A stretch of 64,000 bases of DNA, from NCBI RefSeq assembly GCF_001891125.1, contig NZ_CP015247.1, forward strand, positions 700,501 through 764,500, given 5' to 3'. The translations under genes and the position numbers were made by a program. Source of the stretch: Leuconostoc suionicum. GTDB taxonomy: Bacteria > Bacillota > Bacilli > Lactobacillales > Lactobacillaceae. The notes under the pieces were generated by a model. The model did no database searches. It had not been told where the DNA came from and saw nothing but the letters and a program-made list of their open reading frames with translations. This document shows, piece after piece, positions 1 through 64,000 of the stretch; position 1 is the stretch's first letter, and each line of letters opens with the position of its first letter.

Positions 1-2
1 AT

Positions 3-935
3 TTTGAGTATTTTACGATTATTTCATTGCTGGCATTTGTTGATAAAAAAGTTGATTTAGTTATTTTCGAATCTGGATTAGGTGGACTCTGGGATGCTAC
101 TAATGCAATTGAGCCACCAATGTTAACTGTTTTTACTAAAATTAGCATCGACCATCAAAATTTGTTGGGACATAATATCGCTGAAATTGCCGAGAACAAG
201 GCTGCTATTATCAAACCGGGTATATGGGTAATCGATTACCCGGGACAAGATATTGAGGCCAAAAAGGTATTAAAAGCGCGAACAGAAAAGGTTGGCGCAC
301 GTTGGTTTGAACATAAGCGAGATGAAATCATTATAGCCAATACATCACCATCTGGTCTTGATTTGATTATTAATGGCAAGAGCGGTTATTTCTTAAGTAT
401 GGCTGGTGCTTTTCAGGTTCACAATTTCAGTATCGTATTGAAAACGAAAGCGGCATTAATCGAAAAGGGATATCAATTTGATGCCGAAAAGACTCGTAAT
501 GGTATTGCCAATGTAAAAATGTTGGGGCGGATGAATTATCATGCTGATAAAAACATTTTGTTTGATGCTGCTCATAATGTTGATGGCATTCAGGGATTAG
601 TCTCTGCATTGAATTCTTGGCACTTAAAAATTAAGCCGACTTTGATTCTAGGCGTTCTCAAGGACAAAGATTATCATGAGATGTTGGATGAAATTATACC
701 ATTTGTTCAGCGTGTCATTACCGTCACACCGAATAACAAAACACGAGCGTTATCTGCAGACGAATTGGCAACTGATATTTTATCGAACTATCCAAGTATT
801 GAGGTTGAGATTGCTAATGATGCTTCGGCAGCCATCTCACTTGCAATGCGTGTTCGTGAGTCTTCTCAGGCATTGATTGTCGTTACTGGATCATTCTATA
901 CTTTAAGTGCAATTCATAGGGAAGGTCGTATTTAG
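3..935 (+). CDS. folC: Folylpolyglutamate/dihydrofolate synthase, 5' end outside window
   Basis: Cytosolic Mur-ligase-family enzyme that adds glutamates to folates using ATP. The reading frame is open to the left edge (residues FEYFTII precede the first possible start at 27), so the N-terminus with the ATP P-loop lies outside the window and this is a partial gene. Visible family landmarks are ESGLGG..DATN, SIDHQNLLG, ENKAAIIKPG, the FDAAHN substrate motif and a C-terminal VTGSFYTLSA. The usual GLGGR(L/F)DATN reads GLGGLWDATN here, so the conserved Arg is replaced. No terminator is obvious after the stop; a new promoter follows. Identity is secure from the DAAHN and GLGG motifs and the C-terminal domain; bifunctionality (FolC/DHFS) cannot be judged. 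Confidence 0.9.
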   Translation, partial: FEYFTIISLLAFVDKKVDLVIFESGLGGLWDATNAIEPPMLTVFTKISIDHQNLLGHNIAEIAENKAAIIKPGIWVIDYPGQDIEAKKVLKARTEKVGARWFEHKRDEIIIANTSPSGLDLIINGKSGYFLSMAGAFQVHNFSIVLKTKAALIEKGYQFDAEKTRNGIANVKMLGRMNYHADKNILFDAAHNVDGIQGLVSALNSWHLKIKPTLILGVLKDKDYHEMLDEIIPFVQRVITVTPNNKTRALSADELATDILSNYPSIEVEIANDASAAISLAMRVRESSQALIVVTGSFYTLSAIHREGRI

Positions 936-1004
936 AGCCAGTTCAAAATGATGTTGCTTAGTAGCCATTGATCATTTATTCACTTTTTCTAGGTTGTCAA
1001 TCTT

Positions 1005-1033
1005 TTGTGAAAATGTCTCTCTCATGTTAAAAT
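1005..1033 (+). promoter_or_regulatory. Promoter of the dus gene
   Basis: TTGTGA (1005-1010), 17-bp spacer, TAAAAT (1028-1033). It lies about 45 bases before the start codon of the dihydrouridine synthase gene, whose Shine-Dalgarno GAGG is at 1067-1070. Confidence 0.6.
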
Positions 1034-1077
1034 GGGAGAGATATTTTTATGAGTATGAAACTTTATGAGGCAAAATA

Positions 1078-2175
1078 ATGTCAGAATTAAAACAAAATTT
1101 TTTCTGGGACGAAGTCGTTGAAAAAGTACAAAACAATCACAAGAGTAAACAACCTTTTTTTAGTATGGCACCTATGGAGGCCGTAACTGATACTGTTTTT
1201 AGACGTGTTGTTGCCAAAGCAGCAGCCCCAGATGTTTATTACACTGAGTTCACCAATGCCAGTTCAATGGTTCATCCTAAAGCTAAGTTTTCTGTTCAGG
1301 GTCGCTTGGCAGTCGCTGAAGACGAACAACAGCCTGTGGCACAGATATGGGGATCAAGACCAAAAGAAATAGCTGGGTCAATAGAAATTTTAGCCGACAT
1401 GGGTTATCAGGCTGTTGATATTAATATGGGTTGCCCAGATGGCACAGTGATTAAAAATAGTTCTGGATCTGATTTGATCAGGCATCCTGATTTAGCTGAA
1501 AAAATTATTGTTGCTGCTCAAAGCGGTAGTTTGCCGGTTTCAGTAAAAACACGGCTTGGGTTTTATAAACCAGAAGAATTTAGAGAGTGGTTACCAATTA
1601 TTTTGCGGCATCAGGTAGCAGTTTTGACTGTCCATCTACGCTCCCGTAAAGAGATGTCTAAAGCACCAGCTCATTATGAACATATTGATGAAATACTGGC
1701 AATGCGTGATGAAATAGCACCTAACACATTGATTCAAATTAATGGTGATATTAAAACTAGAGCACAGGGAATAGCACTAGTCCAAGAGCACCCGGGTATT
1801 GATGGGATTATGATTGGTCGAGGAATTTTTGAAAATCCGTATGCTTTTGAAAAGCAACCACGCCAACATACACTAGAAGAATCAATTGCGTTGTTAAATC
1901 TACAATTAGACTTATTTGATGAAGTTAGTGAAACGGTAACTACGAAACATTTTGAGGCTTTGAAAAGATACTTTAAAATTTATTTGCGTGGATTCGCCCA
2001 TGCTTCAGCATTACGTCAAATGTTGATGGATACACATACAACGACCGAGGTTCGAGAAATTTTAACCCGGGAATTAGCCAAGGTTTATGCTGCGGTGGCT
2101 GACGATAAGCATATCTACCGTGACAATGCTGCTGCCAGTGCTGATATGGCCTTGTCAGTGAATAAGCAAAAATAA
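1078..2175 (+). CDS. dus: tRNA-dihydrouridine synthase
   Basis: Flavoenzyme that reduces uridine to dihydrouridine in the D-loop of tRNA, using FMN and NAD(P)H. The 365-residue protein has the Dus TIM-barrel order: substrate/FMN loop SMAPMEAVTD (29-38), the Q-W-G strand AQIWGSRP, catalytic cysteine in NMGCP (Cys119), the VKTRLG strand, the TVHLRSR active-site strand and the C-terminal FMN phosphate loop IMIGRGIFENP. The start ATG is 7 bases after GAGG. The short sequence after the catalytic Cys (SSGSDL) differs from the common GxGAAL form. It has its own promoter and a weak terminator. Dus subtype (DusB versus DusC-like) is not decidable by eye. Confidence 0.9.
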   Translation: MSELKQNFFWDEVVEKVQNNHKSKQPFFSMAPMEAVTDTVFRRVVAKAAAPDVYYTEFTNASSMVHPKAKFSVQGRLAVAEDEQQPVAQIWGSRPKEIAGSIEILADMGYQAVDINMGCPDGTVIKNSSGSDLIRHPDLAEKIIVAAQSGSLPVSVKTRLGFYKPEEFREWLPIILRHQVAVLTVHLRSRKEMSKAPAHYEHIDEILAMRDEIAPNTLIQINGDIKTRAQGIALVQEHPGIDGIMIGRGIFENPYAFEKQPRQHTLEESIALLNLQLDLFDEVSETVTTKHFEALKRYFKIYLRGFAHASALRQMLMDTHTTTEVREILTRELAKVYAAVADDKHIYRDNAAASADMALSVNKQK

Positions 2176-2192
2176 GAAAGTATTTGAAAGTT

Positions 2193-2217
2193 TGTGCGAC
2201 TATTGCACAGCTTTTTT
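2193..2217 (+). terminator. Weak terminator after dus
   Basis: Stem TGTGC (2193-2197) and GCACA (2205-2209) with a 7-base loop, followed by GC and six T. Only five pairs, so read-through into murE is likely. Confidence 0.45.
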
Positions 2218-2219
2218 AG

Positions 2220-2225
2220 TATAAT
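2220..2225 (+). promoter_or_regulatory. murE -10 box directly abutting the start codon
   Basis: TATAAT at 2220-2225 with only 6 bases before the murE ATG at 2232. A start point 7 bases after the -10 box is the A of the ATG. No convincing -35 box is seen, and no Shine-Dalgarno sequence exists between the box and the ATG. This implies a leaderless transcript. Confidence 0.6.
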
Positions 2226-2231
2226 GAAATT

Positions 2232-3704
2232 ATGAGATTAACAACTGAAACAATTCAAAATTTATTAGTGGACCATGATCTATTATTAGATGCACCAGAC
2301 GTTGATATGACGTTTGATTTCTTACACTATGATACCCGAGAAGTACAAAAAAATACGTTATTTGTTATTAAGGGCGCCTTTAAAAGAGATTACTTGGATG
2401 ATGTACATGGTATTACAGGATTAATTACAGAAACAAAAATTGATGTTGATTTACCGCAGTGGCAAGTATCGAATGTTCAAAAGGCTTTGTCCCTCTTATC
2501 AATGGCTTTTTTTGACTATCCGCAAGAGCAGTTATGGATTGGTGCTTTTACAGGTACCAAAGGTAAAACGACTGCTGCTTATTTTGCCTACACAATGCTG
2601 AAAGAGGCAACTAATAATCATACGGCCTTATTTTCTACAGTTGATCGCATTACTGGCCCGCAAGTATCAGATAAGAAAAAGTCTGATTTGACAACACCTG
2701 AGTCATATGAATTGTTTAAAGATATGCGTCAAGTTGTTGATAATGGTATGACTCACCTTGTGATGGAGGTGAGTTCACAAGCCTATCTTAAAAATCGTGT
2801 TTATGGACTACGCTATGATGTGGGCGCCTTCTTGAATATATCCCCAGATCATATTGGTCCTAATGAGCACCCAACATTTGAAGATTATTTGGCACACAAA
2901 TTGATGTTACTAGATCACTCAGATGAGGTGATTGTCAACGCTGAAACAGATCATTTTGATACCATTTACACCTATGCTAAAAAAACACATCATAAGGTCT
3001 ACACATACAGCCGTCAAATGTTTACTTCTGAAGAAAGTGCCATTCATGAAAGTAGGTTCACGGTTGTTAAGAGTGAATTCAACGAAATGCTTGGTTCGTA
3101 TCGTTTAAATGTTCCAGGAGACTTCAATGAGTCAAACGCAATGGCAGCAATGATGTTGGTTTCTTTTGCTGGTGTTAAACATCAAGCAATGGTAAAAGGG
3201 TTAGATGAAGTGTTTATTCCCGGCCGGATGCTTAGTTTACCAATTAATGGACATGGAGTGGCTTTTGTTGATTATGCTCATAATTTTGTCTCCATGCAAG
3301 CTTTACTTAGCTTTGCACAGGCCCAATACCCAAATGGTAGAGTGCTTGTTGTAGTTGGTTCTCCAGGTAATAAAGGTGTTTCGAGACGTGCTGATTTTGG
3401 TCACGTAGTGAGTGATTTGGCTGATGTAGTTTATTTAACCGCTGATGATCCACAATTTGAAAATCCTTTGGATATTGCACATGAGATTGCTGCGCATATC
3501 AATAATGATAAATTAGAGGTGCATTATGAAATGAACCGTATTGCAGCCATCCATGAAGCGATTTCTGCTGCAAAAGAAAATGATATTGTTATTGTTGCTG
3601 GTAAGGGTGAAGATCCCTACCAAAAAATAGATGGTGTTGATGTGCCTTACATTGGTGATTACGCCGTTGTAAAACAATTTAGAGATCAGATAAAGAACCC
3701 ATAA
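2232..3704 (+). CDS. murE: UDP-N-acetylmuramyl-tripeptide synthetase, lysine type
   Basis: Cytosolic ligase that adds the third amino acid to UDP-MurNAc-L-Ala-D-Glu during peptidoglycan precursor synthesis. The 490 residues carry the ATP loop GTKGKTT (108-114), the MEVSS and NISPDH motifs, and FVDYAHN. The specificity motif near residues 405-408 is DDPQ, not the DNPR of diaminopimelate-adding enzymes, which points to L-lysine and fits a lactic acid bacterium. The start lacks a Shine-Dalgarno and sits 6 bases after a TATAAT, so the mRNA is probably leaderless. The stop codon lies in the loop of the following terminator. The substrate amino acid is inferred from the motif only. Confidence 0.92.
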   Translation: MRLTTETIQNLLVDHDLLLDAPDVDMTFDFLHYDTREVQKNTLFVIKGAFKRDYLDDVHGITGLITETKIDVDLPQWQVSNVQKALSLLSMAFFDYPQEQLWIGAFTGTKGKTTAAYFAYTMLKEATNNHTALFSTVDRITGPQVSDKKKSDLTTPESYELFKDMRQVVDNGMTHLVMEVSSQAYLKNRVYGLRYDVGAFLNISPDHIGPNEHPTFEDYLAHKLMLLDHSDEVIVNAETDHFDTIYTYAKKTHHKVYTYSRQMFTSEESAIHESRFTVVKSEFNEMLGSYRLNVPGDFNESNAMAAMMLVSFAGVKHQAMVKGLDEVFIPGRMLSLPINGHGVAFVDYAHNFVSMQALLSFAQAQYPNGRVLVVVGSPGNKGVSRRADFGHVVSDLADVVYLTADDPQFENPLDIAHEIAAHINNDKLEVHYEMNRIAAIHEAISAAKENDIVIVAGKGEDPYQKIDGVDVPYIGDYAVVKQFRDQIKNP

Positions 3705-3717
3705 GGGTTCTTTTTTG
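3692..3717 (+). terminator. murE terminator
   Basis: Perfect 9-bp stem AAAGAACCC (3692-3700) with GGGTTCTTT (3705-3713), 4-base loop containing the murE TAA stop, then a T-rich tail. Confidence 0.9.
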
Positions 3718-3759
3718 TGCTGTAAACTTTAAAATTAATCATTTTTTTTTGGAAACTAG

Positions 3760-3794
3760 TGGTACAATGAAGTTGTAAAGTGTAAGCGGTTACA
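3760..3794 (+). promoter_or_regulatory. pdh operon promoter with perfect cre box
   Basis: Extended -10 TGGTACAAT (3760-3768) with a poor -35, followed by TGTAAGCGGTTACA (3781-3794). This matches the catabolite-responsive element consensus TGWAANCGNTNWCA at every position. The cre begins a few bases downstream of the expected start point, a position where CcpA normally represses by road-block. The lplA Shine-Dalgarno AAGGAG follows at 3797-3802. Confidence 0.85.
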
Positions 3795-3810
3795 TTAAGG
3801 AGCTGATAAT

Positions 3811-4821
3811 ATGCAATTTATTAATTACTTTAATCAAGATGCCTATACCAACATCGCCATGGATGCTTGGTTATTGAAAAATTTAAAACCAAAAAAGCCG
3901 GTTTTTGCATTATGGCAGAACAAAAAAGCAGTGATTATTGGTGAAAATCAAAACACCTTTTCGGAGGTAAATCAGGCGTATATAGATTCACAGAATGTTC
4001 AAGTTGTTCGACGTGTTTCAGGAGGAGGCGCAGTTTATCATGATTTAGGAAACATTTGTTTTACATTTTTTGTTCCAGTTGCTACTAGTGCTAGTGTTGA
4101 TTTTCATCAGTTTGTTAAACCAATGGCGGATGCTTTGGAGTCACTTGGTATACATGTTGATATTTCTGGACGAAATGATTTAGAGATTGCGGGGAAAAAG
4201 GTTTCTGGGAATGCCCAGAGATATGCTGGTGGCTATCTAATGCATCATGGCACACTGCTCTGGGACACTGATGTGGATGCTATGATACGTTCTCTTAATG
4301 TAGCTGATGAAAAGTTTATATCTAAGGCGGCTAAATCAGTTCGTGCTCGTGTTGGCAATATTAAAGACTATGCACCCGAGGGGTTAACAATTAGTACATT
4401 TATTGATCAGTTGAAATATTATTTAGCAGACGAGGGCAAAGATACTGAATATGTGTTGAGTGAAGAACAAAAGGCCTCTATCAAAAAACTGCGCGATGAA
4501 AAATTTTCACAGTGGGCATGGAATTACGGAAAAAGCCCACAGTTTATGTATAACAATCATGCTAAATATGATGGTGGTGCAATCGATGTACAAATTGATG
4601 TAAAAAATGGTGATATTACAGATGTAAACTTTACAGGAGACTTTTTGGGGGTTAGAGATTGGCGTGAAATGAAATCAGAATTAATTGGTATACCATTTAC
4701 TCGCGATACAATTGCCGAAGTACTTGATAGAAATAAAGACGGTCAATATTTTGGCAGCATCACAAATGATGAGCTTTTAGAAACATTCTTTCAGAAAGAT
4801 GAGGTAAAAATAAATGGCTGA
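3811..4821 (+). CDS. lplA: Lipoate-protein ligase
   Basis: Attaches lipoate to the lipoyl domain of acyltransferase (E2) proteins via lipoyl-AMP. The 336-residue protein has the LplA order: RRVSGGGAVYHDLGN (about residues 69-83) for lipoyl-AMP binding, the catalytic lysine in GKKVSGNAQ, the HHGTLL strand and a C-terminal accessory domain. It is first in the pdh operon and its end overlaps pdhA by 8 bases, so the ligase is co-made with its substrate PdhC. No lipA or lipB is in the window, so free lipoate scavenging is the likely route (inference). The start is set by AAGGAG 8 bases upstream. Confidence 0.93.
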   Translation: MQFINYFNQDAYTNIAMDAWLLKNLKPKKPVFALWQNKKAVIIGENQNTFSEVNQAYIDSQNVQVVRRVSGGGAVYHDLGNICFTFFVPVATSASVDFHQFVKPMADALESLGIHVDISGRNDLEIAGKKVSGNAQRYAGGYLMHHGTLLWDTDVDAMIRSLNVADEKFISKAAKSVRARVGNIKDYAPEGLTISTFIDQLKYYLADEGKDTEYVLSEEQKASIKKLRDEKFSQWAWNYGKSPQFMYNNHAKYDGGAIDVQIDVKNGDITDVNFTGDFLGVRDWREMKSELIGIPFTRDTIAEVLDRNKDGQYFGSITNDELLETFFQKDEVKING

Positions 4822-5950
4822 CATAACAGCAACAAATAAGCAAGTACTTGACTTTAATCATCAGCTTACTACACAAGCAGATAGTTTTCCAACATTAAGT
4901 GTATTAGACAATACTGGAAAAATTGTTGATGATGAAGCTTTTGAGCGTGCAGAGTTATCTAATGAAGACTTAATCAATATTATAAAACGCATGATTTTAA
5001 GTCGGCAGTTAGATATTCGTTCAACAAAACTAGCTAAGCAGGGGCGGTTTGGATTTTTTGCACCAACAGCTGGTCAAGAAGCCTCACAGATGGCCTCCTC
5101 TTATGCTTTTAATGATGATGACTGGCTAATGCCGGGTTATCGAGACATCCCCCAAATTGTTGTGAAGGGATGGCCAATTTGGAAAGCGATTTTGTGGTCA
5201 CGTGGGCATGTTTTAGGTAATGTATATACTACTGAAGACGACAAACCAGTAAATTCGTGGATGCCACAAATTATCATTGGTGCTCAGTATGTGGAGGCGG
5301 CCGGCATTGCGTTAGGGTTGAAGAAACGTGGAAAAAACGCGGTCGTGTATGCTTATACAGGTGATGGTGGTACATCACAAGGCGATTTTTATGAGGGCAT
5401 AAATTTCGCCGGGGCGTATAACGCTAATGCAGTGTTCTTCGTTCAGAACAATGGTTACGCTATTTCTACACCACGCGTATTGCAAACAGCAGCACCGCAT
5501 TTAGCTGCAAAAGGTTGGGCGGCTGGATTACCAAGCCTGGTAGTGGACGGGAACGATCCGATCGCTGTTTATTTGGCTTCTAAAGAAGCTCGTGCATGGG
5601 CGGCAAACGGCAATGGCCCTGTGCTGATTGAAACGATTACTAATCGTTTGGAGGCTCATTCGACAGCTGGAGATGATCCGCTACGTTACCGAACGAAAGA
5701 TGATATTGGAGAATGGTGGAAAAAAGAACCACTTATTCGAATGCGCAAGTTATTGCAAGATCAGGGTATTTGGAACGAAGAACAAGAAGACGATTATGTA
5801 AAAGAAGTCAATCAACTGATCGATGACCAAATTAAGATTGCAGATAGTGTTGAGAAACAAAAAATTTCTAACTTTATTAAAAATACACTCGAAGTCCCAA
5901 GTCAAGCAATGAAAGAGCAAATAGCTAAGTTTGAAAGCGAGGGAAAGTAA
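4814..5950 (+). CDS. pdhA: Pyruvate dehydrogenase E1 component, alpha subunit
   Basis: Thiamine-diphosphate-dependent subunit of the pyruvate dehydrogenase complex; with PdhB it decarboxylates pyruvate and reductively acetylates the lipoyl group of PdhC. At 378 residues it has the usual length. The ThDP/Mg motif runs from GDGGTSQG (183-190) to NN (212-213). The start ATG has GAGG 9 bases upstream inside the end of lplA. Second gene of lplA-pdhABCD; one base separates it from the pdhB start. Branched-chain 2-oxo acid E1 is the main alternative, but gene order with a dihydrolipoyl dehydrogenase and the cre box favours pyruvate. Confidence 0.93.
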
Positions 5951-5951
5951 C

Positions 5952-6932
5952 ATGGCTGTGAAAAGTTATATCGATGCCATCCGTGAAGCGATGGACTTGG
6001 CATTGGAAAAAGATGGTGATGTGATTATCTTTGGTGAAGACGTTGGAAAAAATGGTGGTGTTTTCCGTGCCACTGATGGTCTTCAAGCTAAATACGGCGA
6101 AGATCGTGTGTTTAATACGCCTTTAGCAGAATCAGGTATAGGTGGCATGGCAATTGGTTTGACTACTCAAGATTATCGACCAATTATGGAAATTCAATTT
6201 TTTGGCTTTGTATTTGAAGTAATGGATTCGATAGCAGGCCAAATGGCACGAAATCGTTTCCGGTTTAATGGTACGCGTAACATGCCAATTGTTGTACGTT
6301 CGCCTTATGGTGGCGGAACTAAAACACCAGAAATGCATGCTGATAATTTAGAGGGCATGGTAGCACAAATTCCTGGTATCCGAGTGGTGATGCCGGCAAA
6401 TCCTGCTGACGCAAAGGGGCTACTACTAAGTTCTATTGCGTCCAATGATCCAGTTGTATTCCTAGAAAATTTACATTTGTATAGATCATTGAAGGGTGAA
6501 GTGCCGGAAGGATATTACACAACGCCATTAGACAAAGCTGCGATTGCACGAGAAGGAGATGATATCTCAATCATTTCTTACGGCGGTGGCGTCCCTGTTG
6601 CCTTGAAAGCCGCTGAGGAATTATCTAAGAAAGGTATTTCAGCTGAGGTGCTAGATCTTCGTACAGTTTCGCCATTAGATATTCAATCAATCGGAGAAAC
6701 CGTTGCTAAGACAGGTCGTGTGGTTGTTGTGCAAGAAGCACAACGAATGGCAGGTATTGGCGCTGCTATTATGGGTGAAATTTCTGAACGATTTATTTTG
6801 AGTTTAAAAGCACCTATCGGTCGAGTAGCTGCACCAGACTCTGTTTATCCATTTGGACAAGCAGAAAATGATTGGATGATTAAGTCTGACGATGTTGTGG
6901 CCAAAGTAGTGGAGGTTGTAAATTATGACTGA
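5952..6932 (+). CDS. pdhB: Pyruvate dehydrogenase E1 component, beta subunit
   Basis: Transketolase-like beta subunit of E1; binds the pyrimidine side of ThDP and contacts E2. The start is the ATG at 5952, because GAGGGAAAG lies 4-12 bases before it. An in-frame ATG at 5931 is inside pdhA and lacks a ribosome site. The 326-residue protein shows [20 protein letters not shown] (ThDP pocket), RSPYGGG and a C-terminal transketolase domain with VVVQEAQ. It overlaps pdhC by 8 bases, consistent with translational coupling. Confidence 0.93.
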
Positions 6933-8226
6933 GATTTTTAAGATGCCAGATATTGGCGAAGGTATGGCGGAGGGAGATATTACTTCTTGGCTGGTTAAAG
7001 TTGGTGATACGATAGCGGTGGATGACCCAGTCGCAGAAGTACAAAATGACAAATTGATGCAAGAAATTTTGTCTCCTTACGGTGGTAAAGTTACAAAACT
7101 TTTTGTTGACGCTGGAACAACAGTTGAGGTTGGCGATCCATTAATTGAGTTTGATGGAGACGGCAGCAGTGAAAATGACTCTGATAACGGTCACGTAGCG
7201 CAATCAAGTACTTCTTCGAACGCAGTGGAGACAGCGGAAAGCACCCCAAAAAACACAGCTCCTAAGGAAACTAGCACTGTTCAAGTAGCAAACGGTCATG
7301 TGCTAGCAATGCCATCAGTACGTCACTTGGCTTATGAGAAAAATATAGATTTAACACAAGTACCAGCTACTGGTCGCCATGGCCATGTTACTCTAGCAGA
7401 CGTTGAAAACTTCCAAGGATCAGAAAGTTCAGTATCTACTCAAACGCAAACATCAACCACATCCCAAACAGAGGCGTCTGCAGCTGTTCATGAGGAAAAT
7501 GATCCAGCACCAGCATCACCATTACGTGAAGGGCGTCAACCAATGGCACCAGTACGTAAGGCGATAGCCAGAGCGATGGATATGCAAGCATCTATTCCAA
7601 CAGTGACGAATTTTGATTCTGTTGATGTTAGAAAATTGGTTGCCCACCGCAAGGCGTTTAAGGAAATGGCTCGTGATGACAAAGGCATACATTTAACATA
7701 CCTAGCCTATGCTGTTAAAGCGTTGGCAGCTGTAGCTAAGAAATTCCCAGAATTAAATGCTAGTGTTGACATGAAAGCACAAGAAATTGTTTACCACGAT
7801 GATGTTAACATGGGCATCGCTGTGGATGCGCCTACTGGGTTGTTTGTGCCAGTCATTAAGAACGCAGATCGAAAGTCTATTTTCACAATTGCGCAAGAAA
7901 TAACTGATCTTGCTGAAGCAGTCCGTGATGGATCAATTACACCTGCCCAAATGCAGGGCGGAACAATCACAATTTCTAACCTTGGTTCAGCCCGAGGTAC
8001 TTGGTTTACACCAATTATTAACGGTAAAGAAGTAGCAATATTAGGATTAGGCTCAATCTTAAAGGAACCTATTGTCAATGACGATGGAGAGCTAGCCGTG
8101 GGTCAAAATATGAAATTATCATTGACCTATGATCATCGTTTGATTGATGGCATGTTAGGACAATCGGCTCTTAATTATTTGAAGCAGTTATTATCTGATC
8201 CAGCCTATATGTTGATGGAGGTGTAA
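6925..8226 (+). CDS. pdhC: Pyruvate dehydrogenase E2 component, dihydrolipoamide acetyltransferase
   Basis: Core of the PDH complex; transfers the acetyl group from lipoate to CoA. The 433 residues contain one N-terminal lipoyl domain (about 1-77) with the lipoyl-lysine in VQNDKLMQ (Lys43). A Ser/Thr/Ala-rich linker follows, then a peripheral-subunit-binding domain (about 129-163, [11 protein letters not shown] to GHVTLADV). A second flexible linker leads to the catalytic domain ending in YDHRLIDG, where His and Asp are the active-site pair. A single lipoyl domain matches the usual Gram-positive layout. It is presumably the substrate of the LplA encoded at the front of the operon. Confidence 0.94.
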
Positions 8227-8228
8227 TT

Positions 8229-9638
8229 ATGGTTGTTGGTGCACAAGCACGTGAAATTGATACAGTAGTCATTGGATCTGGTCCTGGTGGCTATGTTGCT
8301 GCTATTCGAGCTGCTGAACTTGGACAAAAGGTTGTTATTATCGAGCGTGATAATATTGGTGGTGTTTGTTTAAATATTGGTTGTATTCCATCAAAGGCAT
8401 TAATTAATGTAGGTCATAGGTACCGTGAAGCAACCGAGGAGACTCCGTTTGGATTAACCACTTCTGGTGTCACACTAGATTGGCAACAGACACAGGATTG
8501 GAAACAAAATAAGGTAGTACACACGCTAACTTCTGGTGTAGAGATGCTATTAAAAAAGCATCATGTTGAAATTGTTAAAGGAGAGGCAGTGTTCAATGAC
8601 AACGAGACCTTGAATGTTTTACAAGAGGATGGTCATGAACTATTGCAGTTTAACAATGCAATAATTGCTACAGGTTCGAAGCCAATTGAAATTCCAACTA
8701 TTCCGTTTGGTGGACGCATCGTTGATTCTACTGGTGCTTTAGCTTTTACTGAAATACCAAAGAGATTAATTATTGTAGGTGGTGGCGTTATTGGATCTGA
8801 GATTGGCGGTGCCTATGCTAATTTGGGAGCGCAAGTAACCATTATTGAGGGTTTGGACCACACACTGAACGGCTTTGATGCGGAAATGACGAAACCAGTA
8901 TTAGATGATTTTAAAGCTCATGGTGGCACGGTTGTGACGTCTGCAATGGCTAAGGAAGTAACACAGACTGCTAAGGAAGTGACGTTGACCTACGAGGCAG
9001 ACGGTAAGGAGCAAAGTATTACGGGCGATTATCTCTTAGTAGCTGTGGGACGTCGCGCCAATACAGACGGTTTGGGATTGAACAATACCGATATCAAAGT
9101 AGACAGCAAAGGCTTGATTACAACAAGCGATACAATGAAAACGACCGTTCCGCATATATATGCCATTGGAGACGTTGTCGCAGGTCCGCAGTTGGCTCAT
9201 AAAGCTAGTTTTGAAGGAAAAATAGCTGCTGCAGCCATCGCAGAAGATGCGCAGGCGCGTGATTTACATTATTCACTACCTTCTGTAGCCTATACGCAGT
9301 ATGAATTAGCAACAACTGGTGAAACGCCTGAGTCAGTTAAAATAAATCATTTGGATGCAAAAATTTCAAAGTTCCCGTTTGCCGGTAATGGTCGTGCTAT
9401 TTCTATGGATCAAGCTGTTGGTTTTGTGCGGCTGATTAGTGATAAAAGCAGTAATGCGTTAATTGGTGCACAGGTTGTTGGTCCCTCTGCATCGGACTTG
9501 ATTTCCGAGTTGTCCTTAGCGGTTGAAAATGGTTTGACAACGAAGGATATTTCATTGACAATACATCCACATCCAACACTCGGCGAAGCAATTATGGATG
9601 CAGCTGAGTTAGCCGATGGGCTACCAATCCATATTTAA
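8229..9638 (+). CDS. pdhD: Dihydrolipoyl dehydrogenase (E3)
   Basis: FAD enzyme that re-oxidises dihydrolipoamide and passes electrons to NAD. The 469-residue protein has the FAD motif GSGPGGYVAA (17-26), the redox-active disulfide Cys47/Cys52 in GGVCLNIGCIPSKAL, the NAD motif GGGVIGSEIG, the second FAD motif AIGDV and the C-terminal catalytic HPHPTLGEA. GGAGGTG at 8217-8223 sets the start. It ends the pdh set. No terminator separates it from the hydrolase gene 49 bases later, which may therefore be co-transcribed. Confidence 0.95.
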   Translation: MVVGAQAREIDTVVIGSGPGGYVAAIRAAELGQKVVIIERDNIGGVCLNIGCIPSKALINVGHRYREATEETPFGLTTSGVTLDWQQTQDWKQNKVVHTLTSGVEMLLKKHHVEIVKGEAVFNDNETLNVLQEDGHELLQFNNAIIATGSKPIEIPTIPFGGRIVDSTGALAFTEIPKRLIIVGGGVIGSEIGGAYANLGAQVTIIEGLDHTLNGFDAEMTKPVLDDFKAHGGTVVTSAMAKEVTQTAKEVTLTYEADGKEQSITGDYLLVAVGRRANTDGLGLNNTDIKVDSKGLITTSDTMKTTVPHIYAIGDVVAGPQLAHKASFEGKIAAAAIAEDAQARDLHYSLPSVAYTQYELATTGETPESVKINHLDAKISKFPFAGNGRAISMDQAVGFVRLISDKSSNALIGAQVVGPSASDLISELSLAVENGLTTKDISLTIHPHPTLGEAIMDAAELADGLPIHI

Positions 9639-9687
9639 GTACAAAGTGTATGATGAGTTTAAGAACAGAAGATGTTGGGGGTAAACA

Positions 9688-10476
9688 ATGCCAACATTTA
9701 TAACAAATGATGACGTAAAACTGAATTATAATATATACGGCGATGGGCAACCAATTATTTTAGTTGCAGGTTATTCGGGCAATCAAGCTACGTGGGTGGC
9801 ACAAATAGAACCGCTTAAACTAGCTGGGTTTCAGGTGATTACTTATGATCGTCGCAATCATGGTGAAAGTCAGACGGTTGATTATGGCATGCGTATGTCA
9901 AGACATGGGCAAGATTTAGCCGAGTTGATCGCAGCGCTTCATCTCAGTCAAGTAATTCTTGTGGGACATTCAATGGGTGCAAGTACAATTTGGTCCTATT
10001 TGTCACTGTATGGCGAAGCAGATGTCAAAGCCATTATTACGGAAGATCAAATTCCGAAGATTTTAAGGGATGATACTTGGCCTTTGGGGATTTTTAATGC
10101 AGATATAACAATGATATGGACGGCAGCAGAAAAGTTGCCACATACTAAATTAACGCATGCTAAAATTTCAAGTGACATCAAACGTGAGCTTGCAGCGGCT
10201 TATCATCCCTTTAACTTTAAATATAATGAACCGTTATTAGTAAATAGTTTTATCGAAGATTGGCGTGACATTGTTAAACGTGAACGTGTACCACATTTAT
10301 TCTTGGCGGGTAAGCATTCTCCTTTATGGCCAGCTAACCACGTTTATGATTTGAAGGGTATGTCTACATTCGGTGAAGAACACATATTTGAAGAATCGGG
10401 ACATATTCCACATATTGAAGAACCAGAAAAATTCAATCAAGTAACCATCAACTTTTTAAAACGTATCGATGATTAG
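9688..10476 (+). CDS. Alpha/beta-hydrolase fold protein
   Basis: Probable cytosolic esterase or hydrolase of unknown substrate. The 262 residues show the strand-oxyanion region VAGYSGN, YDRRNHGES and the nucleophile elbow GHSMG (93-97, Ser95). A C-terminal GHIPHIEEP supplies the likely catalytic His; the acidic residue is not certain. There is no signal peptide. GGGGG 7 bases upstream serves as ribosome site. It lies 49 bases after pdhD in the same direction with no visible terminator, so it may belong to the CcpA-controlled pdh transcript, but no functional link is known. Haloperoxidase-like or arylesterase annotations would be equally compatible. Confidence 0.75.
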   Translation: MPTFITNDDVKLNYNIYGDGQPIILVAGYSGNQATWVAQIEPLKLAGFQVITYDRRNHGESQTVDYGMRMSRHGQDLAELIAALHLSQVILVGHSMGASTIWSYLSLYGEADVKAIITEDQIPKILRDDTWPLGIFNADITMIWTAAEKLPHTKLTHAKISSDIKRELAAAYHPFNFKYNEPLLVNSFIEDWRDIVKRERVPHLFLAGKHSPLWPANHVYDLKGMSTFGEEHIFEESGHIPHIEEPEKFNQVTINFLKRIDD

Positions 10477-10542
10477 TGGACTGATAATAGCAGAGTATGA
10501 CATTAATTTGTTTTAATGGTAACATGAGATTGTTCAGGTTAC

Positions 10543-10558
10543 GTACTATGAATAGTAC
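10543..10558. repeat. Short dyad before the phosphodiesterase gene
   Basis: GTACTAT (10543-10549) and ATAGTAC (10552-10558) separated by 2 bases, a near-continuous palindrome. It lies upstream of TTGCGC (10563) and TATAAT (10596-10601), so it could be an operator for the next gene; no regulator is identified. The rest of 10477-10628 holds only weak promoter-like elements. Confidence 0.4.
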
Positions 10559-10628
10559 TGGCTTGCGCTTTCTTTTTTATGTTTAAAATAAAATTTATAA
10601 TATCGCTGAAATTCGTGAGAGAATATTT

Positions 10629-12302
10629 ATGAAGAGAATAAAATTAAATACACTTTTTAAATGGGTAGTCGCCTTGTTTATTTACAACCTCGTTGCTAAA
10701 ATAATCATTTATTTTGCTCAAAAAACGTTACCAGACTTTTATCGAGTTGATACGAGTAGTCTAACTTCACTGACTGATTCAGCTTCGAAATACTTAGGAT
10801 CTTTATTAGGAATAATTGCGGTTTATATTGTTCTTTGGTTTATGTTTGCAGGTATTGTATTACACTTTCTTCGGCGTTCGTGGGGAGAGGAAAGCGAGAA
10901 GCATTTTATCAGGCAGTTATTGTCTTACAAATTACATATTTCAATAGCGGCATTTATTATTTTGATGATCCCTTTAGTTGAATTTGGGTTAAAAGTGCCA
11001 TTTGCTCAATATCTTGCACTACCCAAAACTTTTGTTGATACGGTGAGTGGATTTTGGGCAAATACGACTTTCACAGTGTGCTATCTTGTACTGATCTTGT
11101 TGTTAATTAAATTCAGACACATTAGTTATTTTGCGATTTATCAAGATTATTCCTTATTGGACGCTATCAGGACATCTGCAAGAGAGGGCATGACCTCAGC
11201 AATACTGTTATTCTTAAAATCAATAATTCGTTTGGTGGTAGCTAGTGGCATTTGTTTTGCGCTATTATATTTTGTGCAGTTATTTGCTGATACTTTTTTT
11301 GACGTGAATAATAGACGCCTCATTGCTAATGTCTTACTTGCCATTACAAGTGCGTTAATGTACGTTATTACTGCATATATCTTAAACCTGTATGTCGCTC
11401 TTTTGACAACCGACCACAAAAAAGATTCTGAAACAAAATTAAGAGGTTCTTCGATATTTTTGCAAGGACTCATGCTCATAGCCATTGGGGCAGGCAGTAC
11501 TTTGCTTTCCGGTAATTATTTTATATCGCCAAGAGAAAAATATTTAGTGATTGCACATAAAGGCGTTTCATATCCGAATGCCGTCCCAAACTCGTTAATT
11601 GCTTTGAAAAAAACTATTGCTACTCATCCGGATTACATTGAAATTGACATTCAACCCACCAAAGATGGCGTATATGTTTTGACACACAATACTAAAATAA
11701 AAACAGTCTCGGGGGACACGCTTGACATATCAAAAACAAATTGGTCGACTTTGAAAACCAAAAAAGTTGCAGAAGATGGGCATCAATTCTATTTAACTAG
11801 CTTTTCGAAATATATTGATTTGGCTAATAACAAAAAACAAAAATTATTAGTAGAATTGAAATTGAATCAAACTGTAACTGATGAACAATTAAAACAATTT
11901 GTAGCCAAATATGGCAAGCAAATGAAGGAAAATAAAAGTGAAATTCAATCAATGAACCAAAACGTTATTAAACGAATATATCAATACACTAGTTTAACTA
12001 CGGGATTATTATCACCCGTTAAAAATACGGTTGATGGAAATAAAATTAGTAAGTTCTATGCTATAGAATATTCAAAGGTTGATGCACATTTATCCAACCA
12101 AATTAGACACCATAACAAAGATTTGTATAGTTGGACAGTTAATGACAAGCTTGATGTTGAAACGGCCTATATGATAGGTGTCAATGGCGTGATTACAGAT
12201 AAGCCACGAGAGACACGGACGATTCTAAAAAACATTAGTGAAAGGTTGACTTATCGTAGAGCATTTATTTCTATGATTTTGAATCAGCAAAGTGATATTT
12301 AA
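10629..12302 (+). CDS. Membrane-anchored glycerophosphodiester phosphodiesterase
   Basis: Likely hydrolyses glycerophosphodiesters, or turns over lipid or teichoic-acid-derived material, at the membrane. The 557-residue protein has an N-terminal half with several hydrophobic segments (about residues 10-295, GDPD-associated membrane domain). A C-terminal GDPD TIM-barrel starts near residue 309. Landmarks are AHKGVSYPN, YIEIDIQPTKDG and LTHN, with the catalytic His, Glu, Asp and second His present. Two family positions differ: HRG is HKG, and the PENT box reads VPNS. The C-terminal SWTVND and GVNGVITDKP motifs are intact. GAGAG precedes the ATG. Monocistronic, ending at a short terminator. Confidence 0.83.
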   Translation: MKRIKLNTLFKWVVALFIYNLVAKIIIYFAQKTLPDFYRVDTSSLTSLTDSASKYLGSLLGIIAVYIVLWFMFAGIVLHFLRRSWGEESEKHFIRQLLSYKLHISIAAFIILMIPLVEFGLKVPFAQYLALPKTFVDTVSGFWANTTFTVCYLVLILLLIKFRHISYFAIYQDYSLLDAIRTSAREGMTSAILLFLKSIIRLVVASGICFALLYFVQLFADTFFDVNNRRLIANVLLAITSALMYVITAYILNLYVALLTTDHKKDSETKLRGSSIFLQGLMLIAIGAGSTLLSGNYFISPREKYLVIAHKGVSYPNAVPNSLIALKKTIATHPDYIEIDIQPTKDGVYVLTHNTKIKTVSGDTLDISKTNWSTLKTKKVAEDGHQFYLTSFSKYIDLANNKKQKLLVELKLNQTVTDEQLKQFVAKYGKQMKENKSEIQSMNQNVIKRIYQYTSLTTGLLSPVKNTVDGNKISKFYAIEYSKVDAHLSNQIRHHNKDLYSWTVNDKLDVETAYMIGVNGVITDKPRETRTILKNISERLTYRRAFISMILNQQSDI

Positions 12303-12339
12303 TTCAATTTTTTTGAGTTCGTGAAAAATAACTATGTAC

Positions 12340-12357
12340 GCCCGTGAGGGCTTTTTT
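12340..12357 (+). terminator. Short terminator between the phosphodiesterase and nuclease genes
   Basis: GCCC (12340-12343), loop GTGA, GGGC (12348-12351), then six T. The stem is only 4 bp but GC-only, and it sits between two convergent genes. Confidence 0.55.
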
Positions 12358-12358
12358 G

Positions 12359-13531
12359 TTAACGCAATGATTTACGATATCCTGCCGCTTGGGCTTCTGC
12401 TTCACTATTAAAATAAACAGCGTTGCTACTGTTCATATAGTAGCCAGCTTGACCAGGGACATGATAAATATGTGATTTTGAGTTTCCGATAATTTGTTGA
12501 CTTTCACCAGTGTATGTTTGTGTTGCTGCAGATTGATTCTGTGCTGCTTGTGCTTGGGCAGATGACGCTGCTGCAGAATTAGCGGCTGCTTGAGATGACT
12601 CGGCGGCTGCCTGTGATGCACTAGCTTCACTTGCAGCTTTTTGTGCAGCAGCTATTGAAGATTGTTCTGCTTCGGAACTAGCTTGGGCAGATGACGCCGC
12701 TTCAGAACTGGCTCTGGCAGATGAAGAGGCTGCCGCAGAGCTAGCTTCTTCTGCAGCTTCATTTTGAGCGGCTAAGTCAGCCTTTTTGTGTAATGTATTT
12801 TTGGCCGTTCCATCAGCATAATTAATAATTGCGTTTGAACTGTCATTATTTAGGTAAACTACTGTTGCACTGTCATTACCATCTTCTTCACGGTATGATT
12901 TAAGACTAATCTTAACTTTCTCTCCAGAGCTAGAATAGCCTACGTAAGATAGGCGAATCTGTCGTGGCAGGAGTTCGTTGCCACTATACATTGGCGTAAC
13001 TTGATAATCTAAACGACTTGATTTGTGTTGCTTAAGCCATTTTGTGAGACCTCTTTCATAATAAAGCATAGCTTTTTTATTACTAGCATTTGATTTTTTA
13101 AGCGCACCAGTATTTAGGTAAGCTGTCTCTGGGACTAAGTTTTTTGCTTCATCATTTAAACCGCTGAATTGGTAGCCAATCAGGTGTCCGCGATTGAATA
13201 GCCATGACTTACCAATAGACGCATTGGCTTTTTTATATTTGAACTTATAGTTGTGCCAACCAACAGGATTGTAGTTTAGTTTTGTCGCTTGTTTTGCGGT
13301 CGGTTCTTCAGCATAATTGAGCTGAATATGAGCATCAACCGCACGCTTTTGACTATCTTGATCAGCTAGAACAAGTTGTTTTTCGTTTTTGAAATTAAGA
13401 GGATGCTGCTCAGCACCACTTAGTTTGTCATTCCGATAACTATCAGCAGCAACACCTAAAGCAGGGTATATCGTACTAGTGGTAACCACTAACACTGCAC
13501 TGATAGTTACTTTTTTTAGTAACTTTAACAT
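12359..13531 (-). CDS. Secreted DNA/RNA non-specific endonuclease (EndA/NucA type)
   Basis: Extracellular nuclease. The start is taken at 13531, since GGGAGAG lies 8-14 bases before it; a longer frame from 13573 lacks a ribosome site. The 390-residue product begins with a signal peptide (basic MLKLLKK, then a hydrophobic run to about residue 28). A beta-beta-alpha metal nuclease domain follows, with the NRGHLIGY catalytic motif near residue 115 and a downstream conserved NLVPETAYLN. Then comes a roughly 90-residue Ala/Ser/Gln/Glu low-complexity linker. The small C-terminal domain (SKSHIYHVPGQAGYYM to AEAQAAGYRKS) resembles the Ada-type metal-binding-like domains often attached to secreted nucleases. 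DNA scavenging is the likely role. The plus-strand neighbours are unrelated. Confidence 0.87.
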   Translation of the reverse strand: MLKLLKKVTISAVLVVTTSTIYPALGVAADSYRNDKLSGAEQHPLNFKNEKQLVLADQDSQKRAVDAHIQLNYAEEPTAKQATKLNYNPVGWHNYKFKYKKANASIGKSWLFNRGHLIGYQFSGLNDEAKNLVPETAYLNTGALKKSNASNKKAMLYYERGLTKWLKQHKSSRLDYQVTPMYSGNELLPRQIRLSYVGYSSSGEKVKISLKSYREEDGNDSATVVYLNNDSSNAIINYADGTAKNTLHKKADLAAQNEAAEEASSAAASSSARASSEAASSAQASSEAEQSSIAAAQKAASEASASQAAAESSQAAANSAAASSAQAQAAQNQSAATQTYTGESQQIIGNSKSHIYHVPGQAGYYMNSSNAVYFNSEAEAQAAGYRKSLR

Positions 13532-13625
13532 AATAAATTCTCTCCCGAACAGTTTAACGTGGATATTTGGCACGTATTGAACAATTATTTTTTTATTTTT
13601 AAGCGTAAGCTACCATACTTTCTTA

Positions 13626-13655
13626 ATTATAATACTTCTAAAGTACGACATGCAA
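13626..13655 (-). promoter_or_regulatory. Promoter of the nuclease gene
   Basis: On the minus strand TTGCAT (13655-13650), 18-bp spacer, TATAAT (13631-13626). It lies about 95 bases before the nuclease start and diverges from the strong plus-strand promoter at 13721. Confidence 0.6.
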
Positions 13656-13674
13656 ATATACTTGTACAGACTAG

Positions 13675-13716
13675 TTGTATGATATATAAATTTAAAAAAA
13701 TTTATATATCATACAA
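13675..13716. repeat. 19-bp perfect palindrome between two divergent promoters
   Basis: Left arm 13675-13693 and right arm 13698-13716 are perfect reverse complements of 19 bases, with a 4-base AAAA centre. The arms are AT-rich and carry no T-run. The element lies between the nuclease promoter (minus) and the TTGACG/TATAAT promoter (plus), ending 4 bases before the latter's -35 box. It may be an operator or a cruciform-forming element; function unknown. Confidence 0.8.
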
Positions 13717-13720
13717 GGTA

Positions 13721-13767
13721 TTGACGGAACTTAAAATGCTGATATAATAAATTTGTAAGCGTTTTCT
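13721..13767 (+). promoter_or_regulatory. Strong promoter with overlapping cre-like site
   Basis: TTGACG (13721-13726), 16-bp spacer, TATAAT (13743-13748). TGTAAGCGTTTTCT (13754-13767) covers the expected start point and matches the cre consensus at 13 of 14 positions. No open reading frame of note follows; see the candidate small RNA. Confidence 0.75.
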
Positions 13768-13890
13768 TATATTGAGAATTCGTTTACACAACAATAATTT
13801 TCTGACAATGGTTCAGATGCTCCTTAAATATGTATGCTGAAATGTGTACAAAAAATAAGATGTGGTCACGGAAAACCATATCTTATTTTT
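13755..13890 (+). ncRNA. Candidate small RNA, about 136 nt
   Basis: Bounded by a strong promoter (start expected near 13755) and an intrinsic terminator (13851-13890). The only internal frame I find with a clear ATG is 10 codons (13808 onward) and has no Shine-Dalgarno. With a cre-like site at the start point, a CcpA-responsive regulatory RNA is a reasonable guess. A short-peptide mRNA or a truncated leader are alternatives. I do not recognise the sequence as a known RNA family. Existence is inferred from the punctuation signals only. Confidence 0.55.
13851..13890. terminator. Bidirectional intrinsic terminator of the candidate small RNA
   Basis: 16-bp stem, 13851-13866 with 13875-13890, containing one G-T pair and an 8-base loop (CACGGAAA). 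A-run on the left and T-run on the right allow termination on both strands. Confidence 0.85.
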
Positions 13891-13930
13891 CAATATTTAT
13901 GTTTTTCAAGTTTAATTTATTATGTTTTGA

Positions 13931-13979
13931 TGATATAATTTAAACTGGTTGTGACCTACGATAGTTTCGAAAATATAAT
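13931..13979 (+). promoter_or_regulatory. Candidate promoters for the tRNA gene
   Basis: Extended -10 TGATATAAT (13931-13939) and a second TATAAT (13974-13979) with TTGTGA 19 bases before it. Either could drive the tRNA that begins at 14033. The interval 13891-14032 holds no coding frame that I can support. Confidence 0.45.
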
Positions 13980-14032
13980 GATGTAAAATTACCAATTTTA
14001 TTTCAAAGTACTATTGTGGGGCATTACTGTCT

Positions 14033-14106
14033 GGACCATTAGCTCAGTTGGTTAGAGCAAACGGCTCATAACCGTTCGGTCGTTGGTTCGAGTCCAACAT
14101 GGTCCA
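14033..14106 (+). tRNA. tRNA with CAT anticodon (Met elongator or lysidine-type Ile)
   Basis: Complete 74-base cloverleaf. Acceptor GGACCAT pairs with ATGGTCC (14099-14105), the D-arm is GCTC/GAGC, and the anticodon stem is AACGG/CCGTT with loop CTCATAA, anticodon CAT at 14067-14069. The T-arm is GTTGG/CCAAC around TTCGAGT. Discriminator A at 14106; CCA is not encoded. It is not an initiator, because acceptor position 1-72 is paired G-C and the three G-C pairs of initiator anticodon stems are absent. The GGACC acceptor and CGGTCG variable region resemble the tRNA-Ile that TilS modifies to lysidine, so a Met label should be treated with caution. Confidence 0.93.
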
Positions 14107-14202
14107 TCTATTTATTTCAATTTAGTAGGAGCTTGTCTTCAAATTGCCTTTCTGATATGGCTTTTTTATAGATACCAATCAATAAAAACGAAATAGGCTA
14201 AG

Positions 14203-14236
14203 AACAACCAAACAGAGTATTTTGGTTGTTTTTATT
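14203..14236 (+). terminator. Terminator downstream of the tRNA
   Basis: Perfect 10-bp stem AACAACCAAA (14203-14212) with TTTGGTTGTT (14221-14230), 8-base loop, T-rich tail. Confidence 0.85.
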
Positions 14237-14269
14237 TGCTACTATTTTAAGTGAAAGGAGGATATGTTA

Positions 14270-14440
14270 ATGAGTCGAGATATTATTTACGATACATTGC
14301 GAAAAAATCAGCAAGAGAACTATACCAATGCTTATTTGAATAAAGGCATGCGATTATTTGGGACTGCGCCTATGGTAACTATGGGGGTGGCAATTACAGG
14401 TTATACGACCGAGAGTGGTTTTTATTCAGATAAGCATTAA
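14270..14440 (+). CDS. Uncharacterised 56-residue protein
   Basis: Small gene isolated between two terminators. A near-perfect Shine-Dalgarno AGGAGG (14256-14261) is 8 bases before ATG 14270; an in-frame ATG at 14264 is too close to it. The product starts MSRDIIYDTLRKNQ, has a polar N-terminal half (about 1-25), a moderately hydrophobic Gly/Met/Thr stretch (about 30-46, GTAPMVTMGVAIT) and a polar tail ending SDKH. It is too polar for a classic single-pass anchor and has no double-glycine leader. I do not recognise a family. The ribosome site and the flanking terminators support a real gene; no convincing promoter is seen, so it may depend on tRNA read-through. Confidence 0.6.
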   Translation: MSRDIIYDTLRKNQQENYTNAYLNKGMRLFGTAPMVTMGVAITGYTTESGFYSDKH

Positions 14441-14458
14441 TAATAGGAAATGAAAAAG

Positions 14459-14493
14459 TCAGCCAGGTTAGTTTCTGGTTGATTTTTATTTTC
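14459..14493 (+). terminator. Terminator after the 56-residue gene
   Basis: 8-bp stem TCAGCCAG (14459-14466) with CTGGTTGA (14475-14482), one G-T pair, 8-base loop, then TTTTTATTTT. Confidence 0.8.
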
Positions 14494-14575
14494 ACAAAAA
14501 GTAGGTGCTGAATTAATTCTAAAGCATCTTAAACACCGAGAGTAATCCAAAAATGAGAATTAGCCACTAAAAGCG

Positions 14576-14602
14576 TATAATATGAAGCGAGTGAGAAGGA
14601 GG
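14576..14602 (+). promoter_or_regulatory. -10 box and strong ribosome site of the hdeD-like gene
   Basis: TATAAT at 14576-14581 (weak -35), then AAGGAGG at 14596-14602, 7 bases before ATG 14610. The ribosome site excludes the in-frame TTG at 14604. Confidence 0.6.
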
Positions 14603-14609
14603 ATTGATA

Positions 14610-15143
14610 ATGTCAGACATATTTTTAAAGAAACTACGCAATATTATTAGATTTGATGCTATTGTGTCAATTATTTTTGGTGCTCTGATACTTTTCTGGC
14701 CAACGCATAGTGCTTCAGTAGTAGCCGCTTTAATTGGGTTAGCTTTTATTGCAATAGGTATATCGCACATAGCATCCGTATTCGATAGAAAAAATGAGGA
14801 CGGTTGGGCTCGTGTGGGTAATTTGGTTATTGGGGCAGTCTACTTTATCGCTGGTGTATTCACCTTTATAAACTTGTATGCAGCAACTACCTATTTGTTT
14901 ATAATTGTTGGCTTGCTTGTTGGTATGACATGGATACTCGAAGGAATTATTGAATTTGGATCATTGAAGTATTACACACAAAAAGGGTGGGCGATGTTTT
15001 CAGCTTTCATCAGTATTATTGGTGGAATCGCGTTACTGTTTGCGCCCTTGCTTAGTGCAATCTTCCTTTGGCAATTACTTGGGGCCTCTTTACTGGTACT
15101 AGGTATTATTAAACTGTTACATTTCTTTGCTTGGAAAAGGTAA
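14610..15143 (+). CDS. HdeD-family (DUF308) membrane protein
   Basis: Integral membrane protein of 177 residues with six predicted hydrophobic segments arranged as three short hairpins (about 17-35, 38-56, 72-90, 94-112, 130-148, 150-170). This is the repeated DUF308 pattern of HdeD. In E. coli HdeD supports acid resistance at high cell density; in Firmicutes the role is unknown, and acid-stress function here is inference only. It starts with a basic, soluble N-terminus. Monocistronic, with its own promoter and terminator. Confidence 0.8.
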   Translation: MSDIFLKKLRNIIRFDAIVSIIFGALILFWPTHSASVVAALIGLAFIAIGISHIASVFDRKNEDGWARVGNLVIGAVYFIAGVFTFINLYAATTYLFIIVGLLVGMTWILEGIIEFGSLKYYTQKGWAMFSAFISIIGGIALLFAPLLSAIFLWQLLGASLLVLGIIKLLHFFAWKR

Positions 15144-15165
15144 AACTTATTTCCCAATTACAACG

Positions 15166-15203
15166 CCGTCTGCTTAGATTAATTCTGGACAGACGGTTTT
15201 GTG
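15166..15203 (+). terminator. Terminator after the hdeD-like gene
   Basis: 7-bp stem CCGTCTG (15166-15172) with CAGACGG (15190-15196), 17-base loop, TTTTGTGTT tail. An extended -10 TGTTATAAT (15202-15210), probably for topA, overlaps the tail. Confidence 0.75.
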
Positions 15204-15210
15204 TTATAAT
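15202..15210 (+). promoter_or_regulatory. Extended -10 promoter of topA
   Basis: TGTTATAAT with no good -35 box. It implies a leader of about 95 bases before the TTG start of topA; the leader holds nothing I recognise. Confidence 0.5.
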
Positions 15211-15310
15211 CAAATCAATTTTAAATTATAAAGTCTTAAACAATTTGATTAGTGACTGATGTAACAGAAAATACTATATTTAAATATAAAAGATCGCGAG
15301 GAAATTTACT

Positions 15311-17395
15311 TTGGCAGAAACCAAAACAGCAACAAAAAAGAAAAAAGCAGCACCACGAAAGAAATCTAAAATCAAAAAAAATTTAGTTATTGTTGAAAGC
15401 CCATCGAAAGCAAAAACAATTGAAAAGTATTTAGGTCGCAACTATAAAGTAGTTGCTAGCCTTGGCCATATACGGGATCTGCCTAAATCCACACTAGGTG
15501 TTGATGTCGAAAATGATTATGATCCCAAGTATATTAATATTCGCGGAAAAGGCGATGTTATTAAGGGATTACGCAAGGAAGCAAAAGCTGCAAAAGCCGT
15601 TTATCTGGCTTCCGATCCGGATCGTGAAGGAGAAGCAATAGCTTGGCATTTGCAGCATATTTTGGATTTGAATCCTGAACAACCTAATCGAGTTGTTTTC
15701 AATGAAATCACAAAGGATACGATTAAAAATTCCTTTAAAACACCGCGTATTATTAATCAAGATCTTGTTGATGCACAGCAAGCACGTCGCATTCTTGATC
15801 GATTAGTAGGTTATTCAATATCACCTATTCTTTGGAAAACCGTGAAGCGTGGGTTGTCGGCTGGCCGCGTGCAGTCTGTGGCCTTAGGTTTGATCATTGC
15901 GCGTGAACGTGAGATACAGGCTTTTCAACCAGAAGAATATTGGACGCTGGATTCTATGTTTAAAAAGAATCGCACCAAATTCAAATCAGTATTCTACGGA
16001 TTTGATGGAAAAAAGCAGCCATTGCCAGATAATGACAGTGTGCAAGATGTGTTGAAACGGATTAACAAAGACGGCGATTTTGACATTGTTAAGGTAGATA
16101 CAAAGCAACGCAAGCGTCAGCCTCAACCACCGTTTACAACGTCAACAATGCAGCAAACAGCCAATACGCAGTTAAAATTTAGAACGCGTAAAACAATGAT
16201 GGCTGCACAACAGCTATATGAAGGTATTAATCTGGGCAAAGGATTAGGCCAAGTCGGATTAATTACTTATATGCGTACAGATTCGACGCGTATTTCATCT
16301 GTTGCAAAAAATGCTGCGGCACAATTCATTCACGATACATGGGGTGAAGAATACTCACAACATAAGCCAGTGCAAGGAAAGCTACAGGAGGGAGCTCAGG
16401 ATGCCCATGAGGCCATACGACCTTCTGATGTCAATCGGACGCCAGATTCTATCAAAGATAAACTAACTCCTGATCAATTTAAGCTATATTCTTTGATTTG
16501 GTCCCGATTTGTTGCTAGCCAAATGACACCAGAAATTTTAGATACAATGGCTGTGACAATTGAACAAAACGGTGTTATCTTCAGAGCTAATGGTTCTAAA
16601 ACCAATTTTGAAGGATTTACAAAGGCGTATCCAACAGCAAAAAAGAAAGATAATGTTCTGCCTTCGTTGAGCGAAGGAGACAAGGTGAGTTTGGCGAATA
16701 CAGATCCTGAACAACACTTTACTTTGCCACCAGCACGCTATTCTGAAGCAACGCTAATTAAAGCCTTAGAGGAAAATGGCGTAGGGCGTCCATCAACTTA
16801 CGCCCCAACTTTAGATACGATCCAACGGCGGAACTATGTTCGTGTTGATGCGCGTAAGTTTGTGCCCACTGAACTGGGAGAAATTGTTCAAACGATTGTC
16901 GAAGAAAGTTTTCCTGATGTGACAAACATGAAGTTCACGGCTGCGGTTGAACATGAGCTAGATGAGGTTGAAACCGGTAATAAACACTGGGTACCAGTCA
17001 TTGATTCATTCTTTAAACCCTTTCAAAAGGAAGTCGAGAAAGCCGAGACATCTCTTGAAAAAATTATTATGCATGATGAATTGGCAGGGATCGATTGCGA
17101 GGTCTGTGGTGCGCCCATGCTAGTTAAAATGGGGCGTTATGGCAAGTTTTATGCCTGTGCACGTTTTCCCGATTGTCGTAATACAAAAGCAATTGTTCAG
17201 GAAATAGGTTTGTTATGTCCAAAGTGCCATAAAGGACAAATTGTTCAGCGGAAAACTAAACGTGGACGAACGTTTTATGGTTGCCAAAGATATCCCGATT
17301 GCGACTTTGTAACTTGGGATAAACCCACTGAAAAGACATTAGCTGATGGTACAACACCAAAAGATGATGAGAAGAAAGAAACAGTCAAAAAATAA
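15311..17395 (+). CDS. topA: DNA topoisomerase I
   Basis: Type IA topoisomerase that relaxes negative supercoils through a 5'-phosphotyrosine intermediate. The 694 residues comprise a Lys-rich leader (1-24), a TOPRIM domain with [17 protein letters not shown] and the acidic DPDREGE (102-108), the four-domain cleavage core with the active-site Tyr320 in [12 protein letters not shown], and two C-terminal four-Cys zinc ribbons (CEVC...C..C and CPKC...C..C). The start is TTG at 15311, supported by GAGGA about 8 bases upstream. dprA, often next to topA in Firmicutes, is not beside it here. The stop lies inside a terminator shared with yitT. Confidence 0.96.
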
Positions 17396-17422
17396 AAGCC
17401 ACAATTTTATATTGTGGCTTTT
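17394..17422. terminator. Shared bidirectional terminator of topA and yitT
   Basis: Perfect 12-bp stem AAAAGCCACAAT (17394-17405) with ATTGTGGCTTTT (17411-17422), 5-base loop. The stop codons of both convergent genes fall in the stem. Confidence 0.92.
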
Positions 17423-18308
17423 ATTTTAATTTGAATATTGATTTTTTGGGACGAAGATAAGAAAAGCCTTCGCCAAGCTGTTCTTGCGTTGTAAATATGG
17501 AAACAAAAGCTTTGGGATCAACCTGATCAACAATGCGTCGGACTGTGCTGACTTCTGAAGGGTCAACCACAGCATAAACAACACGTTGATCTCGATGAGA
17601 GTAGCCTCCTTCGGCTTTAAGCAAACTAGTACCACGATCAAGTTCATCCATAATCGCATGTGACATTTCTTCTGGGTATTGTGTAAAGATCATAAAAGAC
17701 CTTGCATCATAAGCACCTCGTTGCGTCATGTTAACAACCTGCGAAAATACAAATGAAGCAATCAGTGTGTACATCATGTGAACAATATCAATATAAACAA
17801 GTGATAACAGTAAAACACAGGCATCTAGGATAAACATTGTCCGTCCAATAGGAATGCTGAATTTTTGCTCTACAATACGAGCGACAACGTCACTGCCACC
17901 TGATGTGCCACCAAAGCGGAATACAATACCTAAACCAAATCCGGCAACTATCCCGGCAATTATTCCAGCAATCAGCATATCATGATGAAGTGCAGGAGGA
18001 GTAGGAACAACTTGCCACAACCAAAGCCAAAATGATAGAGATGCAATGCCCCAAATAGTGTAAATCAGTGCACGACGCCCTAAAATACGATAGCCAATAA
18101 AAAGTAAAGGGACATTAAGTAGTAAGTTAGTATAAGCAGGATTCCACTTAAAAAGTGCACGCAAAATTAGTGTGATACCGGAAATGCCACCTTCGGCTAG
18201 GTCATTAGGAATGTTAACATTAATCAACCCCCAACCATACATTCCCGTACCAATTGCAATCATAATTAAGTCTTTAATAGAAATACGTTCTAGATTAGTT
18301 GTTTCCAT
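17421..18308 (-). CDS. YitT-family (DUF161/DUF2179) membrane protein
   Basis: Membrane protein of 295 residues of unknown function. Start chosen at 18308, where GAGG is 8 bases upstream; the frame continues to 18344 without a ribosome site. The N-terminal two thirds has five to six hydrophobic segments including FGLGIVFRFGGTSGGSDVVARI, the YitT signature region. The last ~85 residues form the soluble DUF2179 domain (SFMIFTQYPEEM, RGTSLLKAEGGYSHRD, VDPKAFVS). Some relatives have been proposed as transporters; nothing in the context settles this. It diverges from the serine-rich membrane gene at 18409. Confidence 0.85.
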   Translation of the reverse strand: METTNLERISIKDLIMIAIGTGMYGWGLINVNIPNDLAEGGISGITLILRALFKWNPAYTNLLLNVPLLFIGYRILGRRALIYTIWGIASLSFWLWLWQVVPTPPALHHDMLIAGIIAGIVAGFGLGIVFRFGGTSGGSDVVARIVEQKFSIPIGRTMFILDACVLLLSLVYIDIVHMMYTLIASFVFSQVVNMTQRGAYDARSFMIFTQYPEEMSHAIMDELDRGTSLLKAEGGYSHRDQRVVYAVVDPSEVSTVRRIVDQVDPKAFVSIFTTQEQLGEGFSYLRPKKSIFKLK

Positions 18309-18344
18309 CGTCAAAACCTCGCAATATCTCGTAAAATTAATCAT

Positions 18345-18358
18345 ACCATATATATGGT
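18345..18358. repeat. 14-bp palindrome in the yitT/18409 divergent region
   Basis: ACCATATATATGGT, a perfect palindrome. It lies between the yitT start and the extended -10 TTGGTATAAT (18378-18387) of the plus-strand gene. Possible operator; no regulator identified. Confidence 0.45.
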
Positions 18359-18378
18359 GGGAAATTTATCACTTTATT

Positions 18379-18387
18379 TGGTATAAT
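18379..18387 (+). promoter_or_regulatory. Extended -10 promoter before the serine-rich gene
   Basis: TGGTATAAT at 18379-18387, weak -35. Transcription would start about 15 bases before the ATG at 18409, leaving just room for the AGAGG ribosome site. It probably also drives the kinase gene that overlaps by one base. Confidence 0.6.
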
Positions 18388-18408
18388 AGTTAGTGATTAG
18401 AGGTTAAT

Positions 18409-18912
18409 ATGGCAGATTATAATAATTATAAACGACCACAATTTTATAAAAAAAGACATCCAGTACGTAATTTTTTTATCGTGCTTGTAATTTTAATTGT
18501 TGTAGCGTTGAGTATTTTCATCTACATGAATTATTCAACAGCACAAAAAACAACCACACCAATTGAACAGAAAACCAGTACAAACAGTACAATCGAAGAA
18601 AATTCTGATTCAACTTCTGAAGATAGCAGTTCTTCGGATGAAAGTGAATCAAGTGATTCTGAGTCATCGTCAAGTGAATCAAGTTCGTCGTCATCTTCAA
18701 GTAGCTCAAGTTCATCATCTTCAAGTAGTTCAAGTAGTGTCGCTGATTCAGCACAATTGAAGGGCAAAAAGATTAGTGAAGCTATTGCATGGGCTAAAGA
18801 AAACAGACGTACTTATTCATGGAACATTACATCAGGTGGGAATGATGCCGTTGTGACGCAAATTACAGACGATGGACAGAATATTAGTTTTACGGCATCG
18901 GCTGATCAATAA
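18409..18912 (+). CDS. Membrane-anchored serine-rich protein with a PASTA-like tail
   Basis: 167 residues of unknown function. A basic N-terminus (1-22) precedes one hydrophobic segment (about 23-44, FIVLVILIVVALSIFIYM). A Thr/Ser/Glu linker passes into a pure serine run of about 20 residues (about 91-110). The ~50-residue C-terminal module starts LKGKKISEAIAWAKENRR and ends ISFTASADQ; it resembles one PASTA-type repeat (my impression). The topology suggests the tail lies outside the cell on a flexible Ser stalk, possibly contacting the wall. The serine run mixes AGT, TCA and TCG codons, so it is not a simple DNA slippage tract. Its stop overlaps the ATG of the kinase gene. Confidence 0.7.
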   Translation: MADYNNYKRPQFYKKRHPVRNFFIVLVILIVVALSIFIYMNYSTAQKTTTPIEQKTSTNSTIEENSDSTSEDSSSSDESESSDSESSSSESSSSSSSSSSSSSSSSSSSSVADSAQLKGKKISEAIAWAKENRRTYSWNITSGGNDAVVTQITDDGQNISFTASADQ

Positions 18913-19715
18913 TGGTTAAGAAGTTACTAACAATTGCTGGATCTGATTCACTTTCAGGTGGTGGGATTCAAGCTGATTTAGCTACATTTAATGAATTTGG
19001 ATACTTTGGGTTAAGTGTGATCACAGGTATTGTGACCGTAACAAACGACAATTTTAAAATTTATCCAACTGATTTAAAAATTATTCAAGCACAACTTGAT
19101 TCAACGTTAGCATTAGATGATATTGCTGCGATTAAAGTTGGCCTATTACCCACAGTTGATATTATTGACTTAGTTGTTGAGTATTTAAAAAATGTCGAAG
19201 TACCTGTTATTGTTGATCCCGTGATGGTGTTCAAAGAAACGGATAGTACAAATACTTATTTTTTGGTACAAGCAATAAAAAATCAGTTATTACCATTAGC
19301 CACGGTCGTAACTCCAAATCTTGATGAGGCACAATTATTATCTGGCTTAACGATTAAAAGTCTAGACGACATGAAAGCTGCGGCAAAAGTTATTGGTAGT
19401 TTTGGAGTCAAGAGTGTTGTAGTTAAAAGTGGCGCGCGACTCGCTGGTAATCAAACATTTGATCTTCTGTTTCACAATAACCACTACACGATATTTGAAC
19501 AGGAAAAAGTGATGTCAAATATACCCATGAACAACGGGGCAGGCTGTACTTTTTCATCCAGCATTGCGGCCAACATCGTAACGTCCAGTGTTACGGATGC
19601 TGTAGCGGATGCAAAAGCATTTGTACTTGCGGGTATTGAAAATGGTGTGATATTAAATAAAAATTTTGAAGTAGGCAATGTCTGGCAGGCCGCTAGGCGC
19701 CTGCGCAACAACTAA
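18912..19715 (+). CDS. Pyridoxal/hydroxymethylpyrimidine kinase family (ThiD/PdxK)
   Basis: Ribokinase-fold kinase of 267 residues. It shows the N-terminal substrate loop TIAGSDSLSGGGIQADL, the central VIVDPVM strand, TPNLDEAQ, and the anion-hole/catalytic region NNGAGCTFSSSIAANI. The family phosphorylates hydroxymethylpyrimidine (ThiD) or pyridoxal/pyridoxine (PdxK), and these cannot be separated by eye. The Gram-positive PdxK group with a Cys in the GxGC motif fits well. No other thiamine synthesis gene is adjacent, which favours a B6-salvage role (inference). It overlaps the preceding gene by one base and ends at a terminator. Confidence 0.8.
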   Translation: MVKKLLTIAGSDSLSGGGIQADLATFNEFGYFGLSVITGIVTVTNDNFKIYPTDLKIIQAQLDSTLALDDIAAIKVGLLPTVDIIDLVVEYLKNVEVPVIVDPVMVFKETDSTNTYFLVQAIKNQLLPLATVVTPNLDEAQLLSGLTIKSLDDMKAAAKVIGSFGVKSVVVKSGARLAGNQTFDLLFHNNHYTIFEQEKVMSNIPMNNGAGCTFSSSIAANIVTSSVTDAVADAKAFVLAGIENGVILNKNFEVGNVWQAARRLRNN

Positions 19716-19719
19716 AGTA

Positions 19720-19751
19720 AAAGCGACAGATCAACATCTGTTGCTTTTTAT
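19720..19751 (+). terminator. Terminator between the kinase gene and menF
   Basis: 12-bp stem 19720-19731 with 19736-19747, one G-T pair, loop CAAC, short T tail. No clear promoter follows before menF, so partial read-through may feed the men operon. Confidence 0.8.
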
Positions 19752-19771
19752 ATGTTAAAGGCACATGTGAA

Positions 19772-20974
19772 ATGGTAATCATAGACGAATTGATACGATA
19801 TCGACGCACGCTAAGGTCGATAGATCGCAGTTTATTAAATCAAATGTTAGATAATGTTCAAGTTGCTGCATTCTTTGAAACTAGTGATAAAAAAAGCACA
19901 ATGTACGCATTTGGACAAAAAAAAATATGGTCAAAAATGCCAGATAAAACAGATTCGATTGTTTTTGGTGCCAGCTCTTTTGATGATCAATCAGAAGCAG
20001 GAATTATGAAGGGTTTTTGGTTTGAGCCTGAATTTTTAGTTTTATTGCAAAATAATCAATTACTATCTAGTACTACAGCTATTGACAATTATTTAATGCA
20101 GCTTAGTCAATTAAAAGAACCACAAGCACCGAAAATTATCGATGAAAGTGCTGAGGCTGATTGGCAAATAAGGGTGGAGAATTTAATTAATGAGTTGAGC
20201 GTTAATCGAAGTTTAAAAAAGGTGGTTTTTAGTCGGCAACAGCAAGTAACATTATCATCAAAATTGGTTCTTTCTGAAGTCATACCAGCACTGCAAAAAC
20301 AGCAAAATGTTTATCATGTGGCCCTCAAAAGGGATACTGAATTATTTATAACTGCCACACCAGAGCGACTAGTTAAAATAAATGATAATCAAGTAGAAAC
20401 AGCAGCTGTGGCCGGTACAATTCGTCGCGGACAGATTGGCCTAGAAGATGTTAAACTGGGTAAAGAGCTATTGAATAGCGAAAAAAACAATCAAGAGCAT
20501 CGTTATGTTGTGGATAATATTGTTCAGCAATTGGATAGTTTAACTAAGCAACTGCATGTGCCAAGTAAGCCTTTCTTGTTGAAAAATAAGCAGGTGCAAC
20601 ATCTTTATACGCCAATCCAAGGCACATTAGCTGACAACATTTCTATTAAAAATGTTGTCCAAAAATTGCATCCAACCCCGGCTCTGGGCGGTTTACCAAG
20701 AAAAGAAGCTTTGGCATATATTCGTAATTATGAATTGCATCCCCGAGGCTTATTCGCATCCCCAATAGGATATTTTACAAAAAATAATTTCGGAGAATTT
20801 GTTGTTGGTATTAGATCAATGTATGTTAACAGCCAAAATGCTCGTCTGTTTGCAGGCGCAGGTATTGTCGCTGATTCAGATAGCCAACAAGAATATCACG
20901 AAACAACTTTAAAGTTTCAACCAATGCTTGAGTTACTGGAGGAACTATCAAATGACGGATACACTAACTTTTAA
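19772..20974 (+). CDS. menF: Isochorismate synthase
   Basis: Converts chorismate to isochorismate, the entry step of menaquinone synthesis. The 400 residues hold the chorismate-binding fold in the C-terminal 260: VVFSRQQ, TPERLV, VETAAVAGTIRRG, SEKNNQEHRYVVDNI, LHPTPALGGLPR and the terminal LFAGAGIVADSD. Key Lys and Glu positions of MenF/EntC enzymes are present in these blocks. The ATG has AAAGG about 10 bases upstream. It opens menFDHC and overlaps menD by 23 bases. An anthranilate synthase is excluded by the neighbours and by the TIRRG/GGxP motifs. Confidence 0.93.
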   Translation: MVIIDELIRYRRTLRSIDRSLLNQMLDNVQVAAFFETSDKKSTMYAFGQKKIWSKMPDKTDSIVFGASSFDDQSEAGIMKGFWFEPEFLVLLQNNQLLSSTTAIDNYLMQLSQLKEPQAPKIIDESAEADWQIRVENLINELSVNRSLKKVVFSRQQQVTLSSKLVLSEVIPALQKQQNVYHVALKRDTELFITATPERLVKINDNQVETAAVAGTIRRGQIGLEDVKLGKELLNSEKNNQEHRYVVDNIVQQLDSLTKQLHVPSKPFLLKNKQVQHLYTPIQGTLADNISIKNVVQKLHPTPALGGLPRKEALAYIRNYELHPRGLFASPIGYFTKNNFGEFVVGIRSMYVNSQNARLFAGAGIVADSDSQQEYHETTLKFQPMLELLEELSNDGYTNF

Positions 20975-22577
20975 TACAAAGCACTTACTTCAGGCACTAT
21001 TTGAAAGTGGCATTCGACATTTTATTGTGTCTCCTGGATCCAGAAGTACACCGATAGCCTTACTTTTAGCAGAATATGCAGAACAGAATAATGAAATTAA
21101 ATTATTTGTTGACGTTGATGAACGCTCAGCTGGATTTTTTGCTCTTGGAATCGCCAAAACACTTTTGGAACCTGTTGCCCTGCTAGGAACATCTGGCACT
21201 GCAATTGCAGAGTATATGCCAGCAGTGGCTGAGGCGTATGCTGCAAACATACCATTAGTCGTACTATCAACTGATCGACCCCAAGAATTGCAGTTCAATG
21301 GAGCGCCACAGACCATACCGCAAAGTAACTTGTTTGGTCAATTAACAAAACAGGCAGTTTTAATACGTTTGCAAGATATGCACAGCGATGTGACAGAGTA
21401 TATTGATTTCATGGTACAAAAGGTGGTTAACTTATCTATTACTGCACCACGTGGCCCTATTCAAATTAATTTGCCACTTCGTAAGCCGTTAATGCCTGGA
21501 TTAGCTCGCCAAGATGAGGTGCATGTTCAACGAGTAGTTTTTGAGCAGCAAACCGTGCAATATCATTTACCACCAATAACGGCAAAAAGATTATTAATAT
21601 TGGCTGGTCCAAATGTTTTGGATAGTTATGATGATAGTTTGAAAAATTTTGCTATTAAAAATAATGTACCTGTCATTGCCGATGTGCTGAGTCAAAGTAG
21701 ACACACATATACAATTCATGGCATAGATGTTTTACTTCAGGCACACAAGATTAATGCTGATCTAAAGCCTGATTTAGTTGTTCGATTTGGTAAGACGCCA
21801 GTGTCTGCACGTGTATTACAGTGGCTAAAAGAGGAAAAAATTTTAACTTGGCATGTTGATGAAGATGCTGGTGTAGATCATACAAGGCATATTGCACGAG
21901 CAATTAAGATGTCGCCAAATGATTTCCTGGAAAACATGCATTTGACGCTGTTTAAAAATCAGATTGATTTTAATCAAAAGTGGCTGTCTTTGCCTAAAGT
22001 AACAAAAACCCGTAACGAAATGAATATTATAACCGCTTTGGACGATGCTGTTCCAGATGATACGCATATTTTTGTAGCTAACAGCATGCCAATACGTGAC
22101 ATGGATAATTTTTTTACTGGCAACCATACGCAGCGTATTTATGCAAACCGTGGAGCTAATGGTATTGATGGCGTGATATCGAGTGCATTGGGCATGAGCG
22201 CAGTGGTTAAGCAGCGGAGTATTTTGTTGACAGGTGATTTGACGTTATTTCATGATATGAATGGTTTAATGATGGCTAAAAACTATCAGTTACCGTTAGA
22301 TATTATCGTAATTAATAACAACGGTGGGGGCATTTTCTCATTTCTACCGCAGGCCGGCGCACCAAAGTATTTTGAACAATTATTTGGCACCCCATTAAAT
22401 ATTGACATGAAAAAGATTGCTGATTTATATGATATAGACTATCATCAATTGAGTGTTCCAGAAGCATTAAGCCAAATTTTACAGACTCCTTCAAAAAAGA
22501 CGAGACTGATTGAATATAAAAGTGATCGCCAGCGGAATAGAGATGACCATCGTGACGTATTGGAGATGCTCAAATGA
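20952..22577 (+). CDS. menD: SEPHCHC synthase
   Basis: ThDP enzyme that adds 2-oxoglutarate-derived succinyl semialdehyde to isochorismate. The start at 20952 is set by GGAGG 8-13 bases upstream, inside menF; an in-frame ATG at 20928 has no such site. The 541 residues show the SPGSRSTP and VDERSAGFFALG motifs of the N-domain, GTSGTA, and the C-terminal ThDP motif GDLTLFHD to INNNGGGIFSFLP. The sequence is complete and in frame. menH begins at the overlapping ATGA. Confidence 0.95.
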   Translation: MTDTLTFNTKHLLQALFESGIRHFIVSPGSRSTPIALLLAEYAEQNNEIKLFVDVDERSAGFFALGIAKTLLEPVALLGTSGTAIAEYMPAVAEAYAANIPLVVLSTDRPQELQFNGAPQTIPQSNLFGQLTKQAVLIRLQDMHSDVTEYIDFMVQKVVNLSITAPRGPIQINLPLRKPLMPGLARQDEVHVQRVVFEQQTVQYHLPPITAKRLLILAGPNVLDSYDDSLKNFAIKNNVPVIADVLSQSRHTYTIHGIDVLLQAHKINADLKPDLVVRFGKTPVSARVLQWLKEEKILTWHVDEDAGVDHTRHIARAIKMSPNDFLENMHLTLFKNQIDFNQKWLSLPKVTKTRNEMNIITALDDAVPDDTHIFVANSMPIRDMDNFFTGNHTQRIYANRGANGIDGVISSALGMSAVVKQRSILLTGDLTLFHDMNGLMMAKNYQLPLDIIVINNNGGGIFSFLPQAGAPKYFEQLFGTPLNIDMKKIADLYDIDYHQLSVPEALSQILQTPSKKTRLIEYKSDRQRNRDDHRDVLEMLK

Positions 22578-23374
22578 TTATTAACGTCAACAATTATCCT
22601 TATCAGGCCTACCTGACGAAAAATAATGATGAAAATCAAAAGTGGCTATTATTGCATGGCTTTATGGGGTCTCATTGTGATTTTAATCATATTATTGATC
22701 ATTTACCAGGGCAAGTATTGACTTTGGACTTACTGGGGTTTGGTGGTCATACAACGTCGGTTGAAGTTACCAGATTTGAAATGGCTCATCAAATACAAGA
22801 TTTAGCGACTATATTGAATCAGTTGCACTGGAAAAATATTAACCTACTGGGCTACTCGATGGGCGGTCGATTAGCTTTAGGCTTTACCACGGTGCACAGT
22901 GAGTTGGTTCAGCGATTATACTTAGAGAGCACAACTGCTGGATTGAAAACTGCTCAAGAACGTCATGAACGGTGTGTTTCTGATTACGAAAAGGCTGAAA
23001 AAATCCAGCAACACTTTGAAAAATTTGTTACGGACTGGGAGCAGATGCCACTATTTGCTACACAACAACATGTTAGTCCAGAGCAAAAAAAGTTTATGCA
23101 TCAACAACGGATGAATCAGAATCCAATCAACGTTGCGAACTCACTCCGTTATATGGGCAGTGGTGTGCAACCAAACTATTGGCCTTGTTTGAAATCATTA
23201 CATACACCCACACAAGTTATTGTAGGTGAACGAGATATTAAATTTAACCTTATTGCCGAAGAAATGACAAACTTACTGCCAAATGCCAAAATAAGTATTG
23301 TACCCAATGCTGGACATAATACGCATTTTGAGCAACCAGCAGCATTTATTGAGGTACTTGATGTATCGAATTAA
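22574..23374 (+). CDS. menH: SHCHC synthase, alpha/beta-hydrolase
   Basis: Eliminates pyruvate from SEPHCHC to give SHCHC. The 266-residue hydrolase has LLHGFMGSH (oxyanion side), the nucleophile elbow GYSMGGR (Ser near 95), VGERDIKF with the acidic residue, and PNAGHNTHFEQP with the His. The 4-base ATGA overlap with menD and position before menC make the assignment firm, even though MenH proteins are variable. Starting ATG at 22574. Confidence 0.92.
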   Translation: MIINVNNYPYQAYLTKNNDENQKWLLLHGFMGSHCDFNHIIDHLPGQVLTLDLLGFGGHTTSVEVTRFEMAHQIQDLATILNQLHWKNINLLGYSMGGRLALGFTTVHSELVQRLYLESTTAGLKTAQERHERCVSDYEKAEKIQQHFEKFVTDWEQMPLFATQQHVSPEQKKFMHQQRMNQNPINVANSLRYMGSGVQPNYWPCLKSLHTPTQVIVGERDIKFNLIAEEMTNLLPNAKISIVPNAGHNTHFEQPAAFIEVLDVSN

Positions 23375-24461
23375 AAAGATAACTTTAATACCTATTGCAC
23401 TGACTATGTTGCAAGCCTTTAAAACGGCGCATCACACCATTAGTGAACGGCCATTAACTATTGTCACCATCGAACTATTGAACGAAGATAGTGGTGAAAT
23501 AGCTGTAGGTCATGGTGAAGTACAGTCGTTTGCAGACTTCTCGTATGCACCTGAAAATCAATATGTCAGTCGAGAAATTTTAAAAACAGTATTGCTACCA
23601 CAGATTCGAAGATTTTCTTTTAGTAATCCACAATCATTTTCGAAGCGTTTGAATCAACTGATGCCATTTGCTTCATTTGCTAAGGCAGGTTTAGAAATGG
23701 CTGTTTGGGACGCGATTGGTAAATTAACGCATCAATCTCTACAACAAATGATTCATGGCCAAGGGACAACAGTTCCAGTCGGAATCGCTGTCGGTATGGC
23801 AGATAGTATTGATGAAGCATTAACGCAAGGATATCAGAGAATTAAGCTTAAAATTGATGCTCATTTAGTTGACTTTGAAAATTTGAACCGACTACTAAAC
23901 AAATATCCTGAACAACAATTTTCAATTGATGCAAACAGTAGCTTTACAGATGAAAATATGGCACAAATTAACAGGTTACCTGAAAATGTTGGTTTCATTG
24001 AACAACCACTTGGGGAAAATGATTTTGTACAGCATGCGGTACTCCAAGCCCATACAAATAAAATCATTAGTTTAGACGAATCAATTAATAATCTTAGCGA
24101 TGTTGCTACGATGTTGAAATGTCGTTCGGCGAAAGCTTTGACAGTTAAGCAGGGCAAAATTGGTGGTATTTCCAACGCTTTGACGGCCATCCAACTTGTT
24201 GATAAGCCATGGATTGGTGGCATGCTAACTAGTGGTTTAGGTAGAAGCGTCGATATAGCAATGAGTAGTTTACCTGAAATTGCTTTCCCAGGAGATATTT
24301 CGGATAGCAGGCGTTATTTTGAACGTGATATTATTGAGGAACGTTTGCTTGTGAATAATGGGATTATGTCAGTGCCAAGGAAGTACGGCATTGGCGTGAC
24401 AGTAGATTTAAATGCGATTTCAGATCTACAAACGGAACAAATGTTTACAATTACTGATTAA
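23361..24461 (+). CDS. menC: o-Succinylbenzoate synthase
   Basis: Enolase-superfamily dehydratase making o-succinylbenzoate. The start is at 23361 (MYRIKKITL), where GAGG lies 7 bases upstream inside menH; the longer frame from 23298 is not supported. The 366 residues contain the catalytic lysine strand IKLKID, metal ligands in SIDANS, FIEQPL and SLDESI, and the second lysine in VKQGKIGG. It overlaps menH by 14 bases and ends the menFDHC set. menE, menB and menA are not in this cluster. Confidence 0.93.
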   Translation: MYRIKKITLIPIALTMLQAFKTAHHTISERPLTIVTIELLNEDSGEIAVGHGEVQSFADFSYAPENQYVSREILKTVLLPQIRRFSFSNPQSFSKRLNQLMPFASFAKAGLEMAVWDAIGKLTHQSLQQMIHGQGTTVPVGIAVGMADSIDEALTQGYQRIKLKIDAHLVDFENLNRLLNKYPEQQFSIDANSSFTDENMAQINRLPENVGFIEQPLGENDFVQHAVLQAHTNKIISLDESINNLSDVATMLKCRSAKALTVKQGKIGGISNALTAIQLVDKPWIGGMLTSGLGRSVDIAMSSLPEIAFPGDISDSRRYFERDIIEERLLVNNGIMSVPRKYGIGVTVDLNAISDLQTEQMFTITD

Positions 24462-24474
24462 AAACGAGGTTATT

Positions 24475-25740
24475 ATGGAAACAAACTATGCGCAACAAAT
24501 GCTTGATGCTCTTTCAAGTGGGCAACTAGATGATGCAAAAAAGTTTTTTGCACAATCATTACGAAAAGATAGTGATGATTTAATTTATAGTTTAGCAGAG
24601 GAGCTATATGCTCTTGGGTTTTTGAATCAGTCACGTCGTGCCTATAAAAAATTATTAGAAAAATACCCCGATGAGGATGAACTTCGTACGGCATTAGCTG
24701 ATATTGCGATTGAAGACGGTGAGATTGATGAAGCACAAGACTATTTAGCGCAAATTAAGCCTGATTCGCCTTCATACTTACAGGCTTTACTCGTTAAGGC
24801 AGACGTCTATCAGTCTGAGGGATTAACAGAATCCGCAGAACACAGTCTATTGCAGGCAGAAAAAATATCCCCAGATGAAGACGTGATTCAATTTGCCTTA
24901 GCTGAATTTTATTACGCTAATCAAAGTTACCCCAAGGCGATTCCACGCTATCGTGCGTTGCTGAAAAAAGGCAAACGAGAAATTAGTCGAGTTGATATTG
25001 TAGCGCGGATTGGTATGGCGTACGCTCAAGTAGGCAATTATGAGCATGCAGTTGGTTATTTAGAACAAATTAAACCAGAACAGATGACATTAGATACACG
25101 ATTCCAACTAGCAGTTTTGTATCAAGAAAACAAACGAATCCAAGAAGCGATTGATTTGTTTAATGGTGTATTGGAAGTGGACCCAAAATATACGTCTATT
25201 TATCCGATATTGGGACAAGCGTACGAGCAAGAACAACAACTTGAGGATGCTTACCGAGTTTATCAAGAAGGGTTAGCTCAAGATGAGACCAACACAGTAT
25301 TATACCGTTTAGCTGGGCTGGCGGCAGAAAAACTTGGAGATAATGCTAAAGCTAAAGCATATTATCAAAATGCTTTAGCTTTAGATGATACAGATATACC
25401 GTCAATAATTGTTTTGTCTGCTTTGCTATTAAAGCAACGAGAATTTGAAGCAGACATTCAGTTGTTAGAGAAACATATTCAAGAAGATGTTATTGATCCT
25501 GAATTTTATTGGCATTTGGCGCGCGCCTATTATCAGGAAAGCAAGGAAGACCAAGCTACTAAATATTGGGAAATGGCTTTACCGTTTTTCCAAGAAAATG
25601 CTTCATTTTTGCGTGATATTATTGATTGGTATCATGAAGAAGGTGAACGTGAAGGTGAGATTGACATGATGGTCAGATATTTAAACATCGAACCAGATGA
25701 TGCTGATATGCAAATGCGATTAGAAAATGCAAAATATTAA
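24475..25740 (+). CDS. Tetratricopeptide-repeat protein (YpiA-like)
   Basis: Cytosolic helical-repeat protein of 421 residues, probably a protein-interaction scaffold. Start at 24475 with GAGG 5-8 bases upstream. At least eight TPR-like units are visible, each with the alternating small/large pattern (for example LGFLNQSRRAYKKLLEKYP, QVGNYEHAVGYLEQ, KLGDNAKAKAYYQNALALD). The protein is very acidic and has no membrane segment. It follows menC by 13 bases, so it may be co-transcribed. Homologues next to cca are known in Firmicutes, but I know of no proven function. Confidence 0.82.
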   Translation: METNYAQQMLDALSSGQLDDAKKFFAQSLRKDSDDLIYSLAEELYALGFLNQSRRAYKKLLEKYPDEDELRTALADIAIEDGEIDEAQDYLAQIKPDSPSYLQALLVKADVYQSEGLTESAEHSLLQAEKISPDEDVIQFALAEFYYANQSYPKAIPRYRALLKKGKREISRVDIVARIGMAYAQVGNYEHAVGYLEQIKPEQMTLDTRFQLAVLYQENKRIQEAIDLFNGVLEVDPKYTSIYPILGQAYEQEQQLEDAYRVYQEGLAQDETNTVLYRLAGLAAEKLGDNAKAKAYYQNALALDDTDIPSIIVLSALLLKQREFEADIQLLEKHIQEDVIDPEFYWHLARAYYQESKEDQATKYWEMALPFFQENASFLRDIIDWYHEEGEREGEIDMMVRYLNIEPDDADMQMRLENAKY

Positions 25741-25762
25741 AGATACGCAATTGCCGCTATTT

Positions 25763-25771
25763 TGGTAAAAT
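25763..25771 (+). promoter_or_regulatory. Extended -10 box abutting the cca start codon
   Basis: TGGTAAAAT (25763-25771), with 8 bases before ATG 25780. The predicted start point is 1-2 bases before the ATG. There is no Shine-Dalgarno, so cca is probably leaderless. Confidence 0.6.
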
Positions 25772-25779
25772 AGACTCAT

Positions 25780-26985
25780 ATGAAAATTACACAATTACCT
25801 CAAGAATTTATAGAAGCGCAACCAATATTAACAAAGTTAGAAGATGCTGGATTTGAAGCTTATTTTGTTGGTGGTTCGGTACGTGATACTTTGCTTGGAA
25901 AAACGATTCATGATGTTGATATCGCAAGTAGCGCTTTTCCAGAAGAAGTTAAATCATTGTTTCATAATACTGTGGATACAGGCATTCAACACGGGACAGT
26001 GATGGTTTTGGACCATGGAACAGGATATGAAATTACGACTTTTCGTGTCGAGTCAACTTACACGGATTTTAGGCGACCTGATCGTGTCACTTTTGTACGT
26101 AGCCTCGAAGAGGATCTTAAAAGGCGTGATTTCACAATTAATGCTTTGGCAATGCGGCACGACGGTGAGATATTGGATCTCTTTAATGGCCTAGAGGACA
26201 TGAAAAAAGGCGTTATTCGAGCCGTTGGGGATGCTGAAAAACGTTTCACAGAAGATGCCCTGAGAATGATGCGGGCCCTGAGATTTAGCGCCCAACTTGG
26301 TTTTAATATTGAAGCTGACACCCAAAAAGCATTGGTAGATTTGGCACCGAACTTGGCTAAAATCGCTGTCGAACGAATTCGAGTTGAATTTGAAAAACTA
26401 TTGTTAGGTAGTCAAGCATCGCAAAGTTTAGAAATGGCTCTACGCGATCATGTCATGAATTATTTACCAGGTCCGCACATTGAAGATTGGTCAAACATTA
26501 TAGTTGATTTAAATAAAGGCCAGGCTACAAATTACGCCGTGGCTTGGACACATGTATTGTCAAGAGCGCAATTTGATGACACGAAACGTCGTCAATTTAT
26601 GTACGATTGGAAAATGAGTCGTAACGTAATGAAAACGGTCAGCGCAATTGTTCCTATTGTACAAAATCCAGAGAAGTCAACTGTATTTGATATATATCAA
26701 GTTTTAGCTTATCAGAAAGAATTGCTTGAAGTTTTGGCGCTAACCGATAGTCAGCCCGAGACAATTGAAAGAATAAGTCATATAATAGAGATGTTACCGA
26801 TTACAAAAGCCGCCGATATTAAGATTAGTGGTGGTGAATTGATCCGTTCTGGTATTTTAGCACCTGGGCCTTTATTGGGGCGTGTGCTTAAAGAAATTGA
26901 GTATGCTGTCGTTGTTGGTGATGTTTTAAATGATCACGACGCACTTGAAAAGTTTGCAAAGGAGTACGTAAATGACCAAAATTAA
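25780..26985 (+). CDS. cca: CCA tRNA nucleotidyltransferase
   Basis: Adds CCA to tRNA 3' ends from CTP and ATP; needed here because the window's own tRNA does not encode CCA. The 401-residue class II enzyme has VGGSVRDTLLG and the metal pair in HDVDIAS (about 30-50), RRDFTINALA and EDALRMMRALRFSAQLGF for nucleotide selection, and a helical C-terminal half. No ribosome site precedes the ATG, and a -10 box lies 8 bases upstream, so it appears leaderless. dfrA begins within its last 14 bases. Confidence 0.94.
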   Translation: MKITQLPQEFIEAQPILTKLEDAGFEAYFVGGSVRDTLLGKTIHDVDIASSAFPEEVKSLFHNTVDTGIQHGTVMVLDHGTGYEITTFRVESTYTDFRRPDRVTFVRSLEEDLKRRDFTINALAMRHDGEILDLFNGLEDMKKGVIRAVGDAEKRFTEDALRMMRALRFSAQLGFNIEADTQKALVDLAPNLAKIAVERIRVEFEKLLLGSQASQSLEMALRDHVMNYLPGPHIEDWSNIIVDLNKGQATNYAVAWTHVLSRAQFDDTKRRQFMYDWKMSRNVMKTVSAIVPIVQNPEKSTVFDIYQVLAYQKELLEVLALTDSQPETIERISHIIEMLPITKAADIKISGGELIRSGILAPGPLLGRVLKEIEYAVVVGDVLNDHDALEKFAKEYVNDQN

Positions 26986-27469
26986 AATGGTATGGGCTGA
27001 AGATCGTCAACATGCAATTGGAAAAGATGGTGGTATACCTTGGCATATGCCTGATGACCTTAAGCTATTTAGAGATGAAACGGTGAATACCTTAATGATT
27101 ATGGGGCGTCCAACGTGGCTTAGTATTGGGCGGCCATTGCCTAAACGAACAACTGTAGTTATGACTAGGCAAGAGGACTGGACATCGAGTTATCCAGAAG
27201 TAAAAGTTATTCATTCCATTGAAGAAGCCAAGCATTTGATGGCTAAGGAACAGCGAGATATTACGATTGCTGGTGGTGCAGCGGTTTACCGTGAGTTTAT
27301 GCCTTATGCAACAGATTTAATTATAACGCGAGTTGACGGTGTGATTGATGGTGATACTTTTGTTGATGAGGTGGATTTAACAAAATTTCAACTAAAGTCC
27401 AGTGAACCACATGCGAAAGATGATGATCACGATTACGCATTCGTTATCGAACGCTACGAACGCATATAA
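26972..27469 (+). CDS. dfrA: Dihydrofolate reductase
   Basis: NADPH-dependent reductase of folate metabolism; 165 residues, standard chromosomal size. It shows AIGKDGGIPWHMPDDLK with the catalytic Asp, IMGRPTWLSIGRPLP, TVVMTRQ, the IAGGAAVYREFMP NADPH loop, and ITRVDG. AAGGAG lies upstream of the ATG within cca. thyA, a frequent partner, is not adjacent. It belongs to the cca-dfrA-degV row. Confidence 0.95.
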   Translation: MTKIKMVWAEDRQHAIGKDGGIPWHMPDDLKLFRDETVNTLMIMGRPTWLSIGRPLPKRTTVVMTRQEDWTSSYPEVKVIHSIEEAKHLMAKEQRDITIAGGAAVYREFMPYATDLIITRVDGVIDGDTFVDEVDLTKFQLKSSEPHAKDDDHDYAFVIERYERI

Positions 27470-27478
27470 GGAAAGAAT

Positions 27479-28333
27479 ATGTCAAATATTAAAATCGTTA
27501 CAGATTCAGCTGTAGCATTAACTCCAGAAGAAATTACCAAATATGATATCAAAATTGTGCCACTATCAGTACAAATCGATGGTACAGTCTATGAAGATGG
27601 TGTCACTATTCAGCGCGATGAATTTCTTGAAAAGATGATTGAAAGTAAGAGTCTTCCTCAAACATCGCAGCCATCAATCGGCACCTTTCAAGCTGTTTAT
27701 GATGATATTCATCAGAAATTTCCAGATTCCGAAATTTTAAGTCTTCATTTATCATCAGGGCTGTCGGGAACTGTTCGCGCTGCTGAACAAGCAGCTGCAT
27801 TGACAAGTGCTAAGATTACAACATTTGACACATTAGCAGCTGACCGTGCGCAAGCATTTGTTGTCTTACAAGCGGCGAAAATGGCCTCCCAAGGGGCTAC
27901 GATGGCTGAAATTTTACCAGCGGTTGAGAAAGCTCGGGATGAATCGCATATCTTTTTGAGCTTTACTTCTTTGACAAATATGGTTGCCGGTGGTCGCTTG
28001 AGTAAAACACAAGGAATTATCGGTAATTTACTTAATATAAAAGTAGGTGCTGGCGTAACAAAAAATGATGGTACCGTTGAAGTGCTTCTCAAAGGTAGAG
28101 GTATGAAGACTATTGCTAAATTTAACAATAATGTTATTGCTAAGATGCAAGAGTATAAGGAAGTATTGTCGATTGGTATTTCTCACGCAGGAATTCCAGA
28201 GGAAGCAGCTCAAATTGCAGCACGCTTAAAAGCAATTTGGCCTGATATTGAAATTCCAGTTTTAAATACAACACCAATTATTTCTACTCACACAGGCGTA
28301 GGCGCATTAGCAATTTTGTACCGAGCGCGTTAA
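27479..28333 (+). CDS. DegV-family fatty-acid-binding protein
   Basis: Binds a fatty acid; in Firmicutes these (FakB) proteins present acyl chains to the kinase FakA. The 284-residue protein has TDSAVALTPEE, the VPLSVQIDG strand, the SQPSIGTFQ loop, SLHLSSGLSGT and a C-terminal domain ending THTGVGALAILYRA, which matches the family's T-H-x-G-x-G-A pattern. AAGGAAAG sets the ATG. FakA is not in this window, so the partner is an inference. Confidence 0.87.
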   Translation: MSNIKIVTDSAVALTPEEITKYDIKIVPLSVQIDGTVYEDGVTIQRDEFLEKMIESKSLPQTSQPSIGTFQAVYDDIHQKFPDSEILSLHLSSGLSGTVRAAEQAAALTSAKITTFDTLAADRAQAFVVLQAAKMASQGATMAEILPAVEKARDESHIFLSFTSLTNMVAGGRLSKTQGIIGNLLNIKVGAGVTKNDGTVEVLLKGRGMKTIAKFNNNVIAKMQEYKEVLSIGISHAGIPEEAAQIAARLKAIWPDIEIPVLNTTPIISTHTGVGALAILYRAR

Positions 28334-28360
28334 CATAAAATTGGTACACTTAAAAAGCAT

Positions 28361-28439
28361 TTATCAAAATCGGCAATTGTGCCGGACTGGTTCGGAAAAT
28401 CCCAGAATAAAAAACCAAATGTGATGAGTATTTTGATAA
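28361..28439. repeat. 10-bp inverted repeat bracketing the preQ1-type aptamer
   Basis: TTATCAAAAT (28361-28370) and ATTTTGATAA (28430-28439) are exact reverse complements. Between them lie a small hairpin (CGGC 28371-28374 with GCCG 28381-28384) and the riboswitch core. If transcribed from upstream, the arms would close a long outer helix. Confidence 0.6.
28386..28418 (+). promoter_or_regulatory. preQ1-I type riboswitch
   Basis: Stem CTGG (28387-28390) with CCAG (28402-28405), loop TTCGGAAAATC, then the A-rich tail AATAAAAAACCAA (28406-28418). The layout GGTTC...CCC...ATAAAAAACTA is the hallmark of the class I preQ1 aptamer. The tail normally reads ACTA and pairs with TAG in the loop; here ACCA faces GG in TTCGG, a compensating change that keeps the pseudoknot. 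The 5' stem is one pair shorter than in the best-known examples. The aptamer lies 55 bases before the nucleoside hydrolase start. No clear terminator follows, so translational control is likely. Confidence 0.75.
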
Positions 28440-28472
28440 TATGATTCGCATGTGAACGAAAGGAAAGATGAA

Positions 28473-29459
28473 ATGCAAAAAGTTATTATCGACACAGATC
28501 CTGGAATAGATGATAGTTTAGCACTTCTTGTTGCGCTAAATTCTCCAGAATTAGATGTTATTGGAATCACTATCGTAGAAGGAAATGTGCCTACTGAAAT
28601 AGGTGTGCAGAATGCCCTTAAAGTTCTTGAAGAGGCTGGGAAACCTGATATTCCTGTTTTTGAAGGTGCTTCCTTGCCATTGAAACATGAATATATTAGT
28701 GCTCAGGATACGCACGGCTTAGATGGACTTGGCGAAAGCAACATCTCTTCGCCTAAAATTTCTGTGAGTGACCTTAAGGCTTCATCAGCCTATGAAAAGT
28801 TGCTTTCAGATAATGAGGATGTTTGGGTCTTGGCGCTCGGGCCGTTGACTAATATTGCTTTGGCAATGGAAAGAACACCTAAAGTATGGGGAAACATGTC
28901 TCGCCTAATTATCATGGGCGGTGCTTATCAATCCAATGGTAATACATCCCCAGTGGCCGAATATAATTTCTGGGTTGATCCAGATGCAGCAGAATATGTT
29001 TTGCAAAACAGCCCTGTTGTAGCTGAAATTGTACCGCTTGATGTAACGAGAAAAATATTGTTAACACCAAATATTTTATCGTTAATGCAACGTTTAAATC
29101 CTGACAAAACAATGTTTATTAACAAAATAATTCAATTTTATTTTGATTTTCACTGGTCACAGGAACACGTTCTGGGTGCAGTCATCAATGATCCGCTGGT
29201 CATAATCCATGCACTTTACCCTGAATACACCAGTGGCATAAGTAAATATGTCACAGTAGTCACAGAAGGTAAAGCATTGGGACAAAGCATTGTGGATATA
29301 GCTAATTTTTGGAAAAAAGAGGCTAACGCAGTTATTCTAACGGAAGTTGATTCGTTGCATGTCATGGCAGAAATAATAGCTCGCTTATTGAATTTATCCT
29401 CATCAAATGTATTAACAGAATTAACTACTATTGCCACAGACCTTGAGGTGTTATCATGA
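28473..29459 (+). CDS. Nucleoside hydrolase, possible queuosine hydrolase
   Basis: Inosine-uridine hydrolase superfamily enzyme that cleaves an N-glycosidic bond. The 328 residues carry the calcium-binding IIDTDPGIDDSLAL (about 4-17), GPLTNIALA, MGGAY, EYNFWVDPDAA and a late NDPLVI. The start is ATG 28473 after AAAGGAAAG; an upstream in-frame GTG at 28452 has no ribosome site. The substrate is not settled by the sequence. The preQ1-type riboswitch in front and the overlapping ECF S-component suggest release of queuine from queuosine, as described for the nucleosidase of the C. difficile queuosine salvage pathway. A general purine or pyrimidine ribonucleoside hydrolase is the alternative. Confidence 0.85.
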   Translation: MQKVIIDTDPGIDDSLALLVALNSPELDVIGITIVEGNVPTEIGVQNALKVLEEAGKPDIPVFEGASLPLKHEYISAQDTHGLDGLGESNISSPKISVSDLKASSAYEKLLSDNEDVWVLALGPLTNIALAMERTPKVWGNMSRLIIMGGAYQSNGNTSPVAEYNFWVDPDAAEYVLQNSPVVAEIVPLDVTRKILLTPNILSLMQRLNPDKTMFINKIIQFYFDFHWSQEHVLGAVINDPLVIIHALYPEYTSGISKYVTVVTEGKALGQSIVDIANFWKKEANAVILTEVDSLHVMAEIIARLLNLSSSNVLTELTTIATDLEVLS

Positions 29460-30004
29460 GAAAAATTTCCACTCAACGAATAACACTTATTGCGCTATTT
29501 ATTGTTATCAACATTATTGGCGGGCACGTTGCTTTGTTAGCAAAATTACCAGTTTATTTAGATACAATCGGTACATTATTAGGTGCGGCATTTTTTGGAC
29601 CAATTGGCGGCCTAATAGTGGGCGTTTTCACCGCATTAGTCAATGGGGTTACAGGGGATCTTTTTTCAATTTATTTTATGCCTAGTCAAATCGTGACTGC
29701 GCTGATGGCTGGTTTCGTATACAGAAAAATAAGTGCTACTGATGTGAAGAATATTTGGTGGTCAGCAGCTATTATATCTGTCCCAGCTACTATTGTGAGC
29801 TCAATTATCACGGTTATTTTGTTTCATGGCATTACTTCTTCTGGATCAAGTACAATCGTTCAAGTACTTCATGGATTGGGTTTGAATCAAACCCTTTCTG
29901 TCTTCTTAGTACAGGTTGGTACTGACTATCTTGACCGTATAATTGGTGTGTATGTGGTGGCGGCAGTGTATAGTATTATTGTTAATCGTATTAATATAAA
30001 ATAG
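29456..30004 (+). CDS. ECF transporter S-component, possible queuosine/queuine uptake
   Basis: Membrane substrate-binding subunit of an energy-coupling-factor vitamin transporter. The 182 residues have five to six hydrophobic segments and the S-component hallmark LGAAFFGPIGGLIVGVFTALVNG. GAGGTG precedes the ATG, which overlaps the hydrolase stop (ATGA). It would use a shared EcfA/EcfA'/EcfT module; none is adjacent, and the thiamine-type module at 34-37 kb is dedicated to YkoE. The riboswitch and hydrolase partner suggest a QrtT- or QueT-like role (inference). RibU- or FolT-like proteins share the fold. Confidence 0.8.
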   Translation: MRKISTQRITLIALFIVINIIGGHVALLAKLPVYLDTIGTLLGAAFFGPIGGLIVGVFTALVNGVTGDLFSIYFMPSQIVTALMAGFVYRKISATDVKNIWWSAAIISVPATIVSSIITVILFHGITSSGSSTIVQVLHGLGLNQTLSVFLVQVGTDYLDRIIGVYVVAAVYSIIVNRINIK

Positions 30005-30022
30005 TTCATATACTTTTCGATA

Positions 30023-30137
30023 TATTGGCCTGAATATGCCGTCTAAAACTATTCCGAGCGTTCACGGCAGATCGGCCCGATAACAACAAACTGATGAGCA
30101 CGTTGCCGTTTCGGTGTTCGAAAAACAAACGGAGGGC
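30023..30137 (+). promoter_or_regulatory. Structured, switch-like leader before the PnuC-type gene
   Basis: Unrecognised element with mutually exclusive pairings. ACGGCA (30064-30069) can pair with TGCCGT at 30037-30042 or with TGCCGT at 30104-30109. The second site overlaps CCGTTT (30106-30111), which pairs with AAACGG (30127-30132) at the edge of the Shine-Dalgarno GGAGGG (30131-30136). An outer GGCC/GGCC helix (30027-30030, 30074-30077) encloses the first hairpin. The stretch is more GC-rich than its surroundings and holds no reading frame. Confidence 0.6.
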
Positions 30138-30145
30138 ATTTTATT

Positions 30146-30859
30146 ATGCTGACTTTAATGCAAAAACTTAACCGATCAAGGATTGTTGACATCGTTGGAA
30201 TTTTGATAGTTATTTTTATGGCTTATAGTTCGGGGTATTTGTTTAATAATTTGACTAACATAGAGATGTTTGCACATGATAATTGGGCGAAGTATGTTCC
30301 TTTTGGTATTATTTCTGTTGTATCATCAAGTTTATCAATAATATCAACTCGTTTAACATCTCGTCTGAATAAATTTGGTAATGTTGTTGGTACAATCAAT
30401 ACATTGATTTCCGGAACAATTGATTTTATGTTAGGGAACAGTGGAGCAATTTTAACTTATCCGCTTTCGTTTCTTATCAACGCGGCTTCTGTTGGTGGCT
30501 GGATGCATTATGGTGATAAGCGGGTTAATCGCGTGATCGATTTCAAAAAGTTATTTTTTGTTATGGTCCTTGGTGTAATAGCTTTGAGTTTTGGACTGAA
30601 TTATTTAGCATTTCAAAGCACAAGCCCACTGTTTTGGCTATCAAGTACAGTTTTTGCTTTATCTTTAATTCCCAATGTTATGAATATTTTTAAAATTGAA
30701 GATCAATGGTTGTTCTGGATAGTCTACAATGTTGTCCAATTAGCTAAAGCCTTGACGCAAGGAAACTTTGCTAATGTTGGTAAATATTTATATTATATTG
30801 CTAATAGTAGTGTTGCATATCCAGTGTGGCGTGCAAAGCGTCAAAATAATAAATTATAG
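30146..30859 (+). CDS. PnuC-family nucleoside-type transporter
   Basis: Facilitated-diffusion transporter of the PnuC/SWEET-like fold; 237 residues with seven to eight hydrophobic segments. The C-terminal block EDQWLFWIVYNVVQLAK followed by YPVWRAKR matches the W-x-x-W/N signature of PnuC proteins. The family moves nicotinamide riboside (PnuC), thiamine (PnuT), riboflavin (PnuX) or deoxynucleosides (PnuN); the substrate cannot be read here. GGAGGG precedes the ATG. Its position behind a nucleoside hydrolase and its own switch-like leader suggest a nucleoside or its base. It ends at a terminator. Confidence 0.82.
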   Translation: MLTLMQKLNRSRIVDIVGILIVIFMAYSSGYLFNNLTNIEMFAHDNWAKYVPFGIISVVSSSLSIISTRLTSRLNKFGNVVGTINTLISGTIDFMLGNSGAILTYPLSFLINAASVGGWMHYGDKRVNRVIDFKKLFFVMVLGVIALSFGLNYLAFQSTSPLFWLSSTVFALSLIPNVMNIFKIEDQWLFWIVYNVVQLAKALTQGNFANVGKYLYYIANSSVAYPVWRAKRQNNKL

Positions 30860-30866
30860 AAAAAAT

Positions 30867-30896
30867 AAGGAACGAAGTAAAATTCGTTCTTTGTAC
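30867..30896 (+). terminator. Terminator of the PnuC-type gene, overlapping the next -35 box
   Basis: 10-bp stem AAGGAACGAA (30867-30876) with TTCGTTCTTT (30883-30892), one G-T pair, 6-base loop. The -35 box of the following promoter, TTGTAC (30891-30896), starts within the stem. Confidence 0.75.
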
Positions 30897-30919
30897 ATAG
30901 TGCCCATTTACGCTATAAT
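30891..30919 (+). promoter_or_regulatory. Promoter of the ypmR-ypmS-yozE-rbgA-rnhB row
   Basis: TTGTAC (30891-30896), 17-bp spacer, TATAAT (30914-30919). CAGGAGA at 30938-30944 serves the first gene at 30951. Confidence 0.8.
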
Positions 30920-30950
30920 GGTTACCAGTAAAGTTTCAGGAGAATTGCGC

Positions 30951-31859
30951 ATGCGAAAATTTGCCATTAGTTTCATAGCTATCTTACTGATTGGCATTGG
31001 TGCGTTCTATGGTATCAAAACTTGGGAGAATCAAAAAAATAATTTAAATAATTCTCAAAAATCGGTGCAGAAAGTATCACATATTAACTTAGTTGCGTTA
31101 GGGGATTCTCTAACTGAGGGTGTTGGTGACGAAAAAAAAATGAAGGGGTACTCCGGGCGTATTGCCAAGGAAATTCGTTCAAATTACGATGTTAGTGTAA
31201 CGGTTAGTAATTTTGGTAAAGCAGGGGACCGCTCCGATCAGATTCAAAAGAGATTGGACACCCAACAAAAATTTCAAACTCATCTTAAAAAAGCTAATGT
31301 AATTGTAATGACTTCTGGTGGGAATGATTTACAACAATTACTTTTGAAGAACGTTTTGGCAACCTCACAAAAAACTTTGTCGGCTGCTGTTGCAGCGGGT
31401 CAAAAATCTTATCAACAAAAACTATCTTCTTTAATTAAAGATATTCGTTCTTATAACTCTGATGCACCAATATTCATATTTGGAAATTACAATCCGTTAT
31501 ATGTCCATTTTGCTGACCGTTCAGACTTTAATGCCGACGTTAAGTTATTTAATGCAATCAATGCCAATGCCGCAAAAAAAGATGGTAATGCATACTTTGT
31601 AAATATTTTTGATTTGACCTACGGTCAATTTAAAACAGTAGCACAACGTAAAAAACTAGTCAAAGAGGCAGCTAGCTCAAATAGTAGTTCAAATTCGAAT
31701 GCTGCTATGACAGCTGTATTGACGGGTCAAAAAGGTGTTAACAACGCATGGATTAGTACGGAAGATAATTATCATCCTAATAATAAGGGCTATAATTACA
31801 TGACAACACAGTTATTTAACAAAATGAAAAAGGAAGCAAAGCAATGGCTGATCAAATAA
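30951..31859 (+). CDS. SGNH/GDSL hydrolase, YpmR-like
   Basis: Extracytoplasmic esterase-type hydrolase anchored by an N-terminal signal/anchor (about residues 4-23). The start is ATG 30951, 6-12 bases after AGGAG; the same frame is open for 60 codons upstream but has no ribosome site. SGNH blocks are all present in the 302 residues: GDSLTEG, FGKAGDRS, TSGGNDL, and the catalytic pair in DNYHPNN. The gene order with a DUF2140 protein matches the ypmR-ypmS pair of Bacillus. Substrate unknown; cell-envelope lipid or polymer is plausible. It overlaps the next gene by 16 bases. Confidence 0.88.
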   Translation: MRKFAISFIAILLIGIGAFYGIKTWENQKNNLNNSQKSVQKVSHINLVALGDSLTEGVGDEKKMKGYSGRIAKEIRSNYDVSVTVSNFGKAGDRSDQIQKRLDTQQKFQTHLKKANVIVMTSGGNDLQQLLLKNVLATSQKTLSAAVAAGQKSYQQKLSSLIKDIRSYNSDAPIFIFGNYNPLYVHFADRSDFNADVKLFNAINANAAKKDGNAYFVNIFDLTYGQFKTVAQRKKLVKEAASSNSSSNSNAAMTAVLTGQKGVNNAWISTEDNYHPNNKGYNYMTTQLFNKMKKEAKQWLIK

Positions 31860-32458
31860 TAGCTAGATCGAAAAAAATAGTCAAAAAAAAGAAGCCAATT
31901 TGGTTTTGGCTTTTTTGGGGTTTAATATCTATATTATTGGTAGGTGGAATTTGGCTTTTCAACGATGCTACTGGGCCAGTAAAAATAAAAGACAATGTAT
32001 CCAAGATCAGTAAATCAGACGCTACGTTTGATGTGTCCTTAAACAAAAAACAAATCAATGCCTTAGTTGCTCACTATCTTAATGATACAGATAATAGTGG
32101 ATATACTTTTAAAATTGGGGATGACGTGATGATGTATGGTAGCGCCAAACTTTTGGGTCAAAAATTTAATTTTGGTATGGCTCTTGATGCTAAATTAACG
32201 CCTAATGGGAACATTGTTATGCAGGCGAAATCTTTAGCAATTGGTAACCTATCGTTGCCGATTAAAACTGTGATGAGTTACGTCAGATCAAGTTATGATG
32301 CGCCTGAATACGTCACAATCGTACCGAAGAAGAAACAAATATTCATTGATATGAGTAAGTTACCCACAACGCAAGGCATTAAATTTAAAGCAAAGGTCAT
32401 TAATATAAAAGCAGATCAGTTTGTTTTCCAAGGAGGTCTTGCTAATGAGAAAAAGTGA
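31844..32458 (+). CDS. DUF2140 membrane protein, YpmS-like
   Basis: 204-residue single-pass membrane protein. A Lys-rich cytoplasmic N-terminus (about 9-17) precedes one hydrophobic segment (about 19-41). A mostly beta extracytoplasmic domain follows, with VSLNKKQINALVAHYLND, an alternating pattern and a conserved late KAKVINIKADQF. Function is unknown; pairing with the SGNH hydrolase gene suggests a shared envelope role. It overlaps both neighbours (16 and 14 bases), which points to coupled translation. Confidence 0.8.
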   Translation: MADQIIARSKKIVKKKKPIWFWLFWGLISILLVGGIWLFNDATGPVKIKDNVSKISKSDATFDVSLNKKQINALVAHYLNDTDNSGYTFKIGDDVMMYGSAKLLGQKFNFGMALDAKLTPNGNIVMQAKSLAIGNLSLPIKTVMSYVRSSYDAPEYVTIVPKKKQIFIDMSKLPTTQGIKFKAKVINIKADQFVFQGGLANEKK

Positions 32459-32672
32459 TCGTTCATTTTACAATTGGTTAATGACGAATCGTAATTCTAT
32501 GGCAGCCAATGAAGTGCAACAATTTGCAAACAACGCCTTTTTAGATTCGTCATTTCCAAAACAAAGTAGCGATTTTGATGAATTGTCAAAGTACTTAGAA
32601 GAGAATACAACCTATTTAATGAGTATGACAACATTTGATGAAGCGTGGTCACTATACAACGCTGAGCGTTAA
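32445..32672 (+). CDS. YozE-family SAM-like protein
   Basis: 75-residue cytosolic protein of unknown function. Start at 32445, where AAGGAGG lies 9-16 bases upstream; the frame's earlier ATG (32421) has none. Family marks are SFYNWLMTNR, AFLDSSFPKQ and LEENTTYLMSMTTFDEAWSLY, the compact helical YozE fold. It overlaps ypmS by 14 bases. Confidence 0.85.
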   Translation: MRKSDRSFYNWLMTNRNSMAANEVQQFANNAFLDSSFPKQSSDFDELSKYLEENTTYLMSMTTFDEAWSLYNAER

Positions 32673-32694
32673 TGTTAGAAAGGACATATGTTTA

Positions 32695-33549
32695 ATGGCA
32701 CAAATAATTCAATGGTTCCCTGGCCATATGGCCAAAGCTTTCCGTTTGATGCGGGAAAATTTAAAATTAGTCGACGTTGTTTTTGAGCTAGTTGATTCCC
32801 GTATTCCCGAAAGTTCTCGTAATCCTGAAGTGGATAAGTTAATCGGCAATAAGCCCCGTTTGTTAATTATGACTAAAGCTGATTTAGCAGATCCTGATCA
32901 AACACGGGCATGGAAAAAACATTTTGAAGCACAAGGATACACAGTACTTGTTCTCGATACGCGTGACCCAAGGACTCCGCAATTAGTGACTAAAGCAGCT
33001 CGACGAGCAGTCGAAGCAAAAAAAGCAGCACAACTAGCAAAAGGTATTCAAGATCAGCCTATTCGCGCCATGATTTCTGGGGTGCCAAATGTCGGTAAGT
33101 CAACATTATTGAATCACTTGGTAATGAAAAATGTTGCGCCAACGGCGGATCGACCAGGTGTAACGAAGAAAGTTGCTTGGCTAAAAACGCCAACAAAATT
33201 AGAATTACTCGATTCCCCAGGAGTGCTCTGGCCAAAGTTTGAAGATCAGAACATCGGCATGAAACTAGCATTAACAGGAGCGGTGAAAGATACAATCTTT
33301 GCCAAAGATGATGCTGCACTATTTTTGATTAACTTTTTTCGAGAGTATCGACCAGAGGCCATTATTGAGCGATATTATTTGAACGACAATATTTTTGATC
33401 AAGAAAATGTAGATGTTTTATTATCCATCACAAGCAAATTAGGATTCAAAGACGATTATGACAAGGCCAGTGAACGAATACTAAATGATCTTAGAAAAAA
33501 TAAATTAGGGGCGTTTACACTTGATTTAATTGAGATGAAAAATGACTGA
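32695..33549 (+). CDS. rbgA: Ribosome biogenesis GTPase RbgA (YlqF)
   Basis: GTPase needed for late assembly of the 50S subunit. The 284 residues show the circularly permuted order: N-terminal FPGHMAKA, G4 TKADL, then G1 GVPNVGKS and G3 DSPG, followed by a C-terminal RNA-binding helical domain. The start is ATG 32695 (MAQIIQWFPGHM), the usual N-terminus; AAAGGA is about 10 bases upstream, and the frame before it overlaps yozE without a ribosome site. It overlaps rnhB by 8 bases, the standard Firmicutes pair. Confidence 0.94.
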   Translation: MAQIIQWFPGHMAKAFRLMRENLKLVDVVFELVDSRIPESSRNPEVDKLIGNKPRLLIMTKADLADPDQTRAWKKHFEAQGYTVLVLDTRDPRTPQLVTKAARRAVEAKKAAQLAKGIQDQPIRAMISGVPNVGKSTLLNHLVMKNVAPTADRPGVTKKVAWLKTPTKLELLDSPGVLWPKFEDQNIGMKLALTGAVKDTIFAKDDAALFLINFFREYRPEAIIERYYLNDNIFDQENVDVLLSITSKLGFKDDYDKASERILNDLRKNKLGAFTLDLIEMKND

Positions 33550-34303
33550 CACAATTGCAAATATTAAATTACAATTGAAAAATATGTCGCCTAACGATGG
33601 GCAGTTGCTGATTTGGCAACAAGATAAACGTGTTGGCGTACAAAATGCTCTGAGGGCTTGGCAAAAAAAACAAGTGATGGTTCAGGAAAAACGTGAGCAT
33701 TTTTTGTCGCGTTTTGATATTGAGCGTCAGTACTGGATGCAAGGATACGATTTAGTTGCTGGCGTGGATGAAGTTGGTCGTGGGCCTTTAGCTGGTCCAG
33801 TTGTTGCAGCAGCTGTTATTTTACCGCATGATTTTGATGTTTTAGATGTCATAGATTCTAAGCAGTTATCTGCAAAAAAAAGAGACGAATTGTACGACAA
33901 AATTATAGAAAAAGCAATTTCTATAGGTGTTGGTAGCGTAGAAGCCTCAATTATTGATGAAATTAATATTTATGAAGCAGCACGTGTTGCGATGACAGAG
34001 GCAGTCAACCAGTTGGCTCCCGTACCTGAAGCTTTATTAATAGATGCTATGCGGCTAGATTTAGATTTGCCGCAAGAATTTTTAATTAAAGGAGATGCAC
34101 GAAGTAATTCTATAGGTGCAGCTAGTATTATTGCAAAGGTCACACGTGATCGCCTAATGGCTTCTTATGGTTTAAAATATCATGGTTATGGTTTCGAAAA
34201 AAACGCTGGATACGGTACAAAAGAACATCTTGAGGGTATAAAAAAAATCGGCATTACACCGATTCATCGTAAAACATTTGCACCTATTAAAGATATATTA
34301 TGA
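33542..34303 (+). CDS. rnhB: Ribonuclease HII
   Basis: Removes RNA from RNA-DNA hybrids. 253 residues; a helical N-terminal extension of about 70 precedes GVDEVGRGPLAGPVVAAAV with the first catalytic Asp-Glu, then IDSKQLS, a late LIDAMRLDL and SIIAKVTRDR. The C-terminus overlaps the convergent ecfT gene by 17 bases. Its transcription terminator lies inside ecfT. dprA, often next after rnhB, is absent here. Confidence 0.94.
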   Translation: MTDTIANIKLQLKNMSPNDGQLLIWQQDKRVGVQNALRAWQKKQVMVQEKREHFLSRFDIERQYWMQGYDLVAGVDEVGRGPLAGPVVAAAVILPHDFDVLDVIDSKQLSAKKRDELYDKIIEKAISIGVGSVEASIIDEINIYEAARVAMTEAVNQLAPVPEALLIDAMRLDLDLPQEFLIKGDARSNSIGAASIIAKVTRDRLMASYGLKYHGYGFEKNAGYGTKEHLEGIKKIGITPIHRKTFAPIKDIL

Positions 34304-34928
34304 TGCACTGTAATATGACTAAGAGACTGATTGCCATCGTCCAGTCTCTTTTTTTGATTACAATTGTTTTAAAGTGTGTCCGCTCAGCATTTTCGGTAAA
34401 TCCATGTGAGGCCATAGCTTCTGCTAAACGAGTTGACCATCGGAGTGAGACCAAAATAGCTTTGAAAAATAATTGTGGTGAGTAAAATGTTAAAGATTCA
34501 CCACGCATTAAGGCTGCCGTTCGAATAGTTTGAATTTCTTGTTTAACACGTGGCACAAAAGATAATGCACCGCGTAGACCGTAGACAAAAGTGGTTGGCA
34601 CACGAAATTTTTGTTCGAGTGTGTCTAGAAGCAGGGTCATATCCGTTGTAAACGAAAAAGCCGCTCCTAGGAATATGTAGGCAACAATTCGAGTCATCAT
34701 GATAATTGCCATGTCATGGGAACCAAAAGTTGTAAATGATGTCCATGCACCTAAGACAGGTAATATAGGCATGACAATTAATAGCAAATAACGTTTCCAA
34801 GACAGTTTTGAAAGAACAAGATAAATACCAGCAACAATCGTTACAACAACATTGATTTGATAATTTAGGATAAAAGTTAGTTCGATGCTAACGATAAGTA
34901 TAAGTAGAAATTTAACACTTGGATTCAT
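34287..34928 (-). CDS. ECF transporter T-component (YkoC-like)
   Basis: Membrane energy-coupling subunit that links the ATPase to the S-component. 213 residues with four to five hydrophobic segments; the C-terminal coupling helices carry ALMRGESL (the first Ala-Arg-Gly motif) and LAEAMASHGF (second). It is the last gene of the TPP-riboswitch operon and overlaps the ATPase gene by 4 bases. Its 3' end overlaps rnhB, and a plus-strand terminator hairpin is embedded in codons for KKRDWTMAISLL. Confidence 0.85.
   Translation of the reverse strand: MNPSVKFLLILIVSIELTFILNYQINVVVTIVAGIYLVLSKLSWKRYLLLIVMPILPVLGAWTSFTTFGSHDMAIIMMTRIVAYIFLGAAFSFTTDMTLLLDTLEQKFRVPTTFVYGLRGALSFVPRVKQEIQTIRTAALMRGESLTFYSPQLFFKAILVSLRWSTRLAEAMASHGFTENAERTHFKTIVIKKRDWTMAISLLVILQCIIIYL
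34321..34356 (+). terminator. rnhB terminator inside ecfT
   Basis: Perfect 9-bp stem AAGAGACTG (34321-34329) with CAGTCTCTT (34342-34350), 12-base loop, then TTTTT. It lies 18 bases after the rnhB stop and is coding sequence on the other strand. Confidence 0.85.
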
Positions 34929-36298
34929 AAAAAATGCTCCATATATTGTAAAGTTTGATTAGATAGATGCAAATGATAATCAATGATTGGGCGTAGCTGA
35001 TCTAGTTGATGACTAATAATAATAAAACGTTGTCGTCCAATGTCTGCGATTTCTCGTAAAATTTCGCCTACAACACGAACAGAATCTGTGTCCAGACCAG
35101 CAATAGGTTCGTCTAACAATAATATTGGTGTGCCAACAATTAACATCACCAAGAGTTGAACTTTTTTCTTTTGCCCGCCAGAGAGCTGGTAAACGACATG
35201 ATCCTGTAGCCCATCCAAGTTTAAGCGCTCTAAGTAACGAGTAATGACTTTTTCGGACCATTTTTCTGGTTGTTGTGCATGTTGCATGCTCAACGCGATT
35301 TCCTCACGAATCGTCATTCGTAAAAATTGCCGTTCTGCATTTTGAAATATCAATGCTACTTGTTTTGCATATTTGGCAGCATTAAATTTTTTGATATTTT
35401 GGTCCATAAACAAAATGTCACCTTGGTAGGATTTTAGACGAGTGAGAGCATTGAAAAGGGATGACTTTCCTGTGCCATTTGCTCCGGTGAAGAGTGTAAT
35501 TCCACTGGGGGCCAAAGGTAAATCGGAAATACTAATTAATTGACGTTGCCCCACTAAAAGTTCAAAATTTTTTAATTGCAAAACACCTTCTTTAGGTAAT
35601 TGCAGGTGAACATTTTGTTCCGGTAAGATACGATTTTGAAAGTTACTAACAGTTGCTACTTTTTTGTGGTGTATTTCCCACACATGATCAACAAGTGGTT
35701 CGTACCCGTGTAAATCGTGATCAGTGATTAATATAGTGGTTTGTCCCTGTTTTTGTAAATCTTTTAATTTAGCTAATAGATCCTGGCGAGATTGGCTATC
35801 CACATTTGCAAACGGTTCGTCCAATAATAAGAAATCACTTTGCATTGCAACAATGATAGCTAATGCAACTTTTTGCTTCTCACCACCTGATAAGGTGTTA
35901 ATGTCTTGATGGGTTAAGTCTGAGATACCAACAAATTCTAGAGCGTGCGTTGCACGTTGCTTGATATCAGAAGGATGAACTTGCAAGTTTTCTAAAGTGA
36001 AAATCAATTCATCCAGTGGTGTTTTCATAACAAATTGGGTGTCTGGATCTTGAAATAAAAAGCCGACGACTTTAGCTTTCTCGTTAGCTGGTAATGTGGT
36101 AACTGATTGATCATTCACAAGTACTTCACCTTTTAGTTGGGGATATAATCCTGCAAATATTCGGAGAAGGGTTGATTTTCCAGAACCAGATGGACCGATT
36201 AGTAGGTTAAAACTATTGTGAGATATTGACATGGTGGTGTCATCAAGTATTTTTGTATTGCCATATGACAAACTGACATGTTTTAAATGAGTAACCAT
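34925..36298 (-). CDS. ECF transporter ATPase with two fused ABC domains (YkoD-like)
   Basis: Energises uptake by the YkoE system. The 457 residues contain two ABC cassettes in tandem. The first has Walker A GPSGSGKST (about 34-42), Q-loop FLFQDPDTQF, signature LSGGEKQ and Walker B LLLDEP. The second has GANGTGKSS, IFQNAERQF, LSGGQKK and LLLDEP. One polypeptide therefore replaces the usual EcfA/EcfA' pair. It overlaps the EcfT gene by 4 bases. All nucleotide-binding motifs look intact. Confidence 0.9.
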   Translation of the reverse strand: MVTHLKHVSLSYGNTKILDDTTMSISHNSFNLLIGPSGSGKSTLLRIFAGLYPQLKGEVLVNDQSVTTLPANEKAKVVGFLFQDPDTQFVMKTPLDELIFTLENLQVHPSDIKQRATHALEFVGISDLTHQDINTLSGGEKQKVALAIIVAMQSDFLLLDEPFANVDSQSRQDLLAKLKDLQKQGQTTILITDHDLHGYEPLVDHVWEIHHKKVATVSNFQNRILPEQNVHLQLPKEGVLQLKNFELLVGQRQLISISDLPLAPSGITLFTGANGTGKSSLFNALTRLKSYQGDILFMDQNIKKFNAAKYAKQVALIFQNAERQFLRMTIREEIALSMQHAQQPEKWSEKVITRYLERLNLDGLQDHVVYQLSGGQKKKVQLLVMLIVGTPILLLDEPIAGLDTDSVRVVGEILREIADIGRQRFIIISHQLDQLRPIIDYHLHLSNQTLQYMEHFL

Positions 36299-36328
36299 AA
36301 TAATTTCCTATGTACGCGGAAACTCCGC

Positions 36329-36622
36329 TTATTTATATTTATCTGTTTTCTTTGCAATGGTTAAAACATCAGAATCTGTAGCCATGTTTATTTTGCTGTA
36401 TACCATGACGGGAATGTCACTAATTTGTGCTGCAACCTTGGGCAGATTTTTTAAAATATCCATTAGTTGATCGTAATCACCTTCAAGAGTTGATTCAAAA
36501 GCACCTACCTGATAGTTGACACCACTCTTGTTGATATAAGCAATCACATGATCAACTATGCGAATGACTTCTTCTGTGTCAGCTGTCATTGGTAATACTT
36601 GGACTGCAATGCTTGATATCAT
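36329..36622 (-). CDS. Thiamine-binding DUF77 protein (single YkoF-like domain)
   Basis: 97-residue cytosolic protein with the ferredoxin-like fold of the MTH1187/YkoF group. It shows SIAVQVLPM, a long middle helix and VGAFESTLEGDYDQLMDIL. Bacillus YkoF has two such domains and binds thiamine or its pyrimidine; here there is one, so a dimer would be needed. It sits between ykoE (4-base overlap) and the ATPase gene under TPP control, which supports a thiamine-precursor role. Confidence 0.8.
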   Translation of the reverse strand: MISSIAVQVLPMTADTEEVIRIVDHVIAYINKSGVNYQVGAFESTLEGDYDQLMDILKNLPKVAAQISDIPVMVYSKINMATDSDVLTIAKKTDKYK

Positions 36623-37200
36623 GAGACCACCTCGTTTTTATTAACTTCTAGAATACCTGATTTAGCAACCAATTTTTGTGTGAAGTAAACGATAACTCCT
36701 GCAAAAATAGCTGCTGAAATGAGGCGAGTAATGAATAATCCAATCAACAAACCAAATGAGTAATCGGCATAACCATTACGGAACAGGTCCCAAATAAATG
36801 TCACAACAGTAACTGTGATGACAGACATTGACAAACTCGTTTTGTCCCAACGACGGTAGCCAAATACAGCAAATCCAAGTTCGGTACCAAAACCTTGGAT
36901 TAATGCAGCGACAACATTCATGACACCCCATTGAGAACCAAAGACCATTTCAATTGTGCCGGCAAGTGTTTCACCCACAATAGATGCACCGGGACGACGT
37001 AAAATGAACCCAGCCATAGGACCAGCCATTAGCCAAGGACCCAATGTTGCATCATTAGCATATGCGCTTAATCCGAATGGTGTTAAAAAGGCAGCGATGA
37101 CATTATAGCCAAATGCCCAAGCCCAAAATATAAATCCAAAAAACACACCGATTAGTGCGATGAAGATAACATCGCGAAGTGACCATTTGTTTGCAGACAT
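36619..37200 (-). CDS. ykoE: ECF transporter S-component YkoE
   Basis: Substrate-specific membrane subunit, probably for thiamine or hydroxymethylpyrimidine. The 193 residues have five to six hydrophobic segments and the YkoE marks FFGFIFWAWAFGYN, GPWLMAGPMAGFILRRPGA and GETLAGTIEMVFGSQWG. Start taken as ATG 37200, 9 bases after AGGAGG; an in-frame TTG at 37206 is too close to that site. First gene of the minus-strand operon behind a TPP riboswitch, which supports the substrate class. Confidence 0.9.
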   Translation of the reverse strand: MSANKWSLRDVIFIALIGVFFGFIFWAWAFGYNVIAAFLTPFGLSAYANDATLGPWLMAGPMAGFILRRPGASIVGETLAGTIEMVFGSQWGVMNVVAALIQGFGTELGFAVFGYRRWDKTSLSMSVITVTVVTFIWDLFRNGYADYSFGLLIGLFITRLISAAIFAGVIVYFTQKLVAKSGILEVNKNEVVS

Positions 37201-37321
37201 TTGCAAAACCTCCTAAAATTTCCGATATTAACCAATAAGAGTATGAGATATACAACTGTTTTCATGACTTATTGGTTAATAATTGATGTAACCGAAATCA
37301 CCGCAAAATCGGGTGTAATTA

Positions 37322-37354
37322 GAAAAAGCCAGGCTTCACAAGGAAGACTGGCTT
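37322..37354 (-). terminator. Terminator hairpin between the TPP aptamer and ykoE
   Basis: On the minus strand AAGCCAG (37354-37348) pairs with CTGGCTT (37332-37326), with an inner CTTC/GAAG helix and a TTTC tail. It is the likely expression platform of the riboswitch, though about 140 bases from the aptamer. Confidence 0.65.
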
Positions 37355-37496
37355 GAAAAATTGTGGTCATAATCTCAATGAAGAAACGATACTTAACAAA
37401 CTTGTATTATTTCATCATCACATATTATAGTGATGACGTCACAAAACATAGTACTGTCAAAATATGTCATTTCATTAATACATTTTCAAGTAAATC

Positions 37497-37563
37497 TCCC
37501 TACGCTAGTATTATCTAGATCAGGTATAATGGGTTTTATCTCAGCGCGGCGGCACCCCAGATT
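37497..37563 (-). promoter_or_regulatory. TPP (thi-box) riboswitch
   Basis: Read on the minus strand the element runs CTGGGGTGCC, then GCTGAGAT, ACCC, ACCTGATCTAG, TAAT and GCGTAGGG. These are the conserved blocks of the thiamine diphosphate aptamer in order. It lies about 300 bases before ykoE. When TPP is bound it is expected to shut off the uptake operon. Confidence 0.95.
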
Positions 37564-37601
37564 TTGGTGTTTTCAGTTATTTGTGAAAAGCTCACGCATA
37601 G

Positions 37602-37630
37602 AGTGTAACACAGGACAAATTATCGTGCAA
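37602..37630 (-). promoter_or_regulatory. Promoter of the TPP-controlled operon
   Basis: Minus strand: TTGCAC (37630-37625), 17-bp spacer, TACACT (37607-37602). Transcription starts about 35 bases before the aptamer. Confidence 0.75.
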
Positions 37631-37639
37631 ACTATTCGT

Positions 37640-37790
37640 ATGCTGTAGAATTTAATTACTAAATAATGTTATATTTTCTAACATTCTAATGCTTTTAATT
37701 AAGAAATGTGAGTATGATGTAACTTGTGGCCCTTATTAATTAAAAGTACATGATATCAGCGAGATATTGACTTATTTGTTATACTAAAAT
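37640..37790 (+). promoter_or_regulatory. Intergenic stretch with the trmK promoter
   Basis: AT-rich sequence without a supported gene. The best promoter element is the extended -10 TGTTATACT (37777-37785); TTGACT at 37767-37772 is too close to serve as its -35. AAGGAT at 37811-37816 is the trmK ribosome site. Confidence 0.5.
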
Positions 37791-37819
37791 GAGTAAAAAA
37801 ACAACTCTAAGGATAGAAA

Positions 37820-38509
37820 ATGGACAGTATTCATCTTTCACCACGGCTTGCAGCTGTGGCTTCATTTGTACCCAAAGGCGCAAGGTTAGCCGATATTGGC
37901 TCTGATCACGCCTATTTACCTGCTAATCTATTAATCAATAACAAAATTTCGTTTGCAATTGCTGGTGAGGTTGCTAAAGGGCCTTACGAAAATGCGCAGC
38001 ACGAAATTGTTCGAAGATCGTTAACCACGCAACTTGAGGCGAGATTGGCGAATGGATTAGCGGCAATTAAAGATGAGGATCATATTGATACGGTCACAAT
38101 CGCTGGTATGGGCGGTGTCTTAATTACAGACATATTAGAAGCGGGATTTTCAAAAGCCAAACGATTTGAAACGCTTATACTACAACCTAATACCGATGAG
38201 CACATTGTGCGAACATGGCTAAACAACCATCAGTATAAAATTAACGATGAGGTTATTGAACAAGAGGATAACCATTTTTACGAAATTATGGTTGCAACAG
38301 AGGGCACTCAAAGTTTATCAAGCCTTGATAAAAAATTTGGTCCGGTCTTGCGAAAGCAAAAAACATCAGTTTTTGTTGCTAAATGGCAGAAAGAATTGGA
38401 TCGCATCGACACAATTTTTGAAAATCTTGAATTTGCTGGGAAAGCGGATTCACCTATTTATCAAGAGTGGAAAAACAAATATCAGCAAATTCAGGAGGTT
38501 ATCAAGTGA
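37820..38509 (+). CDS. trmK: tRNA (adenine-22-N1)-methyltransferase
   Basis: SAM-dependent enzyme that methylates A22 of tRNA. The 229 residues have the N-terminal Rossmann domain with LADIGSDHAYLPANLL (SAM motif, about 23-38), EVAKGPYENA, IAGMGGVLI and LQPNTDEHIVRTWL, then a coiled-coil-like C-terminal domain. The trmK/nif3-like pair is the standard Firmicutes arrangement. Its stop overlaps the GTG start of the next gene. Confidence 0.92.
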   Translation: MDSIHLSPRLAAVASFVPKGARLADIGSDHAYLPANLLINNKISFAIAGEVAKGPYENAQHEIVRRSLTTQLEARLANGLAAIKDEDHIDTVTIAGMGGVLITDILEAGFSKAKRFETLILQPNTDEHIVRTWLNNHQYKINDEVIEQEDNHFYEIMVATEGTQSLSSLDKKFGPVLRKQKTSVFVAKWQKELDRIDTIFENLEFAGKADSPIYQEWKNKYQQIQEVIK

Positions 38510-39291
38510 TTGCACAAGAGTTAATTAACAAGATTGAGCTTTTTGCACCTAAACAATTAGCTGAGGAGGGTGACCCTACAGGACTGCAAATTGGTGATCC
38601 TAAACAGCCTGTGCATCGAGTAATGACAGCCCTTGACGTTCGCCCAGAAGTGGTTCAAGAGGCAATTGACAATCAGGTCGATTTTATATGGGCACACCAT
38701 GAGGTCATGTTCTTTCCGGCAAAAAATCTAGACCTATCACAGCCTCAAAATCGAATGTATGCAGATTTGATTCAACACCATATTGTTGTTTATGCTTCAC
38801 ATACTAATATGGACAGCGCACAAGGTGGCATGAATGATTGGTTGGCTGAAGCACTTGGTATTCAAAATGCAGTGCCTCTGGTACCAAATGTAGATAAGAG
38901 AACGGGTCTTGGCAGGATTGGACAATTAGTGCAACCAATTTCTGTACAAGAATACGCTGTGAAAATTCGTGATTTGTTTCAAGTTCAAGCAGTGCGCGTT
39001 ATCGCTAACGATGTGACAAAGCCAATTCAAAAGATCGCTGTGCTAGGTGGAGATGGAGGCCGTTGGTGGCGGGTTGCGCAACAAGCAGGAGCTGATGCCT
39101 ACGTCACAGCCGATGTCTACTATCACGTTGGGCACGACATCTTGGCTTCAAATTTTATTGTGATTGATCCTGATCATCACATGGAAGCCATTGCTAACAA
39201 AAAAATGGTTGCTAAGGTCAAAGAATGGTTTGGCGACACTGTTGATGTAGTTGCTACAAAAATCAATACAGATCCATACAAATATATTTAG
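38506..39291 (+). CDS. Nif3/YqfO-like dinuclear metal protein
   Basis: 261-residue member of the Nif3/DUF34 family. Metal-binding His and Asp/Glu residues are seen in IWAHHEVMFF, YASHTNMD and the C-terminal GHDILASNFIVIDPDHHMEA. The start is GTG 38506 (VIAQELINK), preceded by AGGAGG 7-12 bases upstream and overlapping the trmK stop as GTGA; the longer frame from 38467 lacks a site. The long form with a central insert (as in YqfO) is absent, so this is the short type. A GTP cyclohydrolase-type activity has been suggested for the family but is not established. Confidence 0.87.
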   Translation: MIAQELINKIELFAPKQLAEEGDPTGLQIGDPKQPVHRVMTALDVRPEVVQEAIDNQVDFIWAHHEVMFFPAKNLDLSQPQNRMYADLIQHHIVVYASHTNMDSAQGGMNDWLAEALGIQNAVPLVPNVDKRTGLGRIGQLVQPISVQEYAVKIRDLFQVQAVRVIANDVTKPIQKIAVLGGDGGRWWRVAQQAGADAYVTADVYYHVGHDILASNFIVIDPDHHMEAIANKKMVAKVKEWFGDTVDVVATKINTDPYKYI

Positions 39292-39334
39292 TTACCGGTT
39301 AAAACAGTGAGCAAATGCTCAAAAGGAGTAATAT

Positions 39335-40570
39335 ATGACAAAGTATCCTGAATTAACAGAACGTTTTTTGAAGTATATAAAAGTAGATACGCAGTCTGAT
39401 GAGAATTCAGAAACAGTGCCGTCGTCACCTAAAGAGGTCGCCTTTTTGGCAGATTTAGCTGAGGAGTTGAAAGCTATTGGTCTTGAAAATGTACGCACAA
39501 TGAAAGACGGTTATGTGTTTGCGGAATTATCAAGCAATATTGATGATAGTGCTGTGCCCACAATTGGATTTATTGCACACGTTGATACTGCAGATTTTAA
39601 TGGAGCGAACATTAACCCACAAATTATTGAGAATTACGACGGCCAATCGTCAATTAAGTTAGGAAATAGTGGTTATGAATTGACAACTAAGGAATTTCCT
39701 AGCTTAAAAAAATATGCGGGACATACGCTAATAACAACCGATGGTACAACACTATTAGGTGCTGATGATAAAGCTGGAGATGCTGAAATCATTACGGCAG
39801 CTCAGTATTTGATTGCACATCCAGAGGTTAAGCATGGTGATTTGCGATTTGCTTTTGGACCAGATGAAGAGATTGGTATTGGTGCCGACCATTTTGATGT
39901 TGAAGCATTTGGTGCTGACTTCGCTTATACAATGGATGGCGGACCGTTAGGAGAGCTTGAGTGGGAGACATTTAATGCTGCGAGCGCCGTTATCACAATT
40001 CAGGGGCGAAATGTTCATCCAGGAACTGCAAAAGATACAATGGTTAATGCTATTCAGCTAGCATTTGATTTCCATGAACAACTTCCTGTCCATGATCGCC
40101 CAGAAAACACTGAAGGAACAGAAGGATTTTGGCATCTTCTAGCAGTTGACGGTAATCCTGAAGAAGCAACTCTGCGTTATATTGTTCGTGATCATGACCG
40201 AAATATATTTGAAGAACGTAAGCAAAGATTATTAGATATTGCCGATGCCTTTAATCAGAAATTAAGGGAAAAGCGTATTAAAGTTGTATTGAAAGATCAA
40301 TACTATAATATGGGTGAAATCTTGAAAGATGACATGTGTTCAGTTAATTTGGCTGAAAAAGCGATGAATAACTTAGCGATTAAACCAATTATTGAACCTG
40401 TCCGTGGTGGTACCGATGGTTCAAAAATAACTTTCCTAGGGCTGCCAACACCAAATATTTTTGCTGGTGGCGAAAATATGCATGGCCGTTTTGAATATAT
40501 TTCTACAACAGTCATGGAACAGGCAACAGACGTTATTTTAGAAATTGTAAAACTTGCACAAGAAAAATAA
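39335..40570 (+). CDS. pepT: Peptidase T (tripeptidase)
   Basis: Cytosolic M20 zinc aminotripeptidase that completes peptide breakdown, typical for amino-acid-requiring lactic acid bacteria. The 411 residues show AHVDTADF (first metal His), LGADDKAG (bridging Asp), the catalytic FGPDEEIG, TMDGGPLGE, the dimerisation domain with NVHPGTAKD, and the late GGENMHGRFE with the last His. AAAAGGAG precedes the ATG. It ends at a strong bidirectional terminator. Confidence 0.95.
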   Translation: MTKYPELTERFLKYIKVDTQSDENSETVPSSPKEVAFLADLAEELKAIGLENVRTMKDGYVFAELSSNIDDSAVPTIGFIAHVDTADFNGANINPQIIENYDGQSSIKLGNSGYELTTKEFPSLKKYAGHTLITTDGTTLLGADDKAGDAEIITAAQYLIAHPEVKHGDLRFAFGPDEEIGIGADHFDVEAFGADFAYTMDGGPLGELEWETFNAASAVITIQGRNVHPGTAKDTMVNAIQLAFDFHEQLPVHDRPENTEGTEGFWHLLAVDGNPEEATLRYIVRDHDRNIFEERKQRLLDIADAFNQKLREKRIKVVLKDQYYNMGEILKDDMCSVNLAEKAMNNLAIKPIIEPVRGGTDGSKITFLGLPTPNIFAGGENMHGRFEYISTTVMEQATDVILEIVKLAQEK

Positions 40571-40583
40571 CTTTTGGATAAAC

Positions 40584-40609
40584 AAAAAGAGCTCAAATGA
40601 GCTCTTTTT
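40584..40609. terminator. Bidirectional terminator of pepT and the DUF2929 gene
   Basis: Perfect 11-bp stem AAAAAGAGCTC (40584-40594) with GAGCTCTTTTT (40599-40609), loop AAAT. Confidence 0.9.
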
Positions 40610-40621
40610 AAATCTTGTGAT

Positions 40622-40819
40622 TTATTCTTCAGACGCAACTTCTTTTGGTGCAGCTGATCCTGAAATTGCTGGAATTGCAACTAGCGCAATTTCACCAACA
40701 ATGACAGCAATGACAGCAACAGTAACAAAATCATAAGTGCCAGAATTCAATTGGGATACAATATAACCCAAAATTTCACCAAATATTGCCGACCAAATTG
40801 CTACCATAATGTATTTCAT
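40622..40819 (-). CDS. DUF2929 (YjzD-like) small membrane protein
   Basis: 65-residue protein with two hydrophobic segments (about 4-22 and 31-52) and an acidic tail. MKYIMVAIWSAIFGEILGYI and GTYDF match the DUF2929 pattern. Function unknown. GAGGT is 9 bases before the ATG on the minus strand. A TATAAT (minus, 40847-40842) with TTGCCA 19 bases upstream is its likely promoter, diverging from dnaE. Confidence 0.75.
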   Translation of the reverse strand: MKYIMVAIWSAIFGEILGYIVSQLNSGTYDFVTVAVIAVIVGEIALVAIPAISGSAAPKEVASEE

Positions 40820-40974
40820 GATTTTTTACCTCTTTACTGTCATTATAATACACCTTTTTTCACAAATGGCAAGTTTTTAAGGGAATTTAAACAAGAAAAT
40901 AGAAAATGTCTTATCTGTGGTTTTGTGGGACCCTAATATTTGTTAAAATTAACGACTTTTCTGTGATTTTTCTG

Positions 40975-40980
40975 TATAAT
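40975..40980 (+). promoter_or_regulatory. -10 box of dnaE
   Basis: TATAAT 34 bases before the dnaE start, preceded by TG with no spacer base and with no good -35. AAGGAG at 41002-41007 is the ribosome site. Confidence 0.5.
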
Positions 40981-41013
40981 TAAAGAAAACGGATGTTCGT
41001 ATAAGGAGTTGAA

Positions 41014-44000
41014 ATGTACGCACCGCTTCAAATTTTAAGCAGTTATAGCTTATTAAAAAATCCAAATACAATTGAACAAATTGTCCAAACGGCAAAGACT
41101 CGTGGTTATGAAGCCATTGCACTGGCTGATGTTAATGTAATGTACGGGGCGATAGACTGGTTTCGACAAACAAAAAAGCATGGGATTAAGCCTTTATTTG
41201 GCTTGACATTAATGGTCAATGGACTTGTGAATACTGCTACGCTATTTCCAGTCGTACTATTAGCTGAGAATCAAGTAGGCTACCAAAATCTAATGTGGCT
41301 ATCATCAGCCAAGATGACTAGTCAAGGAGATTTTCAGTGGGAAACAATGGTCAAACACTTATCTGGTATAAACATTGTTTTTCCAACTGACAGTGAGCTT
41401 GTTCAGCTCATCTCTTCGGGGTATGAGAAAGTTAATGACTATTGGCAACAACTTATCACCCTTGTTGACGCTCACCATTCTTTTATTGGTATTAATTCAC
41501 AAATGGCACCGCAGATACAAGAGAGATTAGCGCAATTTAGCGAACAAACCGGTGGCCGTATGATTGCTTTAGATGACATTGATTATCTGAACTCAGACGA
41601 TGCGTTCACTACTCAAGTCTTAAAAGCAATTGATGCAAATGTTAAATTGGACGATATTAAAATTTTGGCTCAACAACAAGGCTCACATATTTTAAGAGAT
41701 TTAACTGTCGTTCAGCAAGAATACCAAGGCACAGAAATACTAAAGACAGCCTATATTAATAACGAACTATTGGTTTCAAAAAGCAATGTCAGCATTGAAT
41801 TTAAAGATACGGCTTTACCACCTTTTGAAACACCATCTGGCGTGACCAACGCACAGTTTTTAGAAACAATTGCTGTCAGTGGATTAAAAAAACGATTACA
41901 AGGACATAATGTGAGCTTGAACTTGTACGAAGAAAGATTGCAGCACGAATTAAAAACCATTGAAGTGTTAGGATTTAGCGATTACTTCCTGATTGTTTGG
42001 GACATTGTTAACTTTGCGCATAAAAACCACATTCAAACTGGACCAGGTCGTGGTTCTGTCGCTGGATCTTTGGTTGCGTACAGTTTACAAATTACCGATG
42101 TAGATCCCTTGCAATTTAACTTGCTATTTGAACGCTTTCTAAATGACGAGCGCGTGCAAATGCCTGATATTGATATTGATTGGCCACCAAGCAAACGTGA
42201 AGAACTATTCGCCTACCTTCATCAAAAGTACGGGAAAAGAAATTTTGGTCAAATTATTACATTTGGTACTTTAGCTTCTAAGCAAGCCCTACGTGATGTT
42301 GGTAGGGTTTTTGGGTTACCAACCCCGACATTGAGTAAGTTGAGTGCTAGTATACCTGAAGGAAAAAATGGACGTAAAGTGTCCATTGAGGATGCGCTTA
42401 AAGCGCCACAATTACAGAATGCCCTTCGTGATATTGATAATGGTAGATTATTATTACAAACGGCGTTGAAAATTGAAGGGTTACCAAAAAATTACTCTAC
42501 ACATGCGGCAGGAATTGTGCTTAGTGCGAATCCTTTGGTACAAACATTGCCTGTGCAATCTGGTACGGAGGGACGTTTATTAACACAATTTGAAAAAGAT
42601 CCAGTTGAACAATTAGGGTTACTTAAAATCGATATTCTAGGATTACAAAATTTGGCAATTTTAAGCCAAGCACTCTATTATGCTCAAAAAGAGCTACCAG
42701 AAGGGTTTGATATTACCAAAGTTGCTTTAGATGACGCCAAAACCTTAGCATTATTTGCTAAAGGAGACACAAATGGGGTTTTCCAATTTGAATCTGCCGG
42801 CATTAAAAATGTATTGCGAAAGCTGAAACCAGTCACCTTTGAACATATTGTGGCTGTTAACGCGCTTTATCGTCCTGGTCCTGCACAAAATATTGATAAG
42901 TTTATTGCTCGACGCCATGGTAAAGAACCAGTGACGATCCCAGACCCTAGTTTGAAATCAATTTTGGCGCCAACTTTTGGTATTATTGTATACCAAGAGC
43001 AGGTTATGCTGGTTGCGGAGTCATATGCTGGATTCACGCTAGGTGAGGCGGATGTTTTACGAAGTGCCATGTCGAAGAAAAAAGTTGACAAAATGCAAAA
43101 ATTGCATGAGCAATTTATTAAAGGTGCTTTAAAAAATGGGCATGATCAAGAGCAAGCAGAACTTATTTTTTCTTATATTGATGAATTCGCTAATTATGGT
43201 TTCAATCGTTCTCATGCAGTTGCTTATAGTAAACTGGCTTTTGAGTTAGCCTATTTAAAGGCACATTATCCGGTTGCTTTTTTTACAGCTTTACTAAATG
43301 CAAATCTGGGTGAACAAAAAAAAGTGCAGCAATATGTATCTGAAGCTAAAATGCGCGGAATTGTAGTATTAGCACCAGATATCAACAAGTCATATAAACT
43401 TTGGACATCTATCGAAAACCAATTACAAATGGGCTTGAACAACATCCGTGGTGTTCGTACGGATTTTGTGACAGGTGTGTTAGAAGAGCGACAAAATAAT
43501 GGTTCATTTCAAACAATCCAGTCCTTTGTCAGACGTTTGCCAGATAAAATGCGTAAACGAGAAGTGTTAGAGCAGTTAGTATATGCTGGTGCACTTGATT
43601 CGTTTGGCTATAATCGACGCGAACTAATCGAAAATCTAGCGAGCTTGATTGAAGGTGCAAGCTTTGGTAACTTAATTTTGGAAGAAACGAAAATTAAGAA
43701 GTATGATAATTTTGCTTTGCCTGATCGTCTGAAAAAAGAAAAAGAAGTTATTGGCGTGAATTTATCAGGTCATCCTTTAGATGCATATGTTGATTTCATT
43801 TTGGAAAATGGTTTTAGTCAGATAGGAAATGTCGTACAGCCTGGCCAGGTTGAGAAAATAATCGCAATTATCGACAGTATTCGTCAGATCCGCACTAAAA
43901 AGGGGGATGACATGGCTTTCGTGAAGGTCTCTGATACCACTGGAGAAATTAGTGTAACCATATTTCCACAACTATTTAAAAAAATTAGCAATTTTCTGCA

Positions 44001-44352
44001 GCCTGGAACAATATTGAGCATTGCTGGTAAATCAGAGCGTGATATGCGGAATGAAATCGCTATTGTGGCTAATCACATTAATTTAGCGCCAGAACCGCAG
44101 CATGTCAAACCCGCTCAAGGGACCTGGTTTCTTCAACTTGACGAAAAGAATGATACACCGGAAAGGCGTGAGGAAATTAGCCAAATTATGAAAAAACATC
44201 ATGGTCATAATCCAGTGGTGATTCACTGGCAAAAAGATGGTAAAAATCAAAAACTTGATCAAGAATTTTGGATGAGTAGTGAAACCGTTATCATGCGCGA
44301 ATTAGCAGCTTTACTAGGTAGTGAAAATATTATTTTTAAACAAACTTACTAA
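41014..44352 (+). CDS. dnaE: DNA polymerase III alpha subunit, DnaE type
   Basis: Replicative C-family polymerase; in low-GC Gram-positives it works beside PolC, extending RNA primers. The 1112 residues include an N-terminal PHP domain, the polymerase core with GPGRGSVAGSLVAYSL and the catalytic MPDIDIDW (about 383-390), FNRSHAVAYS, helix-hairpin-helix motifs, and a C-terminal OB fold. In the PHP domain the usual LTDH(G/N) reads LADVNVMYG, losing a metal-binding His, so it is probably structural only. pyk follows directly; the pfkA gene that lies here in many lactobacilli is missing. Confidence 0.94.
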   Translation: MYAPLQILSSYSLLKNPNTIEQIVQTAKTRGYEAIALADVNVMYGAIDWFRQTKKHGIKPLFGLTLMVNGLVNTATLFPVVLLAENQVGYQNLMWLSSAKMTSQGDFQWETMVKHLSGINIVFPTDSELVQLISSGYEKVNDYWQQLITLVDAHHSFIGINSQMAPQIQERLAQFSEQTGGRMIALDDIDYLNSDDAFTTQVLKAIDANVKLDDIKILAQQQGSHILRDLTVVQQEYQGTEILKTAYINNELLVSKSNVSIEFKDTALPPFETPSGVTNAQFLETIAVSGLKKRLQGHNVSLNLYEERLQHELKTIEVLGFSDYFLIVWDIVNFAHKNHIQTGPGRGSVAGSLVAYSLQITDVDPLQFNLLFERFLNDERVQMPDIDIDWPPSKREELFAYLHQKYGKRNFGQIITFGTLASKQALRDVGRVFGLPTPTLSKLSASIPEGKNGRKVSIEDALKAPQLQNALRDIDNGRLLLQTALKIEGLPKNYSTHAAGIVLSANPLVQTLPVQSGTEGRLLTQFEKDPVEQLGLLKIDILGLQNLAILSQALYYAQKELPEGFDITKVALDDAKTLALFAKGDTNGVFQFESAGIKNVLRKLKPVTFEHIVAVNALYRPGPAQNIDKFIARRHGKEPVTIPDPSLKSILAPTFGIIVYQEQVMLVAESYAGFTLGEADVLRSAMSKKKVDKMQKLHEQFIKGALKNGHDQEQAELIFSYIDEFANYGFNRSHAVAYSKLAFELAYLKAHYPVAFFTALLNANLGEQKKVQQYVSEAKMRGIVVLAPDINKSYKLWTSIENQLQMGLNNIRGVRTDFVTGVLEERQNNGSFQTIQSFVRRLPDKMRKREVLEQLVYAGALDSFGYNRRELIENLASLIEGASFGNLILEETKIKKYDNFALPDRLKKEKEVIGVNLSGHPLDAYVDFILENGFSQIGNVVQPGQVEKIIAIIDSIRQIRTKKGDDMAFVKVSDTTGEISVTIFPQLFKKISNFLQPGTILSIAGKSERDMRNEIAIVANHINLAPEPQHVKPAQGTWFLQLDEKNDTPERREEISQIMKKHHGHNPVVIHWQKDGKNQKLDQEFWMSSETVIMRELAALLGSENIIFKQTY

Positions 44353-44361
44353 TAATATGAC

Positions 44362-44390
44362 TTGTACAAATGGGTCATAATGTATAAAAT
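44362..44390 (+). promoter_or_regulatory. pyk promoter
   Basis: TTGTAC (44362-44367), 17-bp spacer, TAAAAT (44385-44390). The leader of about 50 bases ends with AAGGAG (44431-44436). No cre box is seen near it. Confidence 0.8.
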
Positions 44391-44447
44391 AGAGATTGGG
44401 TAGAGTTGCACAAGCAACAACCAAGATAACTAAGGAGCTATTTAACC

Positions 44448-45869
44448 ATGAAAAAGACGAAAATCGTCTCAACACTTGGTCCGTCATCATCTGATGTCGA
44501 AACAATCGTAAAGTTAATCCAAGCGGGCGCCAACGTATTCCGTTTTAACTTTTCACACGGTGATCACGAAGAACATTTGGGTCGTATGAATGCTGTTCAC
44601 GAAGCCGAAAAGATTACTGGAAAGACAGTTGGTATCTTGTTGGACACTAAGGGTGCTGAAATCCGTACAACAAAGCAAGCTGACGGCAAGATCGAATTTC
44701 ATACAGGTGACACATTGCGTATTGCAATGGATGAAAACCTTGAAGGAACGAAAGAAAAAATCGCCGTTACATACGCTGGTTTGTTCGATGATGTTAAAGA
44801 AGGTGGACAAGTCTTGTTTGATGATGGGTTGCTTGGTACAACTGTTATCGAAAAAGATTCAGCCGCTCGCGAATTAGTTGTTCGCGTTGATAATGACGGT
44901 ATTTTGGGATCACGTAAGGGTGTTAATGCACCTGGTGTTTCAATTAACTTGCCAGGTATTACTGAAAAAGATGCTGATGACATCCGTTTTGGTTTGGATC
45001 ATGAAATCAACTATATCGCTGCTTCATTCGTTCGTAAGCCTGAAGATGTGCTCGAAATCCGTGCATTGCTGAAGGAAAAGAACATGGAACACGTGCAAAT
45101 CATTCCTAAGATTGAATCACAAGAAGGTATCGATAATCTTGATGCAATCTTGGAAGTTTCAGATGCTTTGATGGTACCACGTGGTGACATGGGTGTTGAA
45201 ATTCCTGCTGAAAATGTGCCTTTGGTTCAAAAAGACATGATTCGTAAGATGAACAAAGCCGGATTACCTGTTATTACTGCTACACAAATGCTTGATTCAA
45301 TGGAAGAAAACCCACGTCCTACACGTGCCGAAGCTTCCGATGTGGCCAATGCTGTGTTCGATGGTACTGATGCAACAATGTTGTCAGGTGAATCAGCTAA
45401 CGGTGACTATCCTGTTGAAGCTGTTGCAACAATGGCTGCAATCGATGAGAAGGCCGAAACTTCATTGCGCGAAAACGGTCGTCATGAGGATATTTTCTTT
45501 GATGAAACTGATTCAACAGAAGCTGTTGCAGCATCTGTTGCTCGTATCGCACGCAATGTGAATGCTAAGGCTGTTGTTGTATCAACCAACTCTGGTTACA
45601 CTGCACGTATGGTTTCAAAGCACCGCCCTGATGTTAACATTTTGGCCGTTACTTATTCAGAACGCGTGCAACGTGGTTTGACATTGAACTATGGTGTTGT
45701 TCCAGTGGTTTATGATGCACCAAAGACTATTGACGAAATGGTTGACTTAGCTAAGAAGGCCGTTAAAGACCAAGGATTGGCTAATTCAGGTGATACTATT
45801 GTTATTGCAGCAGGTGTACCAATGTCACAATCAGGTACAACAAACATGTTGACTGTGCAAACAGTATAA
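44448..45869 (+). CDS. pyk: Pyruvate kinase
   Basis: Last glycolytic step, PEP plus ADP to pyruvate plus ATP. The 473 residues have KTKIVSTLGPSS, FNFSHGDHEEH, LDTKGAEIRT, the catalytic IIPKIESQEG, MVPRGDMGVEI and VITATQMLDSM. It is the short form without the extra PEP-utiliser-like C-terminal domain of Bacillus enzymes. Codons are strongly biased (GGT, GTT, AAG, CGT), as in highly expressed genes. Monocistronic with its own promoter and long terminator. Confidence 0.96.
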   Translation: MKKTKIVSTLGPSSSDVETIVKLIQAGANVFRFNFSHGDHEEHLGRMNAVHEAEKITGKTVGILLDTKGAEIRTTKQADGKIEFHTGDTLRIAMDENLEGTKEKIAVTYAGLFDDVKEGGQVLFDDGLLGTTVIEKDSAARELVVRVDNDGILGSRKGVNAPGVSINLPGITEKDADDIRFGLDHEINYIAASFVRKPEDVLEIRALLKEKNMEHVQIIPKIESQEGIDNLDAILEVSDALMVPRGDMGVEIPAENVPLVQKDMIRKMNKAGLPVITATQMLDSMEENPRPTRAEASDVANAVFDGTDATMLSGESANGDYPVEAVATMAAIDEKAETSLRENGRHEDIFFDETDSTEAVAASVARIARNVNAKAVVVSTNSGYTARMVSKHRPDVNILAVTYSERVQRGLTLNYGVVPVVYDAPKTIDEMVDLAKKAVKDQGLANSGDTIVIAAGVPMSQSGTTNMLTVQTV

Positions 45870-45890
45870 TAATTTTAGTTTATACTTGCA

Positions 45891-45938
45891 AAAAAAGACT
45901 ATAATGATTTGATTATTCAAATCACTATAGTCTTTTTT
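45891..45938. terminator. Long terminator of pyk
   Basis: 21-bp stem (45891-45911 with 45918-45938) with one A-C mismatch and a 6-base loop; A-run and T-run on both sides make it symmetrical. Confidence 0.92.
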
Positions 45939-46032
45939 AATTTAATGTAAGAAAAGCTACCACAGTTTAATACTAAAATTTAGAGAACTGCTAATATTAA
46001 ATTAATAAAGAAAAACAAGTAGGAGTGATTTA

Positions 46033-47229
46033 ATGAACAGTGGTGATTTAGCATGGGTTTTAGTTTCAGCTGCATTAGTCTGGGTAATGACACCTGGATT
46101 AGCCTTGTTCTACGGTGGCTTAGGTGAGCGTAGAAACTTGCTGCACACGATGTTTATTCCAGTTATGATTATTGGAATTGCTTCGTTAGTGTGGTTTGTT
46201 GTTGGATATACGTTATCATTTGGTGGTAGTGGGAATGTGATTGGTAATTTTAAACATTTGTTCTTAACGAATGTTTCATTCACGCATTCTACTAAAGGTT
46301 TAACAATTCCTGATGGCGCATTTGCCTTGTTTCAAGGTATGTTTCCGATAATAACTGCAGCAATTATTACTGGATCCGTAATTGGTCGAGTTAGAATTAA
46401 AGCTTTGCTTGTATTCATTGCACTTTGGTTGATTTTTATCTACTCACCGTTAGCGCACATGGTTTGGGGCGGTGGATTCTTGGCTCAGTTAGGCGCGATT
46501 GATTTTGCTGGTGGAACTGTTGTTCATATTTCTAGTGGTGTGACTGGATTGGTATTGGCTTTGATGATTGGACATCGTCATATTGACAAGCACATACCTG
46601 TACGGCCCTCTTATGTTTTGATTGGTGGTGCGTTGTTATGGGTTGGATGGTTTGGGTTCAACTCCGGATCAGCTCTCGCAGCAAATGGCACAGCAGTTCT
46701 AGCGTTAGTTAACACATGGCTAGCATCAGCTGCCGCTGTATTAACTTGGGGTCTCGTTGAATATAAGTATCATGGACGAGCTACATTATCTGGTATTACT
46801 AGTGGCGGTGTTGCTGGATTAGTTGCTATTACGCCTGCTGCAGGATTTGTGGCACCATGGGCAGCTGTAGTGATGGGACTCTTAGCTGGGTTTATAGGCT
46901 TTGCTGGTATCACATTTGTTAAAAATAGTTTTGGATATGACGATACACTAGATGCTTTTGGTATTCATGGTATTGGTGGCGCTGTGGGCGCGATCTTGAC
47001 AGGTGTATTTGCTGATAAAAGTGTTGGCGGTGTTGCTGGTTTAATCAACGGTGATGTATCATTGGTTGGCAAACAGTTAGTCGCAATTTTATTTACTATC
47101 GTATTTGCGGCGATTGGCACATATGTTTTAGCTAAAATAACAGAATTTATTGCTGCGCCATTACGTTTGACCGCTGACGAAGAAGCTGAAGGTTATGACG
47201 CAATTATGCATGATTTGACTGTGGAATAA
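46033..47229 (+). CDS. amtB: Ammonium transporter
   Basis: Trimeric Amt/Rh membrane channel for ammonium. 398 residues with eleven hydrophobic segments; marks are TPGLALFYGGLGERRN near the N-terminus, the first pore His in SPLAHMVWGGG, DFAGGTVVHISSG and the second pore His in FGIHGIGGAVGA. No glnK partner is adjacent, which is unusual compared with most bacteria but common in lactic acid bacteria as far as I know. AGGAG precedes the ATG. Monocistronic. Confidence 0.94.
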   Translation: MNSGDLAWVLVSAALVWVMTPGLALFYGGLGERRNLLHTMFIPVMIIGIASLVWFVVGYTLSFGGSGNVIGNFKHLFLTNVSFTHSTKGLTIPDGAFALFQGMFPIITAAIITGSVIGRVRIKALLVFIALWLIFIYSPLAHMVWGGGFLAQLGAIDFAGGTVVHISSGVTGLVLALMIGHRHIDKHIPVRPSYVLIGGALLWVGWFGFNSGSALAANGTAVLALVNTWLASAAAVLTWGLVEYKYHGRATLSGITSGGVAGLVAITPAAGFVAPWAAVVMGLLAGFIGFAGITFVKNSFGYDDTLDAFGIHGIGGAVGAILTGVFADKSVGGVAGLINGDVSLVGKQLVAILFTIVFAAIGTYVLAKITEFIAAPLRLTADEEAEGYDAIMHDLTVE

Positions 47230-47252
47230 AGGACAATAGTCCTTTTTATTTT
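47228..47252 (+). terminator. amtB terminator
   Basis: 7-bp stem AAAGGAC (47228-47234) with GTCCTTT (47239-47245), loop AATA, T-rich tail; the amtB stop overlaps the stem. Confidence 0.85.
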
Positions 47253-47295
47253 GCCTGATATTTAGTGCATAAACTACCATCAATCACGGCAATAT

Positions 47296-47304
47296 GGTAG
47301 AATA
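47296..47304 (+). promoter_or_regulatory. Extended -10 promoter of the phoH-ybeY-dgkA-era row
   Basis: TGGTAGAAT at 47296-47304, no good -35. AAAGGGG at 47318-47324 is the phoH ribosome site. Confidence 0.55.
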
Positions 47305-47332
47305 AAGGAAACATATAAAGGGGATTTGCTTT

Positions 47333-48325
47333 TTGACAGCACAAATTCAGCAAATTTTTACATTTGAAAATGTGGAGCAACAGACTAAGTTGCTTGGCGT
47401 TAATGATAATTTTTTACAGTTAATTGAAGAAGGATTAACTGTACAACTTCATGCTCGTGGTGACCAGATGACCATCTCAGGTGATGAGGATAAAGTGCCA
47501 TTAGCTAAAGCTGTACTACGCGAGTTAACTACATTAATTAAGCATCAAATTAATATATCTGATACTGACGTTGTGAGTGCAATAACAATGGCACAGCGTG
47601 GGACATTGGAATATTTTGGTGACTTATATTCTGAAGTACTAATTCGTGACAATAAAGGGCGTTCCGTTCACGTTAAAAATTTTGGCCAACGTCAGTACGT
47701 GCAATCAATCCGTAAAAATGATGTCACGTTTGGCATTGGGCCAGCTGGAACAGGGAAAACCTTTTTAGCAGTCGTTATGGCAATAGCAGCTTTGAAGCGC
47801 GGTGACGTTGAAAGGATTATTATCACACGTCCTGCTGTTGAAGCAGGTGAGTCACTAGGATTTCTCCCAGGTGATTTGAAGGAAAAAGTAGATCCATATA
47901 TGCGTCCCATTTACGATGCTATGAATGCACTAATTGGCGCGGAACAGACCCAGCGATTAATGGAGCGTGGTGTGATTGAAATTGCACCGCTAGCCTATAT
48001 GCGTGGTCGAACATTGGACGAGGCATTTATCATTTTAGATGAAGCGCAAAATACAACGAATCAGCAAATGAAAATGTTCCTAACACGTTTTGGATTTGGC
48101 TCAAAAATGATTATTAATGGGGATATCTCCCAAATCGATTTACCATACGGTGCAAAATCCGGGCTTATTTCAGTCCAACGTATTTTGAAAGACGTAAATC
48201 ATGTGTCATTTATTCATTTCGGTAGTGCCGATGTTGTTCGTCATCCAGTTGTCGGTCTAATAGTGGGTGCCTATGAAGCAGCTGAAAAAAAATTAGCCGA
48301 ATTAAAAAAGGAGCAAATTAACTAA
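47333..48325 (+). CDS. phoH: PhoH-like ATPase
   Basis: Cytosolic P-loop ATPase linked to RNA metabolism. The 330 residues carry an N-terminal KH-like domain (about 1-110), Walker A GPAGTGKT, VEAGESLGFLPGDLKEKVDPYMRP, Walker B IILDEAQN and TRFGFGSKMIINGD. The start is TTG 47333, 8 bases after GGGG. The TAATG overlap with ybeY is the conserved phoH-ybeY arrangement, which supports a shared role in rRNA processing. Confidence 0.92.
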   Translation: MTAQIQQIFTFENVEQQTKLLGVNDNFLQLIEEGLTVQLHARGDQMTISGDEDKVPLAKAVLRELTTLIKHQINISDTDVVSAITMAQRGTLEYFGDLYSEVLIRDNKGRSVHVKNFGQRQYVQSIRKNDVTFGIGPAGTGKTFLAVVMAIAALKRGDVERIIITRPAVEAGESLGFLPGDLKEKVDPYMRPIYDAMNALIGAEQTQRLMERGVIEIAPLAYMRGRTLDEAFIILDEAQNTTNQQMKMFLTRFGFGSKMIINGDISQIDLPYGAKSGLISVQRILKDVNHVSFIHFGSADVVRHPVVGLIVGAYEAAEKKLAELKKEQIN

Positions 48326-48807
48326 TGGATTTGGCTATTATTGACCAAACAAAAGCTGGTGTTAATCAATATCATCAGGATCTGGTTCGCTGTGTACTAG
48401 ACTATGCTGGTAAATATTTGAAATTACCCGATAATACAGAAATGTCTGTGACATTTATGAACAATGAAGAAATTCATCAATATAATAAAAAATATCGTGG
48501 TATAGACAAACCTACTGACGTGATTAGTTTTGCAATTGAAGAAGACGGTGATGATTTTCCAGTTTTACCAGACGAATTGATGGATGCTGAGTTAGCTAAA
48601 AATATTGGTGATATCTTGGTTTCTGTGGATATTATTAATTCTCAAGCAGAGTACTTGGGACATAGCTATGAACGTGAGTTAGGTTTCTTAGTGGTGCACG
48701 GTTTCTTACATTTGAATGGATATGATCATATGTTGGGCGACGCAGAAGAAAAAGAAATGTTTGATTTACAACGAGAGATTTTAGATAATTATGGCCTCAA
48801 AAGATAA
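48325..48807 (+). CDS. ybeY: Endoribonuclease YbeY
   Basis: Metal-dependent RNase needed for 16S rRNA 3' end maturation and ribosome quality control. The 160 residues hold the zinc triad H-x3-H-x5-H in VHGFLHLNGYDH and the conserved Arg in the YRGIDKPTDVISF block. GGAG precedes the ATG. It overlaps dgkA by 17 bases. Confidence 0.94.
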   Translation: MDLAIIDQTKAGVNQYHQDLVRCVLDYAGKYLKLPDNTEMSVTFMNNEEIHQYNKKYRGIDKPTDVISFAIEEDGDDFPVLPDELMDAELAKNIGDILVSVDIINSQAEYLGHSYERELGFLVVHGFLHLNGYDHMLGDAEEKEMFDLQREILDNYGLKR

Positions 48808-49258
48808 AAAGCTAGAGGGTGCGCCTAAAGACTACAACAAAAAAGTACAACGAAACAGTACATTTTTTCGAGCCATGAGAAACTCTTTGCACGGTATTTG
48901 GCTGATACTAGTCAGAGAACGCAATATGCGAATACATATCTTGCTAGGATTTCTCATATTGCTTGTGGGCTTACATCTTGGCTTAAACCGTGCAGATTGG
49001 TTGTGGGTTGCAGTCGCAGTATTTACAGTAATATCGAGTGAGTTTTTGAACACGATTATTGAAGCCGTGGTCGATTTGGTTGTTGAAAAAAGATACCATC
49101 CGCTTGCCGGATTGGCAAAAGATGTCGCTGCTGGAGGCGTTTTAGTTGCCGTGGGTTTTGAAATTATTATTTTATTGATTGTATTTCAACCTTATGTTTG
49201 GCGGCATTTTGGTATTGTTACTAATTTTTCACAATTTATTCATGACTTTAGTAAATAA
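48791..49258 (+). CDS. dgkA: Undecaprenol/diacylglycerol kinase
   Basis: Small integral membrane kinase that phosphorylates undecaprenol in Gram-positives, recycling the wall-lipid carrier. The 155 residues include RNSLHGI, three hydrophobic segments and the active-site blocks [14 protein letters not shown] and [18 protein letters not shown]. The N-terminal 20 residues are Lys-rich. The ribosome site is weak, so translation probably depends on ybeY. Confidence 0.9.
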
Positions 49259-49267
49259 AACATATAC

Positions 49268-49303
49268 AGGAGAATGCGGTCAAAGGCCGTATATATATTA
49301 TGA
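49268..49303 (+). promoter_or_regulatory. era ribosome site separated from its ATG by a hairpin
   Basis: AGGAG (49268-49272) is 27 bases from ATG 49300. Between them ATGCGG (49274-49279) pairs with CCGTAT (49287-49292), including one G-T pair. Folding leaves 8 unpaired bases, a normal spacing. A 9-codon frame (49274-49303) also starts here and ends on the ATGA of era. Confidence 0.6.
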
Positions 49304-50211
49304 CAGAATCTACTTTTAAATCAGGATTTGTGGCGATTATTGGTCGTCCAAATGTTGGTAAATCAACGCTTTTGAACCGCATTGTTGGCGAAAAAATTGC
49401 CATTATGTCAGATAAAGCGCAAACTACCCGTAATAAAATACAAGGCATTTATACAACGGATGATGCACAGGTTGTGTTCATTGATACCCCTGGTGTACAT
49501 AAGCCACAAAATTCCCTCGGTGATTTTATGGTGAAGTCTGCATTTTCTGCGCTTCATGAGGCAGATGCAATCTGGTTTGTGGTAGATGCTTCAATGGCAC
49601 GTGGTCGTGGTGACGATTTCATTATTGATCGGTTACAAGAAGTTAAAAATACGCCAATTTATTTACTAATTAACAAAGTTGATTTATTAGCGCCAAATGA
49701 TTTGCTTGATGTTATTGCTAGCTATCAGAATGATGCACCTGAGTGGGCTGAAGTATTTCCCATTTCTGCCACAGAAGGTGATAATGTTCCAGAGTTGTTG
49801 GACAATATTGTGTCTCACCTGGATGAAGGGCCTCAATATTTCGACGCAGACCAATTAACGGATCACCCTGAACGTTTTGTTATTGGAGAATTAATTCGCG
49901 AAAAGGTATTGCAGTTAACACGTCAAGAGGTACCACATTCAGTTGCTGTCGTTATCGACAAAATTGCTCGTGAAAATGAAGAAAAAATTCATATTCAGGC
50001 ATCGATTATTGTTGAACGACCAACACAGAAGAATATCATCATTGGTAAACAAGGTGCGATGATCAAAGATATTGGTACGAGGGCGCGTAAGGACATTGAA
50101 CGTCTACTCGGTGACAAAGTTTTCCTTGAAACTTGGGTTAAGGTTGAGCCTCGCTGGCGTGACCGACCACAAGCTTTGCAAACATTAGGATACCGTCAAG
50201 AAGATTACTAA
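49300..50211 (+). CDS. era: GTPase Era
   Basis: Ras-like GTPase with a KH domain that binds 16S rRNA and assists 30S assembly. The 303 residues have G1 GRPNVGKS (about 14-21), G2 with TT, G3 DTPG, G4 NKVD and the C-terminal KH motif [21 protein letters not shown]. The start is [22 protein letters not shown]. The ribosome site is unusual (see the hairpin entry); AAAGG at 49282-49286 is a weaker alternative 13 bases away. Confidence 0.95.
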
Positions 50212-50266
50212 AATGATGCTGTGTTGTCATAAAAAAACTTTTGGCGATTGATTTAGTGGAGTCATT

Positions 50267-51046
50267 ATGGCAATTATTCGTGGCATTGTATTATATACAC
50301 GACAATATAAAGATAATGATTTATTAGTTCGCATACTAACGGAAACGTACGGCATGCGAACTTTTTTGGCGCGAGGTGCAAAGAAAGCTACTTCTAAACT
50401 CTCAGCTGGTACACAACCTTACACAATTATAACTTTTGATGGCGCTCTACCGAAACGAGAAACCGGACTAGGTTACATGAATGAAGTTCAAGATATAAAA
50501 GCATATTCACGGCTTATCGAAGATATCGAAGTAAATGCCTATGCTGCGCTGATTGCTAGTTTAATCGATGCCTCCTTTGAAGAAGGAGAAAAGATAACAC
50601 GTTGGTATAATCAACTGTATGTTGCGTTACAGAAACTAGATGAGGGACTTGATCCTCAAATTATTGCTAATATTTTTGAAATTCAATTACTTGTTCCTCT
50701 AGGGGTAGCTCCAAACTTAAGAGCTGATCCGATTACAGGTCAAGTAGATGGAAAATTTGATTATTCTGAAAAGTATAATGGCATTATTTCAGAACAGCAT
50801 TTTAATCTGGATGATCAGCGATTAATGCTTGATCAAAAAACTGTGTTTTATTTACGTCAATTTAGCGTCATTGATATGCGCCAAGTACATGACATCAAAA
50901 TGTCAGCAATTACCAAACGTGGTTTGCAACGTGTAATTGATTATATTTATGAAAAACAAGTTGGTTTGAAGCCACGTGCAAAATCATTTATTGAGCAAAT
51001 GCATTCGTGGCAAAATACGTTAGTTAATTTTAGAAGGAATAAGTAA
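50267..51046 (+). CDS. recO: DNA repair protein RecO
   Basis: Recombination mediator that loads RecA with RecR on SSB-coated DNA. The 259 residues show the N-terminal OB fold (GIVLYTRQYKDNDLLVRILTETYG) and a helical C-terminus. The Cys zinc cluster present in some RecO proteins is not seen. GTGGAG precedes the ATG. It follows era in the usual Firmicutes order and comes 2 bases before the asparaginase gene. Confidence 0.92.
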   Translation: MAIIRGIVLYTRQYKDNDLLVRILTETYGMRTFLARGAKKATSKLSAGTQPYTIITFDGALPKRETGLGYMNEVQDIKAYSRLIEDIEVNAYAALIASLIDASFEEGEKITRWYNQLYVALQKLDEGLDPQIIANIFEIQLLVPLGVAPNLRADPITGQVDGKFDYSEKYNGIISEQHFNLDDQRLMLDQKTVFYLRQFSVIDMRQVHDIKMSAITKRGLQRVIDYIYEKQVGLKPRAKSFIEQMHSWQNTLVNFRRNK

Positions 51047-51048
51047 TC

Positions 51049-52011
51049 ATGAAAAAAATTTTAGTTTTGCATACCGGTGGTACAATTTCTATGCATGAAG
51101 ATGCTGATGGCGATGTAGAAACAGGAGCTGAAAATCCTTTAGTTCAAGCGAAGGTTACCTTTCCAAATATCGAACTAGAAGTTGAAAACATTTTTAATTT
51201 ACCAAGCGAGCATATTGGTCCGTCTCACATGCTACAGTTACAAAAACGTATCTCTGAAGCCAAAAATGATTTTGATGGTGTTGTCATTACTCATGGTACT
51301 GATACCTTGGAAGAAACAGCATTCTTTCTGGACAGCACATTAAAAGTTTCGTTTCCTATTGTTATAACGGGAGCAATGCGTTCATCCAATGAACTTGGTT
51401 CAGATGGTTTGTACAATTATCAATCCGCGCTACGTGTTGCGGCAGATGATACATCCAAAAACCGTGGTGTGATAGTTGTGATGAATGATGAAATACATGC
51501 CGCTCGATTTGTAACTAAAACACACACTACTAATGTGGCAACGTTTGCGTCACCACTTAGTGGCACGATGGGGCTACTAACGAAACGACAAATTATTTAT
51601 TTTTATGATCTGCCACAACGAGAAGTATTATCAGATGTGGATATTAACAAAAATATCCCTGTTTTAAAGGCGTATGCTGGCATGGATGGCCAATTATTGA
51701 AACTTTTGGCTGATGCTAATATTGACGGCATCATTATTGAAGCACTTGGCGCTGGTAATTTATCTCGTGAAGCAGCTCGCGGAGTAGAATATTTATTAGC
51801 AAAAAATACGCCAGTGGTCATTGTTTCAAGAAGCTTCAATGGTGTTGCCGCACCAGTATACGATTATTTAGGTGGTGGCGTTCAATTAGAGAAATCTGGC
51901 GCAATATTTGCGTCCAGTATTAATGGACCTAAAGCGCGATTAAAGCTGTTAATCGGACTATCAAACAATTTAAGTAAAGAACATCTGGAAACGTATTTAC
52001 ATGGTATTTAA
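51049..52011 (+). CDS. L-asparaginase
   Basis: Hydrolyses L-asparagine to aspartate and ammonia. The 320 residues contain both catalytic Thr motifs, HTGGTISM (about 7-14) and THGTDTLEETAFFLD, plus the AMRSSNELGSDG loop. No signal peptide, so cytosolic (type I-like). Ammonia and aspartate link loosely to amtB and the aspartate-family genes nearby, but no co-regulation is evident. AAGGAA precedes the ATG. Confidence 0.9.
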   Translation: MKKILVLHTGGTISMHEDADGDVETGAENPLVQAKVTFPNIELEVENIFNLPSEHIGPSHMLQLQKRISEAKNDFDGVVITHGTDTLEETAFFLDSTLKVSFPIVITGAMRSSNELGSDGLYNYQSALRVAADDTSKNRGVIVVMNDEIHAARFVTKTHTTNVATFASPLSGTMGLLTKRQIIYFYDLPQREVLSDVDINKNIPVLKAYAGMDGQLLKLLADANIDGIIIEALGAGNLSREAARGVEYLLAKNTPVVIVSRSFNGVAAPVYDYLGGGVQLEKSGAIFASSINGPKARLKLLIGLSNNLSKEHLETYLHGI

Positions 52012-52017
52012 CACACT

Positions 52018-52569
52018 ATGAAAAAAATCTATTTCGTGCGTCATAGCATCCGTGATGCTAAAATTAAAGATGATTATTCGGCACCATTAACGGCAGAAGG
52101 GAAGCAATTGGCCGATGATTTGGTGGGTTATTTTGTAGACAAAAATATTAAGGCTATCTATTCATCACCTTATCAGCGTGCGTTGCAGACTATTGAACCA
52201 ACAGCAAACACACTGGGTATAGAAATTAATTTGAATGCCGCATTGCGCGAACGGCAAACTAATGACCAAATAGATTGGCAAAATCATTTAGAAAAGCTGT
52301 GGCAAAATTTTGATTTTAAAACAGATGGAGAAGAATCTTTATCAACTGTGCAACAAAGAATGAAAACAGCTTTTTATCATATTATTGATGAATCTTCTGG
52401 TGAAATAATTATTACAAGTCACGGGACGGCATTAAGTTTATTGTTCCACTACTTAACAAATGGTCATTTCAATTTTATGGACTGGCAAAAAATGAAAATG
52501 CCGGATGTATATATTGGCTTATTTGATCAAAATAATCAATGCATCAGTTTAACAAAAGAAGCGTATTAA
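52018..52569 (+). CDS. Histidine phosphatase family protein
   Basis: 183-residue phosphoglycerate-mutase-like phosphatase of unknown substrate. The catalytic His is in FVRHSIRD (the usual RHG reads RHS), followed by LTAEGKQLA, SSPYQRALQT with the second Arg, and ITSHGTALS with the second His. It follows the asparaginase gene by 6 bases, so it is probably co-transcribed. Ends at a strong terminator. Confidence 0.83.
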   Translation: MKKIYFVRHSIRDAKIKDDYSAPLTAEGKQLADDLVGYFVDKNIKAIYSSPYQRALQTIEPTANTLGIEINLNAALRERQTNDQIDWQNHLEKLWQNFDFKTDGEESLSTVQQRMKTAFYHIIDESSGEIIITSHGTALSLLFHYLTNGHFNFMDWQKMKMPDVYIGLFDQNNQCISLTKEAY

Positions 52570-52596
52570 CTTAATAGTTAATACGCTTCTTTTTAA
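52554..52596. terminator. Terminator between the phosphatase gene and lysC
   Basis: 17-bp perfect stem (52554-52570 with 52577-52593), 6-base loop, T-run. The phosphatase stop lies in the stem; lysC ends 3-6 bases beyond, so it serves both convergent genes. Confidence 0.92.
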
Positions 52597-52598
52597 TG

Positions 52599-53954
52599 TC
52601 ATTTAAAAATATTTGTATAGATTGCTTCTACAGCACTATCAGATAAGTCAGGCTGAATTCCTAACATAATCGAAATTTCGCTGGCTCCTTGGTTAACCAT
52701 TTGTAAACTGATATTACGCTCCTTAAGGGGCGCAACAATCTCTGTCAAGGCGCCGACACGATTACGCATTCCTTCACCAACAACCATAATAATACCGTAG
52801 CTTGGAATCCACTTTAATGTATCAGGTTTAATTTCAGCAGCAATATCGCTTAACATGTTATCAACTTGCTCTTGCGTTAACATTGTTTTATCAAAAATAA
52901 TTGTCAAATCATCAATACCAGAAGGCATATGTTCGTAAGAAATATTGTGACGCTTCAAAATTTCAAGAATACGAAGAGTAAAACCAACTTGCTTATTCAA
53001 TAAGTACCGATGTAAGTATAAGGCAGCAAAACGGTTGGAGTTAGCAATACCAGTTACAGGACGTGTTTGCTGAACTTCCGTAGGTGGAACAATAAATGTT
53101 CCAGGGGCATCGGGATCGTTGGTATTTTTGATGTTTATTCGAATACCACCTTGAATGGCTGGAATAATGGCTTCATCATGGAATACAGCAAAACCAGCAT
53201 AAGACAACTCGCGCATTTCATCATATGTCATTTGTTGGATCGCTGCTGGATGTTCGACAATCGAAGGATTAACAGCGTAGATGGCGCTGACATCGGTAAA
53301 GTTTTCATATAAATCAGCTCGTAGTCCGCGCGCCATAATGGCACCAGTTATGTCTGAACCACCACGTGAAAATGTAGCCATATCGCCACTTCTGGTATAG
53401 CCAAAGAAGCCAGGGACAATGAGTCGTTCAGAAGTTGACAGATCTAACTCGCCGATTGTGGTATAAGAAGCGGTATCAAATGTTGCTGATCGCGCATTAT
53501 CATTTACGAGCAAACCAATTTCTTTAGGATCCACAAAACGAGCTGGCATACCTAAGTGGTTAAAGATTTTAGCGATCAATTGCGCATTTAAATATTCGCC
53601 GTGAGCAGCGAATGCTGCATATAAATAATCAAATGATCGATAATGTTTTCTTGCTAGATGTTCAATTTGTTCGTCTAGGTCAGCTAGTTCATAATCTGGT
53701 AACTCAAAGAATTCACCAATAGAGTGATAGCGATGTTTAATCGTTTCAATAATTTCAGTGGTATCTTCGTCTGCAAGCGTAGCTTGCGCGTATGATAACA
53801 ATAAATCGGTCACTTTCCGATCATCTTTGAATCGTTTACCGGGTGCTGAAACAACAACAACTTTTCGATCATCATCAGCACGAATGATATCGTAGACGCG
53901 TTGCAATTGTTGACCGTTAGCTAGTGAAGAACCACCAAATTTTGTAACTTTCAT
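52599..53954 (-). CDS. lysC: Aspartate kinase
   Basis: Phosphorylates aspartate, first step to threonine (and lysine or methionine). The 451 residues show KFGGSSLA at the N-terminus, FSRGGSDITGAI, and a C-terminal pair of ACT domains (about 300-450, with VVGEGMRNRVG and MVNQGASEISI) for feedback by an amino acid. It is the last gene of hom-thrB-lysC. Its ribosome site AGGAG overlaps the thrB stop, 28 bases from the ATG, and the whole spacer folds as a hairpin. Confidence 0.93.
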   Translation of the reverse strand: MKVTKFGGSSLANGQQLQRVYDIIRADDDRKVVVVSAPGKRFKDDRKVTDLLLSYAQATLADEDTTEIIETIKHRYHSIGEFFELPDYELADLDEQIEHLARKHYRSFDYLYAAFAAHGEYLNAQLIAKIFNHLGMPARFVDPKEIGLLVNDNARSATFDTASYTTIGELDLSTSERLIVPGFFGYTRSGDMATFSRGGSDITGAIMARGLRADLYENFTDVSAIYAVNPSIVEHPAAIQQMTYDEMRELSYAGFAVFHDEAIIPAIQGGIRINIKNTNDPDAPGTFIVPPTEVQQTRPVTGIANSNRFAALYLHRYLLNKQVGFTLRILEILKRHNISYEHMPSGIDDLTIIFDKTMLTQEQVDNMLSDIAAEIKPDTLKWIPSYGIIMVVGEGMRNRVGALTEIVAPLKERNISLQMVNQGASEISIMLGIQPDLSDSAVEAIYTNIFK

Positions 53955-53987
53955 AATATGTAAGTGCTAGGAAGCACATATTCTCCT
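53955..53987 (-). promoter_or_regulatory. Hairpin between the lysC ribosome site and start codon
   Basis: AGGAG (minus, 53987-53983) overlaps the thrB stop. The next 28 bases form AATATGT/ACATATT (53976-53982 with 53955-53961) plus an inner GCT/AGC helix. The ATG follows directly. It could bring the site next to the start or hold lysC translation down. Confidence 0.5.
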
Positions 53988-54864
53988 AATTGTTTTTTGT
54001 AATTTGTAAACCAGTATAATCTGGTTCTAGTAATAATAGTTTCCCTGGTAAAGCCATGTTTGTCAATGCTTTTAATAACTTAGTTGCATTATCTTTTGAT
54101 ACGAGGGTGATAACAGTCGGACCCGCACCAGAAAGATAGGTGCCGACGATTTCTAGTTGATGGGCTGTATCACGAATAATTTTTAGGTGTGGTGCTAAAT
54201 GAGCACGAGCCTGTTCATGAAACTGGTCCTTTTCAATTAAGACACGAGCTGTATTGAAATCACCAGCGTTCAATGCTGCGGTTAAGGTATTACTGATTGC
54301 ACTGGCAGCAACACTATCTTTAAATGTCATCTTAGCAGGCAATGCATTACGTGCTTCAGTTGTGAGCAGTTCATAATTCGGAATGAAGGTTATGAAATTA
54401 ATGTCTTTTGGTAAACTCAACGGTGCATGATAGACTTGATTGCCATCGTAAAAGGCTGCTACACTACCTCCAAGTAACGCAGGAGCAACATTATCTGGAT
54501 GACCTTCTAAAGCCGTTGCTTGCTTCAATAAAGCGTCATTACTCAATCGCAGATCGGCCAGAACGTTGGCCATTGCTAGACCAGCCAACAGCGCAGACGA
54601 TGATGAACCCAGTCCGCGTGCAAGTGGGATATCAGATTTCACAACGATACGATGAGGGGTCAAGTTTGGGTCTAATAACAGTGCTGTTTTGACGATGAAG
54701 TTGTTAACATCGCTGGGCATATTTGCACCGTAATCATGAATCACTTGCCATTCGGATGTTTCTTCATACACTTCTAAGGTTAAATATAGTTTTAAGGCCA
54801 CGCCAAGAGAATCAAAGCCAGGTCCAATATTGGCGCTAGTAGCTGGAACAGTTATTTTAATCAT
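53986..54864 (-). CDS. thrB: Homoserine kinase
   Basis: GHMP kinase making O-phosphohomoserine. The 292 residues have VPATSANIGPGFDSLG, the ATP loop PLARGLGSSSSALLAGLAMA and the late YLSGAGPTVI. Starts at the ATGA overlap with hom and is complete. Operon position gives the role with high certainty. Confidence 0.95.
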   Translation of the reverse strand: MIKITVPATSANIGPGFDSLGVALKLYLTLEVYEETSEWQVIHDYGANMPSDVNNFIVKTALLLDPNLTPHRIVVKSDIPLARGLGSSSSALLAGLAMANVLADLRLSNDALLKQATALEGHPDNVAPALLGGSVAAFYDGNQVYHAPLSLPKDINFITFIPNYELLTTEARNALPAKMTFKDSVAASAISNTLTAALNAGDFNTARVLIEKDQFHEQARAHLAPHLKIIRDTAHQLEIVGTYLSGAGPTVITLVSKDNATKLLKALTNMALPGKLLLLEPDYTGLQITKNN

Positions 54865-56138
54865 GAGAAAATTTTATACTCCGCTGCTAAATTAATGCCA
54901 TCAGCATTTCGGATTGTTGTACGAATAACATTGAGCTGCGCATCAGAAGCAGCGTGTGTTAGAGCAACTAATCGAGCAAATCCATTTTTTGCGGGGGTTT
55001 GCTTTAAATCAGTAAAACTTATTTTTGCGGAAGCAAACATACCGGTTACGGAATACATTGCTCCTGGCGTGTCAGCTACTTCTACAACAATAAAACGTCT
55101 TGCCACGCGCTGTGAAGGTTTAGCTAAATCTAGGTCTTGATTAAAAGTATTAAATGGTCTTCCTGGAGTATTCAGCGCTAAATTGGTAGCGACATTTGTT
55201 AAATCACTTAATACCGAATTAGCAGTAGGCATTTCACCAGCGCCCGGACCATATAACATCACTTCACCAACAGACTCACCATTAACTAAAACGGCATTGT
55301 TTTCATTGTTAACGGTCGCTAAGGGATGATTGAATGAAACAAGGTGAGGGGCAACTTCAATACTGAGTGCATCGCCAACTCTTTGGGCAACACCAAGCAA
55401 TTTGATTGCGTAGCCAAAACCATGTGCATCATTGATATCCGAATCTGTTAGGTTGGCAATGCCAGTAACAGTTACGTCATCCATAACAGGTTGCACACCA
55501 AATGAAAAGTTAGATAAAATAATTAACTTATATGCTGCGTCGAAACCTTCCACGTCATTTGTGGGGTCGGATTCAGCAAAACCTTTGTCTTGAGCTAATT
55601 TAAGTGCTTCTGCGTAGGTTAAACCATTGGCAGCCATTTGCGTTAGAATAAAATTACTTGTGCCGTTAATGATGCCGGCGACACGTGAAATCTCATCTGC
55701 TGTAAAACTGCTTGAAAGCGTGCGCAAAATAGGCACTCCACCGGCAACGGCAGCTTCATAATATAAATCAACACCATTCTGGTTGGCTAATTCAGCTAGC
55801 TCTTGTCCACGACTTGCGATTAAATCTTTGTTTGCCGTGACAACATGTTTTTTTGCCATAAGTGCGCGTTTGATAATATCGTATGCATAATCAACTCCAC
55901 CCATGACTTCTACTACAATTTGTATGTCATCGTTACTTAAAATATCCTCAGGATTATCAGTAATTGGAAAATCTTGTGTGAAGCCTGTGCGCGGTTTATT
56001 AAGATTATGTACGACAGCATGACGTACGACCAAATGAGATCCCGTGCGTTGGGTAATTTGATTAGCGTTTTGTTGTAATATTTTTACGACACCACTACCA
56101 ACTGTGCCGAGACCAAAAAGTCCGATGCCTATTTCCAT
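54861..56138 (-). CDS. hom: Homoserine dehydrogenase
   Basis: Reduces aspartate semialdehyde to homoserine. The 425 residues have the NAD(P) motif GLFGLGTVGSGVV (7-19), VTANKDLIA, the GGVPILRT and GTSNFIL catalytic blocks, and a C-terminal ACT domain (about 350-425) for feedback. AAGGGAA lies 8 bases before the ATG. First gene of the minus-strand operon, diverging from thrC across an AT-rich 124-base gap. Confidence 0.95.
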   Translation of the reverse strand: MEIGIGLFGLGTVGSGVVKILQQNANQITQRTGSHLVVRHAVVHNLNKPRTGFTQDFPITDNPEDILSNDDIQIVVEVMGGVDYAYDIIKRALMAKKHVVTANKDLIASRGQELAELANQNGVDLYYEAAVAGGVPILRTLSSSFTADEISRVAGIINGTSNFILTQMAANGLTYAEALKLAQDKGFAESDPTNDVEGFDAAYKLIILSNFSFGVQPVMDDVTVTGIANLTDSDINDAHGFGYAIKLLGVAQRVGDALSIEVAPHLVSFNHPLATVNNENNAVLVNGESVGEVMLYGPGAGEMPTANSVLSDLTNVATNLALNTPGRPFNTFNQDLDLAKPSQRVARRFIVVEVADTPGAMYSVTGMFASAKISFTDLKQTPAKNGFARLVALTHAASDAQLNVIRTTIRNADGINLAAEYKIFS

Positions 56139-56220
56139 GTGATATTCCCTTTTATTTTGAGTATTTTATATATCTTCTTCTTATGATTTTATCATTATAA
56201 TATCTAAAAATAAACAAATT

Positions 56221-56229
56221 TGTTATAAT
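56221..56229 (+). promoter_or_regulatory. Extended -10 promoter of thrC
   Basis: TGTTATAAT at 56221-56229 with no good -35. On the minus strand a TATAAT (56199-56194) is a candidate for hom. No operator or T-box was seen in the 56139-56262 gap. Confidence 0.55.
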
Positions 56230-56262
56230 TGGATAAATTATAAAAAAAGGAATATATTCATC

Positions 56263-57720
56263 ATGAATTATGTATCAACACGTGGACAAGCACCTGCGGT
56301 TACTTCCAGTCAAGCAATTATAAACGGCATTGCACCAGATGGTGGGCTCTATGTTCCAGAAACGTGGCCTAAATTAAAATTAGATTGGAAAAATCTAAGC
56401 CAACAAAGTTATCAAGAAATCGCCACACAAGTCTTTGACGCTTTTTTTGATGATTTTACTGTGGAGGAAATTGACTATGTCATTTCAAAGTCATATGGTA
56501 ATCAATGGGATTCCAAAAATATTGTAATGCTACACGATGAAGGCAGTCTTCATTATATTGAGCTCTTTCACGGACCAACACTGGCATTTAAAGATGTCGC
56601 TTTGCAAGCCTTACCACATTTACTCACAACAGCTGCTAAAAAACAATCTTTACAAGATAAAATTGTTATTTTAACAGCAACATCAGGCGATACGGGAACT
56701 GCAGCAATGAGTGGGTTTGCAAATGTCGAAAACACTGAAATTGTTGTCTTCTATCCAGAAGTAGGAGTCAGCGATATTCAGCGTCAACAAATGCAAACGG
56801 AAGAAGGACGTAATGCGCATGTTACATCAATTACTGGTAATTTTGATGATGCGCAAAAAGCTGTAAAGTCTATTCTGAGTGACGAATCTTTAATTAAAGA
56901 GCTCGCAGAAAAAGGCATGCGCTTTTCATCGGCTAATTCAATTAATATTGGTCGCTTGGTACCGCAAATTGTCTATTACATCTATTCCTACGCCCAGTTG
57001 GTGAAGAATGGTCAAGTAAAATCAGGTGAAGAAATTGATATTGTTGTTCCAACTGGTAATTTTGGGAATGTATTGGCTTCTTATTATGCTAGCCAACTTG
57101 GTTTGCCAGTGCATCAATTTGTCGTTGCATCAGATGAAAACAATGTGTTAACAGATTTCTTTAATACTGGTGAATATAATCGTCACCGCGACTTTAAAGT
57201 AACTAATTCACCAGCTATGGATATTTTGGTATCTAGCAACTTGGAACGTTTGTTATATTTTGCTAGTGATCGTAATTCAGAAGAGGTCAGTCAATATATG
57301 ACTTCGTTATCTAAAAATGGCAAGTATACATTAACAGAATCAACGCGGAAAAATCTCCAGAAATTCACAGCTAAATTTGCAACACAAACTCAAGTTGTAG
57401 AAACAATAAAGAATGTATATCAGGAAACAGGTTATTTAATCGATCCACATACTGCAGTTGCTAGGTTTGTTTACGAGTCTGATAATTTGCAAACGTTACT
57501 TGCAGCTACTGCTAGTCCATACAAGTTCCCTCAAACTGTTTTGTCAGCCTTGAATGAAATAACAGTTGGCGGTGCAAAAGACTTAGAAAAATTGGCTGAG
57601 CAAACAAATACAAGTGTTCCAAAACAAGTTGCAACATTATTTGATAAAGATATTTTGCATACTAAAATTATTGATCCTACAACAATTCTGCAGTCTCTTA
57701 AAGACGAACTTTCATTGTGA
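56263..57720 (+). CDS. thrC: Threonine synthase
   Basis: PLP enzyme converting O-phosphohomoserine to threonine. The 485 residues are of the long (fungal/Gram-negative-like) type. It shows YVSTRGQAP at the N-terminus, the PLP lysine in LAFKDVALQ, TSGDTGTAAMSG, and VPTGNFGNVLAS. AAAGGAA is upstream of the ATG. Divergent to hom-thrB-lysC, completing the aspartate-to-threonine route apart from aspartate semialdehyde dehydrogenase, which is not in the window. Confidence 0.95.
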   Translation: MNYVSTRGQAPAVTSSQAIINGIAPDGGLYVPETWPKLKLDWKNLSQQSYQEIATQVFDAFFDDFTVEEIDYVISKSYGNQWDSKNIVMLHDEGSLHYIELFHGPTLAFKDVALQALPHLLTTAAKKQSLQDKIVILTATSGDTGTAAMSGFANVENTEIVVFYPEVGVSDIQRQQMQTEEGRNAHVTSITGNFDDAQKAVKSILSDESLIKELAEKGMRFSSANSINIGRLVPQIVYYIYSYAQLVKNGQVKSGEEIDIVVPTGNFGNVLASYYASQLGLPVHQFVVASDENNVLTDFFNTGEYNRHRDFKVTNSPAMDILVSSNLERLLYFASDRNSEEVSQYMTSLSKNGKYTLTESTRKNLQKFTAKFATQTQVVETIKNVYQETGYLIDPHTAVARFVYESDNLQTLLAATASPYKFPQTVLSALNEITVGGAKDLEKLAEQTNTSVPKQVATLFDKDILHTKIIDPTTILQSLKDELSL

Positions 57721-57781
57721 GTTTGTGGTTATTGTTTAGCACATTATGTTTTTTTTGATTCAAATAGTGCCTTTTTTAATG

Positions 57782-57787
57782 TATAAT
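57782..57787 (+). promoter_or_regulatory. -10 box of glyA
   Basis: TATAAT 28 bases before the glyA ATG, preceded by TG with no spacer base. TTGATT (57755-57760) is 21 bases away, too far for a standard -35. AAGGAGAA (57803-57810) is the ribosome site. Confidence 0.5.
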
Positions 57788-57814
57788 TAGGCTATATCAA
57801 CCAAGGAGAATCAA

Positions 57815-59047
57815 ATGTCATATAAAGAATTAGATCCTATTGTCTGGAGTGCTATTCAACAGGAAGGTGCACGCCAAAACCGCACAATCGAGCTGATTGC
57901 CTCTGAAAACTTTACATCAAGAGCTGTACGCGCTGCACAAGGTTCGGTTTTAACCAATAAATATGCAGAAGGCTATCCATATAAACGTTATTATGGTGGA
58001 ACTGAATATGTTGATGTTATTGAACAAGTAGCAATCGATCGTTTGAAGGCACTTTTTGGTGCAGAATATGCTAACGTTCAACCACATTCTGGATCTCAAG
58101 CAAATGCTGCTGCCTATATGGCCTTTTTGAAGCCAGGTGATAAAATATTAGGTATGAGCCTTGACGCCGGTGGACATTTGACACATGGAGCTAAAGTGAG
58201 TTTTTCTGGTAAGGTTTATGAATCACATACTTATGGATTAGATTCTGAAACAGAAACATTAGATTATGAAGCAATTGCCGAACAAGCTCGTGAAGTAAAG
58301 CCACAAATGATTGTGGCCGGTGCCTCTGCATATTCACGAATTATTGATTTTGATAAGTTCCGTGAGATTGCTGACGAAGTGGGTGCCTACTTAATGGTTG
58401 ATATGGCACACATTGCTGGCCTGGTGGCTGCTGGATTACATCCTAATCCAGTAGGAATTGCAGATGTTGTGACATCAACAACTCATAAAACGTTGCGTGG
58501 ACCACGTGGTGGGGTTATTTTGTCACAAGAAAAATACGCTAAACAACTTAATTCAGCCATTTTCCCAGGTTCGCAGGGTGGTCCATTAGAACACGTTATC
58601 GCAGGTAAAGCAATTGCTTTTGGTGAGGCCTTGCAACCGGAATTCAAGGATTACGCAAAACAAGTTATTAAAAATGCACAAGCAATGGCAAAAGTTTTCA
58701 ACAATACTGATGACATTCGTGTTGTAGCTGGTGGAACAGATAATCATCTGTTTAATTTGGATTTAACTAAAACTGCCTTAAATGGTAAACAAACACAAGA
58801 ATTACTGGATACAGTTTCGATTACCACAAACAAAGAAGCTTTACCTAATGAACAATTGAGTCCATTTGTAACTTCAGGCATTCGTATTGGAACTGCAGCC
58901 ATAACAACTCGTGGTTTTGATGAAGTTGATGCAAGTCGAGTGGCTGAATTAATTGTCACAGCAATTCACAACTATGATGACGAAAAAGTACTTAAGCAAG
59001 TGAAACGCGATGCTGAAGCATTAGCGATGATTCATTTGTTTGATTGA
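57815..59047 (+). CDS. glyA: Serine hydroxymethyltransferase
   Basis: PLP enzyme interconverting serine and glycine with tetrahydrofolate. The 410 residues have [28 protein letters not shown], the PLP lysine in [13 protein letters not shown] and VTSGIRIGT. Complete, with normal start. With folC, dfrA and fau it makes up part of the one-carbon pathway within this window. Confidence 0.96.
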
Positions 59048-59051
59048 TTTA

Positions 59052-59077
59052 AAAGCTGGCTATGCCGGCTTTTTTGG
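59052..59077 (+). terminator. glyA terminator
   Basis: 9-bp stem AAAGCTGGC (59052-59060) with GCCGGCTTT (59064-59072), one G-T pair, 3-base loop TAT, then TTT. The next gene starts 12 bases after the stem. Confidence 0.85.
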
Positions 59078-59084
59078 TAAAAAA

Positions 59085-59624
59085 ATGTATACAAAAAAAG
59101 AACTAAGACAGCAACAAAAAGTGGCATTAATGACTGAACCTGCTTCAAAACGTGAATTTGAAGAGAAAAAGCTCTATGAATTACTTTTTAAAAAAACAGA
59201 GTGGCAGACAGCTCAAACAATAGCAACTACACTGAGTACAGATTTTGAGTTAAATACGATGCCTATTATTGCTGAGGCTTGGGAGGAAAAGAAACGAGTT
59301 GTAGTACCAAAAATTATTAATCATCAAATGATATTTGTGGAAATTGATTCGAAAACACGTTATCAAGTTGGAAAGTTAAATATCAAAGAACCAATAAATA
59401 ATAGTTCTCATCCCATTCAAGATATCGACTTAGTTATCGTTCCTGGATTAGCTTTTACAAAAAAGGGGCAACGACTAGGATTTGGAGCAGGCTATTATGA
59501 CAAATTTTTGCAGCAGTACTCAGGAAAAACCGTAAGCTTAGCGTTGACTACTCAGCTCGTTGATGATTTGCCAATAGAAGTACATGATCAAGTAGTTCAA
59601 ATGGTGATCAGTTTGTCGGAATGA
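59085..59624 (+). CDS. 5-Formyltetrahydrofolate cyclo-ligase
   Basis: Converts 5-formyl-THF to 5,10-methenyl-THF with ATP. The 179 residues show the N-terminal KKELRQQ, an ATP-binding VIVPGLAFTKKGQRLGFGAGYYDKFL block (about 129-154) and LALTTQLVDDLP. Start taken at ATG 59085 (MYTKKELRQQQ); the same frame runs back to a TTG at 59040 through the glyA terminator. The ribosome site is poor (TGGTAAAAA), so expression is likely low. Confidence 0.9.
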   Translation: MYTKKELRQQQKVALMTEPASKREFEEKKLYELLFKKTEWQTAQTIATTLSTDFELNTMPIIAEAWEEKKRVVVPKIINHQMIFVEIDSKTRYQVGKLNIKEPINNSSHPIQDIDLVIVPGLAFTKKGQRLGFGAGYYDKFLQQYSGKTVSLALTTQLVDDLPIEVHDQVVQMVISLSE

Positions 59625-59672
59625 TAGTTTTTTATTCATTTAGTATAGTTGCGTTGATCTCTACTTTTTGTT

Positions 59673-59693
59673 AACCTTTTATAAAAAGAGGTT
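59673..59693 (+). promoter_or_regulatory. Hairpin holding the ribosome site of the acyl-CoA synthetase gene
   Basis: AACCTTTT (59673-59680) pairs with AAGAGGTT (59686-59693) with one G-T pair and a 5-base loop. The GAGG ribosome site (59688-59691) lies in the 3' arm, 10 bases before ATG 59702. A TTGCGT at 59649 could be a -35, but no good -10 fits. Confidence 0.5.
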
Positions 59694-59701
59694 GACAAAA
59701 A

Positions 59702-60991
59702 ATGGAGATTTTTAATTTTGACGAAATAGTATCCAAATTTGGCACAAAAACAGCAGTTGTTTCGGCTAATCAAAATTATAGCTATAATGACTTATCAAAA
59801 TATGCTCAAGAGTTGGTAAAACAATATTCTTTAAAAAAGAAATACATTGTATTAGTCGGAAATTCAAGTGTATTATTTATTTGTCAATTTCTTGCTGTTC
59901 ATTATGCCAAACGTACTCCAATAGTGATTAGTCAACATGACACAGATAAACTAGACAAAATACTCATTAATGTTGCGAATCAATGGCAATTCATAACAGA
60001 TGTTGTGCCTACTGATGACTCTTTAGAGCATTTTGAGGAAGGTTTATTGTTTTGTGGTGCTACTTCCGGAACAACAGGACTTCCCAAAATGTATCAGAGA
60101 AATTGGCAATCTTGGCGAATAGGCTTTGAAATTTGTAATAAAATATATGAGCTAGAAGAATATCAAGGTATAACGACTACCAGCCCATTGACAACATCGC
60201 TAGGCATGCATACATTACTTCTTAGTTTATATTTTGGAAAAACGTTCTATACTTTTGATAAAGCAGACATTATTAAAAATAAAATGAAAACAATGCTTTT
60301 CACTGTGCCAACATATTTATCGCATGTGCCACAATTTAAACATACTTTTCAAAATATTAATGGAATTGTGTCATGTGGCGGTGAATTGACTAATCAGATT
60401 ATATTAAAATGGAAAGAAAATCTTGGTGAAGTGAAATTATATGAACTTTATGGTTCTTCAGAAACTAGCTTAGTTGCTTGGCAGCGAGTTGATGGTGGTA
60501 AAAAGGAGTCTTGTGTTGGTCAGTTATTTCCTAATGTTAGTGTCAATTTTACAAAAGAGAAAACTTTAATGGTGAAGAGTCCCTATTTATTTAGTGGATA
60601 TATTGGGGATGCTTTTCAAGCACCAGTCTTGATGGATGATGTTGGCACTATAAAAAACAATCAACTGTTTATTTATGCTCGAGAAAGCGATGTCATTAAT
60701 CACGGTGGTAATAAAGTTTACCCAAGTGAAATTGAAGTAATTTTGCGAAAATATTTGAGTGATGTTGTTGTCTTCGGTGTTCCCAATCCTTCTTATGGTG
60801 AAAACATTATAGTGATGACAACAACAAATTTAATAAATATAGAAAAATTAAATAAAAATTTAGCTAACTTTCTTCCAAAATATAAAATACCATCAGAATA
60901 TATTAGTGTTGAGCAAATTCCCGAAACAGCTAGTCATAAAATTTCTAGAAAAGAGCTAGTGTCTTTATATGAAAAGGGTACATATCAATGA
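59702..60991 (+). CDS. AMP-forming acyl-CoA synthetase-like protein
   Basis: Adenylate-forming enzyme that would activate a carboxylic acid and load CoA. 429 residues, shorter than typical fatty-acyl-CoA synthetases (about 500). Marks: P-loop-like GATSGTTGLPKM (about 121-132), YELYGSSETS, RESDVINHGGNKVYPSEIE hinge region, and the catalytic Lys in SHKISRKEL near the C-terminus. The base composition is more AT-rich than its neighbours and it uses AAA/AAT/TTA codons heavily, a sign of possible transfer. It overlaps a thiolase gene by 4 bases, like the vraA/vraB pair of staphylococci. MenE is a less likely alternative. Substrate unknown. Confidence 0.83.
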   Translation: MEIFNFDEIVSKFGTKTAVVSANQNYSYNDLSKYAQELVKQYSLKKKYIVLVGNSSVLFICQFLAVHYAKRTPIVISQHDTDKLDKILINVANQWQFITDVVPTDDSLEHFEEGLLFCGATSGTTGLPKMYQRNWQSWRIGFEICNKIYELEEYQGITTTSPLTTSLGMHTLLLSLYFGKTFYTFDKADIIKNKMKTMLFTVPTYLSHVPQFKHTFQNINGIVSCGGELTNQIILKWKENLGEVKLYELYGSSETSLVAWQRVDGGKKESCVGQLFPNVSVNFTKEKTLMVKSPYLFSGYIGDAFQAPVLMDDVGTIKNNQLFIYARESDVINHGGNKVYPSEIEVILRKYLSDVVVFGVPNPSYGENIIVMTTTNLINIEKLNKNLANFLPKYKIPSEYISVEQIPETASHKISRKELVSLYEKGTYQ

Positions 60992-62136
60992 AAAAAATAC
61001 TTCCTAAAGCAACGATTGTCAGCGCTAAAAGGTTACCAATTGGAAAAGTGAACGGCATCTATGCAAATAAAACACCGGAAGAGCTTTTTTCACAGTTGTT
61101 TCAAAAGCAAGTGAAGTTAATACCAGGATTTTCAATAAAAAGTATTGATCAAATTCTAGTAGGCAATGTCACTAATTTAGGTGGTAATTTAGCTAGAAGA
61201 TGTGCTATTGCTTCGGAAATTCCACTCTCAAAACCAGCCTACACAATTGATTGCCAGTGTGCTTCTGGACTGATGGCTGTTATTTCAGGTGTTCAAAGTA
61301 TTTTGAGTGGTGATGCGCAAATTGTTTTAGCTGGTGGCGTTGAAAGCACTTCCAGGGCTAACATTGTATTAGATCGTCAAACAAATAAAATAATTAAAAG
61401 ATTTCCAATGGTACCACAAGGTCAAATGGATTTAGATATGGGTATCATTGCAGAAAACATGAGTGAAAAATATCATGTTTCAAGAGTTAAGCAAGATGAA
61501 TATGCCTTCAAAAGTCAACTTAAGGCTAAAAAAGCTGATGAACAAGAAACAATAAATCAAGAAATTGTACCGTTTGGTTTTGGTAAAAAGTTAATCACTA
61601 AAGATCAATGTCCTCGTTTTAATACTTCTATCGATCAGCTGGCTGAACTTAAAGCTGCTTTTCGACAAAACGGAACAGTGACAGCAGGAAATAGTTGTCC
61701 AATAAATGATGGTGCAGCCACGGTTATTTTAAAGAAATATAATAAAGTTGATGTCGCCCAAGGATACTATCTAGATCAAGCTACAGTGGGGGTTTTACCT
61801 GAAGAATTTATATTGGGTCCAGTATATGCTACTAAAAAGTTATTAAATAGGCATCACTTAACCATTTCCGATATTGATGTCGTTGAGCTTAACGAGGCAT
61901 TTGCAGTACAAGGAATTTTATGTTGTGAACAGCTTGGTATATCAGAGAAACAGCTTAATCCATTAGGCGGAGCATTGGCCTATGGACATCCGTATGGTGC
62001 GACTGGTGCCATATTGGTGTCAAGGTTATTGAATAGTTTAAACCAAATTGAACGTCCTGCTTTGGGGCTTGTTACGTTGTGTGTGGCGGGTGGAATGGGT
62101 ATGAGTGTCTTAATTGGAAACAAATATTGGCAGTGA
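60988..62136 (+). CDS. Thiolase (acetyl-CoA acetyltransferase family)
   Basis: Condenses or cleaves acyl-CoA thioesters. The 382 residues have the nucleophile Cys91 in IDCQCASGLMAV, NGAATVIL-type core, the catalytic His in GGALAYGHPYGATGA and the second Cys in VTLCVAGGMGM. All active-site residues are present. It is slightly shorter than typical (about 390) and overlaps the acyl-CoA synthetase gene by ATGA, so the two act on one pathway. Which direction (acetoacetyl-CoA formation or beta-oxidation-type cleavage) cannot be told. Confidence 0.88.
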   Translation: MKKILPKATIVSAKRLPIGKVNGIYANKTPEELFSQLFQKQVKLIPGFSIKSIDQILVGNVTNLGGNLARRCAIASEIPLSKPAYTIDCQCASGLMAVISGVQSILSGDAQIVLAGGVESTSRANIVLDRQTNKIIKRFPMVPQGQMDLDMGIIAENMSEKYHVSRVKQDEYAFKSQLKAKKADEQETINQEIVPFGFGKKLITKDQCPRFNTSIDQLAELKAAFRQNGTVTAGNSCPINDGAATVILKKYNKVDVAQGYYLDQATVGVLPEEFILGPVYATKKLLNRHHLTISDIDVVELNEAFAVQGILCCEQLGISEKQLNPLGGALAYGHPYGATGAILVSRLLNSLNQIERPALGLVTLCVAGGMGMSVLIGNKYWQ

Positions 62137-62193
62137 AATTTATCTGATTAAATTATCACTTTTGTTAAGAATGTTGAGAAATACTTGCGATAG

Positions 62194-62222
62194 TTGACTT
62201 TTTTTAGATGTTTTCTTACAAT
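62194..62222 (+). promoter_or_regulatory. cfa promoter
   Basis: TTGACT (62194-62199), 17-bp spacer, TACAAT (62217-62222), a good sigma-A type promoter. AAAGGGG at 62238-62244 is the ribosome site. Confidence 0.8.
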
Positions 62223-62249
62223 ACCAATATAGTAGGTAAAGGGGAAATT

Positions 62250-63446
62250 ATGCTTGACAAGACGATTTATAAACAGATTTTTAAAGCTAGTTTCGACGCC
62301 CCAATCGACGTTGAATTTTGGGATGGGGAAAAGGTAAGTTACGGTCAAGGTGACCCAATTGCCACAATCATCCTTCATGAAGTCATACCGATCAAAGACA
62401 TTATGGCTCATGCTTCGCTCACTTTTGGTGAAGCATACATGGATGGGAAAATTGAAATTAAAGGTAATCTACAACAATTGGTTAAGGTTGCGTATGATTC
62501 CAAAGAAAGCTTTTTGAATGGATCGAAGTTTTCTAAGCTTATTCCTAAACACTCACATTCGGAGAACAAGAGTAAGGCGGATGTACAGAGTCATTATGAT
62601 ATCGGTAATGATTTTTATAAAATGTGGTTGGATTCCACAATGACTTATTCTTGTGCTTACTTCGTTAGCGAAAAAGACACGCTTGAAGATGCACAATGGA
62701 ACAAAGTACGCCATATTTTAAATAAACTTCATGCACAATCAGGTGAAACTTTATTAGACATCGGATGTGGCTGGGGGACATTACTGTTCACTGCAGCTAA
62801 AGAATACAACTTGGAAGCCACTGGTGTAACGCTTAGTCAACAACAATATGATTTTGTTTCTAATAAAATAAAAGAAGAGGGCCTAGAAGGTCGCGTTCAT
62901 GTTTATCTAGAAGATTATCGAGAACTTAAAGATACTTATGACCATGTAACTTCTGTTGGTATGTTTGAACATGTTGGGAAAGAGAATTTAGGTGAATACT
63001 TTAAACAAGTAGATCATCTTTTGACAGAAAACGGCACAGCATTAATTCATGGTATCACTGGACAGCATAAGGGTGCAGGTGTTGATGCTTGGATCAATAA
63101 ATACATTTTCCCAGGTGGTTATATTCCAAATATAGCGGAAAACGTGGGACACATTATTGATGCTTCTTTGCAGGTTGATGATATTGAGCCATTACGTCGT
63201 CATTATCAGAAAACATTGGAAATTTGGACGGCTAATTTCCACAAAGTTGAAGAGGAAGTTATTTCAAAATACGGCGAACGTTTTTACAGAATGTGGGATT
63301 TATATTTACAAGCTTGTGCGGCTTCCTTCGAATCAGGAAACATTGACGTTGTTCAATATTTGCTTACCAAGGGGCCTTCTGGTACAAATCTACCAATGAC
63401 ACGCTCGTATATTTATCATGCTGATGTTGCTAGCGGTGTGAAATAG
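62250..63446 (+). CDS. cfa: Cyclopropane-fatty-acyl-phospholipid synthase
   Basis: Transfers methylene from SAM to unsaturated acyl chains in the membrane, giving cyclopropane (lactobacillic) acids linked to acid and ethanol tolerance. The 398 residues have an N-terminal lipid-binding domain (about 1-100), [17 protein letters not shown] motif [28 protein letters not shown] and FPGGYIPN. Start at ATG 62250, 5-12 bases after AAAGGGG; the frame from 62208 lacks a site. Monocistronic, strong promoter and terminator. Confidence 0.95.
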
Positions 63447-63468
63447 CGTGTAATCTCGTTAAATTAGT

Positions 63469-63508
63469 AAAAAGCAGCCAACTATGATTAGGAGTTGACT
63501 GCTTTTTT
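63469..63508. terminator. Terminator between cfa and the aldo/keto reductase gene
   Basis: Stem AAAAAGCAG (63469-63477) with CTGCTTTTT (63499-63507), then an inner CAACT/AGTTG helix after one mismatch, 9-base loop. It serves both convergent genes. Confidence 0.88.
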
Positions 63509-63513
63509 ATTGA

Positions 63514-64000
63514 TTAAAATTCTTGATAAACTGCAGGATCTTGATTATTTATTCTGCCATCTGGTTTTGTTAGATCGTTGATACGTTGCATATCAGATGA
63601 ACTAATTTCAAAATCAAAAAGATCTAGATTACCTTTTTGTCTTGCGTAACTGCTTGCTTTAGGAATAGGCAATACACCAAGAGATATTTCCCATTTCAAC
63701 ACGAGCTGACCAATATTTTTGTGGTATTTTTTAGCTAATTCAACTAAAACAGGGTCTTTCAAAAGGGCACTTGCACGCCCTAATGGGCTCCAAGCCTGTG
63801 TTAAAATATTTTGAGTGTTATTGTATTCACGCAATTCCTGCTGATTGAAATAAGGATGCAACTCAACTTGGTTAACAACTGGTAATATGTCTGTTTCTTT
63901 TTTTAAACGTTCAATATGTTCAGGTAGAAAATTGCAAACACCGATTGATTTAACAAGACCAAACTTTTGCGCCTGAATGAGTGTGTGCCAAGCTTCTAGA
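63514..64000 (-). CDS. Aldo/keto reductase, 5' part outside window
   Basis: NADPH-dependent aldehyde/ketone reductase of the TIM-barrel AKR superfamily. The frame is open to the right edge (EAWHTLIQAQKFGLVKSIGVCNF), so about the first 110 residues are missing; the first possible start inside (63861) is not the real one. Seen are the barrel strand SIGVCNF, PVVNQVELHPYF, TQAWSPLGR and IPKASS of the cofactor pocket. The usual GVSNF reads GVCNF. Catalytic Asp/Tyr/Lys lie outside the window. Confidence 0.88.
   Translation of the reverse strand, partial: LEAWHTLIQAQKFGLVKSIGVCNFLPEHIERLKKETDILPVVNQVELHPYFNQQELREYNNTQNILTQAWSPLGRASALLKDPVLVELAKKYHKNIGQLVLKWEISLGVLPIPKASSYARQKGNLDLFDFEISSSDMQRINDLTKPDGRINNQDPAVYQEF

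Follow-up and report, generated by a model that had tools for sequence, protein, structure and literature searches.

What does a stretch of DNA encode when it carries a promoter, a cre and an intrinsic terminator, with no credible reading frame in the ~136 nt that they bound? This question is raised by positions 13721-13890 of the 64,000-nucleotide stretch of Leuconostoc suionicum DNA analyzed here (the window). The locus lies between a secreted nuclease-like gene on the minus strand (12359-13573) and a tRNA-Met gene on the plus strand (14032-14108), the latter 140 nt away; gene names rest on inspection of the translations and not on family searches. A sequence-only reading of this DNA had proposed a candidate CcpA-responsive small RNA (sRNA), delimited by TTGACG-16-TATAAT, a one-mismatch cre and a 16-pair terminator. 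All three elements are present and bound the unit as described (13755-13890), and no peptide is conserved among the five homologues presented below, in agreement with the earlier view that the unit is non-coding. We propose that the locus probably encodes a stand-alone, CcpA-repressed sRNA that acts in trans by pairing with ribosome-binding sites. Leuconostoc is among the chief organisms in the fermentation of vegetables and dairy products, and no CcpA-controlled small RNA was found for this genus in the literature searched; the sRNA is very probably previously undescribed.

Elements of the predicted gene

The predicted sRNA gene is built from the following elements.

13721-13748, plus strand: promoter TTGACG-16-TATAAT, with the -35 TTGACG at 13721-13726, the -10 TATAAT at 13743-13748 and a TG before the -10
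13754-13767, plus strand: cre (CcpA-HPr-Ser-P operator) TGTAAGCGTTTTCT, with one mismatch, lying across the predicted start point (about -1 to +13)
13755-13890, plus strand: predicted sRNA of ~136 nt, starting at G13755, 7 nt past the -10; both ends are predicted
13755-13787, plus strand: hairpin 1 (GTAAGCG/CGTTTAC), starting at the predicted 5' end, with 7/7 pairs in all five sequences
13801-13817, plus strand: hairpin 2 (TCTGAC/TTCAGA in the window), in which one pair has changed in a compensatory way; the window copy does not form this pair
13820-13828, plus strand: CUCCUUAAA, the predicted seed, invariant and predicted to be single-stranded, containing the CUCCUU of the anti-Shine-Dalgarno sequence
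13831-13850, plus strand: hairpin 3, with compensatory and G-U changes between clades
13851-13890, plus strand: intrinsic terminator of 16 pairs and a U run, with compensatory changes in 8 of 14 counted pairs

The promoter matches the consensus at 11 of 12 positions and is the joint best of 16 sites in a scan of 3.1 kb, in which 11.7 sites were expected, a count near chance when taken alone. A one-mismatch cre is not rare by itself either, with nine in the window against 4.1 expected on both strands. When the two are combined, requiring a -10 that matches in 5/6 positions or more, a -35 that matches in 4/6 or more and a cre whose start is 2-8 nt past the -10, just three sites remain in 304 kb of the L. 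suionicum genome (both strands). The promoter at 13721-13748 is the best of the three, and one of the other sites falls within a coding region. Because this cre lies over the start point, repression is predicted in the presence of a preferred sugar, and we regard such control of the sRNA by CcpA as likely.

Just 5' of the -35, the window contains a perfect AT-rich inverted repeat, TTGTATGATATATAAATTT...AAATTTATATATCATACAA (13675-13716), which is not kept in two of the homologues, G014 and G010. Elsewhere in the window, a TPP riboswitch lies on the minus strand at 37480-37569 (Rfam RF00059, 69.7 bits).

Distribution of the unit in Leuconostoc

Conservation outside the source strain had been set beforehand as a test of the sRNA. 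A DNA search followed by reading identified homologues in four further genomes, for a total of five out of 19 Leuconostoc genomes. Two homologues are full length, G014 (L. mesenteroides-like) with 95% and G010 with 86% identity, and both are located upstream of the same tRNA-Met. G017 (L. pseudomesenteroides KCTC 3652) and G003 (L. falkenbergense), which make up clade 2, gave partial DNA matches that, on reading, proved to be diverged full units. In clade 2, the unit has a glyoxalase-like (VOC) gene on one side and a secreted transglycosylase-like gene on the other, and neither the nuclease nor tRNA-Met is near it; in L009, it is on the minus strand. The promoter and cre are almost identical among the homologues despite strong divergence of the transcript: TTGACG, TATAAT and TTGTAAGCGnTTnC of the cre are kept in all five, as are the four hairpins, in the same order. 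That promoter, cre and RNA architecture have been conserved jointly in five species, and in two genomic contexts, is the strongest support for the predicted sRNA gene, and it backs the initial interpretation as a CcpA-controlled small RNA. We have very high confidence that these sequences represent a real, new sRNA gene restricted to the genus.

A covariance model run against the 19 genomes yielded five clear matches, one copy each, with the rest of the genus at noise. No sRNA gene is detectable by this model in 14 of the 19 genomes, so the gene is not essential to the genus. Across the family (397 genomes), the covariance search returned only the five homologues and two further matches, G079 and G341, from other genera, which were rejected because they match the model weakly and in a terminator-like hairpin only. 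Other cre matches obtained by similarity, namely L011, L012 and a number of weak ones, were also discarded as non-homologous; most are unrelated cre-bearing regions. A pattern scan of genome contigs, a collection from which near relatives of the source genome may be missing, found two Leuconostoc only, and its matches in unrelated groups are near the few that chance predicts.

The sister species G013 is a natural loss of the sRNA. The same locus, on the reverse strand of L237, is flanked by the nuclease and tRNA-Met and still holds a recognizable terminator remnant; the promoter, cre and seed are gone. Ten other topA-upstream regions contain neither tRNA-Met nor the sRNA, and the G003 region ends early at a contig end.

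A second, similar unit was observed in three further Leuconostoc genomes, at ~1501-1650 of L088 (G004), L089 (G005) and L100 (G007), where a TATAAT and a start-point cre are followed by a hairpin. This unit has no clear ORF and no CUCCUU, and adjoins a divergent gene starting MADTIVKKPVKK. It may be a further CcpA-controlled sRNA or a relative that has diverged very far.

Fold, open motif and proposed action

All five RNAs can fold, by prediction, into hairpin 1, hairpin 2, an open CUCCUUAAA, hairpin 3 and the terminator. The predicted fold in the window has an energy of -36.6 kcal/mol, a stability far beyond that of shuffles (z of -5.1) to which the terminator contributes most, and leaves ~13818-13830 open. 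The sequence-only reading had regarded 13768-13850 as unstructured and recommended it for target prediction. This part of the proposal did not hold: the segment contains most of hairpin 1 as well as hairpins 2 and 3, and the conserved anti-Shine-Dalgarno motif within it had gone unnoticed.

In a hand alignment, compensatory changes between the clades are seen in hairpins 2 and 3 and the terminator, with eight pairs in the terminator alone. The 3' arm of hairpin 2, for instance, is GTCAGA in G014 and G010, and the hairpin reads TCTGAT/ATCAGA in clade 2. Since the sample consists of five sequences in two clades, these covariation events are few and mostly reflect one clade split. An automatic alignment, with 82% of cells paired, gave a weaker covariation signal because the arms are misplaced by a few columns. 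Hairpin 1 is nearly invariable, as expected from one of its arms belonging to the cre, and so provides little evidence of selection on the RNA.

The motif CUCCUUAAA, between hairpins 2 and 3, is invariant in all five homologues. Its mean unpaired probability is 0.97-0.99 in four of them and 0.56 in G010, where part of the seed is paired in the predicted MFE fold and the consensus fold lies 1.5 kcal/mol above it. A nine-base identical run has a chance of ~0.04-0.33 at 45-60% identity and could thus arise by chance; the weight of CUCCUUAAA therefore comes from its anti-Shine-Dalgarno identity and its open position. The CUCCUU it contains belongs to the 16S 3' end, CACCUCCUUUC, as established for 16S rRNA in general.

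These features suggest a mechanism that begins at the promoter. In cells supplied with a preferred sugar, CcpA and HPr-Ser-P would occupy the cre at the start point, blocking transcription. Without such a sugar, the ~136-nt RNA would be made, with its 5' hairpin and intrinsic terminator, and the internal hairpins 2 and 3 would keep CUCCUUAAA open between them. The open motif would pair with Shine-Dalgarno regions of type UUUAAGGAG and keep a group of mRNAs, probably from carbon or energy metabolism, from being translated. Shine-Dalgarno blocking in trans is, by prediction, the best mechanism for this RNA, and we consider it reasonably likely.

Four other explanations have to be weighed against it. 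The RNA could be a CcpA-repressed sponge that captures some other RNA or a protein, in the way that RosA captures RoxS, without acting at ribosome-binding sites. Its nearest functional parallels, RosA and RsaI, are both CcpA-repressed and interact with other sRNAs; they do so through G-rich regions, however, whereas the open conserved part in Leuconostoc is C/U-rich and anti-Shine-Dalgarno, and no RoxS/RsaE-like Rfam match exists within the 64-kb window, which makes a sponge improbable. It is quite improbable, too, that a functional cre and promoter drive an RNA with no regulatory role, either as a by-product or from a CcpA-gated promoter that is decaying in some species. The loss in G013 and the lack of a detectable copy in most of the genus would fit such a history, but the compensatory changes and the identity of the seed across clades, at different locations, point to selection on the RNA.

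The proximity of tRNA-Met, downstream on the same strand, brings up an attenuated leader or a separate promoter of that gene, with no free RNA gene involved. We judge this very unlikely given the strong terminator in between, another promoter-like site (10/12) at 13951-13979 and the different gene that the unit precedes in clade 2. A short mRNA for a small peptide, such as MLLKYVC or the 22-residue MRIRLHNNNFLTMVQMLLKYVC frame, is the most far-fetched: clade 1 does contain frames of 6-23 codons, but they lack a clear Shine-Dalgarno sequence, the frame that is shared stops prematurely in G010 and is missing from both species of clade 2, and conservation tracks the hairpins and CUCCUUAAA.

For Shine-Dalgarno blocking by the sRNA, candidate targets were sought among ribosome-binding sites with UUUAAGGAG in the five species and with UAAGGAGC in clade 1. 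The pairing background was taken from 261 ribosome-binding sites in 20 sampled genome stretches and the window; ~1% of them pair at -18 kcal/mol or better, which would correspond to some 20 genes genome-wide, and most genes with an UUUAAGGAG site are housekeeping genes. In clade 2, the sites with an 11-13-nt perfect complement include those of a KDG-kinase-like sugar kinase and of a GH65 sugar phosphorylase, the latter encoded in a GntR-PTS-GH65-phosphoglucomutase operon that is preceded by a perfect cre (L179, 7111-7124, in L. pseudomesenteroides). The clade 1 candidates are ribokinase, transketolase, lplA-pdh and a permease-like protein. The pdh cre described earlier is real: it is a perfect cre at 3781-3794, directly before the Shine-Dalgarno sequence UUAAGGAGC of lplA, the first gene of lplA-pdhABCD, and this Shine-Dalgarno sequence pairs with the sRNA motif at -16.3 kcal/mol, which is not exceptional. 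In a search for targets common to both clades, a permease-like membrane protein displayed ~11-nt perfect pairing in each, with a duplex energy that does not clearly separate the matched from the mismatched clade. At -20.3 kcal/mol, ppc pairs well, yet it was rejected because species that lack the sRNA show much the same Shine-Dalgarno context there. The predicted targets are not clearly above background.

A broader and doubtful idea is that of a promoter-cre-RNA cassette family, present at different loci in part of Leuconostoc, whose bare anti-Shine-Dalgarno motif would tune the sugar-phosphorylase, sugar-kinase and pdh-operon mRNAs. CcpA would then repress the sRNA as well as part of its target set, forming an incoherent loop.

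Comparison with known small RNAs

The Leuconostoc unit combines features of two functional classes. Like CcpA-repressed sRNAs, it has a cre over the start point, its own promoter and terminator, and no ORF; like anti-Shine-Dalgarno sRNAs, it has a conserved motif predicted to be unpaired, more weakly so in G010. No Rfam family, 6S included, matched the sRNA at gathering or relaxed thresholds, and there was no match to RsaI/RsaOG or RosA, the latter being covered only if Rfam has a RosA model.

The streptococcal csRNAs, which are CiaR-dependent, and the C-rich sRNAs of the LhrC/RsaE type carry an open C/U-rich motif, complementary to Shine-Dalgarno sequences, between hairpins, as is predicted here. 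These RNAs are regulated by CiaR, LisRK and SrrAB/ResD, not by CcpA, and csRNA and LhrC are multicopy, whereas the Leuconostoc sRNA is single copy and cre-bearing. Some 6S RNAs of lactic acid bacteria are thought to be CcpA-controlled and have cre sites (PMC8414754). 6S RNA is ~200 nt and forms a long hairpin with a central bubble, in contrast to the four separate hairpins found here; with neither this hairpin nor an Rfam 6S match, identity with 6S RNA was rejected.

The closest parallels in control are RosA and RsaI. Repression by CcpA has been demonstrated for RosA (S345) of B. subtilis, a stand-alone sRNA whose cre spans -1 to +12 (PMC8216469). The Leuconostoc sRNA shares the stand-alone organization, the cre position and, by prediction, the control logic, but RosA works as a sponge, binding RoxS and FsrA through G-rich regions, unlike the open CUCCUU motif predicted here. 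RsaI (RsaOG) of S. aureus is repressed by CcpA and blocks translation by pairing with Shine-Dalgarno sequences (PMC9266662). It is similar in size (111 nt), and both its control and its pairing resemble those predicted in Leuconostoc; it differs in its G-rich motifs and in having known targets, glcU_2, fn3K and icaR. The Rfam scan found no sequence relation that would indicate descent from RsaI or RosA. If the proposed reading is true, the Leuconostoc sRNA, which is easy to test and which one species has lost naturally, would be a further CcpA-repressed, Shine-Dalgarno-blocking RNA beside RsaI and RosA, and its apparent lack of relation to either suggests that the same control evolved repeatedly.

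Follow-up and report, generated by a model that had tools for sequence, protein, structure and literature searches.

The pnuC-family gene in the window, i.e., the 64,000-nucleotide stretch of Leuconostoc suionicum DNA analyzed here, raises the question of which kind of RNA precedes it and what that RNA might sense. An earlier note had described the leader as a single switch-like element, in which the segment ACGGCA would pair with one of two TGCCGT partners and thereby mask or free the ribosome site; a divergent NAD+-II (pnuC-motif) element and a new class were both proposed there. From the comparison of related leaders, we consider it likely that the leader consists of two diverged NAD+-II aptamers in tandem, denoted elements A and B, and that it regulates pnuC. 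The class itself is known; new are the tandem, the shortened loop of B, the shifted pseudoknot and the rebuilt site 2 in Leuconostoc and Weissella. NAD+-II elements in lactic acid bacteria besides Streptococcus were unreported in the literature searched, which included few subscription journals.

Materials and Methods

The covariance model R1 rests on 14 canonical sequences from outside Leuconostoc; the full Streptococcus parasanguinis row of its alignment was joined from strands printed in PMC10085692. A second model, R2, was restricted to short-loop copies. The regions preceding PnuC homologues were extracted from 16 genera and from genome contigs. Ligand sites were compared in 12 variant copies (five of B and seven of A), and the base numbering follows PMC10085692.

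The pnuC Locus

The features of the locus are listed in Table 1.

Table 1. Features of the pnuC leader and its surroundings (positions in the window)
Feature	Positions	Strand	Basis or remark
Nucleoside hydrolase	28452-29459		upstream of pnuC
ECF S-component	29456-30004		upstream of pnuC
Leader (intergenic) of pnuC	30005-30145	+	between ECF S-component stop (30004) and pnuC start (30146)
Element A, putative diverged NAD+-II aptamer	30055-30093	+	R1 (filters off), A copies in relatives
A P1, CGAGC/GCCCG	30055-30059/30075-30079	+	4/5 pairs, one A-C mismatch
A loop GUUCACGGCAGAUCG	30060-30074	+	
A A-strand, AACAA	30082-30086	+	AAAAA in L006
A C46 equivalent	30087	+	then AAACUG
A possible pseudoknot, CAG:CUG	30068-30070 with 30091-30093	+	proposal only
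Element B, putative diverged short-loop NAD+-II aptamer	30096-30135	+	R1 match, conservation, P1 covariation
B P1, GAGCAC/GUGUUC	30096-30101/30114-30119	+	6/6 pairs
B loop GUUGCCGUUUCG	30102-30113	+	12 nt
B A-strand, AAAAA	30121-30125	+	five A
B C46 equivalent	30126	+	then tail AAACGGAGG
B pseudoknot, 5' strand CCGUU	30106-30110	+	pairs with AACGG 30128-30132
B pseudoknot, 3' strand AACGG	30128-30132	+	overlaps Shine-Dalgarno; pairs with CCGUU 30106-30110
Shine-Dalgarno of pnuC, GGAGG	30131-30135	+	sequence; start codon 30146
pnuC-family gene, likely nicotinamide riboside importer	30146-30859	+	237 aa; PF04973, TIGR01528, clade
PreQ1-I-like riboswitch	28381-28424	+	RF00522 34.0 bits, gathering 39, E 1.1e-5
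TPP riboswitch	37480-37569	-	69.7 bits, exceeds gathering score (Rfam)

The window PnuC matches PF04973 with 64.1 bits (Pfam), and its TIGR01528 score of 32.6 bits is below the NCBIfam cut-off of 42.45; phmmer found no relatives of it in PDB. It shares 80% identity with the PnuC of L. litchii. Three lineages of the PnuC tree have NAD+-II leaders, namely the window type, a Lactobacillaceae type of 242-276 aa and a Streptococcus type. The clade of the window protein is supported and includes homologues with canonical leaders in Limosilactobacillus, Ligilactobacillus, Apilactobacillus, Fructilactobacillus and Bombilactobacillus; no element was visible upstream of its Gemella, Veillonella and Rothia members. 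Despite the sub-cut-off NCBIfam score, membership in a clade with canonical NAD+-II leaders supports nicotinamide riboside as the substrate, and the leader suggests a substrate for a transporter below the curated PnuC cut-off.

We assigned the leader to pnuC because, in most other Leuconostoc species, pnuC lies away from the hydrolase-ECF pair. A promoter-like match (10/12) at 29916-29943 is a consensus match only, with 1.1 expected in shuffles.

The Proposed Three-Way Pairing

The repeats reported in the earlier note are correct in all letters and coordinates: ACGGCA at 30064-30069, TGCCGT at 30037 and 30104, CCGTTT at 30106, and AAACGG at 30127, which adjoins the Shine-Dalgarno as claimed. 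It should be noted that, when the leader was shuffled with its dinucleotides preserved, 124 of 5000 sequences (~2.5%) contained such a triple of a 6-mer and exact partners on both sides, and that the whole leader is not more stable than its shuffles (z = -0.22). The triple by itself is only mildly unusual and, given this shuffle rate and the ordinary stability, weak evidence alone.

The idea that ACGGCA alternates between the TGCCGT copies at 30037 and 30104, possibly as a new riboswitch class, draws on the exact complementarity and on the ligand-free ensemble of the window leader, in which both pairings are present (probabilities of ~0.86 and ~0.13). Comparison with relatives speaks against it. 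The upstream TGCCGT is TGCCTT in L. litchii, cutting the pairing to 4 pairs, and L006 has no complementary 6-mer in the upstream part. In L006, the A-loop ACGGCA is replaced by ACAACA and faces an unchanged B-loop UGCCGU, so the downstream pairing is broken as well; the whole arrangement is absent from leaders of single-element relatives. The second TGCCGT of the window sits inside the conserved loop GUUGCCGUNNCG. The three-way switch is largely refuted, and we regard it as most unlikely. The hairpin sequestering A is the favored ligand-free fold in the window (pair probability ~0.86), whereas the A-loop:B-loop pairing is favored instead in L. litchii; either fold could be the ligand-free state of this pair of leaders. 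Minimum-energy folding is not decisive here because it ignores pseudoknots and ligand.

Thus, a switch-like leader with a helix reaching the Shine-Dalgarno stood up to the comparison with homologous leaders, whereas the three-helix logic did not: both ACGGCA pairings lack conservation, and only CCGUUU:AAACGG covaries. This third helix corresponds to the pseudoknot of B, and its covariation is described below. The signal that exceeds chance, as judged from recurrence in related leaders, is the CCGUU:AACGG pairing together with its surrounding motif.

Model Searches

The Rfam search recommended in the earlier note gave nothing for the leader, either at gathering or at E ≤ 10, for any family. This outcome is uninformative for NAD+-II because the class is missing from Rfam 15; a Streptococcus NAD+-II copy, used as a positive control, was not recognised either. 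The same search bears on a riboswitch of the preQ1-I type (RF00522), which shares with this leader a small H-type pseudoknot and an A-rich tail contacting the stem; moreover, a preQ1-I-like element lies 1.7 kb upstream (28381-28424). However, the PreQ1 model had no match at E ≤ 10 in 29850-30250, yet it found that neighbor at 34 bits, and pnuC is not beside the neighbor's operon in most Leuconostoc. We give this assignment practically no weight.

Over the 64-kb window, R1 ranked B first (15.9 bits, E 0.045), and A was second in the leader when the filters were off (4.7 bits), compared to 26-66 bits for canonical copies on this model. In 36 kb of sequence from seven relatives, predicted A or B copies made up the top six R1 matches. 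Orthologues of B reached E-values of 1.2e-4 (L. litchii) and 2.5e-4 (L006), and copies of A scored 23.7, 17.0 and 15.0 bits in L003, L004 and L006, respectively. R2 found many canonical copies and also the A elements of G136 (31.0 bits) and G016 (25.6 bits), both upstream of pnuC; the G016 match rests on position and not on score, because three other R2 matches had 24-26 bits and no pnuC-like gene behind them. These three (in G049, G113 and G224) look like chance and represent the noise level of R2. A hammerhead core was also considered, since CUGAUGAG at 30091 is similar to it; Rfam gave no such match, and the segment consists of the tail of A and the start of B P1.

R1 matches were found in 65 of 398 Lactobacillaceae genomes, spanning 19 genera. 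The order-wide sample added 17 genomes of one further genus, presumably Streptococcus, as it carries the published form, and the class-wide sample of 101 genomes yielded only one, already among those 17. Upstream of orthologous PnuCs, a compact motif is conserved across Lactobacillaceae (P1, GUUGCNUCCG, an optional hairpin, ACG, P1', and AAAAA-CAA-N-AGGAG), and it matches the published S. parasanguinis NAD+-II sequence; these canonical elements are single copies with a UCC:GGA pseudoknot. Of the canonical elements in Lactobacillaceae, 32 were inspected, and 31 of them lie before an ORF of 242-276 aa that falls in the PnuC tree (three were Pfam-checked). For the canonical set (53 distinct sequences), there were 66 double-changed cells in P1 versus 18.9 in shuffles, and the covariation score was 0.585 versus 0.12 in shuffles, slid controls being at most 0.10. 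No covariation support for P1 or the pseudoknot was available in PMC7749635; the Lactobacillaceae copies supply it for P1 and widen NAD+-II to ~19 further genera.

The remaining element (G394) stands before an ECF S-component operon. In this contig (L134, 6952-9994), as in L182/L183, a canonical NAD+-II element lies directly before an ECF S-component of ~200 aa, with 73% identity between the Lactobacillaceae and Streptococcus copies; the protein is CD3073-like, below cut-off. In G394, it is followed by EcfT and two EcfA-like genes. This S-component may be the "hypothetical" gene of PMC7749635, and its position behind NAD+-II points to ECF import of a nicotinamide compound.

Conservation of Elements A and B

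The tandem of the window recurs in L. litchii and in G112 (L006). The single-element view of the earlier note overlooked one of two aptamers. Only A is present in L003 and L004, where its tail continues into the Shine-Dalgarno, and only B in L. citreum (L007); the tandem of Weissella minor (L062) is built on quite different stems, CUUGC/GCAAG and GACAG/CUGUC. Leuconostoc and W. minor harbor the variant, and one short-loop relative is present in Ligilactobacillus ruminis (L125).

Conserved copies of B, whose P1 covaries, occur in L. litchii, L006, L. citreum and W. minor; the window copy and the first three are nearly identical and show compensating P1 changes. In the B set (six sequences), both sides changed in 4/6 P1 pairs and 1/5 pseudoknot pairs, and 98.4% of cells are paired versus at most 47.6% in slid controls. 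The CCGUU:AACGG pseudoknot of the window is CCGUA:UGCGG in W. minor; this helix has one double change and two additional one-sided changes, and its covariation rests mainly on W. minor, since the set is small and related. For A, all five P1 pairs form in L. litchii (CGGGC/GCCCG) and W. minor, and the core differs by one base between the window and L. litchii while the upstream sequence diverges.

These data also bear on decay, i.e., a degenerating NAD+-II leader in which B perhaps works and A is a relic, or neither responds. The P1 mismatch and AACAA of the window A fit such decay, as do L. inhae and G054, with a single copy without P1 and C46, and L. palmae and G302, in which the element is lost. 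Conversely, the near identity of B in four leaders with compensating changes, the tandem recurring in W. minor, and the A core retained amid diverged upstream sequence speak against it; we consider decay decidedly unlikely. A decayed copy is retained in L005/L037, and no element was visible in the L008/L038 and L068 leaders.

Two further copies were seen. In W. minor (L062, 3872-3911), there is a weak, possible third upstream copy, GAAGC ... GCUUC UAAAAUAACAAAC (R1 5.9 bits, E 4.7). In L. ruminis (L125, 551-590; G205), a short-loop NAD+-II copy, GGAGG GUUGUCCAUUCG CCUCC CUAAAAACAAAGGAG, has a UCC:GGA pseudoknot and precedes a PnuC paralogue; it is possibly an intermediate between the canonical and the Leuconostoc B forms.

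Ligand Sites

The nicotinamide pocket (site 1) consists of G6, U7, C32, G33, C46 and A47 (PMC10085692). All 12 variant copies retain G6, U7, U8, C32, C46 and A47, and 11 retain G33, L004 being the only deviation; the site-1 set C5, G6, U7, C32, G33, G34, C46 and A47 is complete in both window copies. The canonical UCC:GGA pseudoknot and site 2 (G9, C10, U12, C13, C14 and G51-G54) are not found in the window copies, which are called variants for this reason: B keeps G9, C10 and G51-G54, lacks UCC and has the shifted CCGUU:AACGG pseudoknot instead, and A lacks G9 and C10. The second quadruple, U8:A50:A31:G15, is likewise not kept; U8 is present, C replaces A50, U stands at position 31 (A in the B copies of L006 and W. 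minor), and B has no clear G15. By sequence, then, site 1 is preserved and site 2 rebuilt. In the published gel assay, site-1 mutations were fatal and site-2 mutations were tolerated at room temperature; thus, an element without site 2 could still bind.

On the strength of the canonical-model match (for B), P1, site 1, the A5 strand, and the same-orientation position before pnuC, we class A and B as diverged members of the NAD+-II class. The divergent NAD+-II alternative of the earlier note is therefore upheld, and a new class is not needed. With S. parasanguinis NAD+-II (PMC7749635, PMC10085692), the window leader shares P1, the GUUGC start of the loop, C32-G33, the A5 strand, C46-A47, a loop-to-tail pseudoknot at the Shine-Dalgarno, and pnuC directly downstream. 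Unlike that element, it has two tandem copies and no P1a hairpin, its 12-nt B loop lacks UCCG and the pseudoknot has moved, and A has its own loop; site 2 and the second quadruple are not kept. The NAD+-I riboswitch (nadA motif) also has two similar tandem domains and is an NAD+-related OFF switch (as described in PMC7749635, PMC10085692); however, it has a different fold, occurs in Acidobacteria, and binds the adenosine half (PMC7749635).

The scaffold could have been kept and its ligand or use changed (nicotinamide riboside or NMN and not NAD+, or another pyridine nucleoside), forming a variant class. The rebuilt pseudoknot, second quadruple and site 2 would agree with this, and so would L. 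citreum, in which one PnuC paralogue (L128) follows a canonical element and the other (L007) the variant, so that its two elements may report different things. However, all nicotinamide-contacting bases of site 1 are kept, except G33 of L004, and orthologous PnuCs elsewhere have the canonical element; a changed ligand seems quite unlikely. Similarly, we find it doubtful that the leader represents a distinct tandem NAD+-II sub-class, with site 2 gone, the pseudoknot re-registered, and a changed ligand preference or cooperative sensing unlike Streptococcus. The role of site 2 is openly debated (PMC10085692), and the Leuconostoc/Weissella tandem, which keeps site 1 without site 2, is a natural experiment on it.

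Proposed Mechanism

The most likely function of the tandem NAD+-II pair is control of nicotinamide riboside import by an OFF switch at the level of translation, which would sense NAD+/NMN; the earlier note had also read the leader as an OFF switch for an importer, and the overlap of the pseudoknot with the Shine-Dalgarno is consistent with this direction. When NAD+, NMN or nicotinamide riboside is plentiful, the nicotinamide ring would dock at the retained site 1, i.e., the G33:C46 pair stacked on the G6:U7:A47:C32 quadruple, with the A-strand in the minor groove of P1. CCGUU of the B loop would then pair with AACGG, and this pairing would occlude the first part of the Shine-Dalgarno and reduce translation of pnuC; with scarce ligand, the pseudoknot would open and the importer would be produced. 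Copy A probably has the same ligand and may steepen the response, either by releasing the B loop from pairings that compete or through stacking on B; its own proposed pseudoknot cannot reach the Shine-Dalgarno in the tandem arrangement. Weighing against the tandem NAD+-II assignment are the low canonical-model scores, the missing G15 and A50 together with U at position 31, the mismatch, AACAA and tentative pseudoknot of A, the sub-cut-off PnuC score, and the small number of variant sequences.

Neighboring Riboswitches

The preQ1-I-like element upstream precedes the hydrolase and ECF operon (28452-30004) and is conserved there in other Leuconostoc and further Lactobacillaceae. QueK (a nucleoside hydrolase) and QrtT (ECF, PF12822) are known parts of queuosine salvage (PMC11130926), and the operon looks like one for queuosine/queuine salvage. 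On the reverse strand, the window also contains the TPP riboswitch listed in Table 1.
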